Assembly (NCBI GenBank): GCA_028283245.1
Contig: JAPYNU010000077.1
Location: 1-37,258 of the forward strand
DNA length: 37,258 nucleotides
Origin: Candidatus Aldehydirespirator catecholifindens
GTDB taxonomy: Bacteria > Actinomycetota > Acidimicrobiia > Acidimicrobiales > Aldehydirespiratoraceae
Direction: 5' to 3'
Shown: in pieces, positions 1 through 37,258 of the stretch
How positions within the stretch are numbered: the first letter of the stretch is position 1
How the letters are laid out: every line of letters starts with the position of its first letter
Made by a program: the position numbers and the translations under genes
Notes under the pieces: model-generated
What the model saw: only the letters and a program-made list of their open reading frames with translations
Databases searched by the model: none
Told to the model about the DNA's origin: nothing

Positions 1-19
1 GGTTCACACTACTCAAGGC

Positions 20-529
20 TCAGTTGACGGAGCGGTGCGTTTGGATGGTGGTTACTAGCTTTTCGGCCTTGCTGGTGGTGACGGTGAGTTTGCGGTCTTT
101 GCCTTTGTGGTGGTATTCGACGGTGGCTGCGGTGGTGCCACCCACCGAGTAGAGGATGTCTTGCGGCTTCCAGCGCACACCCCATCCGCCATATTGTTTC
201 AATGGCCGAACCTCGCGCACATAGACATCATGGATCGACTGGATCGGAACCCTTGTCCTGATCCAGAACGGCCAGAGCTTAAGAGTGTAAGAGTCGGGTT
301 CGACACGAATCTGTACTCGCATCGCCCACCACAGGCTCGTGGTGCCAGTCAATGCCAGCACAGGCGGTCCGACCAGTTTCACAACAGTTGACAAGCCCTC
401 AGAATCAGATGCTGTCAGCATCAGCGTTAGCACCGCTAGCAGCACTAGGACTTCCAATACGAGCAGCGGTTCAAGGAAACGGCGCACACGCGCAGGGGTC
501 CTCTCGTCGTGGCTATAGCTAGATGTCAC
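20..529 (-). CDS. small membrane protein of unknown function, PH-like C-terminal part
   Basis: 169 residues with an ATG start. Two hydrophobic segments are visible at about residues 22-40 and 48-68, so the protein is probably anchored in the cytoplasmic membrane. The remaining ~100 residues are polar and beta-rich, with Trp/Arg-rich stretches (WPFWIRTRVPIQSI, then YGGWGVRW), a pattern seen in bacterial PH-like (bPH2/YdbT-type) membrane proteins. I do not recognise a specific family, so the PH-like label is an inference from topology and composition. It is divergent from the retropepsin-like gene at 706, and the 176-bp gap between them holds a promoter and a perfect inverted repeat. Nothing suggests truncation. 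Confidence 0.65.
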   Translation of the reverse strand: MTSSYSHDERTPARVRRFLEPLLVLEVLVLLAVLTLMLTASDSEGLSTVVKLVGPPVLALTGTTSLWWAMRVQIRVEPDSYTLKLWPFWIRTRVPIQSIHDVYVREVRPLKQYGGWGVRWKPQDILYSVGGTTAATVEYHHKGKDRKLTVTTSKAEKLVTTIQTHRSVN

Positions 530-598
530 TGGATTACCACCTGATTGTCAGCGGATAGAACTCCTAGAGAGGCTTAGTTTGTTGCCGCACGCAACGGG

Positions 599-627
599 TT
601 GCAAAGCCTACAGACATCAATTATAGT
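599..627 (+). promoter_or_regulatory. candidate sigma70-type promoter of the retropepsin-like gene
   Basis: TTGCAA at 599-604 and TATAGT at 622-627 are separated by 17 bases, close to the primary-sigma consensus. The expected transcription start is near 634, just before the inverted repeat at 636-670. Inference from sequence only. Confidence 0.5.
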
Positions 628-635
628 GAAATCCA

Positions 636-670
636 CTGAATCATCTCTACAATACTTAGAGATGATTCAG
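636..670. promoter_or_regulatory. perfect 14-bp inverted repeat (operator or 5'-UTR hairpin)
   Basis: CTGAATCATCTCTA (636-649) is followed by a 7-base spacer and its exact reverse complement (657-670). It starts about where transcription from the promoter at 599-627 should begin and ends 21 bases before the Shine-Dalgarno sequence AGGAGGT (692-698). No T-run follows, so a terminator is unlikely. An operator at +1 or a 5'-end RNA hairpin fits best. Confidence 0.6.
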
Positions 671-705
671 GGCAGAACAGGACAAAGCAACAGGAGGTAA
701 GACAG

Positions 706-1062
706 ATGGGAACTTTCAGTTGTCCGCTGAAGTTGACCAACATAGAAGGCGACAAGAGCGTTGAGGTGGACGCGGTGGTGGACACGGGAGCGTTCTTTAC
801 CGTCGTGCCAGCTCTCCTTTTGGAACGGATCGGCGTTTATCCGCAAAAAATCGTTCGTCTCAAGCTCGCTGATGGACGGCTCGACTCTCGAGAAGTCGGA
901 GAGGCCCGTGTCCACATTGACGGCAAAAACGCGATTACGCAAGTGGTGTTCGGTGGCGACGATTCGATCGTGTTGCTTGGCGCTCTCACGCTTGAGAGCC
1001 TGCTTTTGGCAGTCGAGCCTGTCGGGCAGCGTCTAGTCCCAATTGAGGTAATTCCGGTCTAA
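706..1062 (+). CDS. retropepsin-like (clan AA) aspartic protease
   Basis: 118 residues, the usual length of single-domain bacterial clan AA proteases that act as homodimers. The catalytic triplet is seen as VVDTGAFFTVVP, with Asp26-Thr27-Gly28, followed by the hydrophobic flap and core pattern. The C-terminal IVLLGALTLESLLLAVEP matches the conserved 'LLG..L' segment of the family. A good Shine-Dalgarno (AGGAGGT, 7 bases before the ATG) fixes the start. The gene lies 34 bases upstream of the dehydrogenase at 1097 on the same strand and could share its transcript. The substrate is unknown; such small proteases are common but mostly uncharacterised in bacteria. Confidence 0.75.
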   Translation: MGTFSCPLKLTNIEGDKSVEVDAVVDTGAFFTVVPALLLERIGVYPQKIVRLKLADGRLDSREVGEARVHIDGKNAITQVVFGGDDSIVLLGALTLESLLLAVEPVGQRLVPIEVIPV

Positions 1063-1096
1063 CGTCACTACCAACAACGCAGACAAGGAGACAGCT

Positions 1097-1966
1097 ATGG
1101 CTAAGTGCGCGTTTGTCGGGCTTGGGGTGATGGGTTATCCGATGGCTGGACATTTAGTGGCTGCTGGTCATGATGTCACGGTCTATAACCGCACTGCCTC
1201 GGTCGCGTCGTCGTGGGTGACTGAACACGGCGGAGCCAGCGCAGCTACACCAGCCGAAGCAGCCGCAGGCGCGGATTTCGTTTTCCTTTGCGTGGGCAAC
1301 GATGACGATGTTCGGGCAGTGACAACCGGCACTAGCGGAGCGCTGGAATCCATGTCGTCTGGGGCGGTTCTGGTGGATCACACCACTGCCTCAGCTGGCT
1401 TGGCACAGGAGTTGCATGTTGCAGCCGCCGCGAAAGGTGTCGGGTTTGTGGATGCACCCATCTCCGGCGGTGAAATCGGTGCCCGCAACGGTGTGCTCAC
1501 CGTGATGTGCGGCGGTGAGCAGGACGCGTTCGATAAAGCACAGCCGATTATTGACTCCTACGCCAAAGCAGTCACCTTGCTGGGTGGACCGGGCAGCGGG
1601 CAGCGCACCAAAATGGTCAACCAGATCTGCATCGCCGGGCTGGTGCAAGGCTTAGCTGAAGGCATCGATTTCGCTCGCCGTGCCGGGCTTGATGTCGAGC
1701 AGGTGCTAGACGTGATCTCACAAGGCGCTGCCGGTTCGTGGCAGATGGCCAACCGTGGCGCAACCATGGCACGACGCGAATTTGATTTTGGTTTCGCTCT
1801 TGACTGGATGCGCAAAGACCTAGCGATCTGTTTCGCCGAAGCCGAACGTATCGGTGCCACGCTGCCGCTCACAGCGATTATCGACCAGCATTACGCTCGC
1901 CTACAACGCGAAGGGCACGGTCGCTGGGACACAAGTTCGTTGATCGAACTGCTACGCGACGACTGA
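1097..1966 (+). CDS. NAD(P)-dependent beta-hydroxyacid dehydrogenase (3-hydroxyisobutyrate dehydrogenase family)
   Basis: 289 residues, full length for the family. The N-terminal Rossmann motif GLGVMGYPMAGHL (residues 8-20) binds the dinucleotide; the substrate-binding signature DAPISGGEIGA lies at 119-129, and the catalytic lysine is Lys172 in GQRTKMVNQ. The C-terminal all-helical domain is complete. The enzyme should oxidise a 3-hydroxyacid such as 3-hydroxyisobutyrate, tartronate semialdehyde or a related substrate in the cytoplasm. Family members cannot be told apart from sequence alone, so no symbol is given. AAGGAG at 1085-1090 supports the ATG start. It follows the retropepsin-like gene closely and converges on sodB. 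Confidence 0.85.
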   Translation: MAKCAFVGLGVMGYPMAGHLVAAGHDVTVYNRTASVASSWVTEHGGASAATPAEAAAGADFVFLCVGNDDDVRAVTTGTSGALESMSSGAVLVDHTTASAGLAQELHVAAAAKGVGFVDAPISGGEIGARNGVLTVMCGGEQDAFDKAQPIIDSYAKAVTLLGGPGSGQRTKMVNQICIAGLVQGLAEGIDFARRAGLDVEQVLDVISQGAAGSWQMANRGATMARREFDFGFALDWMRKDLAICFAEAERIGATLPLTAIIDQHYARLQREGHGRWDTSSLIELLRDD

Positions 1967-1996
1967 TCTGCCACGCAACTACCGAAGCTGTGCAGC

Positions 1997-2033
1997 AGCG
2001 CTACGGAAGCCCCTAGCGCTACAGGGAGCCCCT
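1997..2033. repeat. imperfect tandem repeat in a convergent intergenic gap
   Basis: AGCGCTACGGAAGCCCCT (1997-2014) is followed directly by AGCGCTACAGGGAGCCCCT (2015-2033). It lies between the dehydrogenase stop and the sodB stop, so it may be part of a transcription-termination region, but no classical stem plus T-run is present. Confidence 0.4.
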
Positions 2034-2067
2034 GGGAAGAACCCTCCGAGGAAAGAAGAGGAAAGAA

Positions 2068-2658
2068 TCAGCCTGCTGCGAAGTTGGCGGAAGCGAACTC
2101 CCAGTTGGCGAGATGCTCTACGAACGCGTTCAGATACGCAGGCCGGGCATTCTGATAGTCGAGGTAGTAGGCGTGCTCCCATACGTCGACGGTTAGCAGC
2201 GGGTGCTGCCCGTGACGTAGCGGTGTGTCGGCATCGTCTGTGTTGACAATGCTCAAACCGTTGGCATCTGACACCAGCCACGTCCACCCAGATGCGAAGT
2301 TGCCGATAGCAGCAGCTGCGAACTGACTGTTGAACTCATCCAGCGATCCGAAGCTCGCCTCCAAAGCGGCCAGCAGATCGCCTGAAGGAGCTTCCAGAGC
2401 ACCAGGCGACATTGAGTTCCAGTAGAAGGCGTGGTTCCAGGACTGCGCTGCGTTGTTGAACAGCGGTGACGGCATATCAGCCGCTGTCACGATGTCTTCC
2501 AGCGAAGAGTTCTCATGGGCTGTGCCAGCGATCAACTTGTTGAGATTGGCTACGTAGGTGGCGTGATGTTTGCCGTGATGGAAACCCAGGGTGCGCTCAG
2601 AAATATGCGGCGCAAGGGCATCAGACGGGTAGGGGAGCGGGGAATGCTCAATGGTCAT
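2068..2658 (-). CDS. sodB: iron superoxide dismutase
   Basis: 196 residues, normal length for Fe/Mn superoxide dismutases, which convert superoxide to oxygen and hydrogen peroxide. The metal ligands are visible: His27 (FHHGKHH), His76 (QSWNHAFYW), Asp158 and His162 (DVWEHAYYLDYQN). Gln72 in FNNAAQSWNH is the active-site glutamine position characteristic of the Fe type; Mn enzymes usually carry this glutamine in the C-terminal domain. There is no signal peptide, so it acts in the cytoplasm. The ATG is preceded by a 136-bp gap with an AT-rich -10-like element and a two-unit 19-bp repeat, suggesting its own regulated promoter. Metal preference is inferred from motif and not proven. Confidence 0.92.
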   Translation of the reverse strand: MTIEHSPLPYPSDALAPHISERTLGFHHGKHHATYVANLNKLIAGTAHENSSLEDIVTAADMPSPLFNNAAQSWNHAFYWNSMSPGALEAPSGDLLAALEASFGSLDEFNSQFAAAAIGNFASGWTWLVSDANGLSIVNTDDADTPLRHGQHPLLTVDVWEHAYYLDYQNARPAYLNAFVEHLANWEFASANFAAG

Positions 2659-2699
2659 CTCGAAGGGTCATCTTTCGTAAGGCGACAAGGGCAGATGCG

Positions 2700-2705
2700 A
2701 ATATA
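2700..2705 (-). promoter_or_regulatory. candidate -10 element of sodB
   Basis: On the minus strand TATATT sits about 41 bases before the sodB ATG in an otherwise GC-rich gap. No convincing -35 hexamer is seen at the expected distance. An activator binding at the upstream 19-bp repeats would be compatible with that. Confidence 0.35.
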
Positions 2706-2748
2706 TCCCCTCCAGCCGCCTCTCAGCCTCCGAACAATCCGCAGGCTT

Positions 2749-2786
2749 CTGTTGATCACAGAATCATCTGTTGATAACAGAATCAA
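2749..2786. promoter_or_regulatory. two tandem 19-bp repeats upstream of sodB (operator-like)
   Basis: CTGTTGATCACAGAATCAT (2749-2767) and CTGTTGATAACAGAATCAA (2768-2786) are adjacent 19-bp units with 17 of 19 identical. Each contains a short dyad around TTGATCA/TTGATAA. They lie about 90-130 bp upstream of the sodB start and just beyond the stop of the ROK kinase gene. Same-face spacing of near two helical turns suggests a regulator-binding site. Confidence 0.5.
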
Positions 2787-2794
2787 TAGGGGCA

Positions 2795-3718
2795 TCAACT
2801 TGAGGCAAGCTGTGCTCGGGCAAGCAGTGCAGCACCCAACACGCCCGAATCATCACCCAAAGCCGGAGGCACAACAAAGTCGTCGAGATCGACTGAATAG
2901 TCGCCATAGCCGCCGAGTTCGCTGACGCTTGACTTGCGGATCATTTCTGCAATCCCCGGCTGGTTGCCTACACCCCCGCCGAACACTATGCGACCTGGAG
3001 CGACCGAATAGCAGAGCACCCGCACCAACTGTGCGAGATATGCGGCTTCAAGTTGCCAAATGTCGCTGCGTTCAGCGACATCGGCAGGATCAACACCCCA
3101 ACGCTCGGCGATAGCAGGGCCGCAGGCCATGCCTTCAAGGCAGTCACCATGAAAAGGGCAACGCCCCGGATAATCATCGCCAGCAACACGGCGAACCGGA
3201 ATGTGCCCGAGTTCGCTGTGTCGGCATCCCCGCAGAGGCACGCCATGAACAGCAACAGCCGCGCCTATGCCCGTGCCAACCGTCACATAAGCAAGCCGAT
3301 CTGGACTCGGTTGCGGACCCAGAAGCTGCTCAGCGACTGCGGCTGCCTCCACATCGGTTTGGATACCAACAGGCACATTGAGAGCATGCGCTAGGCGGTC
3401 AAGGATTCGACATCCCGACCATCCCGGCTTGGGGGTTGCGGCTATCGACCCGTAGCCGGGTGAGCCGAGATCTAGATCAACTGGCCCGAAAGAAGCGATC
3501 CCCAGCGCCGAAATCGGTTCACTCCCAGCGAAGAAAGCCACCACCTCAGCCAGCGTGGTTTCGGGATCAGATGTAGGCACCATCACCGAGTCGACGATCT
3601 CAAGGGCACCCGAAGCAGCAGCGCCAGACACCACAGCGGCACGAAATTTGGTGCCGCCCGCTTCCAGTGCCCCTAGCCGCTGTGACCACATATCGGGTTG
3701 CGAGCCTGTTTCGGTCAT
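2795..3718 (-). CDS. ROK-family sugar kinase, fructokinase-like
   Basis: 307 residues, full length. The phosphate-binding loop is GALEAGGTKF (16-25), the wording typical of ROK fructokinases. The catalytic base is expected at Asp122 in QTDVEAAAVAE. The ROK zinc site is complete: His172 (GHIPV), then Cys187, His190 and Cys193 in CPFHGDCLEG, the last phrase being nearly diagnostic for the fructokinase branch (YdhR/ScrK type). It should phosphorylate a hexose, probably fructose, with ATP in the cytoplasm. It lies 10 bases downstream of the molybdoenzyme gene on the same strand and is probably co-transcribed, with no obvious functional link. Confidence 0.85.
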   Translation of the reverse strand: MTETGSQPDMWSQRLGALEAGGTKFRAAVVSGAAASGALEIVDSVMVPTSDPETTLAEVVAFFAGSEPISALGIASFGPVDLDLGSPGYGSIAATPKPGWSGCRILDRLAHALNVPVGIQTDVEAAAVAEQLLGPQPSPDRLAYVTVGTGIGAAVAVHGVPLRGCRHSELGHIPVRRVAGDDYPGRCPFHGDCLEGMACGPAIAERWGVDPADVAERSDIWQLEAAYLAQLVRVLCYSVAPGRIVFGGGVGNQPGIAEMIRKSSVSELGGYGDYSVDLDDFVVPPALGDDSGVLGAALLARAQLASS

Positions 3719-3728
3719 GGTGAGACAC

Positions 3729-4745
3729 TTACTCCAGTGGGAACGGCAGCTGCAGCCACCACGGACGATCGCGAAGGTCTACCCGGCTGACCCATTTGAC
3801 CCACCAGAAGCCTCGCCGTTGAGGTGCCACCAGCCGCACTGGGGCGCCATGACCTCGTCGCAGCGGTTCGCCGTTGTAGCCAACAGCTAGATGCAAGTTG
3901 CGTGCATCACTAGCTGGAAACAGACGGCTGTAGCCGGTTACCGAAGTCACCTCAAGACTGCGCGCAGCAGTGTCGGGCACAAGTTCAGCTAGTGGTACCG
4001 CATCCCAAGATTGGCGACTCCACCAGCCGCCGGTGCAATCCAGATCCGCCACAGTCGGCTTTGCCAGCTCATGCAGATCCTCCAAATCAATACGTTGCCC
4101 AGCGACGATCAGTTCCCAATCCTCAGCAGCGACCCGAGGGGAGCGGTCGTTAAGCCACATGGTGGTCGGCATCTTCACAGGATCGAAAGACGCGATCTCG
4201 TGTGAACCGGTAAAGCGCCTGTTGTCGCCCACCACCAGTTGCTGAACTCCAAAACCGACACCGGCAACAGCAAGCGCAGCACCACCGCCTAGCAGAGTGC
4301 GGCGGTCAAGATCCGTCAGGCGAGGCCGACTCGGGCGGCTGATCACATGCCACACCACAAGCGGCAACGCCAGCGCGGCGAGCAGCACATGAGTCCACAG
4401 AGCCGACCAGTAGCCGACACCGTGCCATAAACCCGTGGCGTGCAACACTCCCAGCAACACTGTCGCCAGCACAATCAGGCCGAGCAGCACCGACAACAAG
4501 CGAGTAGCACGTCTGCGCTTCATCCCGGTTCGCACCGAGCCGCTGAGCTTCGCTGGTGCCAGAACCAGCACACCCAAACCCGCAAGCGCGTGCGTGACCG
4601 TCACCCAGCGTCCCCAGCCGCTACCCACCGCCCATGCGAGCAAACCGGTGACAGCAGCAGTCGCCACTGCTGCGCCCAGCAGCAGATCCACCCGCCTTGC
4701 GGTAAGCAGCTTTTTGATGGTGAACACTTCGACAGAAAAACGCAA
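3729..4745 (-). CDS. membrane-anchored sulfite-oxidase-type molybdopterin oxidoreductase
   Basis: 338 residues. The N-terminal ~140 residues contain four hydrophobic helices (about 20-40, 48-66, 85-103, 115-135) with several histidines inside or next to them (His52, His102, His119, His133), resembling a cytochrome-b-like anchor. A fifth segment with an RR pair (RRTLLGGGAALAV, 148-160) precedes the molybdopterin domain. The cofactor-coordinating cysteine is Cys237 in ADLDCTGGWWS. The protein thus looks like a YedZ-type membrane part joined to a YedY/sulfite-oxidase catalytic part in one chain. The upstream-most start is TTG; a GTG at 4727 is an equally good start. Substrate unknown. Heme binding is an inference. 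Confidence 0.75.
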   Translation of the reverse strand: MRFSVEVFTIKKLLTARRVDLLLGAAVATAAVTGLLAWAVGSGWGRWVTVTHALAGLGVLVLAPAKLSGSVRTGMKRRRATRLLSVLLGLIVLATVLLGVLHATGLWHGVGYWSALWTHVLLAALALPLVVWHVISRPSRPRLTDLDRRTLLGGGAALAVAGVGFGVQQLVVGDNRRFTGSHEIASFDPVKMPTTMWLNDRSPRVAAEDWELIVAGQRIDLEDLHELAKPTVADLDCTGGWWSRQSWDAVPLAELVPDTAARSLEVTSVTGYSRLFPASDARNLHLAVGYNGEPLRRGHGAPVRLVAPQRRGFWWVKWVSRVDLRDRPWWLQLPFPLE

Positions 4746-4761
4746 CGATGCTCAGCCGTGG

Positions 4762-4775
4762 TGAGCAGCTGCTCA
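4762..4775. repeat. perfect 14-bp palindrome upstream of the molybdoenzyme gene
   Basis: TGAGCAGCTGCTCA is self-complementary over all 14 bases. It spans the stop of the aldolase gene and the 27-bp gap before the molybdoenzyme gene, both on the minus strand. It could be a regulatory site or an intercistronic hairpin; a chance palindrome cannot be excluded. Confidence 0.4.
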
Positions 4776-5561
4776 ATACATGGACGCAGAACGCGTTACG
4801 GGGGCTTCTCCGCGGGCGAGACGAAGTTCGTCTTCGAGCGCTCGTGACAAAGCCGCCGTGTCGGAAGTGACCGTAATCATGCGAAAGCCCTGCGCGCTGC
4901 GACGCTGACAAAGCTCTGACACGGTGTGGCATCCTGCGATCACGCCGTGACGTGAGCAGCCCTGAAGAATCGCTGCTACAGCATCATCGAAGGCGGGCTC
5001 GCCGTCGTTGTTGCGGGGTTGCAGTCCCAGGCTTACCGACAAGTCCGCTGGCCCCATGTAGATCGCATCAACACCAGGCACCGACAAGATCTCGTCAAGG
5101 TTCGACAGCGCGTCGGTGGTTTCGATCATCGGGATCACAGCAACATCGGTGTTGGCGTTGGCGAAATAGTCAGAGCCTTCCTGTTGCACTACCCGAGCGC
5201 CTGCGTAGCTGCGATTGCCGTCAGGGGGATAGCGGCAGGCGGCCACTGCAGCTTCAGCTTCGCTACGAGTGTTGACCATCGGGATGATCACTCCTCTGGC
5301 ACCTGCGTCAAGGCTCTTGCCGATGACTCCCGGTTCGTTCCACGGCACTCTCACCAGTGGAGTAGCCGAACCGAGGTTGATGGCTTGCAGCATGTGCCAT
5401 GTGTCGCTGTAGTCAACGAGGCCATGCTGAGCGTCAATACAGACATAGTCGAAGTCGCGTCTAGCGACCATTTCGGCGCTGTAGGCGTTGGGAATGCCGA
5501 GCCAGCCTCCGAGGGCTGCGGTATCTGCTGCCCAACAGCGTCGCATTGGATTGTCTCTCAT
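4773..5561 (-). CDS. HpcH/HpaI-family class II aldolase
   Basis: 262 residues, standard for this TIM-barrel family, which cleaves or forms 2-keto-3-hydroxy acids to give pyruvate plus an aldehyde, with a divalent metal. Visible active-site residues match the family: His46 (CIDAQHG), Arg71 (VRVPWNEPG), metal ligands Glu147 (PMIET) and Asp173 (GPADLSVSLG). The ATG start gives the usual short N-terminus. It lies 27 bp upstream of the molybdoenzyme gene on the same strand and is divergent from the enoyl-CoA hydratase gene. Possible substrates include 2,4-dihydroxyhept-2-enedioate or 2-keto-3-deoxy sugar acids; sequence alone does not decide. Confidence 0.85.
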   Translation of the reverse strand: MRDNPMRRCWAADTAALGGWLGIPNAYSAEMVARRDFDYVCIDAQHGLVDYSDTWHMLQAINLGSATPLVRVPWNEPGVIGKSLDAGARGVIIPMVNTRSEAEAAVAACRYPPDGNRSYAGARVVQQEGSDYFANANTDVAVIPMIETTDALSNLDEILSVPGVDAIYMGPADLSVSLGLQPRNNDGEPAFDDAVAAILQGCSRHGVIAGCHTVSELCQRRSAQGFRMITVTSDTAALSRALEDELRLARGEAPVTRSASMY

Positions 5562-5651
5562 GGGTTTCTTCTATCACAAACATCTGCGCGATCCTGTCTG
5601 CTTATGAGATGTGGCCTAAGAATCTGCGGGCGTATTGTCGTCAGGCCCAGT

Positions 5652-5665
5652 AAGGATGCATCCTT
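5652..5665 (+). promoter_or_regulatory. perfect 14-bp palindrome covering the ribosome binding site
   Basis: AAGGATGCATCCTT is self-complementary and ends directly at the GTG start codon (5666). Its left half carries the only Shine-Dalgarno-like AAGGA. In RNA it could fold as a 5-bp stem with loop TGCA, hiding the ribosome binding site; as DNA it could be a dimeric-regulator site. Confidence 0.5.
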
Positions 5666-6448
5666 GTGAATATGAACTATCAAACGATCACTTTGTCAGT
5701 GGTAGGTCCGGTTGGCACATTGATGCTCGACAATCCCTCCAAACTCAACCCTCTTTCGGCGGCCTGCCTGCAAGAATTGATCGAAGCAGCCCGCTGGTTC
5801 GATCAGCAACACGATGTCAAGGCGGTGATTGTTCGAGGTAACGGACGAGCTTTCACCGCAGGCGCAGATCTGGCTGCGTTCAGCGACAGCAACGGCTTCG
5901 GGCGTGACACCGCTGACGCAGGTCGGGTCATGGCTGAGGCGATCACCAACATGACAGCAGTGACGATCGCAGCGATACACGGTCATTGCGTGGGTGGGGG
6001 AGTGGTGCTTGCGGCGGCCTGCGACATTCGTGTAGCCACCGCAGACACACGCTTCGTGATACCTGAAGTGGATCTGGGCATTCCGCTGGCTTGGGGTGGG
6101 ATCCCCCGCCTAGTTCGTGAGATCGGTCCTGCCGCCACACGCGATCTAGTGATGACCTGTCGGCCCTTCGATGCAGCTGAGGCTCAGACGCTGGGGTTCA
6201 TCAACAGGGTAGTGCCAGCATCTGAGCACAACAGCGAACTGGACGCAGCAGCAAGCGAACTAGCGCAAACACTGGCTGCAAAGCCAGCTTTCGTGCTGCG
6301 GTCCACTCTGCTTGCTGTGAACGCAGCGGCGGAGGCTCTAGTAGCCACGGGCGGTGCCCACAACGACGCCGATTCTTTGGTGGTGGCTCGCCAAGACCCT
6401 GAGTCGCGCCAGGCCGCAGCCGACTATCTGCAATCGCGAGTGCGCTGA
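5666..6448 (+). CDS. enoyl-CoA hydratase/isomerase family protein
   Basis: 260 residues, full crotonase length. The oxyanion-hole segments are visible: RGNGRAFTAGADLAAF (about 56-71) and GHCVGGGVVLAAACDIRVA (about 108-126). A glutamate in FVIPEVDLGIPLAWGG occupies the usual catalytic Glu region. It likely hydrates or isomerises an acyl-CoA in fatty-acid or amino-acid breakdown, in the cytoplasm. The GTG at 5666 is chosen because AAGGA lies 9 bases upstream; the alternative ATG at 5672 would be 15 bases away. The gene stands alone, divergent from the aldolase and convergent with the decarboxylase. The exact substrate is not recognisable. Confidence 0.85.
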   Translation: MNMNYQTITLSVVGPVGTLMLDNPSKLNPLSAACLQELIEAARWFDQQHDVKAVIVRGNGRAFTAGADLAAFSDSNGFGRDTADAGRVMAEAITNMTAVTIAAIHGHCVGGGVVLAAACDIRVATADTRFVIPEVDLGIPLAWGGIPRLVREIGPAATRDLVMTCRPFDAAEAQTLGFINRVVPASEHNSELDAAASELAQTLAAKPAFVLRSTLLAVNAAAEALVATGGAHNDADSLVVARQDPESRQAAADYLQSRVR

Positions 6449-6511
6449 TAGTCACTTGATAACGCTGCCGATGAACGCATCTAGCTGTCTGGCAGCTATG
6501 CGCTCGGCCTC

Positions 6512-7963
6512 TTAGGCGTTGCTGGCGATCACGTCCCAGAGTTGCTCAACGTGACGCTTCGTAGTCCAAGTCGATCCCACCGAAACCCGAACGAAACGCT
6601 GCTCTTGATGCTCTGAGACGGTCACAAAGAACCGCCCGTCTGCGTTGACGGCTTTCGCTAGAGCGTCTGTCGCAGCGTTGCCGTCATTATGCACGAACGA
6701 CACCAGTGCGAAATGCACTGGAGCGATGCGCTCCAAGCGTGGATGCTCGTCAATGCGTGTAGCTAGCCCGCGCGCCCAGCCGACATGGTTGCGGATCATC
6801 TGGCGCAATCCCTCAGCACCGAAACTGCGCAACACGAACCACAGCTTCAAGGCTCGGAATGGGCGACCCAAAGGAGCGTGCCAGTCCCGGTAGTCAATCA
6901 CCTGACCTGAATCCGATGCCGGATTACGCAAGTAGGGCGGCTTCACGCTAAGAGTCTCAATCAGCGGTCGCCGATCGGCGACCCACATCACCGAGCATTC
7001 AATATTGGTAGCTAACCATTTGTGAGGGTTGAAGGTGTAGCTATCGACGATTTCAAGTCCCTGCTGATGATGCCGGAACTCGTCACAGACCATGGCTGAG
7101 CCTCCATAGGCCGCGTCCACATGATGCCAAATCTGCTCAGATCGGGCGATCTCACCGAGAGCAGGCAACGGATCAACCGCAGCCGTTGCCGTGGTACCCA
7201 CGCTGGAACCCAGAAACGCTGGTGTCAGACCATTGCGACGATCAGCGGCGATCTGCTCAAGAAACGCTTCGGGCTTAGCTGCGAAGTCAGAGTCAACATC
7301 AAGCAGCCGGATGTGACCGAAACCGGTGAGGAGCGCCCCCTTCTCCAGCGATGAATGAGCTTGGCTAGAGGTGTAAGCCACCATCTCTTCGGCTGACGCC
7401 CCGCTGCGCTGGCGACAGGCTTCACGCGCAACCACCATGGCGGTGTGGGTAGCGGTCGAGGCACCAGCCTGGATAACTCCGCCTCCTTCTGCAGTTGTTT
7501 TCCACCTTTGGGGCACGTTCAGCAGATCCACTAGCCAGTCAAGCACTTGAGCTTCGATCTCGGTAGCAGCCGGAGATGTCGCCCACATCATTCCCTGAAC
7601 GCCGAGCCCGGCTGCGGCCAACTCACCAAGCACGGAAGGCGGCGACGATTGGCAAGGGAAGAACGCGAACCAGCCTGGGTGCTGCCAATGAGCCAAACCT
7701 GGGACCACAACACGGTCAAGGTCGGCCAGCATTTCAGTGAACGATTCCGCTGCTTCGGGTGCGCAGTCGGGGAGTTTGTTTCGTATCTCGCCCGGCTCGA
7801 CTGATTCACGCACTGGGCGACTGTCAAGCCCGGCGAGATAGTCGGTGATCCAGTCAACTAGTGCGTGGGCGTTGCCGCGGAAGGCTTCAAGATCAAGCGG
7901 ATCAGGCACCGCCGACGTTTGTGGCATCGCAGCGGTGTCTTGCTGGTCTGGATCAGGCGACAT
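6512..7963 (-). CDS. PLP-dependent aromatic-L-amino-acid decarboxylase-like protein
   Basis: 483 residues, the length of group II decarboxylases (DOPA/tryptophan/tyrosine decarboxylases). The PLP lysine is Lys315 in FNPHKWLATN, the cofactor-ring aspartate is Asp283 in HVDAAYGGSA, and the ring-stacking histidine is His203 in SSQAHSSLEK. The N-terminal swap segment (HPGWFAFFPC, about 95-104) and the MMWATSPAATE substrate-site region are typical of the aromatic branch. It should convert an aromatic L-amino acid to the amine and CO2. Divergent from tpx with a 110-bp gap; convergent with the crotonase gene. Given the trp cluster 11 kb away, tryptophan is a possible but unproven substrate. Confidence 0.85.
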   Translation of the reverse strand: MSPDPDQQDTAAMPQTSAVPDPLDLEAFRGNAHALVDWITDYLAGLDSRPVRESVEPGEIRNKLPDCAPEAAESFTEMLADLDRVVVPGLAHWQHPGWFAFFPCQSSPPSVLGELAAAGLGVQGMMWATSPAATEIEAQVLDWLVDLLNVPQRWKTTAEGGGVIQAGASTATHTAMVVAREACRQRSGASAEEMVAYTSSQAHSSLEKGALLTGFGHIRLLDVDSDFAAKPEAFLEQIAADRRNGLTPAFLGSSVGTTATAAVDPLPALGEIARSEQIWHHVDAAYGGSAMVCDEFRHHQQGLEIVDSYTFNPHKWLATNIECSVMWVADRRPLIETLSVKPPYLRNPASDSGQVIDYRDWHAPLGRPFRALKLWFVLRSFGAEGLRQMIRNHVGWARGLATRIDEHPRLERIAPVHFALVSFVHNDGNAATDALAKAVNADGRFFVTVSEHQEQRFVRVSVGSTWTTKRHVEQLWDVIASNA

Positions 7964-8073
7964 GATGCGATGATAGCGACGCTGCCGATGTAGCCTCCGA
8001 GGCGCGAATCATCAGCTGATGGCGACAGGCACCGCAGCTTTGTGACTCACACGAACTAGGAGGAAATTCGCAA

Positions 8074-8574
8074 ATGGCTCAGATCACTCTCCGCGGAAAC
8101 CCGATACATACTGTCGGTGACCTGCCTGCGGTGGGAGCTGCTGCTCCCACTTTCTCGTTGACTGCTGCTGATCTCAGCGAGGTCACATCCGACGAACTGC
8201 GAGGCAGCCGGGTTGTGTTGAACATTTTCCCGTCGGTGGACACTCCCACCTGTGCTCAGAGCGTGCGCGCTTTCAACGAACGAGCCGCCGGTCTGGCTGA
8301 CACATCTGTGGTTTGCGTTTCGGCGGATTTGCCTTTCGCGGCGTCGCGTTTTTGTGGGGCGGAAGGCATCGACAAGGTCAGCACCGCCTCAACTTTCCGC
8401 AACGCTGAGTTCCTTGACGACTTCGGAGTCAAGATGACAGACGGCCCGCTGGCTGGCTTATGCGCTCGTGCGGTAGTGGTGATCGGTTCTGACGGCACTG
8501 TGCTACACACCGAACTGGTCTCCGAGATCGCTGACGAACCCGACTACGACACCGCAATCGCCGCATTGGGCTGA
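8074..8574 (+). CDS. tpx: thiol peroxidase (atypical 2-Cys peroxiredoxin)
   Basis: 166 residues, exact Tpx length. The peroxidatic cysteine is Cys60 in PSVDTPTCAQSVR and the resolving cysteine is Cys94 in SRFCGAEGI, the hallmark spacing of Tpx. It reduces hydrogen peroxide and alkyl hydroperoxides using thioredoxin. The N-terminal TLRGNPIHTVGDLP is the family-typical opening. AGGAGG at 8058-8063 supports the ATG. It is monocistronic, divergent from the decarboxylase gene, and forms with sodB the oxidative-stress part of this region. Confidence 0.93.
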   Translation: MAQITLRGNPIHTVGDLPAVGAAAPTFSLTAADLSEVTSDELRGSRVVLNIFPSVDTPTCAQSVRAFNERAAGLADTSVVCVSADLPFAASRFCGAEGIDKVSTASTFRNAEFLDDFGVKMTDGPLAGLCARAVVVIGSDGTVLHTELVSEIADEPDYDTAIAALG

Positions 8575-8680
8575 GGGGCAATCAGCCATCTACCAGCCAA
8601 CTCTTTGAGCTGAGCCTTAGCTCGGCCTGACGCAACTGCGCTACCGCGGCCGCGAAAGTGACTGGCGGAGTGGCGCTGCG

Positions 8681-9724
8681 TCAAATGCTCGCTTCTAGTG
8701 AGTGCTCACAGCGATCTAGGGCGTAGTCGATAAACATTCGCGCGCCCTGGTCGTCGTAATACTGGTTGTCGCCCATCGCCCCGGCGCTGTGACGCACCCG
8801 AACTCCTTCGATGATGCACGCAACCCGCCAGAATTGCAGCGCCACATACCATTCCAGCGCTGATAGGTCACGCTCGGAGTGCTGCCGGTAACGATTGACT
8901 AGATACTCCACATCGCCGAACCCGTCGGCGGTGGTGGGCATCTCTGCCAGGCGCCCCACGGCTTGCGTGTCACCCCACCATGCCACCAGACCGGCCACAT
9001 CAACCAGCACATCGCCCAGCGTGCAGAGCTCCCAGTCGAGCACTGCGGCCACCGAGCCGTCGGCGGCCATCATGCAGTTGTCGAGCCGATAGTCGCCGTG
9101 AACAATGCCGACACCTTGCTGCATGGGAATAGTTGCCGACAGCCGGTCATGGAGTGCGCGCACACGCGGCAGAGCACGATCGGAGCCTTCGTCAACCTGC
9201 TGCTGCCAGCGACGCAACTGTCGCGCGCAGTAACCATCTCGGCGGCCTAGATCACCCAGCCCGACCTCGTCGGGGTCTACTGAATGAAGCTCAGCGAGCG
9301 TGTCCACCAGAGAATCTGTCATCACTTGACGCAGCGCCACCGGTACTTTCTCAGCGTCGCTGCGGTCGAAGATCACAGACCCCTCCACGAAATCCATCAC
9401 ATAGAAGTCGGCATCGTTGACAGCTGTGTCTATGCATAAACCCAGAGCCGCAGGCACCGGCACGGCAGTATCTGCCAGCGCCGAGATCACTCTGTGCTCG
9501 CGTGACATGTCATGAGCGCTGGCCAGAACATGAGTAGTGGGAGGACGGCGCAACACGATGCGATGTCCCGCGCTGTCGTTCACCACGAAAGTCAGGTTGG
9601 ACGCACCACCGCTTACCGGCTGAAAGTCCAACGGCGCTGTGAGGCCGAGTTCTGCTGTGAGCCAATCAGTGAGCGGTTCACGGTTGATACCAGTGGGTGT
9701 TTCTGGGTTTGTCTCCGCAGTCAC
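8681..9724 (-). CDS. aminoglycoside-phosphotransferase-fold protein (ACAD10-like kinase)
   Basis: 347 residues with a GTG start. The kinase-like fold is shown by the catalytic loop VHGDYRLDN (208-216, Asp211 and Asn216) and the metal-binding Asp230 in VLDWELCTLGD. The N-terminal lobe has PVSGGASNLTF (36-46) and VLRRPP (57-62). The 'WELCTLGD' wording is typical of the large actinobacterial group related to the N-terminal domain of human ACAD10, often found near acyl-CoA metabolism, and not of real antibiotic-resistance enzymes. The phosphate acceptor is unknown. It is divergent from the gene at 9772 with a gap of under 60 bp. Confidence 0.75.
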   Translation of the reverse strand: MTAETNPETPTGINREPLTDWLTAELGLTAPLDFQPVSGGASNLTFVVNDSAGHRIVLRRPPTTHVLASAHDMSREHRVISALADTAVPVPAALGLCIDTAVNDADFYVMDFVEGSVIFDRSDAEKVPVALRQVMTDSLVDTLAELHSVDPDEVGLGDLGRRDGYCARQLRRWQQQVDEGSDRALPRVRALHDRLSATIPMQQGVGIVHGDYRLDNCMMAADGSVAAVLDWELCTLGDVLVDVAGLVAWWGDTQAVGRLAEMPTTADGFGDVEYLVNRYRQHSERDLSALEWYVALQFWRVACIIEGVRVRHSAGAMGDNQYYDDQGARMFIDYALDRCEHSLEASI

Positions 9725-9771
9725 TCCCTTAGTTCTAGTCGGTCGGATTCGCTGATAGGGCTACGCTCAAT

Positions 9772-10431
9772 TTGAGAGTGATAGGAGAACGAGGACCCGG
9801 CTGGGGTATTGACTGGGGAACTCCAGGAGAAATTCCGGCAACGGCACGCTGCGCGGCCAGCGACGCTGAAGCCGCAAAAATATTCGCTGAGTTTCGTAGA
9901 TCTGGACAGCCTGCGTCACCGGTGGTGTTGACGGGTGGTGACTTGGCACGCACCTTGGGCGTGGAGGCACCGTTGCACCCTGAGCCGCTAGCGGGCAGAG
10001 CCGGGGTGAAGATGCATGTGGATGTGGGCGCAGCGTTAGTTGACGGTCGCCTACATTGGTTCGTGGCTCATCTAGTAGCTCGCAAGTCATGGTGGCGGGG
10101 TCGGCTGCTGCTGGCTGCCAACGCATCGTTTTTGGGAAGCTGGAACGCGGCACCACGGTCGCATCCCGGTGACGGAAGACTTGATGTATTTGACACTAAT
10201 CCGCCACTGCGTGTTCGACTAGCAGCACGCCAGCGTCTGCTTTCGGGTAGCCATGTTCCTCATCCGCGCATCACTCAGCGTCGCGTCACGGCTTCGCAAC
10301 ACGACTTGAATCCCGGCCTTGACATCCGTCTCGACGGTGTGAAAGTTGGCCGAGCTCGCAGCCTGAGCCTTCGGGTAGAGCCGGGTGCTCTAGAAGTATG
10401 GATCCCTTCAGATGTAGGATCACAATCATGA
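9772..10431 (+). CDS. lipid-kinase-like C-terminal domain protein without the ATP-binding domain
   Basis: 219 residues. The second half (GDGRLDVFDTNPPLRVRLAARQRL, continuing to HPRITQRRV and LDGVKVGRARSLSLRVEPGALEVWI) resembles the C-terminal beta-sandwich domain of diacylglycerol/lipid kinases of the YegS/DgkB type in actinobacteria. The N-terminal GGDGT-type nucleotide domain is absent. It may therefore be a non-catalytic descendant or bind a lipid. Resemblance is from memory of that domain's wording, so moderate confidence. The start is TTG (9772) or GTG (9778). Its stop overlaps the ATG of the next gene (ATGA at 10428), indicating translational coupling. Confidence 0.55.
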   Translation: MRVIGERGPGWGIDWGTPGEIPATARCAASDAEAAKIFAEFRRSGQPASPVVLTGGDLARTLGVEAPLHPEPLAGRAGVKMHVDVGAALVDGRLHWFVAHLVARKSWWRGRLLLAANASFLGSWNAAPRSHPGDGRLDVFDTNPPLRVRLAARQRLLSGSHVPHPRITQRRVTASQHDLNPGLDIRLDGVKVGRARSLSLRVEPGALEVWIPSDVGSQS

Positions 10432-11636
10432 ACGCAGCTGTGACAGGAGCAGATTTGGAAATAGGTGCAGCCAAACAGAGGGTCTGCGACAAAATAGACC
10501 TCCTCGCATCTGAGTTGCTTGATGTGTCGCATCGCATTCACGCTCACCCAGAACTGGCCTTTGAGGAGCACTACGCCCACGAACTGCTCACTGGAGTGCT
10601 GGCCGATCACGGCCTAGCAGTTCAGCGTCATGCCTACGGTGTCGAGACCGCTTTCGAGGCTCGTGCTGGCGACGGTGACGGCCCTGTAGTGGCTGTGGTA
10701 TGTGAATACGATGCCCTGCCCGACATCGGTCATGCCTGCGGTCACAACATCATCGCCGCCTCGGGTCTGGGTGCCGGTCTGGCGCTCGCGTCGCTTGCCG
10801 GTGAAGCGAACGCAAGGTTGACAGTCGTGGGAACACCAGCCGAAGAAGGGGGAGGCGGCAAAGAACTAATGATGCGCCAAGGCGCTTTCGCCGACGCCGA
10901 TGCAGCCATGATGATTCACCCTGCTAACCATGAACTGAGCAGATTTAGTGCTGTGGCGGTGCATCGCGTCACAGCTTGCTACAGCGGTGCCGCAGCCCAC
11001 GCCGCAGCAGCACCCGAAAAAGGGCGTAACGCTCTCGACGCTGCGGTGCTTGGCTACAACGCCGTAGCGGCGCTGCGCCAGCACATCCGCGAAGATGAAC
11101 GCATACACGGCGTGTTCACCGATGGCGGTGTCAAACCCAACATTGTTCCGATGACCGCTGCCGCCGAATGGTATGTGCGCTCTACCAATCTTGAGTCACT
11201 TGAGATTCTCAAACATCGGGTGGTCGCATGTTTGCAGGCTGGAGCGGATGCAGCTTGCTGCGGGATTGAACTCAAGTGGGGTGATCCTGCCTACGCCGAT
11301 ATGAACGACAGTTCTCCGCTGCTGGATCGCTATCTGGACAACCTTGACATCGTGGGCCGCAGAGTGAGCACTGATGCTTCCTGTCGGGTGGTGGGCAGCA
11401 CCGACATGGGCAACGTGAGCTACGCCGTTCCGTCGATACATCCGATGATCAAGGTGGCACCAGATGATGTGCCGATCCACACGCCGGTTTTCGCTGAATA
11501 CGCTGCCGGTCCTGAGGGCGATTCAGCAGTGATCGACGGTGCTAAAGCTCTGGCTATGACCGCGCTTGACTGCTGGTTAGACAAGACACTGCTGTCAAAA
11601 ATGCAAGCCGAGTTCGCATCCACAACCACCTCCTAG
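10428..11636 (+). CDS. M20-family metallo-amidohydrolase (PM20D2/AbgB-like)
   Basis: 402 residues from the ATG at 10428, preferred over an in-frame ATG at 10398 because it overlaps the upstream stop by the ATGA junction. Metal-site motifs are present: EYDALPDIGHACGHN (about 93-107) and TPAEEGGGGKELM (about 136-148, with the general-base glutamate). Residues ~170-300 form the dimerisation lid (VHRVTACYSGAAAHAAAAPEKGRNALDA). Members hydrolyse N-acyl or dipeptide amide bonds, e.g. p-aminobenzoyl-glutamate or Xaa-Arg dipeptides. It is cytoplasmic, with no signal peptide. The substrate is undecided; coupling to the lipid-kinase-like protein is unexplained. Confidence 0.82.
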   Translation: MNAAVTGADLEIGAAKQRVCDKIDLLASELLDVSHRIHAHPELAFEEHYAHELLTGVLADHGLAVQRHAYGVETAFEARAGDGDGPVVAVVCEYDALPDIGHACGHNIIAASGLGAGLALASLAGEANARLTVVGTPAEEGGGGKELMMRQGAFADADAAMMIHPANHELSRFSAVAVHRVTACYSGAAAHAAAAPEKGRNALDAAVLGYNAVAALRQHIREDERIHGVFTDGGVKPNIVPMTAAAEWYVRSTNLESLEILKHRVVACLQAGADAACCGIELKWGDPAYADMNDSSPLLDRYLDNLDIVGRRVSTDASCRVVGSTDMGNVSYAVPSIHPMIKVAPDDVPIHTPVFAEYAAGPEGDSAVIDGAKALAMTALDCWLDKTLLSKMQAEFASTTTS

Positions 11637-11720
11637 TCCGCCGCTGACAGTTTTAGTCGAGGGTTACCTGCCCCACACAAGCTGCAGTAGCTAGCAGCAA
11701 AGAGTGCAGGGAATCCGCGC

Positions 11721-13421
11721 TTGGCGGCTGTTGCGGGCCTAGTGTCGCGGCTTGTGAACCTTTACGCCGCTGAGTCCTTCTCTTCGGAGGAAGCCGACAT
11801 CCTGCGGCGCTACTTCACCAACCTCGACCAGCCGGTGTTCGCGCTGGTAAACCTGCCTGAAGTGGTGAAGGGTGCTCTTTTTGCCCGCTACTCCCGGTCA
11901 ATGTCAAGCTTGCGCAGACTGTTTTTGGATGAGTTCGTTGACGATCTTGACATCAGCGGAGACGTGACCATTGATGCCACTGTCGGCCTGCGTCGAGCCG
12001 AGGCGCTGTATGACCGAGTGTTCTTCGACTACGGCGACGATTCGGTGGCGCAACTCGGGGGAGTGCATCTGGCCTGCGAGCAGGCATCCAACGTGCTTAC
12101 CAAAGTGCTGGAATGGGGACGGCTGATGGCTTACCTAGAGCAGAGCACCCGCTATATCGCCTATGACCAGCGCCTCGGCGGACGTTACCGCTATTACCGC
12201 GATTACGAGGTGCTGAACTCGCCTCTGGGCACTCGTTACGTGGGCGACATCGACCGCATGTTCGAGACCTATGCACAGCTAATGCCGGTGATGCAGGAAT
12301 TCTTCCGCGAGAACACTCCCAAAATGACCGGCGATTCGGATTTTGCCTACCGACAGGCGATCAAAGCCCGAGCGCTTGACTCCATACGAGGTTTGCTGCC
12401 AGCTGCGTCACTGAGCAACGTCGGCATCTACGGCACCGGCCAGTCCTATGAGGCGCTGCTTGTGCGGATGAGGTCGATGCATTTGCCTGAAGCACAGGCT
12501 TACGCCGAAATGATGCTCACCGAACTGCGCAAAGTGATCCCATCATTTTTGAAACGAGTGGATCTGCCTGATCGTGGAGAACTGACATCCAACTACCAGG
12601 CCGACAACCGTGCAGCCATGGACGAAACCGCCGCAGCCATTTTTGGCGATGCCATCGGAGGGCCCGTCGCTGACGACTCGGTGGAACTCGTCGATTATGA
12701 CCCCGATGGCGAAACCAAAATGATCGCAGCGATGCTCTACCCGCACACTTCGCTGGCTGAACGCACCATTGAGTCGCGGGTTGCTGCCATGACCACCGAT
12801 GAGCGCTTGGCTGTGGTGCGCGCCTATTGCGGTGCCCGCCAAAATCGACGACATCGACCGGGGCGAGCTCTTGAGCGTGTCTACTACCGCTTTGATGTGC
12901 TGTCGGATTACGGGGCGTTTCGTGATCTGCAGCGCCATCGAATGTTGACCATTGACTGGCAGCCGCTGTCACCACGGCACGGCTATGTGCGTCCAGCAGC
13001 AGTGGACGCTGCCGAGCAGGAACAAGCCTTCGATGAGGTGATGGCACGCTCAGCCAGGCTGTATGAGGCTATTCACGCAGAGTTCAGCGATCAGGCCTGC
13101 TATGCGGTTTCGTTGGCTTACCGGATTCGCTATTCGATGCAGATCAACGCTCGCGCCGCTATGCACATGCTGGAACTACGCACCACACCGCAAGGCCATC
13201 CCGCCTATCGGCGGGTATGCCAAAAGATGCATACCTTGATTGCCGAGCAGGCAGGACATTTAGCGGTGGCTGAGATGATGTCGTTCGTGGATCACACCGC
13301 AGATGCCGGTTTGGGACGACTTGACGCTGAGCGACGAGTGGCACGCCTGCGTTCGGTGCAGTCGCATCCCGCTGAAGCGACCAGCAGCCAAAACCCGCCG
13401 TCTTCAATCATTAGCGAATGA
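11721..13421 (+). CDS. double-length ThyX-like protein (FAD-dependent thymidylate synthase family)
   Basis: 566 residues, about twice a normal ThyX (~220-300). The first half has EQASNVLTKVLEWGRLMAYL and EQSTRYIAYD (~142), then a helical block ending in YAEMMLTELRKVIPSFL; the second half has FRDLQRHRMLTIDWQPLSPRHGY (~401-423) and MQINARAAMHMLELRTTPQGHPAYR. These resemble the ThyX substrate and FAD regions in tandem, but the signature RHRX7S is altered: RHR is followed by Ser only after nine residues. Whether it makes dTMP is therefore uncertain. The annotated start is TTG; GTG at 11742 or 11754 is possible. A hairpin at 13431 follows its stop. Confidence 0.6.
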   Translation: MAAVAGLVSRLVNLYAAESFSSEEADILRRYFTNLDQPVFALVNLPEVVKGALFARYSRSMSSLRRLFLDEFVDDLDISGDVTIDATVGLRRAEALYDRVFFDYGDDSVAQLGGVHLACEQASNVLTKVLEWGRLMAYLEQSTRYIAYDQRLGGRYRYYRDYEVLNSPLGTRYVGDIDRMFETYAQLMPVMQEFFRENTPKMTGDSDFAYRQAIKARALDSIRGLLPAASLSNVGIYGTGQSYEALLVRMRSMHLPEAQAYAEMMLTELRKVIPSFLKRVDLPDRGELTSNYQADNRAAMDETAAAIFGDAIGGPVADDSVELVDYDPDGETKMIAAMLYPHTSLAERTIESRVAAMTTDERLAVVRAYCGARQNRRHRPGRALERVYYRFDVLSDYGAFRDLQRHRMLTIDWQPLSPRHGYVRPAAVDAAEQEQAFDEVMARSARLYEAIHAEFSDQACYAVSLAYRIRYSMQINARAAMHMLELRTTPQGHPAYRRVCQKMHTLIAEQAGHLAVAEMMSFVDHTADAGLGRLDAERRVARLRSVQSHPAEATSSQNPPSSIISE

Positions 13422-13430
13422 CTCAACACG

Positions 13431-13453
13431 GCTGCTGAGCGTTGCTCAGCAGC
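13431..13453. terminator. hairpin between convergent genes
   Basis: GCTGCTGAGC (13431-13440), loop GTT, GCTCAGCAGC (13444-13453): a perfect 10-bp stem between the convergent ThyX-like and photolyase genes, overlapping the photolyase stop. There is no T-run, so it is a bidirectional terminator or mRNA 3'-end hairpin by position only. Confidence 0.5.
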
Positions 13454-14828
13454 TGTTCAGGGCTTGCTTGTAGATGGCGATAGCGCGCTGACGAGCTTCG
13501 GCGTGATCCACGATGGGTAGGGGATAAGTACTGCCCAAAGTCACGCCCGCAGCGGCAAGATCCAAAGGTTTTGCTTGCCAGGGGGCATGAATGTCAGAGT
13601 TGTTGAGGCTCGCTAGTTCGGGTAGCCAACGCCGTAGATATCCGCCTTCAGGATCAAAACGCCGACTCTGGGTAATCGGGTTGAAGACACGAAAGTAGGG
13701 TGCTGAGTCTGGCCCCGTTCCCGCCACCCACTGCCAGTTGCCTGCGTTCTGAGCGATCTCTCCGTCGGTGAGCATCCACCGAAACCAACGCTCGCCTCGC
13801 CGCCAGTCCACAAGCAGATCCTTCACCAAGAACGAGGCGACAACCATGCGCAGACGGTTATGCATCCAGCCACAAGCTGCCAACTGCCGCATAGCGGCAT
13901 CCACAATGGGATAGCCGGTGCGACCTTCCCTCCAAAGAATGAAATCGGCATCGGCATCAGACCCTGAACGCCATTTGATCCGGTCGTATTCGGCTCGGAG
14001 GCTCACCTTGTCAATGTCGGGATGCTCTGCTGTGAGATGCGCATACCAGTCACGCCACGCCAACTGGCGCACAAAACTCGCCCGCCCCGATGTGTCGTTG
14101 CCAACAGCTTCCGCTAGGTAGCGAGGCGAGAGCAGACCGAAACGCAGCGCTGTTGACAGCTCCGAAGTACCTGCCACAGCAGGCAGGTCGCGGTTGTTGC
14201 CGTAGTCGTCAACTCGCTGCTGCCACGAGTCCAGCTGATCCAGAGCGTGATACTCACTCCATGGTTCAGGCATTTCGAGGCTGAGCGAGCTGAGAGCATG
14301 GCGAAGCGTGCTAGTGGCGGGTGGAGTGATCACCTGAGCCGTTCCAGGTGCCTTTGCTTCGGGCAGAGGCAGTTGCGCCCATGCCTTGTAGAAGGGCGTG
14401 AAAACTCTTGACAAGGTGCCAGCTGCGGTGAGGACACTGCGTGGGGGATGCACCATCGTTCCCCAATGGGCTGTGACCGGTACTGCGAGGACCTGGTTTA
14501 CTTTGTGATCTCTGGCTACGGACCATCTGGTGACATCTGCATTGGTGGTCACCTCACACGCCCCGAGTTGTGCAACAACACGAGCAAGCACTTCTGCGGG
14601 GTCACCCACCTCAACCCAAAGACCGGCACCGTCGTTGCTTAGCGTTTCATCTAATCCGGCAAGGGCCTTCAGATAGGCCTGCCGTCGCCACGGTCCCGCA
14701 GCGGCTAGCAAACCGGGTTGAAGCACCACCAGAGCCGCGGTTTCGCCACAGTGTGTCGCAGTCGTCCAAGCCGGATTGTCAATGAGGCGAAGGTCACGGC
14801 GGAACCAAGCCACAGTCGAAGATGTCAC
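13446..14828 (-). CDS. phr: deoxyribodipyrimidine photolyase
   Basis: 460 residues, full class I photolyase length. The N-terminal Rossmann domain opens with VAWFRRDLRLIDNPAW. The FAD domain shows RLAWRDWYAHL-type helices (as FVRQLAWRDWYAHL), GYPIVDAAMRQLAACGWMHNRLRM and the GNWQWVAGTGPDSAPYFRVFNP segment near the C-terminus. It uses near-UV/blue light and FADH- to split cyclobutane pyrimidine dimers in DNA. One small deviation is TDGEIAQNAGNWQW where many CPD enzymes read DGDLASNNGGWQW. The antenna type is not clear. It converges with the ThyX-like gene and is divergent from the acidic-protein gene. Confidence 0.9.
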   Translation of the reverse strand: MTSSTVAWFRRDLRLIDNPAWTTATHCGETAALVVLQPGLLAAAGPWRRQAYLKALAGLDETLSNDGAGLWVEVGDPAEVLARVVAQLGACEVTTNADVTRWSVARDHKVNQVLAVPVTAHWGTMVHPPRSVLTAAGTLSRVFTPFYKAWAQLPLPEAKAPGTAQVITPPATSTLRHALSSLSLEMPEPWSEYHALDQLDSWQQRVDDYGNNRDLPAVAGTSELSTALRFGLLSPRYLAEAVGNDTSGRASFVRQLAWRDWYAHLTAEHPDIDKVSLRAEYDRIKWRSGSDADADFILWREGRTGYPIVDAAMRQLAACGWMHNRLRMVVASFLVKDLLVDWRRGERWFRWMLTDGEIAQNAGNWQWVAGTGPDSAPYFRVFNPITQSRRFDPEGGYLRRWLPELASLNNSDIHAPWQAKPLDLAAAGVTLGSTYPLPIVDHAEARQRAIAIYKQALNSC

Positions 14829-14915
14829 TGCGGGTGACCATATCCGAGAGAAACTAAGCGGCTGCGTTCACTTGGCGGTTCGGCTTTGTTGGGCGAGCGC
14901 GAGACCGTGTTGGGT

Positions 14916-14930
14916 GAGGTTCCCTCACAA
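14916..14930. promoter_or_regulatory. short inverted repeat in the phr/acidic-protein divergent region
   Basis: GTGAGG, loop TTC, CCTCAC: a 6-bp dyad in the 180-bp gap between divergently transcribed genes. It lies about 16 bases upstream of a TATAGT -10-like hexamer (14947-14952), a position typical for an operator. Weak evidence on its own. Confidence 0.3.
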
Positions 14931-14949
14931 TTGGTTGATCACTGTCTAT

Positions 14950-14991
14950 AGTCCGCCCTCAACAGTCCGGTCTTAATAGTCCGGCCTCAAC
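14950..14991 (+). repeat. three tandem 14-bp repeats upstream of the acidic-protein gene
   Basis: Units AGTCCGCCCTCAAC, AGTCCGGTCTTAAT and AGTCCGGCCTCAAC follow one another without spacer. They begin inside the TATAGT -10-like element and end about 30 bases before the ATG at 15022, so they would lie at the start of the transcript. Confidence 0.5.
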
Positions 14992-15021
14992 GGAGCAGCA
15001 ACTGATTGGGTGGATGGAACC

Positions 15022-15579
15022 ATGACCAAAAGATCCGCACTTGAAGACGATTTCAATGAAGACGATGAGGACTTCGTAGTCGACGACTTCGAAGAAGGCT
15101 TCGACGACGATGCCCCAGACTTTGACGACGATTTGAGCGATGAAGATCTTGACGATGAGCTTGACGAAGATTTGGATGATGATCTTGACGACGATGCACT
15201 AGGTAATGGCGAGTCTGCGTCAAGCACCAGCGACAGCGAAGATGATGATGACGACGACGACGAAGATGATGTGGCGTCTCCAAGCGAAGATGACGATGAC
15301 GACGAAGAGGTGCATCCCAGCGATATTGAGGCTGACCTTGAGGAAATCCTGCGAGATCGCATAGCCGCCGGAGATGACGACGAAGCCGAAGAGGAGGAGA
15401 ATGTCGACACTACTGAGACGAAATCAGCCTCAACGGTTGCGCCGCCTCGCTCTGATGAATGGACTTGCGCCCAGTGCTTTCTGATTGTGAGCGTCTCGCA
15501 GTTCGGTTCCCGAACCAACCCTGTTTGCCCTTCAGGCGAAGACCCCTGCGAATCAATCATCAAGAACTTCAGCGGCTGA
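15022..15579 (+). CDS. extremely acidic DUF4193-like protein with C-terminal zinc-ribbon-like motif
   Basis: 185 residues from the ATG at 15022 (a GTG at 15010 is also in frame). Residues ~5-130 are mostly Asp and Glu in runs built from GAY codons, a low-complexity tract longer than usual. The C-terminal part WTCAQCFLIVSVSQFGSR followed by CPSGEDPC matches the FTCSSCFLV..C..C ending of DUF4193, an actinobacterial family often near photolyase, GNAT or dUTPase genes. The two Cys pairs may bind zinc. Function unknown; the acidic arm could mimic nucleic acid or bind basic proteins, and the Arg-rich protein encoded at 16109-17671 is a possible partner by charge only. Confidence 0.7.
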   Translation: MTKRSALEDDFNEDDEDFVVDDFEEGFDDDAPDFDDDLSDEDLDDELDEDLDDDLDDDALGNGESASSTSDSEDDDDDDDEDDVASPSEDDDDDEEVHPSDIEADLEEILRDRIAAGDDDEAEEEENVDTTETKSASTVAPPRSDEWTCAQCFLIVSVSQFGSRTNPVCPSGEDPCESIIKNFSG

Positions 15580-15654
15580 ACGTGAGGACGCTTTGATCAA
15601 ACCAGCCACTCTGACTACTGCTGCGCCTGCGCTCCCGCCTCGTCGCAAGAGTTC

Positions 15655-16149
15655 ATGACCGCGATAGCTGAAGGAGCAAGGCCAGCCACTGCTGACGACA
15701 AAGCGGATCTGGCTGAACTGGCTGAACTGGCCGCCGGGGAACTGGCGCTGCTGCGCGGAGGTGCCGTGTGGTCGCAGCTGGAGGCGCGTTCAGCACCACA
15801 TTCTGAGAGCCTGAGCCGCGACATAGCCGATGACGAAGCCTTAGTCGTGGTTGGTGTCATAGACGATGCTGTGGTCGGCTACGGAGCGGTTCGGTTGGTG
15901 AAACTCCACGACGGGACACATCTAGGCCGCATCAGCGACATTTATGTGCTACCTGAGGCTCGTGGCGTGGGAGTGGGCGAGGTCATGATGGATCTGTTGA
16001 TGGCATGGGCCAGCGAGCAAGGCTGCATCGGTGTGGACAGCCTGGCGCTGCCGGGAGATCGCAACACCAAGAACTTTTTTGAGACACACGGCTTAGTAGC
16101 TCGTGCAATCATCGTGCATCGCTCGCTGCTTCCGAAACAATCTGCGTAA
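15655..16149 (+). CDS. GNAT-family N-acetyltransferase
   Basis: 164 residues. The acetyl-CoA pyrophosphate loop is YVLPEARGVGVGEVMMDLLMAW (about 97-118; R/Q-x-x-G-x-G/A as RGVGVG at 103-108), preceded by the beta-4 segment LGRISDIYV. The C-terminal NTKNFFETHGL is the usual motif D/B region. It transfers acetyl from acetyl-CoA to an unknown amine. It follows the acidic-protein gene by 75 bases on the same strand, and its 3' end overlaps the 3' end of the convergent Arg-rich gene by 41 bp. No strong Shine-Dalgarno is visible before the ATG. Confidence 0.8.
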   Translation: MTAIAEGARPATADDKADLAELAELAAGELALLRGGAVWSQLEARSAPHSESLSRDIADDEALVVVGVIDDAVVGYGAVRLVKLHDGTHLGRISDIYVLPEARGVGVGEVMMDLLMAWASEQGCIGVDSLALPGDRNTKNFFETHGLVARAIIVHRSLLPKQSA

Positions 16150-17671
16150 GCGGGGGAGCGGCCGCAGCTTCAGTTTCATCCGGCAACTCAGTTTGACCTG
16201 CAACTTTGGTTTGATCTGGCAACTCGGTAGCAGCTTCAGGTTTGGCGGAAGGCTTATCTGGTGTTTGAGTTGTTACGCCGAACAGTTTCGCTATCTGAGG
16301 CACCCGAGGTGCTAGACGGCGAACAGAAGCCAGCAGTTCCTCACCTGGCTTGGCAGGAATGCCAGCAGGGATCACCTTGGCGCGCACAGGAGACAACGAC
16401 ACAGCATCCATCACCGTCGCCCAGCGCTGCTGGTTGGTTTCGTCGTTCAAATCCGACGCTGCCAGCGCCGTAAGCCGCTCAGCCATGTCCACTGGAAGCG
16501 GGGTACCGGCTTTTGGAGGCCATGAACTGAGTCGCAGTGCTCGGATAGTGCGTCCATCGCTGATGGTTGCAGCAAGCTCATCAAGCCATTGTCGCTGATC
16601 TGCCTCAAGACGGTCAGCGAAACCGTCGTTGAGGCTTGCGGCTAGGGCTCGGGTTTCGTCTGTTCGAGCGGCTCGATCCGCCGCAGCGATTACCGAGCGA
16701 ATCTCACGCAAGTCGACTGTGGCAATTCCTGCTAGAGCCGCTTCGGCCCGATCTCGCCATTCAGCGGCTTTCAGCACCGGGGCAAGTTGTTCGGCTAGCG
16801 CCAAAAGAGGCTCAGCTTTGATCTGGGGAAGTTTGGCATCGACTGCTTTTGCGTTCATGCGCTCAATAGAGTTGCGCACTCGTGGAACACCGCCGTTAAG
16901 CACTTCGCGAGCGAGTGGCTGCTGCTCAGTTGGCAGAGCCTTCAAAGCGGCTTGACGATGCACTCTCTTGGGCTTGAGGCTTGGTCCTCTCGGCCGGGCA
17001 GGTCGTGTGGAACGCTCCGAGCGATGTTTGTCATGGTGGTTGCGACGCTCGCCGGTGTTCTTTGAGCTGCGACCGCCACCCTCGGCGCGTCCAGATGCGA
17101 TCGATTCTCTGCGGGGTTTGCGACGGTCTCGCTGGTCTCTGCGGTCGCGATTGCGGCGTTTCGTTGAATCGCGGTCGCCCGAGGTGTCATCAGCATCGGC
17201 TTGGCGTCTGCGCTTTTTTCCTTGACGCTTGGCTTGCCGTCGATCATCGTCAGCATCAAAAGAATCATCTTCATCGTCGAAGCCGCGATCTTTGCGACTA
17301 CGGCGGCGAGTTTTGGGTGCCAGTTTGGTGGTAACCGCCGGAGCGCTTGAAGTCTGGATCAGCGTCAGGCGATCTGTCGGCTCGGGACGGACCTTGGGTT
17401 CCATCACCAAAATGATCTCCAAGCCGTCAAGCCCAACTTCGGCTTCGGCTTTGAGCACGCTGCCGACAGCAGCTGAAGCAGGAAGCAGCTCAGCGCGGAC
17501 TTCACCCTTGGGTTGACGAGCGCCAGCGGCACGCCAAGTCCAAGTGTCGTCGTCGCGACGGCTTGTGAGTTCAATGTCTAGTCGCCTTGACACCGCCCAC
17601 AACGCTACACGGTTAGCCGACAGTGCTTGCTTTGTGCGCGTTCTGGGTCCGCTTTGGTGCTGTGCCAACAA
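16109..17671 (-). CDS. unrecognised Arg-rich protein with three-part architecture
   Basis: 520 residues from a TTG; starts further in (e.g. near residue 24-27) are possible. Residues ~1-115 look like a small globular beta-rich domain (LDIELTSRRDDDTWTWRAAG). Residues ~120-245 are a highly charged linker rich in Arg, Asp, Lys and Ser with repeated RRD/RDR patterns, like RNA-binding tails of RNase E-type proteins. Residues ~250-480 are Ala-rich and helical. The last 50 residues contain a short repeat, TELPDQT and TELPDET. I do not recognise the family. RNA binding is an inference from composition. It lies downstream of thiD on the same strand, separated by 194 bp of repeats. Confidence 0.55.
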   Translation of the reverse strand: MLAQHQSGPRTRTKQALSANRVALWAVSRRLDIELTSRRDDDTWTWRAAGARQPKGEVRAELLPASAAVGSVLKAEAEVGLDGLEIILVMEPKVRPEPTDRLTLIQTSSAPAVTTKLAPKTRRRSRKDRGFDDEDDSFDADDDRRQAKRQGKKRRRQADADDTSGDRDSTKRRNRDRRDQRDRRKPRRESIASGRAEGGGRSSKNTGERRNHHDKHRSERSTRPARPRGPSLKPKRVHRQAALKALPTEQQPLAREVLNGGVPRVRNSIERMNAKAVDAKLPQIKAEPLLALAEQLAPVLKAAEWRDRAEAALAGIATVDLREIRSVIAAADRAARTDETRALAASLNDGFADRLEADQRQWLDELAATISDGRTIRALRLSSWPPKAGTPLPVDMAERLTALAASDLNDETNQQRWATVMDAVSLSPVRAKVIPAGIPAKPGEELLASVRRLAPRVPQIAKLFGVTTQTPDKPSAKPEAATELPDQTKVAGQTELPDETEAAAAPPLTQIVSEAASDAR

Positions 17672-17719
17672 CAGGGAACGATCCTATTCCTGCTATTCGT
17701 AAAGCGCCTGAAATCTACA

Positions 17720-17800
17720 TTATGTAAAGTTGTATCAGTTTTCAGGCAGGGCTCAAAGAGGCTTATGTAAAGTTGTATTAGTTTCCGAGTAGGGCTCAAA
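17720..17800. repeat. two imperfect direct repeats, 38 bp with 43-bp period
   Basis: Copies at 17720-17757 and 17763-17800 are identical at 33 of 38 positions; each begins TTATGTAAAGTTGTAT and ends AGGGCTCAAA, and most differences are transitions. They fill the gap between thiD and the Arg-rich gene (both minus strand), which otherwise holds no gene. They are AT-rich compared with their surroundings. Confidence 0.6.
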
Positions 17801-17865
17801 TGTGGCACCGGGTCGGGGTCAGTGAGGTCTGGCCGGCGAGGCCGGGTGAGTGAACTGCCAGAAAG

Positions 17866-18687
17866 TTATAGAGGCTTCTGGGTGGAGTGCAGATGTGATA
17901 CCGGACCGGGGCCATCAAATTGCCAGTCTGCTGCGTCTTGGATAGCGCAGCGAGCGAACGCTGCTGCCGCGTTCACGGCATCTGTAAGACAGCGACCCAA
18001 AGCGAACTCAACTGCCAGCGCAGCCGAGAAAGTGCAGCCACTGCCTCTGACATTGCGAGTCTGGATGCGCTGGTTTTCTATGACCCAAGCATCTCCATCG
18101 GCGGGGATCACCACATCGTCAGGTTTGTCATCAAAGGCACCACCTGTGACCACCACCGCCTCAGCGCCCAGTTCACGAAACACTTCAGCGCAGCCGATAA
18201 CAGCCTCAGGTCCTGGCAGCGGCTGGCCTGCAAGCAATTCTGCTTCGCGGCGGTTGGGTGTGATAGCTCTCGCCAACGGGAACAACTGCTTGCGATAAGC
18301 GTCACGGGTCTGTTGATCCACGAACGCAGAGCCCCGCCCATCAACCATCACTGGATCAATCACTGGTGGTGGCAGATCTCCGCCCATAACCCTCTCAGCC
18401 ACTAGCTCCACCACTTCGCGGCGTCGCAGCAGACCGGTTTTCACTCCTGACACACCCAGAGATGAAATCACCGAGTCGATCTGCTCCGCTACCAAATCCA
18501 CATCAACCGACTGAAGAGCTGTGACCGCTGAGAGTGACTGTGCGGTCACAGCAGTAAGAGCGCAGGCACCGTGAACCCCGAGAGCGGCGAAGGTGGACAG
18601 ATCGGCTTGCACTCCTGCCCCACCGAGAGGATCCGAAGCGGCTATTGTGAGAAGCACCGGCGGCATGGTTGAGGTCATGATCGTCAA
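17866..18687 (-). CDS. thiD: hydroxymethylpyrimidine/phosphomethylpyrimidine kinase
   Basis: 273 residues, normal ThiD length; it phosphorylates HMP and HMP-P in thiamine biosynthesis. The N-terminal LTIAASDPLGGAGVQADLSTFAALGVHG is the family signature, ITPNRREAELLAG and the C-terminal ATP-site GSGCTFSAALAVEFALG are present. The start may be TTG at 18687 overlapping the upstream TGA, ATG at 18678 or ATG at 18666; ATG 18678 is preferred. It is the last gene of the long hisI-trp run, tightly joined to the flavoprotein gene. Its final codons (17890-17914) resemble an intergenic repeat at 17797-17821. Confidence 0.92.
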   Translation of the reverse strand: MTIMTSTMPPVLLTIAASDPLGGAGVQADLSTFAALGVHGACALTAVTAQSLSAVTALQSVDVDLVAEQIDSVISSLGVSGVKTGLLRRREVVELVAERVMGGDLPPPVIDPVMVDGRGSAFVDQQTRDAYRKQLFPLARAITPNRREAELLAGQPLPGPEAVIGCAEVFRELGAEAVVVTGGAFDDKPDDVVIPADGDAWVIENQRIQTRNVRGSGCTFSAALAVEFALGRCLTDAVNAAAAFARCAIQDAADWQFDGPGPVSHLHSTQKPL

Positions 18688-20120
18688 CCAGATACGACAC
18701 TGGCTTGACGGCCGTCGATTTCACCGAAGAACTGAGCTGCTGCCTTCTGCACGCCGTTTGACCAAGTCGGGTAGGCATGAGAAGCCTGAGCGAGCCGACC
18801 CGCGAAAGCTTTGGTGCGCATGGCCAGCACCACTTCTGAGATCATCTCACCAGCACGCGGTGCCACGATAGTGGCACCCAGTATCTGGCCACCACCAGTG
18901 TTGCGCAGCCAGCGTCGCGGGCCAGCCACAAGACAGATGAAACCTTCGGTGCGTTGCTCTATCACGGCGCGATCCACTTCGGTAAGGGGCAGATACGCCA
19001 CACGGCTCCCGACCGGGGCTTGTGACCTGTTTACTCCGACTGATGCCACTTCCGGCGCTGTGAACACCACCCGAGGCGTCTCAGCGTTATGGAACCGCCC
19101 GCCCGCTGCTTTGCCTAGTGCGTTGCCTGCGGCGATTCGGCCCATTTCGTCGGCGGCATGTGACAGCAAGACACGCCCTGTCACATCACCGGCTGCGTAG
19201 ATGCTGCGCAGCGATGTCATCATCCGGTCATTGGTGATCAGATGCCCTTGAGCATCAAGTTTGATGCTCAGCTCCTCAAGGCCGAGATCGTTGCTGCACG
19301 GCACTCGACCAGCCGCCACTAGCAGCCTGTCGCAGATCAGAGGCTCGGTGAGTTTTGGGGATGTTGAGCGGTCGCTACGGCTTGTCTGCACCGTGATCTT
19401 CTGCCCCGCGGTCGCTTGGGCTTGACTCCCCCGGTTGGGGATTTCTTGGTCTGGTGTTGCAGCGGTGACTCGTTCAGCACGGGTGTCTGTCAGCACCGTC
19501 ACCGAGAGCCTTTCAAGAGCATTGCGGATCACTTCGGCTGCTTCAGTTTCGACTTCGGGCAGGATCTGGCTCTGTGACTCCAGCAGCGTGACTTTCGTGC
19601 CTGCTGAAGCGAAAGCATGTGCCATTTCGCAGCCGGTAGCACCAGCACCGACAATACCCACCGACGCGGGTGCCTCGTTCAAATCAAAAACATTGTTGCT
19701 GGTGAGCGGCTGTGCCTGTGTCAGACCTGGGATTTCGGGCATGGCAGGCTTGGAGCCAGTGGCGATAATCATGCGTGGCGCGGTTATACGACGCTGATCG
19801 ACTGCGACAGTGTCGTGAGTGACCAGCCGAGCCCGACCTTCGATCACGGTCACTCCAGCCTTTCGCAGCACTTCAAACGATTCTCTAGCAGCAAAATCAG
19901 CGACCGTTGAACGCACACGGGCCATGGCAGTGCCGAAGTCGAGCCCGTCATTCAAGCCTGCAAGCAGCGTTTTGGATGGCACGCAGCCCGTGAAAGTGCA
20001 GTCACCTCCCGGAGGCGAATCGGTGATCAAAGCAACATCAGCTTTAGCCCATAACGCAGCTCGCAGCGCGCCCAGACCGGCTGCTCCCCCGCCGATCACG
20101 ATCAGATCGTGATCCATCAC
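18684..20120 (-). CDS. pyridine nucleotide-disulfide oxidoreductase (LpdA/mercuric-reductase-like flavoprotein)
   Basis: 478 residues: N-terminal FAD motif IGGGAAGLGALRAALWA (9-25), redox disulfide Cys41/Cys46 in GGDCTFTGCVPSK, NAD(P) motif VGIVGAGATGCEMAHAFASAG, second FAD motif IYAAGDVTGRVLLSHAA, and the dimerisation domain. In lipoamide dehydrogenase the C-terminus reads HAHPTLSE with a catalytic His-Glu pair; here HAYPTWSN has Tyr and Asn at those places, as in the reductase branch that does not use lipoamide. A quinone or other disulfide/metal reductase is more likely than Lpd. It sits 3 bases after trpA on the same strand. Confidence 0.8.
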   Translation of the reverse strand: MMDHDLIVIGGGAAGLGALRAALWAKADVALITDSPPGGDCTFTGCVPSKTLLAGLNDGLDFGTAMARVRSTVADFAARESFEVLRKAGVTVIEGRARLVTHDTVAVDQRRITAPRMIIATGSKPAMPEIPGLTQAQPLTSNNVFDLNEAPASVGIVGAGATGCEMAHAFASAGTKVTLLESQSQILPEVETEAAEVIRNALERLSVTVLTDTRAERVTAATPDQEIPNRGSQAQATAGQKITVQTSRSDRSTSPKLTEPLICDRLLVAAGRVPCSNDLGLEELSIKLDAQGHLITNDRMMTSLRSIYAAGDVTGRVLLSHAADEMGRIAAGNALGKAAGGRFHNAETPRVVFTAPEVASVGVNRSQAPVGSRVAYLPLTEVDRAVIEQRTEGFICLVAGPRRWLRNTGGGQILGATIVAPRAGEMISEVVLAMRTKAFAGRLAQASHAYPTWSNGVQKAAAQFFGEIDGRQASVVSG

Positions 20121-20123
20121 CGG

Positions 20124-20921
20124 CTAATCAAGCGCAGCACGGAATTCGGATATCAGTTCGGCAACACCTTCGGGCCCGGCACCTGCGAGCATTCGTGCCA
20201 CTATCGCCGAACCAACCACCGCTCCGTCTGCTGCTTCACACACTGCTGCGGCCTGCTCAGGTGTGCCGACACCCACCCCAACCAGCACCGGGCGGTCTGT
20301 GAGCTTCTTGAGACGTGCCGCTGTGCGAGTGGCGCTCTCAGACAATTCCGAACGCACTCCGGTTACTCCCAGCAGCCCCACTCCGTAGACGAAACCTCGA
20401 GAACGTTCACACACCATCTGTAGACGTTTTTCAGATGCTGTGGGAGACGCCAAAAGCACGGTCTCGATCTCGGCGCTGCGAGCACAACCCGCCCACTCCC
20501 CCACCTCTTCGAGCGGCAGATCCGGCAGGATGCATCCGCTGACCCCGGCATCGGCCAGCGAAGAAGCGAAACGCTCATAACCCATGTGATGGGCAATATT
20601 TGCATAGGTCATCACCGCGACAGGCACTCCGATGTCAGTGACGACACTGCGCAGTTCCGAGAGGATCCTCTGGGGTGTGGCACCCTGAGCAAGAGCTTTC
20701 TCGTTGGCTTGCTGAATGGTGATGCCGTCCATTACTGGATCAGAGAACGGCACACCCACCTCAATTGCGTCAGCACCCGCTGCTGCTGCGGCGCAGACCG
20801 TTTGTAGCCAGTCGTCACCGAGACCGCCTGTGAGATATGGAACTAGGCATTTGCCGCCTGCGTCGCGACGATGTCTTAGCGCTTGTTCGAGCCTGCCGCA
20901 GCGCCCAGGCTCAATATTCAC
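20124..20921 (-). CDS. trpA: tryptophan synthase alpha subunit
   Basis: 265 residues from the GTG at 20921, which overlaps the trpB stop in a GTGA junction; an upstream ATG at 21041 lies inside trpB and would add 40 residues unlike TrpA. Catalytic residues are in [14 protein letters not shown] (Glu) and [10 protein letters not shown] (Asp). The phosphate site reads [11 protein letters not shown]. It cleaves indole-3-glycerol phosphate to indole and glyceraldehyde 3-phosphate, passing indole to TrpB. Translation is likely coupled to trpB, matching the 2:2 complex. Confidence 0.95.
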
Positions 20922-22120
20922 CCGAGCAGGCCCATCATCTGTGCAACATCTTTGTCGCCTCGGCCACTTAAGTTCAACAAGACGGTGCTCCCCTGCAACT
21001 CCGATCGTGCTCGTGACACCCAGGCAAGCGCATGCGCGCATTCCAACGCGCAGATGATGCCTTCAGTGCGTGCTAGCAGAGTGAACGCTTCGATCACTTC
21101 GCTGTCGGTTACCTGCTTGTAGACGGCACGACCAGTGGCTGCAAGATGGGAATGCTCGGGACCCACGCCGGGATAGTCAAGACCAGCCGAAATGGATTCG
21201 GCTTCTTGCACTTGACCCCATTCGTCTTGCAACAGGTACGACCTCGATCCGTGAACAATGCCTGGCACCCCCCGGCTGATAGCAGCACCACCTGCCGGTT
21301 CCACACCCACCAATTGGGCTGCTGTGTCAACAAAACCGGTGAAAATGCCGGCTGCGTTGGAGCCTCCACCCACAGAAGCCACCACCACATCAGGCACACC
21401 ACCATCAAGGAGTTCGGCACTTTGATGCCGTGCTTCATCGCCGATCACTCTTTGAAACTCTCGCACCATCCACGGATACGGATGCGGCCCCATCACCGAA
21501 CCCAAGCAGTAATGGCTGGATTCCGATACCGACACCCAATGACGCATTGCTTCGTTGACAGCGTCTTTGAGTGTGCCCGACCCGCTTTCGGCGGAGCGGA
21601 CTTCCGCACCGAGCAGGCGCATTCGGAACACGTTGAGTTCCTGACGGGCAATGTCAACACTGCCCATATAGACGACGCAGTCCATGCCAAACAGCGCTGC
21701 CGCGGTGGCAGTAGCCACACCATGCTGACCGGCACCAGTTTCAGCCACCAGAGAAGTTTTGCCCATGCGGTTTGCTAGCAGTGCTTGACCGAGCACGTTG
21801 TTGATCTTGTGGCTGCCGGTGTGGTTGAGGTCTTCGCGTTTCAACAAGACACGCACACCTAGCTCTTTTGACAGGTTGAGGCATTCGCTAAGCGGCGAGG
21901 GCCGCCCTGCGTAGGTGGCCAGCAGACTGTTGAGTTCTTCGCGGAATATGGGATCTCCCCAGGCACTGCGGAAAGCTTGATCAAGTTCTTGGCACGGGCC
22001 TATCAGAGTCTCGGGCACATAAACCCCGCCGAAGTCGCCGAAGCGTCCAGATGCGCTGGGTTCGCCCATCAAGCCAGAAGGCACGCTAGGAACCGGGATT
22101 GCTTCTGAGAGTTCAGTCAT
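20918..22120 (-). CDS. trpB: tryptophan synthase beta subunit
   Basis: 400 residues, standard TrpB1 length. The PLP lysine is Lys105 in [14 protein letters not shown], the glycine-rich phosphate loop is [15 protein letters not shown], and the alpha-interaction region [14 protein letters not shown] opens the protein. It condenses indole with L-serine to tryptophan. Its ATG shares a base with the trpF stop (TAATG at 22118-22122), and its stop overlaps the trpA start, so trpF-trpB-trpA are translationally linked. Confidence 0.97.
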
Positions 22121-22812
22121 TACTCAAGTGACCAGTCGTAAGGCTCGGGTCCGCTCCGAGGCCCGCGCACCGCTTCAGCTTCCTGTTCTTGCTCTAATGC
22201 GGTGATCTTGCCCGCTGATTTGGCGGCTTCTAGAAAGGCCCGCAGCAGGGTCGGGTCTTTGCGGCCTGGGCTGTGTTCCACTCCGCTGGACACATCCACC
22301 CCCCAAGGTCGAACCTTTCTCACCGCTGCAGCCACATTCTCAGCACTTAGGCCGCCTGCCAGCAGCAAGCGCCGACCTCCCAACGGTGCCCCTTCTGTCA
22401 GTGACCAGTCGAAGACTTTGCCCGACCCAGGCTGTTCGCTATCGAGCAGGACTATGTCGGCACCGTAGTCGGATAAACGCTCCAAGCCGTCGTGTCCTGG
22501 AGGGAAAGCTTTGATAGTGACCGGAACCCGGGCAGCCACCCAGGCAGTGTCCTCGGGTTTCTCATGGCCGTGAAGTTGCGCCGCTCCCAGACGAGATTTC
22601 GAGATGATCTCCACCACTCTTTGCGGCATTTCGTTGCGGAACACTCCCACACTCAACACATCTGCTGGCAGCCGGTTAACGATTTCGCGGGCGCGTTCGG
22701 GGTGCATTTGCCGCGGCGAAGGAGCAAAAACGAACCCGACCGCGTCAGCACCCAAAGCTACCGCTAGCAGCGCGTCGTCTTCGTTGGTGATCCCGCAGAT
22801 CTTTACGAACAC
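22120..22812 (-). CDS. trpF: phosphoribosylanthranilate isomerase
   Basis: 230 residues with a GTG start 9 bases after the trpC stop. KICGIT at the N-terminus carries the catalytic Cys6; the aspartate partner is in [17 protein letters not shown]. The phosphate-binding segments [10 protein letters not shown] and [16 protein letters not shown] complete the TIM barrel. It performs the Amadori rearrangement before TrpC. The C-terminal ~30 residues ([15 protein letters not shown] region) extend beyond the usual end and are charged, without obvious role. Confidence 0.95.
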
Positions 22813-22821
22813 GCTTTGACG

Positions 22822-23634
22822 TTAGTTGCCTGCCGCTACGAGGGCACGCACCGTCTCGACTGGATCACTGGAGCGAACCAGCGACTCCCCGACCAGCACG
22901 GCGTCGTAGCCTGCGTTACTGAGACGAGCAATGTCATTAGGACTATCAATACCGGATTCCGCCACCGAGACAACACTGTCGGGAATCAGCGAAGCCAACC
23001 GTTCGGCACGATCCTGATCCACCTCAAAAGTCAACAGATCACGCTGGTTCACACCCACAAGATCGGCACCCGCTTCCAGAGCTCGCTGCATTTCGACTTC
23101 GTCGTGTACTTCCACCAGAGCGTCTAGGTCTAGGTCTCGCGCTAGAGCGCAGAATCGCTGCAGTTCACTATCGTCAAGGGCTGCCACTATCAACAGCACA
23201 CAGTCGGCACCCATTATGCGTGCATCGGCGATGTCGCGTTCATCCACGGTGAAGTCTTTGCGCAGCACCGGTAGATCCACGGCGTTACGAGCGGCCTGCA
23301 AGTCAGCAACCGAACCTGCGAACCAGGCTCTGTCGGTCAGAACCGAAAGGCAGGCTGCCCCACCTTGTTGGTATTGCTCAGCCAGAATCGCCGGATCAAG
23401 ATCGGGTCGTAGATCACCTTTTGATGGTGAACGCCTTTTGATTTCAGCGATGACAGAAACGCCCGAGGTGTCTGAGGTGTCGGTTTCGGCGAGCCGAGCA
23501 CGGAAGCCGCGTGTTGATGCACGGCACCGAGCTGTATCAAGCAATGTATTGAGGCTGCGCTTGTCGGCTTGCACAGTTTGACGATGCTCGGCGACGATTC
23601 TGGCGAGATAGCTGCCCGGGTCAAGAGTATTCAT
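22822..23634 (-). CDS. trpC: indole-3-glycerol phosphate synthase
   Basis: 270 residues. Family motifs are clear: AEIKRRSPSKG (63-73), the catalytic Lys126 in LPVLRKDFTVDE, LIVAALDD, ALVEVHDEVEM and GVNQRDLLTFEVD, ending with VSVAESGI and AVLVGESLVRS. It closes the indole ring from CdRP. The ATG overlaps the stop of the DnaJ-like gene in an ATGA junction (23631-23634), which ties expression to an unusual upstream partner. Confidence 0.96.
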   Translation of the reverse strand: MNTLDPGSYLARIVAEHRQTVQADKRSLNTLLDTARCRASTRGFRARLAETDTSDTSGVSVIAEIKRRSPSKGDLRPDLDPAILAEQYQQGGAACLSVLTDRAWFAGSVADLQAARNAVDLPVLRKDFTVDERDIADARIMGADCVLLIVAALDDSELQRFCALARDLDLDALVEVHDEVEMQRALEAGADLVGVNQRDLLTFEVDQDRAERLASLIPDSVVSVAESGIDSPNDIARLSNAGYDAVLVGESLVRSSDPVETVRALVAAGN

Positions 23635-24227
23635 GTTGAGCGTTGTCTGCGGTGCTGTGTCTTGCTGCGTATTAGCACCGCGAAGGGTGACAATGCGAAC
23701 AGCATCGCTGCCACAATCAGCAGCAGCACCCCCAAACGCACCAACACGAAACCTCCGGTCATCACCCCGACAATCACTCCAAAAATCCCTATTACGAAAG
23801 TCAGCGGCATTCCCAGAGCTAGCCAGGTTGGCAGTTCCGCCCTTGTGAGCGGGCTGTCGTCACCTGTGAAACTATCGCCTGCAAAATGGCTTGAAGGATC
23901 GTCGCCTGTGTCGTGGCTGAAACTGTTGGTTGCAGAAGCGCTACCACTAAAGCGGTCAAAGTTACGGCTTTGAGCATTGCCTTGAGGGGGGCTCTGGCGG
24001 GTGGTGGACTGATGCCGCTCGGCTCGTAGTCGACGATCAACCGCAGCCCGCGACTCGGAGTTGGAGAGCATTTCCCAGGCTTGATTGATGCGGCGCATCT
24101 CTTCACCAGCGCCAGCAGATCCGCCTCGCACATCAGGATGCGAGCGGCGGGCCCGCGCCACATATGCCTGCCTGATCTGTGAGATCGAGGCGTTGCGTGC
24201 CACGCCTAGCACCGCATAGGGATCCAT
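23631..24227 (-). CDS. membrane-anchored J-domain protein within the trp cluster
   Basis: 198 residues. Residues 1-70 form a J domain (DPYAVLGVARNASISQIRQAY) with the essential HPD at 30-32. A polar, Ser-rich linker follows (about 70-130). Two hydrophobic segments near the C-terminus (about 134-158 and 160-182) anchor it in the membrane with the J domain most likely in the cytoplasm. It could recruit DnaK to the membrane. There are no zinc fingers or substrate-binding DnaJ domains. It is coupled to trpC by a 4-base overlap, and lies 14 bp after the ygfZ-like gene. A role in tryptophan synthesis is not implied by sequence. Confidence 0.8.
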   Translation of the reverse strand: MDPYAVLGVARNASISQIRQAYVARARRSHPDVRGGSAGAGEEMRRINQAWEMLSNSESRAAVDRRLRAERHQSTTRQSPPQGNAQSRNFDRFSGSASATNSFSHDTGDDPSSHFAGDSFTGDDSPLTRAELPTWLALGMPLTFVIGIFGVIVGVMTGGFVLVRLGVLLLIVAAMLFALSPFAVLIRSKTQHRRQRST

Positions 24228-24241
24228 GCCTTCATCCTATT

Positions 24242-25111
24242 TTATGCGGTTGATGCGGCTGATGCGGGTGTGGGCAGAACCTTGGCGGGCGCACCGGCTA
24301 CTTCGGCTTCGCTGCGGGGAGCGATGCGGCGATGCACTGGTGCCAACGCCACTGTCACGCCTTGATCAAGGTCTAGGGCGGCTGAGGTGATCTCTCCCAC
24401 CTTTTCACCGTCGACGTTTACTGCCGTGCCGACAGGCACTTCTGCACAGCCGCTGATCTCAAGTAGCCGCAACGGTCGCGGCACGTTGCCGCCGCGGCTG
24501 TCGATGCGAGCCACCAGCTCTTGGCCTGTGTAGCACCCTTTCGTGAAACTTACCGACACTTCTACCAGTCCACCGATGTCAGCGGGAATAGTTCGCTCGG
24601 TGAGTTCGCGGCCCATTCGCGGCCAGCCTGCACGGATGCGTGCCGCTTCGAACTGCTGTGGAGAGGCCATCGTTGCTCCAGCCGGAGGTGAAAGTTTGAG
24701 GCCGAGCAGATCAACTCCGCTCCAGCCGGGCCAGGTGACCTCGGCGCGTAGTTCGGCATCTGCATCAACATCAACTTCAACTTCAGTTCCGCGAACAGCC
24801 AGCATTCGCCAGCCGGACAGAAGCGTAAAGGTAGCGTCGGTGCGCAGACAAAAACGCTGAAGTCGGTTCACCACTACAGACCCAAACCCAGCATCTACAT
24901 CAATCAGGAACGTGTCGTCGTGGCGGCGGGTGATCCTGAACCAAGCGTCCACTTTGCCTTGCGGTGCCAAAAGCAGCGACCAGGCTGAATCGTTTGCTGC
25001 TAGCGAGTCCACATCCTGAGAAATCTGTCCCTGCAAGAAGCGGGCGGCATCGCTGCCGGTGACGCTCACCACATCACGCGCGGTCTCAGCGATCACAGAA
25101 ACAGCAGTCAT
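24242..25111 (-). CDS. ygfZ: YgfZ/GcvT-like folate-binding protein
   Basis: 289 residues, typical YgfZ length. The diagnostic KGCYTGQELVAR occurs at 191-202 with the conserved Cys193. The N-terminal RFLQGQISQDVDSL and the APQGKVDAWFRI segment match the folate-binding fold shared with the T-protein of glycine cleavage. YgfZ proteins help iron-sulfur cluster assembly or repair, for example of MiaB, using tetrahydrofolate. The C-terminus carries a short 9-bp-based repeat (codons for ASAAS). It lies 22 bp after trpE in the same transcript direction. Confidence 0.85.
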   Translation of the reverse strand: MTAVSVIAETARDVVSVTGSDAARFLQGQISQDVDSLAANDSAWSLLLAPQGKVDAWFRITRRHDDTFLIDVDAGFGSVVVNRLQRFCLRTDATFTLLSGWRMLAVRGTEVEVDVDADAELRAEVTWPGWSGVDLLGLKLSPPAGATMASPQQFEAARIRAGWPRMGRELTERTIPADIGGLVEVSVSFTKGCYTGQELVARIDSRGGNVPRPLRLLEISGCAEVPVGTAVNVDGEKVGEITSAALDLDQGVTVALAPVHRRIAPRSEAEVAGAPAKVLPTPASAASTA

Positions 25112-25133
25112 ATTTGCGACTCACAGACCTGCT

Positions 25134-26729
25134 TTAAGCCTGTGCGATTTTTTGTTTGCGTGCTCGTGTCATGCGTCGCGCTGCGGGGACGGCCGCTAGC
25201 AGCGCCCGAGCTTTGTTGACGCATTCGGCATGCTCATCTGCAGCCACAGAATCGGCGACGATGCCAGCCCCAGCCTGCACAGATGCTTGTCCGTTGCATA
25301 CCAGCATTGTGCGGATCGTGATCGCTGTGTCAATATTGCCGGAGAAGTCAATATAGCCGACCACACCCGCATAAAGTCCACGTTTTATCGGCTCAAGTTG
25401 ATCAATGATCTGCATGGCGCGCACTTTGGGAGCGCCCGAGACGGTTCCTGCTGGCAGAGTCGCTCGCAACACATCAACAGGTGATGCTGAGCTTGCTAGT
25501 TCGCCCGATACCTGCGAAGTGAGATGCATCACATGACTGTAACGCTCAACAGTCATGCTCTCGTCAAGGTTGAGGGTTCCGAACTCAACTACACGCCCTA
25601 CGTCGTTGCGAGCTAGGTCAACGAGCATCACATGCTCTGCAATCTCTTTGGGGTGCTCCGCTAACTCCGCAGCCAAGAACCGATCCTCAGCATCGGTTCT
25701 ACCACGTCGTCTAGTGCCCGCTATCGGGCGGCTGATGACCCTACCGTCAAGCAGTTTCACCATCGGCTCAGGCGAACTGCCAACCACTTCAAGACCATCT
25801 TGGCGCAGGAAATACATGTAGGGGCTGGGGTTGATCTGACGCAGCACCCTGTAAACATCGAACGCTTCAGCATCAAGATCAAAGTCAAAACGTTGCGACA
25901 GCACCACCTGGAAGGCGTCGCCAGCGAAAATGTGCTCACGAACTGCCTCCACGGCTTGCGAATAGCGTTCCAGCCCCATGCTTGATGTTGTTTCAGGCAG
26001 GTCAGCCTCTTCACGACTGCGGTCGGTGGCACCTGTTTGGTTTGAGCGGCTCGCATAATCAGGTGGCGGCATCAAAGGCTCATCAAGCGGTTTAGCTCCG
26101 TCGACGGCCAGCGCTTCGATCTGCAGCACTGCGCCAAAATAGAGCCGGTCGATAGTGCGGTCATCAGCGTCTGGAGGGATCAACACGTTGCAGATCAGAG
26201 TCGCTCGCTGACGCCAATGGTCATAAACCGCAAGTTCCCCGATCAGCGACATTGATGCGTCGGGAAGACCCGAATCATTTTCTGGTGTGTTAGGCAGATG
26301 CTCCACTTCACGCACCACGTCGTAACCCAGATAACCGATCAGCCCCCCATGCAACGGTGGCAGCCCCTCTATTGAAGGTGCTCGATAATGGTTGAGCAGC
26401 ACCTCCAAGGCGGCGAGCATGCCGCTGTGGTGAGGGATCTCCACACCGAGTTGTCCCTTCACTTCCACATCGCTGCCGTGGGCTACCAGAGTGGCGATCG
26501 GGTTACGCCCGATGAACGACCAGCGGCTCCAGCGCTCTGCGTGCTCCACAGACTCCAACAGAAAGCCGTCACCATTGCCGACTACCCGTGCGAAAGCCGC
26601 AACCGGCGTGGTCAGATCAGCAAGCAGCTCTCGCCATATCGGCACCACACGGTATTGGCGGGCCAGCTTGTGGAAGTCTTCGAGACTGGGCTCATGCAGA
26701 TCAGGCTGAGGCATGTTGGGCTGGCTCAT
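25134..26729 (-). CDS. trpE: anthranilate synthase component I
   Basis: 531 residues, full length. The feedback-inhibition motif LLES is at 57-60, so tryptophan inhibition is likely. The chorismate-binding domain shows VVLSQRFDF, SRPIAGTRRRGRT, LVDLARNDVGRV, GTVSGAPKVRAM and the final YAGVVGYIDFSGNIDTAITIRT. It makes anthranilate from chorismate with ammonia supplied by TrpG, which is not encoded nearby. The ATG at 26729 has no Shine-Dalgarno; it lies inside a repeat unit able to form a small hairpin. An in-frame ATG at 26714 is an alternative start. Confidence 0.95.
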   Translation of the reverse strand: MSQPNMPQPDLHEPSLEDFHKLARQYRVVPIWRELLADLTTPVAAFARVVGNGDGFLLESVEHAERWSRWSFIGRNPIATLVAHGSDVEVKGQLGVEIPHHSGMLAALEVLLNHYRAPSIEGLPPLHGGLIGYLGYDVVREVEHLPNTPENDSGLPDASMSLIGELAVYDHWRQRATLICNVLIPPDADDRTIDRLYFGAVLQIEALAVDGAKPLDEPLMPPPDYASRSNQTGATDRSREEADLPETTSSMGLERYSQAVEAVREHIFAGDAFQVVLSQRFDFDLDAEAFDVYRVLRQINPSPYMYFLRQDGLEVVGSSPEPMVKLLDGRVISRPIAGTRRRGRTDAEDRFLAAELAEHPKEIAEHVMLVDLARNDVGRVVEFGTLNLDESMTVERYSHVMHLTSQVSGELASSASPVDVLRATLPAGTVSGAPKVRAMQIIDQLEPIKRGLYAGVVGYIDFSGNIDTAITIRTMLVCNGQASVQAGAGIVADSVAADEHAECVNKARALLAAVPAARRMTRARKQKIAQA

Positions 26730-26792
26730 CTGGGTTGACAGATCACTTCATCTGGGTTGACAGATCGCTGGCAGATCGTTGACAGATTACCG
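26727..26792 (-). promoter_or_regulatory. three 22-bp tandem repeats over the trpE start codon
   Basis: TTGACAGAT occurs at 26735, 26757 and 26779, exactly 22 bp apart. Units 1 and 2 share the 18-mer CATCTGGGTTGACAGATC (26727-26744 and 26749-26766). Read as mRNA (minus strand) each of these two units can form ATCTG-(6-base loop)-CAGAT, and in unit 1 the trpE AUG is part of the 3' arm; unit 2 carries a decoy AUG-AAG-UGA. A tryptophan-responsive operator or translational switch is possible. Confidence 0.55.
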
Positions 26793-26803
26793 AAACCAAC
26801 GGC

Positions 26804-27199
26804 TCAGCGTTGCGAGGCTGAAGGGTCAAACGACCGAAAGAAGCACGAGTATGCGCCGGTGTGGCAGGCACCGTCACCGTCTTGGTCAACAACGAACAGC
26901 AACGTGTCGCCGTCACAGTCGTAGTACGCCTCGCGCAGCCACTGACGCTCACCAGAGGTTTCGCCTTTGCGCCAGACCTCTTGACGTGAGCGGCTCCAGA
27001 ACACGGTTCTGCCTTCAGCCAAAGTCAAGGCCAAAGTCTCAGCGTTCATCCAAGCCATCATCAGCACTGCTTTGGTGCTGGCATCTTGCACTATGGCTGG
27101 CACCAGCCCGTTGGCATCGTATTTGACAGCCGCTAACGCCTCAGGGACAGCCACAATCGCTGCTTTAGGCACATTTGCCACACCTGTCACGTCTGTCAC
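26804..27199 (-). CDS. hisI: phosphoribosyl-AMP cyclohydrolase
   Basis: 131 residues from a GTG; further GTGs at 27190 and 27181 are possible starts. The conserved core [34 protein letters not shown] and [12 protein letters not shown] are all present, with magnesium ligands Asp94, Asp96, Asp98 and zinc cysteines Cys95, Cys112, Cys119. It opens the purine ring in step three of histidine biosynthesis. It is a monofunctional HisI without a HisE part. It heads the long minus-strand run, 74 bp before trpE, so histidine and tryptophan genes may share a transcript. Confidence 0.95.
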
Positions 27200-27238
27200 A
27201 TCTTCCAGCCTAAACCGTTGAAGACTTGACTGGTTCTA

Positions 27239-27255
27239 TGCACAAATTGTGTGCA
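27239..27255. promoter_or_regulatory. inverted repeat upstream of hisI
   Basis: TGCACA, 5 bases, TGTGCA. It lies 40 bases upstream of the hisI start and just downstream of the stop of the small membrane protein gene. A second overlapping dyad, GCACAAA with TTTGTGC, spans 27240-27265. Either an operator for hisI or a terminator stem for the small gene; no T-run is seen. Confidence 0.4.
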
Positions 27256-27266
27256 AGCTTTGTGCC

Positions 27267-27488
27267 CTAGCGCCTTCGTCGTTTGCTTGATCCTGAAACC
27301 AAGAGAATAGTGATTAGCACGACACCGATTGCTGTCACTGCGATGAGTGCTAGGAGTAGTGCGACTATTACAGCTGCTTCGACTGTGAGGTAGGCGCGTA
27401 GCAGCCAGCGTTGCCAGGTCATGCCGGTTAGACGGCATCCAGCCAATCGCCAGTTAGAACTCGTTCGGGCTGCCTGTTTGTGCGACAT
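27267..27488 (-). CDS. possible small single-pass membrane protein
   Basis: 73 residues if started at 27488, or 51 if started at the ATG at 27422. The 27488 ATG falls inside the first 19-bp repeat, so the shorter form is more likely. It reads MTWQRWLLRAYLTVEAA, a ~25-residue hydrophobic helix (VIVALLLALIAVTAIGVVLITILLV), then a basic tail SGSSKRRRR that would stay in the cytoplasm. No family is recognised. It is divergent from the AAA ATPase and could share its control region. It could also be a chance ORF; the clear membrane-protein layout argues for reality. Confidence 0.45.
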   Translation of the reverse strand: MSHKQAARTSSNWRLAGCRLTGMTWQRWLLRAYLTVEAAVIVALLLALIAVTAIGVVLITILLVSGSSKRRRR

Positions 27489-27557
27489 GTTATGCGTAGT
27501 GCGACACGTTATGTGTTATGCGACACATTATGCGTAGTGCGACATGTCATGCGGCAA
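27482..27557. promoter_or_regulatory. four tandem 19-bp repeats upstream of the AAA ATPase gene
   Basis: Units start at 27482, 27501, 27520 and 27539. Unit 1 is GCGACATGTTATGCGTAGT; all four share GCGACA and an AT-rich centre followed by ATG, and units 1 and 3 differ at only 2 of 19 places. The last ends 15 bases before the -10 element, so the array covers the -35 region and upstream DNA. Regular spacing of about two helical turns suggests cooperative binding of a regulator. Confidence 0.65.
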
Positions 27558-27569
27558 CATGAGCCCAGG

Positions 27570-27585
27570 TGCTAGTATGAGGTAA
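27570..27585 (+). promoter_or_regulatory. extended -10 promoter of a probably leaderless mRNA
   Basis: TGCTAGTAT (27570-27578) combines a TG extension with a TAGTAT hexamer. The ATG begins 7 bases after the hexamer, at the expected transcription start, and there is no Shine-Dalgarno sequence. This is the arrangement of leaderless actinobacterial genes. Confidence 0.5.
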
Positions 27586-28889
27586 TGCGTGAACCTTTAG
27601 GCCCTCATGATCGGGTATCACCGAACCTGTTCACACCCGACTTCGGCCAAGACCCTCACCTGTTGGTTGGCAGAGACGCACTTATCACTTCCCTACGTCA
27701 AGGGCTGGCAACTGGCCCTCGCGATCCTCGTTTCACCTCTCTGATAACAGGGCCGCGAGGTTCCGGTAAAACAGTAATTCTGAATGTGGTGCGAGACATC
27801 ACCCTCGGCTCGGGGTGGATCGTGCTGCCGTTGGATGCAGCCACAGAGGGAATCCATGACCGCCTCAGCAACTTCCTCGCTTGGGAGCAGGACAAACATG
27901 ATGACCTTCCTGATGTGACCGGCGAGGCACGCGGGGAACAAACCACTTTTGGTGTGCGAGCACCACTCGTCGAGTGGCAACGCCGGATTGTGCGAGAGGT
28001 AAATCCACGCTGGAATCTGAGACGCCAGCTAACCACCCTCGCCGAGCACGCCGAACGTCAACAAGTCGGTGTCCTGCTTGCGTTGGACGAACTGCATAGC
28101 GGCGACCGCGAAGAGCTTCGCCGACTGTCGGCGGATATGCAGCACATCACCAAAAGCGAATCCTTGCCGTTGGCGTTCCTGGGAGCAGGGCTCGGAGAGA
28201 TGGACCACACGCTTCTCGAAGACCGCAAAATGACTTTCTTTAGGCGCGGCACCCGCTTCCATATGCCACCGCTTGAAAGTAGTGATGCCTCCAAGTTCTT
28301 AGCAAATACCATCAGCGACGCTGACGGCACTATCACCACCGGTGCTTTGAAGCTGCTGACAGAAGCGACTGGCACACTGCCTCACAAGATGCAGTTACTC
28401 GGGCACTGTGCGTGGCTGGCCGCTAACGCCCCGCTTAGCACCATCGACGAACCAGCAGCAGTAGCTGCTATCAAGGAAGCCGGTCGGCTCATGGATTCAC
28501 ATGTGAGCGGCCCTACATGGAATGCCTTATCAACTAGTGAGCAAGAGTTCTTGAGCGTCTTAGCCGCTCAAGGTGGCGTTTCGCAGTTAGAGGACATCAG
28601 CCCTCATCTCACCACCGCAGCGACTTCTCGAAGGAGCGCAGTCAGGCTCTCACACTCTGGCTGCGTTCAGCTTGACAAAAGCGGAGGTTGCGTCCTGACT
28701 GATCTAATTCCCGCAGCCAGTGTGAGTGCTTTCGCTATGTATGAAGATCGTCTCAAGAATACCCGCAACGCACCACACGAGCTAGGCGCTGCAACATCCC
28801 CCCGCGCTCGATGTAATGAATACATGCCAAGAGCGCAAGCACGATGCATTCTCCTGCGCGGTCATGCAGGCGGGCATAGATCTAAATAG
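27585..28889 (+). CDS. AAA/ORC-like ATPase with C-terminal Cys/His tail
   Basis: 434 residues. Walker A is GPRGSGKT (56-63) and Walker B is VLLALDELH with Asp168-Glu169; a sensor-like LAFLGAGLGE follows. Residues ~230-400 look like the lid and a winged-helix domain, as in ORC1/Cdc6-type or MoxR-unrelated AAA switches of actinobacteria. The last 25 residues have Cys410, Cys421, His427 and His431 in the pattern C-x10-C-x5-H-x3-H, a possible zinc site also seen as a tail in other actinobacterial proteins. No nuclease or membrane domain is present. It is convergent with the restriction-modification gene; a defence role is inferred from place only. Confidence 0.7.
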   Translation: MREPLGPHDRVSPNLFTPDFGQDPHLLVGRDALITSLRQGLATGPRDPRFTSLITGPRGSGKTVILNVVRDITLGSGWIVLPLDAATEGIHDRLSNFLAWEQDKHDDLPDVTGEARGEQTTFGVRAPLVEWQRRIVREVNPRWNLRRQLTTLAEHAERQQVGVLLALDELHSGDREELRRLSADMQHITKSESLPLAFLGAGLGEMDHTLLEDRKMTFFRRGTRFHMPPLESSDASKFLANTISDADGTITTGALKLLTEATGTLPHKMQLLGHCAWLAANAPLSTIDEPAAVAAIKEAGRLMDSHVSGPTWNALSTSEQEFLSVLAAQGGVSQLEDISPHLTTAATSRRSAVRLSHSGCVQLDKSGGCVLTDLIPAASVSAFAMYEDRLKNTRNAPHELGAATSPRARCNEYMPRAQARCILLRGHAGGHRSK

Positions 28890-28995
28890 GCCGAGAGGGT
28901 CGTCTGCTATTAGAAGGTGGAAGTTCGCGCGACTTCAACGCAGAACCGTTGTCGCCTTCACTAGGTTACGGCAGGGGAACGGTTAGGAAGCATAG

Positions 28996-31900
28996 CTATA
29001 CCTTCCATTGTCCGAGAGCAACACCACGAACCCGTGGTTCTTCGGCTAAGAGTTTGCCGAGAGCGGCTACTTCGCCGATGTCCCAGCCAAGCGCTTCGCA
29101 GACCGCTTCGTCCCAGCGACGGCGGATGTCGGTGTATCCGTCACGGAACTGCGGCACTATCACATGGCGGGTTTCTTCCCAGCACTCTGCCAGCGAATCA
29201 ACGATTCGAGTATTGTTGTTAATGTCGGGTATTGGCAGAGAGTTGACGGCTGCAGTGTTGTAGTTGGGGAAGTGAAGAAACTTTCCTCCTAGTCGTACTA
29301 AGATCATTCGTCCTGCGGTGGAGTTCAAAAACACGGCAAGAGCTTGCGCCTGCCTGCGAGTTGCACCCGTGACCGGTCTCCATCCCCGGCCGACATACGG
29401 CCTCATTGTTGCAAGTGCGACCAAACGAGTTGCTGATACATACTGACCGGTGGAGATAAACAGATGCCCTGCCTTTGACAGAATGGGCGGAGTATTCTCA
29501 CCTGTCCAAATCCAGTGTTCGTCTGGTGCTCCTTCAATCCTTTGTTGAATACCTACGGCTTTGCTGTCAAGGATCGGGAACGCACCGGGCGTGCCGACAG
29601 TTGAGCAGGCGTAGCCGTTGCTCAACTGTTGGCCTGTCGAGTGGCCCGACAGGCCAACAGAAGCAAGCGGGCGCAGTTTCTGGTCGTTAGCTAACTGGGT
29701 CGCAACTTCGGCCAACATTGGGCTTCGCCACACGGCGGCTGTCCAGTCGCCTGCTTCAATCATCTCGGCTGGCCAGTGAGATACTTGTCCCCAACCGTCG
29801 CGCAGTGTGCCTTGCGGGCAGTCGGCTATGGCATCGAACAGACTGTCGGTTTCTTTGTCGTCTGAGGGCAGTCGGTCGAGTGCAATAATTCTGGTCTGCG
29901 GGGGGGGGGGGGTATTGATGCTTGAATCACCGCGACGGAACACGAAGATGCTCTCACTGATTTCGCTGTGTTGGCTCAGACCGACGTCTCTAGCTTGATG
30001 ACAGGTAAGAATCGTGTGAACATGGAAGCGTTCTGCCAGCAACAGGCGGAGCGCCGAATTAGACGTTGATGTCGCTTTGATGGTCGGCGCGATCAAAGCG
30101 ACAGTTGAGCCACCTTCACCAGAAACGCATTTTTGGGCCAATGTTGAAAACATTGGCCCAATGCTGTTCTTGTCAAGAACAGCATTGAGCCTCTCGTCGC
30201 TGCTGACCAGCATTTGCTCAAGAGAGTCCATCCTGTGACGCAGTGCTTGCTGAGCCTTGGCATCGAATTTTTCTCCGGCTTTCGTGCGGTTTGTGAAGGG
30301 TGGGTTCATTATCACTATGCGAGCGTCTTGAGCGGCTGCGGTTGCGTCGTCCATCTCTGGGCCTTCTAAAGCGCTGTCAAGTTCGGCACCGGTTTTGACG
30401 GTGGTAGACGCAGATGCGTCGTCGAATAGTCGTCCCGAGTCGACGATCTCGCTGCGTGCTAACAGTTCAAGCGTGCCTGCTGCAGAGTTGCCATTGGGTT
30501 GGCGACCGTAAGGCATCAGATGTAAACCCATTTTGCGGTATTTGATGTCGCTGTTTCCTGACATGAGTTGCGTAGCTGCTAGCTGTAGCGACACGGGGTT
30601 AATATCAAGGCCTTTCAACACTTCCTCAACCGCGACTTTTTGCAAATTGGCTAGCTGGGCAGGGTCAGCACCGCATCGTGCGGCGCGGCGTTTCATTTCG
30701 GTCATCACCGCGGTGAGCAGCGTCCCCGAACCGCAAGCTAAGTCAACTGTCTTGTGGGCTCGCCAAACTTCGGGATCAGACCAGTCGAGAGCGGTGTCGG
30801 CATCAACGGCTTGCAAAGCGAGTCGTGCGGCAATATCAGCGGCCACTGGGCGAGTAAAGAACGCTCCGTCAGATGACTGGTCACCCATCACCTTGTTGAA
30901 CAACGCACCAGCATGGTCGGTGCCCATATCTGCGTAGGTTTCAGCAATCTCCACAGCCTCAGCAGCTAGATGCTGCAAAGCTCGGCGCAACCCGCCGAGA
31001 CGCTCGCTGCGTCGAGCCGCCTTTAGAGCATTCAACGCTGGTTCTAATACCGGCAGGAAGTCCTGTCGGGTGATGGCATTCCACGAATCACGTAGCACTT
31101 CTTCGGGTTCTGTTGACGATTTCACAACCCCAAGAGATTCGATCCCCTTGCTGCCTAGCCAACCACCTACATGAATACGTTGATGTAGCATCGCTGCGTT
31201 CATCCATAACAGTGCAGCGATAGTCGCACCATCAGCACGGGGTTTACCTGCCTTGGGTGCAGCAAGATTGTCAAGATCGAAATGCGTGTCCAGTTCGGCT
31301 GCGAGACCAGTCTCATCGTGGATGTAGCGTGCCGCTTCACCCACCGCGTCGGCCAACAGGTTTAGGTCTCGTTTGACTTTGTTGCCTGTTAGGCCTGACT
31401 TCTCTAGCAAGTTCATAGCAATGCTGTCTCCGAGATCGGTAGACAGATCAGCTAGCACTCCCTGAATATGTCCCTCGAAAGCGGCTCGACGAGCTTCGTC
31501 TCGTTCTTGTCGTTCTGGCTCCCTGCGTTCACGCTCGCCGGAGTCTGGCCTATCGGGGCGCACTCTCTTGCCGTTAGCGATCTCGCCCGCGCGGCGCTTA
31601 GTAGCCTTCTCATTTATTGTGCCGAGGTCTTGTCCAGGTTTGGGTTTGTGGCGCGCGACGGTGTCTTTGCTTGTCAAGGTGCTGCCATCGGGACGCTTTG
31701 CGTGGACTATCAAAGTTGTCGGCTGATCTTTGACTTCTGGCCACAGAGTCCCATCAAAGGGTTCTGTGTTGTCGAACTCCAGCACAGGCCGCCCTTGTTT
31801 CACAGCTGCGCGAGCGATGTCTTCAGCATCGTCGTGGCTGCCTGTCACTACGGCGTATTCCAGTTTCTTGCGTTCGGGTCGGCCTACCGCTACCACAGTT

Positions 31901-34125
31901 CGCATTTCAAGTAACTGTGGTTGCTCAGCAGGCAGCTGGATGGTCAGCATTTGCGGCAAAGCATCTTCAATGCGTTGGTCATGGGCGCGTAGTGCTTGCA
32001 GAATCTCACCGAGTTCGCGCCAGCCTTCATGCTTGTCACTAATAGCGAGATGAGCTTCTGCGTCAACTCCCTCTGGGATCACGACAGGCACGATGATGTA
32101 ACCGAGTTCTTTGCCTTGAGCACGGCGCATCGCTCGTCCGACTGCCTGCACCACATCAATCGGTGATTTGCGTGGCTCAAGGAACGCCACCGCCGACAGT
32201 GACGGCGAGTCGGTGCCCTCACCAAAGATGCCCACGTTCAGAATGCTGCGCGGGTTAGCTACGTCAGCCAAAGCTAGACGGCGTTTAGCTTCGTCACGTT
32301 TCGCTACCGAAGATGACGCATCAAGATGCTCAAGCCTGTATTCAGGTGGAGTCCGCCCTGTCGTTTGGCTGGCTATCCAGTCTCGTACTGCGTCAGATTG
32401 CAGCACGGTAGCCATTGTCTTGCTGCGATTGATGGTATTCAAGAACCCGATACATGACCTAAGCGGCACGCTTGTTCCATCTGGGGCGATAGCACCGCCG
32501 CCCATCGCTAAAGCAAACGCCATACCTTTGAGATAATCACCGGTAGTGGGCAGTGTGGTGCCACGCTTCGGGCGGGTCTTGTGCTTTTTGCCTGGTCTAG
32601 CTTCCAGCTCGGCTGCTTCAAGCGCTGCATGTTCATCAGCTTCACGCACCAGATTATTGGCGATCCCGGTAGCGGTTTCACCGCTGATACCCATTGCGAT
32701 GATTCGATAATCCGACAGCCAACCGTTATTCACCGCATCCGCGTAAGAGCGGCGATACAACTCAACACCGAATGTGGCCTGATCGTCCATGTGGCGCACC
32801 ACCAAATCGCCTCGGTCGGTTCGTCCCGATACCGCTGCCACAGCTTCATCGCCATAAATACGAGGCGTTGCGGTTTGATAAACGCGATAAGTCGCTGGGA
32901 AAGCTTCACGATCATGACATAAAGTGAAATCACGCAATGCTTCATCAGCAGCGTTACTGCGTTTGCGGCGGCGCACCCCAGCAGTGCGATGCGCTTCATC
33001 GCAGATCATCACCCGCAACGCATCGCCTGCATCTGCTAAGCGAATCGCTTCAGAAAGTCGCTGCCCAGACTGGTAAGTGCAAAAGATCACGCTCACCATC
33101 GCTGCGGCTTCGTCTTTGCAGCGGTCTTTGATCCAGTCAGCGATCTCTTGTGGTTCTGTAGTAACAAGACAACCCTTGATCACTTCTGTAGAAACCAGTC
33201 CTCTATCAGCAGTCAGATCATCGGACTGAGTGACTTTCTCTTCGTCGTCTGCGACTCCCTTATCCGAGCAAACAGCAAGCGTGCGTAGTTCTGCCTCTTT
33301 GTGGTTAAGGAACTCACGGCGTAGCTGCGCTACTAACGCAATCGAAGGACACAACACCACCGAAAGCTGACCCTCGCTGGTCAACTGCTCAACAATCCTT
33401 AAAGCGATTCTGGTTTTGCCCGCCCCACACGGCAAAACGATGCGACCTCTAGCTTCGCCTTTCGGGATGCCACCCTCATCGATCAGTTCATGGGCTTGCA
33501 GCACACGCACCGCTGTCTCAACTGCTTCAGCCTGCATCTCAGGACGAGACTGAGATATGCCAGTTCCCTTATCTCCGTTAACATCAGGGTCGTCGGTGAC
33601 TGTGAGAGCTTGAATCTGGGTTTGAATGAGCTTAGCCAAATTGAGCGGATCAACCGGTGCCCCTGAAATACCAATCTTCTCAGGAGAGTGCCCCCCAAGA
33701 TCAACGCTGCCGTTGACGATCATCCAGCGCTCCGCCCAAACAGCACGGTTGCTTGCCCCAGCCAGAAACTTATCTAACTCGCCCGAAGCAACAGGATTAC
33801 CTACCCCGTCGGCATCAAGCTTCCGAGCTTTCACCTGAATGGCGACCCAGCGCTTGTCGCTGCGACGCTGTGCCACAGCATCAATCCCGACCCAGTCGTA
33901 GACAGGAGCTTTAGGCAACACTTTGTGCTTGTCGGGCCAGTCTTGCCAGCTCCAGCAATCACTCAAATCAAGCTCACGAATATGCGGCAGAGTGCGAACC
34001 GTTACCTCCTCAAGCCACCGACCGTCGCTCTGCTCGCCGCTGCGGGTTTCGATCTCGCTCGCTGCCTGCTTTAGGACAGCTAGCGCGTCGTGATTCTCGG
34101 GAGTAACAGATTTTGGAGTAGCCAT
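28996..34125 (-). CDS. single-polypeptide restriction-modification enzyme, type ISP-like
   Basis: 1709 residues. Order: Mrr-like nuclease (about 36-130; Asp82, Gln97, Lys99 in GIDAVAQ and AIQVKA), SF2 helicase (Walker A PCGAGKT 232-238, DEAH 376-379, TATP 418-421, motif VI QAVGRAMRR 660-668), charged coupler (~830-890), N6-adenine methyltransferase (GAFFTRP ~1087, DLACGSGT 1128-1135, NPPF 1274-1277), and a C-terminal target-recognition part (~1340-1700). This matches LlaGI/LlaBIII-type enzymes that methylate and translocate-and-cut DNA with one chain. A run of 13 G (29900-29912) encodes Pro residues near 1406, and perfect inverted repeats lie nearby. All motifs look intact. Confidence 0.85.
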   Translation of the reverse strand: MATPKSVTPENHDALAVLKQAASEIETRSGEQSDGRWLEEVTVRTLPHIRELDLSDCWSWQDWPDKHKVLPKAPVYDWVGIDAVAQRRSDKRWVAIQVKARKLDADGVGNPVASGELDKFLAGASNRAVWAERWMIVNGSVDLGGHSPEKIGISGAPVDPLNLAKLIQTQIQALTVTDDPDVNGDKGTGISQSRPEMQAEAVETAVRVLQAHELIDEGGIPKGEARGRIVLPCGAGKTRIALRIVEQLTSEGQLSVVLCPSIALVAQLRREFLNHKEAELRTLAVCSDKGVADDEEKVTQSDDLTADRGLVSTEVIKGCLVTTEPQEIADWIKDRCKDEAAAMVSVIFCTYQSGQRLSEAIRLADAGDALRVMICDEAHRTAGVRRRKRSNAADEALRDFTLCHDREAFPATYRVYQTATPRIYGDEAVAAVSGRTDRGDLVVRHMDDQATFGVELYRRSYADAVNNGWLSDYRIIAMGISGETATGIANNLVREADEHAALEAAELEARPGKKHKTRPKRGTTLPTTGDYLKGMAFALAMGGGAIAPDGTSVPLRSCIGFLNTINRSKTMATVLQSDAVRDWIASQTTGRTPPEYRLEHLDASSSVAKRDEAKRRLALADVANPRSILNVGIFGEGTDSPSLSAVAFLEPRKSPIDVVQAVGRAMRRAQGKELGYIIVPVVIPEGVDAEAHLAISDKHEGWRELGEILQALRAHDQRIEDALPQMLTIQLPAEQPQLLEMRTVVAVGRPERKKLEYAVVTGSHDDAEDIARAAVKQGRPVLEFDNTEPFDGTLWPEVKDQPTTLIVHAKRPDGSTLTSKDTVARHKPKPGQDLGTINEKATKRRAGEIANGKRVRPDRPDSGERERREPERQERDEARRAAFEGHIQGVLADLSTDLGDSIAMNLLEKSGLTGNKVKRDLNLLADAVGEAARYIHDETGLAAELDTHFDLDNLAAPKAGKPRADGATIAALLWMNAAMLHQRIHVGGWLGSKGIESLGVVKSSTEPEEVLRDSWNAITRQDFLPVLEPALNALKAARRSERLGGLRRALQHLAAEAVEIAETYADMGTDHAGALFNKVMGDQSSDGAFFTRPVAADIAARLALQAVDADTALDWSDPEVWRAHKTVDLACGSGTLLTAVMTEMKRRAARCGADPAQLANLQKVAVEEVLKGLDINPVSLQLAATQLMSGNSDIKYRKMGLHLMPYGRQPNGNSAAGTLELLARSEIVDSGRLFDDASASTTVKTGAELDSALEGPEMDDATAAAQDARIVIMNPPFTNRTKAGEKFDAKAQQALRHRMDSLEQMLVSSDERLNAVLDKNSIGPMFSTLAQKCVSGEGGSTVALIAPTIKATSTSNSALRLLLAERFHVHTILTCHQARDVGLSQHSEISESIFVFRRGDSSINTPPPPQTRIIALDRLPSDDKETDSLFDAIADCPQGTLRDGWGQVSHWPAEMIEAGDWTAAVWRSPMLAEVATQLANDQKLRPLASVGLSGHSTGQQLSNGYACSTVGTPGAFPILDSKAVGIQQRIEGAPDEHWIWTGENTPPILSKAGHLFISTGQYVSATRLVALATMRPYVGRGWRPVTGATRRQAQALAVFLNSTAGRMILVRLGGKFLHFPNYNTAAVNSLPIPDINNNTRIVDSLAECWEETRHVIVPQFRDGYTDIRRRWDEAVCEALGWDIGEVAALGKLLAEEPRVRGVALGQWKV
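29597..29629. repeat. 11-bp inverted repeat inside the restriction-modification gene
   Basis: ACAGTTGAGCA (29597-29607) and TGCTCAACTGT (29619-29629) are perfect reverse complements with an 11-base spacer. The right arm shares four bases with the left arm of the next inverted repeat. Confidence 0.6.
29626..29660. repeat. 14-bp perfect inverted repeat inside the restriction-modification gene
   Basis: CTGTTGGCCTGTCG (29626-29639), 7-base spacer, CGACAGGCCAACAG (29647-29660). It falls in codons for about residues 1489-1500, in the presumed target-recognition part. Confidence 0.65.
29900..29912. repeat. 13-base poly-G tract in coding sequence
   Basis: An uninterrupted run of 13 G on the plus strand (C on the coding strand) inside the restriction-modification gene. 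It encodes part of Thr and four Pro, near residue 1406, between the methyltransferase and target-recognition regions. In its present length the frame is open on both sides. Confidence 0.9.
30133..30187. repeat. two adjoining perfect inverted repeats inside the restriction-modification gene
   Basis: First: TTGGGCCAATGTT (30133-30145), loop GAA, exact complement (30149-30161). Second: CAATGCTGTTCTTG (30159-30172), one base, exact complement (30174-30187). They share three bases. They encode about residues 1313-1331, some 40 residues after NPPF. Confidence 0.7.
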
Positions 34126-34127
34126 GC

Positions 34128-34220
34128 CTACCTGTAGGAAGTTAGGGGGACGCAGCGGTCAAGGTAGACGATGCAATTTAGCAGGTTGCCGTCCTCGTCG
34201 TAGCGGTGCTGGCACGTTGT
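34128..34220 (-). pseudogene. possible 3' remnant of a lost gene
   Basis: On the minus strand 30 sense codons without a start end in TAG two bases before the ATG of the restriction-modification gene. The peptide QHRYDEDGNLLNCIVYLD, then RCVPLTSYR, looks protein-like, yet a TAA lies just upstream and no ATG/GTG/TTG is in frame. It may be the tail of a decayed gene once coupled to the large enzyme. A chance reading frame is possible. Confidence 0.3.
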
Positions 34221-34247
34221 GGGTTATGCATGTCCCTTTAGTGGAGG

Positions 34248-34508
34248 TCACTTTGGTGGAGCGATCTTTCCAGGATCCTGCCCAAGCTGTGCTTTCCGCC
34301 AAGCTTCTGCGAGTTCATGGCGATGGCTACCCGCCCACTTGAGCACTATGCGCTCTACTCGCGGCGGAAGGTCACCCTCGTTGACTTGTAGTTTTTCAAT
34401 GTCTATTGAGGCTTGGTGGCCTCTGCATTCGACATGGAAGTGAGGCTTCCCGTGGTCTCTCCAGTGGACTCTGATCACGATTCCATGAAAGCGGCTGATC
34501 TCAGGCAC
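34248..34508 (-). CDS. DUF4160 protein
   Basis: 86 residues. It matches the DUF4160 pattern: MPEISRFHGIVIRVHWRDHG, then KPHFHVECRGHQASIDIE, with the conserved His pair in HFHVE, and a C-terminal LKWAGSHRHELAEAWR helix. Its start overlaps the end of the DUF2442 gene by 8 bp. DUF4160 and DUF2442 genes often neighbour one another and have been suggested as toxin-antitoxin-like partners; no activity is proven. It lies directly upstream of the restriction-modification gene on the same strand, separated by 122 bp. Confidence 0.8.
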   Translation of the reverse strand: MPEISRFHGIVIRVHWRDHGKPHFHVECRGHQASIDIEKLQVNEGDLPPRVERIVLKWAGSHRHELAEAWRKAQLGQDPGKIAPPK

Positions 34509-35019
34509 GGGCGGGTTGGGCTTGTCTCCATCTCGGGAACATGTCCTCGACTGTCAGTCCAGTGATGTCCATGTAGAGGGCATCACTGCAAATGTCTAGA
34601 TCGAAGTTGTCGCCCCATGCGATTGATCCGTCGGGGGCGATCCTGACCTGAGAAAAGAATCCGGGTTTCTCCCAGGCAACAAAAACACCCATGCCCGCCA
34701 CGTCCGACAAGTCCACTTCGCCCTCAACTCCGTCGTCGTAGCGAAGCCAGATCCGATACGGCTCCAAAGCTCGCACTTCGACTGGGGTCACACGTATCTC
34801 GCCCTCAGGGATGCCTTTGCCTTCTTCGGGCGATGCATATCCACAAAGAATCAGCAGTTCAATTGCTCGCTCGGCGGCCGCCCGCACCGGGTTGTCACCG
34901 TCACTCGTTCGGTAACCGTCAGGCTCAGCCAGGTCTTTGAGTTCGGTCATCAAGCGCAACAGTTCTTCGTAATCCTCGCCCGCGATGACCATTCCGGTCG
35001 CGTGCTCGCCTGTGCCCAT
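34501..35019 (-). CDS. DUF2442 protein with N-terminal extension
   Basis: 172 residues. The C-terminal ~95 residues are DUF2442: VTPVEVRALEPYRIWLRYDDG, EGEVDLSDVAG and IAPDGSIAWGDNFDLDICSDALY. The N-terminal ~75 residues (GEDYEELLRLMTELKDLAEP) are helical and not recognised; usual DUF2442 proteins are 80-100 residues long. The ATG start is clear. Its stop overlaps the DUF4160 start by 8 bp, so the two are probably translated together and may bind one another. Confidence 0.75.
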   Translation of the reverse strand: MGTGEHATGMVIAGEDYEELLRLMTELKDLAEPDGYRTSDGDNPVRAAAERAIELLILCGYASPEEGKGIPEGEIRVTPVEVRALEPYRIWLRYDDGVEGEVDLSDVAGMGVFVAWEKPGFFSQVRIAPDGSIAWGDNFDLDICSDALYMDITGLTVEDMFPRWRQAQPARA

Positions 35020-35069
35020 GACTCGCAGCCTAGACCGACCGTTCGGCAGGCGCAGCGAAGCTATAGAAG

Positions 35070-35462
35070 CTACAGGTAGAGGCCGGTTCTACCTTTGTCT
35101 AGGCGTTCGGCTGCTACAGCGTGAATGTCGCGTTCGCGCAAGATGATGTAGTCACGGCCACGGACCTCCACCTCGTAACGGTCCTCAGGGTTGAACAAAA
35201 CCCGGTCGCCTTTCTCCATGTTGCGAACGTTGGGACCGATCGCCACAACTTCAGCCCAAGTGAGCCGTTTACCAACCTGAGCTGTGGCAGGGATCAAGAT
35301 CCCTCCAGTGGAACGCCTCTCCCCTTCTACCTCGCCGATCGCCACCAGTATCCGGTCGTTGAGCATCTTGACCGGCAGTCGGTCATCCTCATGAGGGCTA
35401 GGCATCGAGTCGTTACGAGACTCAACATTTGCGCGAGGCTCTGTAGTGGTCACAAGTGTCAA
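35070..35462 (-). CDS. GroES-like co-chaperonin without a GroEL neighbour
   Basis: 130 residues from a TTG; the ATG at 35405 (MPSPHEDD) is the more natural start and gives about 111. The Cpn10 barrel is visible: PVKMLNDRILVAIGEVEGERRSTGGILIPATA, the mobile-loop region ERRSTGGI, then VVAIGPNVRNMEKGDRVLFNPEDRYEVEVRGRDYIILRERDI. It has a C-terminal extension AAERLDKGRTGLYL beyond the normal end, and lacks the usual K-P-L-x-D-R opening in strict form. It may be a second, specialised GroES. It lies between the ABC ATPase and DUF2442 genes. Confidence 0.75.
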   Translation of the reverse strand: MTLVTTTEPRANVESRNDSMPSPHEDDRLPVKMLNDRILVAIGEVEGERRSTGGILIPATAQVGKRLTWAEVVAIGPNVRNMEKGDRVLFNPEDRYEVEVRGRDYIILRERDIHAVAAERLDKGRTGLYL

Positions 35463-35484
35463 CAGTAGTGGCCGCTACGGCCAG

Positions 35485-37083
35485 TCACGCAGCCTCGCTG
35501 CCGATACCACCAGCCATCAACAAACCCAGTTCGGCCACAGTGCAATCAGCTCGGGGAATAACCGCAACCACTCTGCCCTCAAACATCACCGCCACCTCAT
35601 CAGACAACGCTAGAACCTCGTCAAGGTCTTCGGAGATAACCATGATGGCGGTTCCGCGACCTCGCTGAGCGACCAGACGCTCGTGAATGTATTCAGCGGC
35701 ACCGATGTCCACTCCGCGAGTGGGTTGAGCAGCCAGCAGCACAGCCGGTTCTCCCTCAAGTTCGCGGGCCAGTATCAGCTTCTGGATGTTGCCGCCTGAT
35801 AGCGCGCTAGTAGTGGTGGTCAGATCAGGTGTCTTGACCGCATATTCGTCCACCAACATTTGGCTGTGGTTGCGGATGGCGGTGCTGTGTAGCACTCCAC
35901 GACGCGAGAAACGAGGTTCTGCATGGGCTAATAGCATGAGATTCTCTGAAACGGTGAAACTGCCGATGGCACCGTCACGCATCCGTTCCTCGGGAATGAA
36001 CGCCAACCCACTGCTGCGAGCCGTGCTAGGCCCCACCCCGGTGATGTCTTTGCCGTCAATCGTCACACTGCCTGAAGCGCTTGGGCGCAAACCCGCAACA
36101 GCTTCAGCGAGTTCGCGCTGGCCGTTGCCGGAAACGCCCGCGATTCCGAGAATGCGACCACCTCGCACGTCAAGGTTGAGGTCTTCGACTGCGTTCGTGC
36201 CCCGGTCTCCAACCACAGTTAAGCCCTTGATGCTGAGCCTCACTCCGCGATCTTGCGTCTCGGCGACTTCGGGTGCCAGTTTCACTGGTCGTCCCACCAT
36301 CATGTGCGCTAGACCTTCACGATCGGTCTCAGCGGGCACGGTTCTGCCAGCCACGCAACCGTCACGCATCACGGTGATGCGGTCAGCTAAAGCCAGCACT
36401 TCATGAAGTTTGTGCGATATGAAGATCAGACCCTGCCCATCGTTGGACATACGTCGTAGAGTCACGAACAGGTCGTCCACTTCACCTGGGGTCAACACCG
36501 CAGTGGGTTCGTCAAGCACCAGCAGCCTGGCCTTGCGAAGCAGCGCCTTAATGATTTCCACCCGCTGGCGCTCCCCCACAGCGAGTTGCCACAAATAGGC
36601 ATCTGGAGGCACGGTGAGGCCGTAGGTAGCTGAAAGCTCAATAATGCGAGCACGGACTTCGTCAAGATCTGGCCGTCCGAAACGTTGCGACTCCAGTCCC
36701 AAGGCCACGTTCTCTGTGACGGTCAGCGTCGGCACCAGCATGAAATGCTGATGAACCATGCCTATCCCCGCTGCAATAGCTGAAGCAGGAGAGTCGACGC
36801 GCGACGGCTCACCGTCAATCAGGATTGATCCTTTATCAGGCGCATAAAGCCCGAAGAGGATCTTCATCAAAGTGCTTTTGCCAGCACCGTTCTCTCCGAG
36901 CAGGGCGTGGATTTCGCCTGCTCGGACATCGAAGTCGACAGCGTCGTTGGCTAGCACCCCCGGGAAGCGCTTGGTGATGCCACGCATTTCTAGCAGCGGT
37001 TTCACCGGGCGCTCCCTCGGGGTTGCCTGATCACGGTCAATGTCTTTCGACTGATTTTTTGCTTCAGTGCTGGGGTTCAGCAA
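35485..37083 (-). CDS. ABC importer ATPase, nucleoside/BMP type (two nucleotide-binding domains)
   Basis: 532 residues with two fused ATPase domains. Domain 1: Walker A LLGENGAGKST (61-71), Q-loop GMVHQHFMLVPTLTV, signature LAVGERQRVEI, Walker B LLVLDEPTAVL. Domain 2: degenerate loop GVSGNGQRELAEAV, signature LSGGNIQKLILARELE, and VLLAAQPTRGVDIGA in place of Walker B, as in RbsA/YufO proteins where one site is inactive. MVHQHFMLVP is typical of the purine-nucleoside branch. The listed start is TTG; a GTG at codon 27 is possible. It follows the binding-protein gene by 8 bp; permease genes are not in the window. Confidence 0.88.
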   Translation of the reverse strand: MLNPSTEAKNQSKDIDRDQATPRERPVKPLLEMRGITKRFPGVLANDAVDFDVRAGEIHALLGENGAGKSTLMKILFGLYAPDKGSILIDGEPSRVDSPASAIAAGIGMVHQHFMLVPTLTVTENVALGLESQRFGRPDLDEVRARIIELSATYGLTVPPDAYLWQLAVGERQRVEIIKALLRKARLLVLDEPTAVLTPGEVDDLFVTLRRMSNDGQGLIFISHKLHEVLALADRITVMRDGCVAGRTVPAETDREGLAHMMVGRPVKLAPEVAETQDRGVRLSIKGLTVVGDRGTNAVEDLNLDVRGGRILGIAGVSGNGQRELAEAVAGLRPSASGSVTIDGKDITGVGPSTARSSGLAFIPEERMRDGAIGSFTVSENLMLLAHAEPRFSRRGVLHSTAIRNHSQMLVDEYAVKTPDLTTTTSALSGGNIQKLILARELEGEPAVLLAAQPTRGVDIGAAEYIHERLVAQRGRGTAIMVISEDLDEVLALSDEVAVMFEGRVVAVIPRADCTVAELGLLMAGGIGSEAA

Positions 37084-37091
37084 GCCAATGT

Positions 37092-37258
37092 TCAGCCGAC
37101 TCCAGTTGACAGCGTGCCGTCAGTGAAGCCTGTCACCGCATCATCGGCCGCTGAACGAGCCGCCGCGGGCAGGTTGTAGGCATCGTTGTATTCGAGTACT
37201 AGGCCGCCGTTGCCGAAGTTGATCTCATAGGAGGTGCCGCCCATCGAACCTTGCTGAA
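37092..37258 (-). CDS. BMP-family substrate-binding lipoprotein, C-terminal end only
   Basis: Only the last ~55 codons are in the window. They read GGTSYEINFGNGGLVLEYND, then AYNLPAAARSAADDAVTGFT and a stop. The segment fits the C-terminal part of basic-membrane-protein (Med/PnrA-like) binding proteins, which bring purine nucleosides to YufO-type ABC importers. The gene continues beyond the window and lies 8 bp upstream of the ATPase gene. Identification rests mainly on the neighbour and this short tail. Confidence 0.65.
   Translation of the reverse strand, partial: QQGSMGGTSYEINFGNGGLVLEYNDAYNLPAAARSAADDAVTGFTDGTLSTGVG

Follow-up and report, generated by a model that had tools for sequence, protein, structure and literature searches.

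Repeated XerD arms with their outer flank at a putative chromosomal dif site beside thiD, and similar arrays elsewhere in the order

The nearest described system to the locus reported here is the chromosomal dif site, at which XerCD and FtsK resolve chromosome dimers, as set out for E. coli, B. subtilis and Frankia (PMC3025954). Chromosomal dif is commonly regarded as 28 bp standing on their own. According to the account of Xer recombination in PMC5357621, it is XerD, activated by FtsK, that cuts first, and cleavage by a tyrosine recombinase produces a 3' phosphotyrosyl end where the arm meets the central region. Two further systems are close enough to be compared, the modified dif sites of GGI and LME-1, described as whole sites of 22–28 bp that flank an element, and the plasmid resolution sites cer and psi. 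The accessory DNA of cer and psi binds PepA and ArgR or ArcA. Here we analysed a stretch of 37,258 nucleotides (the window) from Candidatus Aldehydirespirator catecholifindens, in which a preliminary description had pointed to direct repeats next to thiD and to a resemblance between these repeats and the end of the gene.

A putative dif site beside thiD

The features of the window discussed below are:
16109–17671, minus strand: conserved next gene on the same strand as thiD, with no Pfam match at E 0.001
17703–17730, plus strand: putative dif, AGCGCCTGAAA-TCTACA-TTATGTAAAGT, placed by its best match to published sites (XerC arm 17703–17713, 6-bp centre 17714–17719, XerD arm 17720–17730)
17720–17757, plus strand: copy 1 in the repeat alignment, the XerD arm of dif with its outer flank
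17763–17800, plus strand: copy 2, a second XerD arm (17763–17773) with the same flank as copy 1
17797–17822, minus strand: relic of the thiD 3' end, reading DPDPVPHL...
17829–17845, minus strand: possible thiD terminator hairpin found by eye, with a 6-bp stem and no T run
17856–17915, minus strand: copy 3, the present thiD end and the bases after its stop, with a degenerate start resembling the XerD arm
17866–18687, minus strand: thiD, phosphomethylpyrimidine kinase (PF08543, 222.7 bits; stop codon 17866–17868)

The repeat sequence TTATGTAAAGTTGTAT starts with the XerD arm of dif, a point that the preliminary description missed. Arms and centre were delimited by aligning the site with 28-bp dif sites from the literature, and seven such sites as printed in PMC3025954 and PMC2731167 were used for comparison. 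Position 17703 on the plus strand was the best of 74,462 window positions for six of the seven, with 18–20 identities in 28, while the seventh, from Anaeromyxobacter, preferred another window position. A matrix made from these seven published sites scored 23.3 at 17703 and 9.1 at the next place.

The pattern CTTTACATAATGTRNATTTC, allowed up to 2 mismatches, matched exactly once in each of 35 of 149 genomes (one of these matches, L064 in G034, is doubtful as dif), and its reversed control gave one match across all 149. Within the genus, 15 of 16 genomes matched, and the genome of the window held a single copy even at up to 3 mismatches; in a smaller set of relatives the match was found in 9 of 11 genomes, once in each. 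The core adjoins different genes in different families, and the named records with the same dif (67 stretches) are mostly MAGs assigned to Acidimicrobiales, Acidimicrobiia or Acidimicrobiaceae.

Along the window, cumulative G-C skew reaches its maximum at 17911, 0.2 kb from the putative dif; the skew is weak to the left of the site (+0.02 over 10 kb) and −0.05 to the right. The window's own assembly is divided into 104 contigs, and the distance to dnaA was taken from relatives, namely the four of the nine matching genomes in the smaller set that have both dif and dnaA on one contig. The shorter arc amounted to 0.43 (G018), 0.44 (G022), 0.49 (G054) and 0.43 (G059) of the contig, the G059 contig being smaller than the whole genome and the dif of G054 and G059 being matched with 3 mismatches; dif lies roughly opposite dnaA in those four relatives. 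The own assembly also encodes two PF00589 tyrosine recombinases, best matched by the XerD and XerC models, with scores below the equivalog cut-offs (326.3 of 329.6 and 291.7 of 335.15) and above the PRK00283 subfamily cut-off. By every criterion of sequence and position that could be tested, 17703–17730 looks like a chromosomal dif.

Several other readings were tried and rejected, namely an RNA element (no Rfam family above threshold in the window; fold z-score of −0.93), a tRNA-linked integration site (the window holds no tRNA) and a regulon operator (the core is single-copy per genome). Tandem promoters for the gene at 16109–17671, with TTGAGC/TACAAC-like boxes, were likewise rejected, as the promoter scan found none and the core in other families is not tied to this gene. 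Its protein, which has a charged middle, was matched at 22 of 30 loci (at five of them only about 1 kb downstream) and had no match at eight, and the relatives favour a start near 17602 (TTG) or 17593 (GTG), not 17671.

Repeats between the putative dif and the end of thiD

The two 38-bp direct repeats were found as first described, at 17720–17757 and 17763–17800, with 33 of 38 positions identical and a start-to-start distance of 43 bp; all five differences are transitions, and a 5-bp GAGGC stands between the copies. It had also been claimed that 17797–17821 matches 17890–17914 at 19 of 25 positions with transition differences only. This is true of the 25 bp, which differ by six transitions, but not of the whole, because the similarity at the 93-bp offset extends to 17763–17822 versus 17856–17915, where 37 of 60 positions are identical, 16 differ by transitions and seven by transversions. 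The longer similarity therefore defines three related segments, beginning at 17720, at 17763 and at about 17856, the last at the end of thiD. Both reported similarities are beyond chance: the best 25-bp self-match in 17690–17920 was 22, against 19 for the largest shuffle, and that in copies 2 and 3 alone (17763–17920) was 19, a value reached by none of 1,000 dinucleotide shuffles (largest 18).

Copy 2 repeats the XerD arm without the remainder of dif. The dif centre is absent beside its arm (0 of 6 positions) and no good XerC arm follows, centre and XerC arm together agreeing at 3 of 17 positions; read as an entire dif, copy 2 has a matrix score of 6.5. The outer arm and its five adjoining bases are identical in copies 1 and 2 (16/16), compared with 17/22 for the remainder, and the arm-like start of copy 3 agrees with the XerD arm at 6 of 11 positions, counted on the alignment. 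No XerD-like sequence was seen where the 43-bp unit of the window ends on its outer side. By their sequence, the window repeats arose by local duplication of the XerD arm of dif and its outer flank. The simplest history involves two duplications, an older one at the 93-bp offset that carried the thiD end and a younger one of 43 bp. We noticed, in addition, an 8-bp inverted repeat, GCCTGAAA/TTTCAGGC, at 17706–17713 in the XerC arm and 17740–17747 in copy 1. Of the five positions at which copies 1 and 2 differ, four are grouped at 17740–17747, as if template-switched from the XerC arm.

For the resemblance to the end of thiD, the preliminary description offered either a duplication of part of the thiD tail or a mobile repeat element that supplied the ThiD ending, and quoted the peptide DPDPVPHLSPTRKL, which is indeed present in the window. 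ThiD was searched in 81 genomes including that of the window, 59 of which had a match, and C-termini were compared at 20 loci, again including the window's. All 13 same-genus proteins compared carry GPGPVSH followed by variable residues. The window's ThiD ending up to that point (GPGPVSHLHSTQKPL) is thus ancestral, and the intergenic DPDPVPHL is the decayed copy of the ancestral tail, which supports the duplication. An ancestral ending also argues that no mobile element supplied it. The further copies that a mobile element or dispersed repeat would leave were likewise sought in the own assembly (2.59 Mb in 104 contigs, 93% complete), where the exact 16-mer occurred at the two repeat places only; with 3 mismatches it matched three more places, compared with six for the reversed control pattern. 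A comparison of the 231-bp region with the same genome gave eight other matches, none of them convincing (best E 0.28 over 24 bp), and the mobile-repeat reading was therefore rejected.

A ACTTTACATAATGTAGATTTCCGGCGG-like sequence lies 18–215 nt downstream of the thiD match in 12 of 13 same-genus relatives; G003 is the exception, with the sequence about 0.85 kb away on the opposite side of thiD. In G003 (L016), where the arrangement of thiD and dif departs from that of the other members of the genus, the palindrome GAACATATGTTC stands downstream of thiD, ahead of a different gene, and resembles a LexA-type SOS box. The thiD frame ends at a TAA within the XerD arm in G014 (L019) and G015 (L021), and in G001 (L028), after one in-frame TGA in the match, it continues through dif into the next gene. 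The hairpin at 17829–17845 was absent from the list given by the terminator scan.

XerD-arm arrays in other genomes

A search of 397 genomes from the order for two exact copies of TTTACATAA 20–50 bp apart returned four (that of the window, G216, G245 and G369), with no match for the reversed control, and in all four a dif-like centre and XerC arm follow the inner TTTACATAA. In G216, three arms stand in 31-bp units that are almost the same, with the flank repeated at 30 of 31 positions; L131, which was found by the dif pattern alone, is apparently the same record. In G245 and G369, members of one genus, a portion of the frame next to dif, extending as far as the XerD arm, is repeated with gaps, the repeated stretch of G245 including the start of the adjacent frame, and their relative G196 is without the insert. 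Given that the flank is copied along with the arm in the window, in G216 and, with gaps, in G245 and G369, duplication is indicated rather than convergence.

A survey of the G245 genus added two arrays: G796 has three arms, the outer two 17 bp apart and at distances of 29 and 46 bp from that of dif, and G267 has an array with a unit of 13 bp, in a region whose assembly is poor. Variant outer arms were seen in G304, G797 and G286 (TTGACATAA in G304 and G286, or one mismatch). The arm given for Frankia dif in PMC3025954 resembles the TTGACATAA outer arms. A looser pattern matched 3 of 396 genomes of the phylum (that of the window, G538 and G458); no flank repeat could be seen in G538 or G458, and outside the order this phylum search yielded nothing convincing. 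As judged from these comparisons, XerD-arm arrays at putative dif sites recur elsewhere in the order, in a small number of lineages, although the array finding is built on few cases.

In the survey of the G245 genus, a dif-like core was present in 18 of 22 genomes, with three matches in G196 and two each in G245 and G221. The two in G221 (L191 and L195, on C1 at 1,920,053 on the minus strand and 2,666,055 on the plus strand) are 0.75 Mb apart in opposite orientation and are built as D arm, centre and TTCTCAACG; one of them may be Xer-exploited. The further matches L193, L194 and L196, in G196 and G245, have 3 mismatches (TTTACATAA, centre, TTCTC), and flanking sequence common to L194 and L196 suggests a repeated element.

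For counting, second dif-like sites in their genomes (L193–L196) were excluded beforehand and identical dif surroundings were merged, which gave 101 distinct dif loci, 97 of them with full flanks (four were dropped). The motif TTKACATAA, with up to 1 mismatch and within 100 bp of dif, occurred on the XerD side at 10 loci in direct and four in inverted orientation, and on the XerC side at one locus and none, respectively; 200 shuffles gave means of 1.2–1.6 and largest values of 5–6. An exact second TTTACATAA arm was present on the XerD side in direct orientation at 6 of the 97 loci and in none of the three control classes, leaving 91 without. The six loci (L001, L131, L168, L169, L176 and L189) belong to three families and have unrelated flanks. 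They are partly ascertained, since L001 is the window itself, the double-arm search supplied L168 and L169, and L176 and L189 belong to a genus picked because of G245; only L131 was found by the dif pattern alone. The spacings of the exact arms are 13, 31, 43, 46, 58, 59 and 62 bp.

The similarity to dif ends at the first centre base in all 8 exact outer arms, which represent five distinct structures, with 0–2 of 6 centre positions matching beside them. For independent structures whose ends fell with equal chance at the junction or anywhere in the 6-bp centre, the chance of all five stopping at the junction would be about 6e-5. In G796, one sub-repeat boundary lies inside the arm, between TTTA and GCCATAGC, and repeat ends inside the arm would mostly escape the arm search. 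A survey of 84 loci by best self-matches of 24-bp anchors ending in the XerD arm gave 23 (L131), 22 (L001), 18 (L168) and 17 (L169), with at most 15 at 77 other loci; anchors on the XerC side gave at most 16 in 79 loci, and control anchors one perfect match (L018) and otherwise at most 15 in 78 loci. The L018 match (G004) is a perfect tandem repeat between dif and the next gene, with a 67-bp spacing, and contains GTTCGCTGCGCTCACGGGCCACTCAGG. Its position away from the arms indicates that tandem repeats near dif are not special in themselves, and what stands out in the arrays is the junction boundary, not repetition.

The 9-mers of the XerC arm, with up to 1 mismatch in the same 97 loci, were found in direct orientation at four loci on the XerC side and six on the XerD side, with 0 and 1 in the other classes (shuffle means 1.0–1.5, largest 4–5). 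The six on the XerD side exceed the largest shuffle, 4. Five of these (L109, L120, L129, L133 and L135) have one local sequence in common, and so they were not counted as arrays.

Origin of the arrays and comparison with known systems

We propose, with a probability of roughly one half, that the arrays are scars of XerD activity, that is, of XerD-provoked tandem duplication at the outer XerD edge of dif. A XerD cut at the junction of the XerD arm and centre would leave flank and XerD arm as a 3' end, which might occasionally join the flank some tens of bp further out, at a nick, at a weak XerD site or at a microhomology, on the sister or the same molecule. The product would read flank–XerD arm, flank–XerD arm, centre, XerC arm, in which dif remains whole while the outer arms would decay. 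The outer XerD edge of dif would in this way be a small duplication hot spot, and here the thiD tail would have been copied too. On the strand that runs from flank through XerD arm and centre to XerC arm, such a 3' end coincides with the end of the repeated unit, which favours XerD-provoked duplication, and the direct orientation, the XerD side, the junction boundary and the repeated flank are all in its favour. Against it stand the few cases, the biased sample, the in-arm boundary of G796, the poor assembly of G267, the GAGGC spacer, the window unit's outer end without XerD likeness, the L018 repeat, the 91 of 97 loci that have no exact second arm and the phylum search, which yielded no convincing case beyond the order.

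The main rival, replication slippage in AT-rich terminus DNA with XerD uninvolved, is a realistic if doubtful account. As dif must stay single, duplications that take in the centre and XerC arm would be lost, and the survivors would merely seem to end at the junction. The units are indeed short (13–59 bp), a short TAA similarity is present at the outer end of the G245 unit, and the perfect repeat of L018 lies near dif with the XerD arm uninvolved. Selection for a single dif, however, permits ends within the 6-bp centre, yet none of the 8 exact outer arms shares even the first centre base, and an exact second arm was never found on the XerC side or inverted.

Two further explanations attribute the side and shape of the arrays to other causes. 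The extra arms may have been selected as accessory half-sites to which XerD binds and from which it would be loaded onto dif or positioned there. Consistent with this are the identical side and orientation in all arrays, the preservation of the window's outer arm with its five neighbouring bases relative to the rest of the repeat, and the likeness of the outer arms of G304 and G286 to the published Frankia arm; but the arm is lacking at most loci, its spacing is variable and it is absent from close relatives such as G196, which makes such selection unlikely. The scar of a lost XerCD-integrated mobile element (IMEX), already disfavoured, is very improbable. Although Xer-using elements are known to integrate at dif, according to PMC5357621 and PMC9765430, and some genomes of the G245 genus carry further dif-like matches, such a scar should retain a centre beside the outer XerD arm, and none is present (0 of 6 positions in the window). 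An IMEX scar, moreover, need not copy host flank, yet the thiD tail in the window and the start of the adjacent frame in G245 are repeated, and the five neighbouring proteins in the Pfam scan are not of element type.

A broader reading, for which we put the odds somewhat short of even, is that XerD, by cutting at dif, makes arrays of its own half-site, copies the ends of neighbouring genes and perhaps supplies accessory XerD-loading sites. The recurrence of XerD-arm ladders with their ends at the point where XerD should cut suggests that dimer resolution can scar DNA, and that the scars can reach neighbouring genes, as with thiD in the window and the start of the neighbouring frame in G245. 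If real, the ladders would be a genome-readable record of XerD misfiring, open to testing with E. coli in the laboratory, and would call for care in programs that search for dif. A literature search outside most subscription journals and preprints returned no report of tandem XerD half-sites at dif.

In comparison with chromosomal dif as published, the site in the window has the same 28 bp arranged as 11-6-11, an XerD arm of TTATGTAAAGT, a single copy, a position at the shift in skew and two Xer recombinases, and by its sequence the dif of this lineage is a further member of the known XerCD site class. It differs from the dif sites of those accounts by a second XerD arm and the relic of a third outside its XerD arm, in direct repeat. 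The modified dif sites described for GGI and LME-1 likewise have a second, imperfect Xer site near dif, whereas in the window only the XerD arm and host flank are repeated and no element was seen. The cer and psi sites likewise have extra DNA on one side of the core; in contrast to their protein-binding accessory DNA, that of the window consists of further XerD arms.
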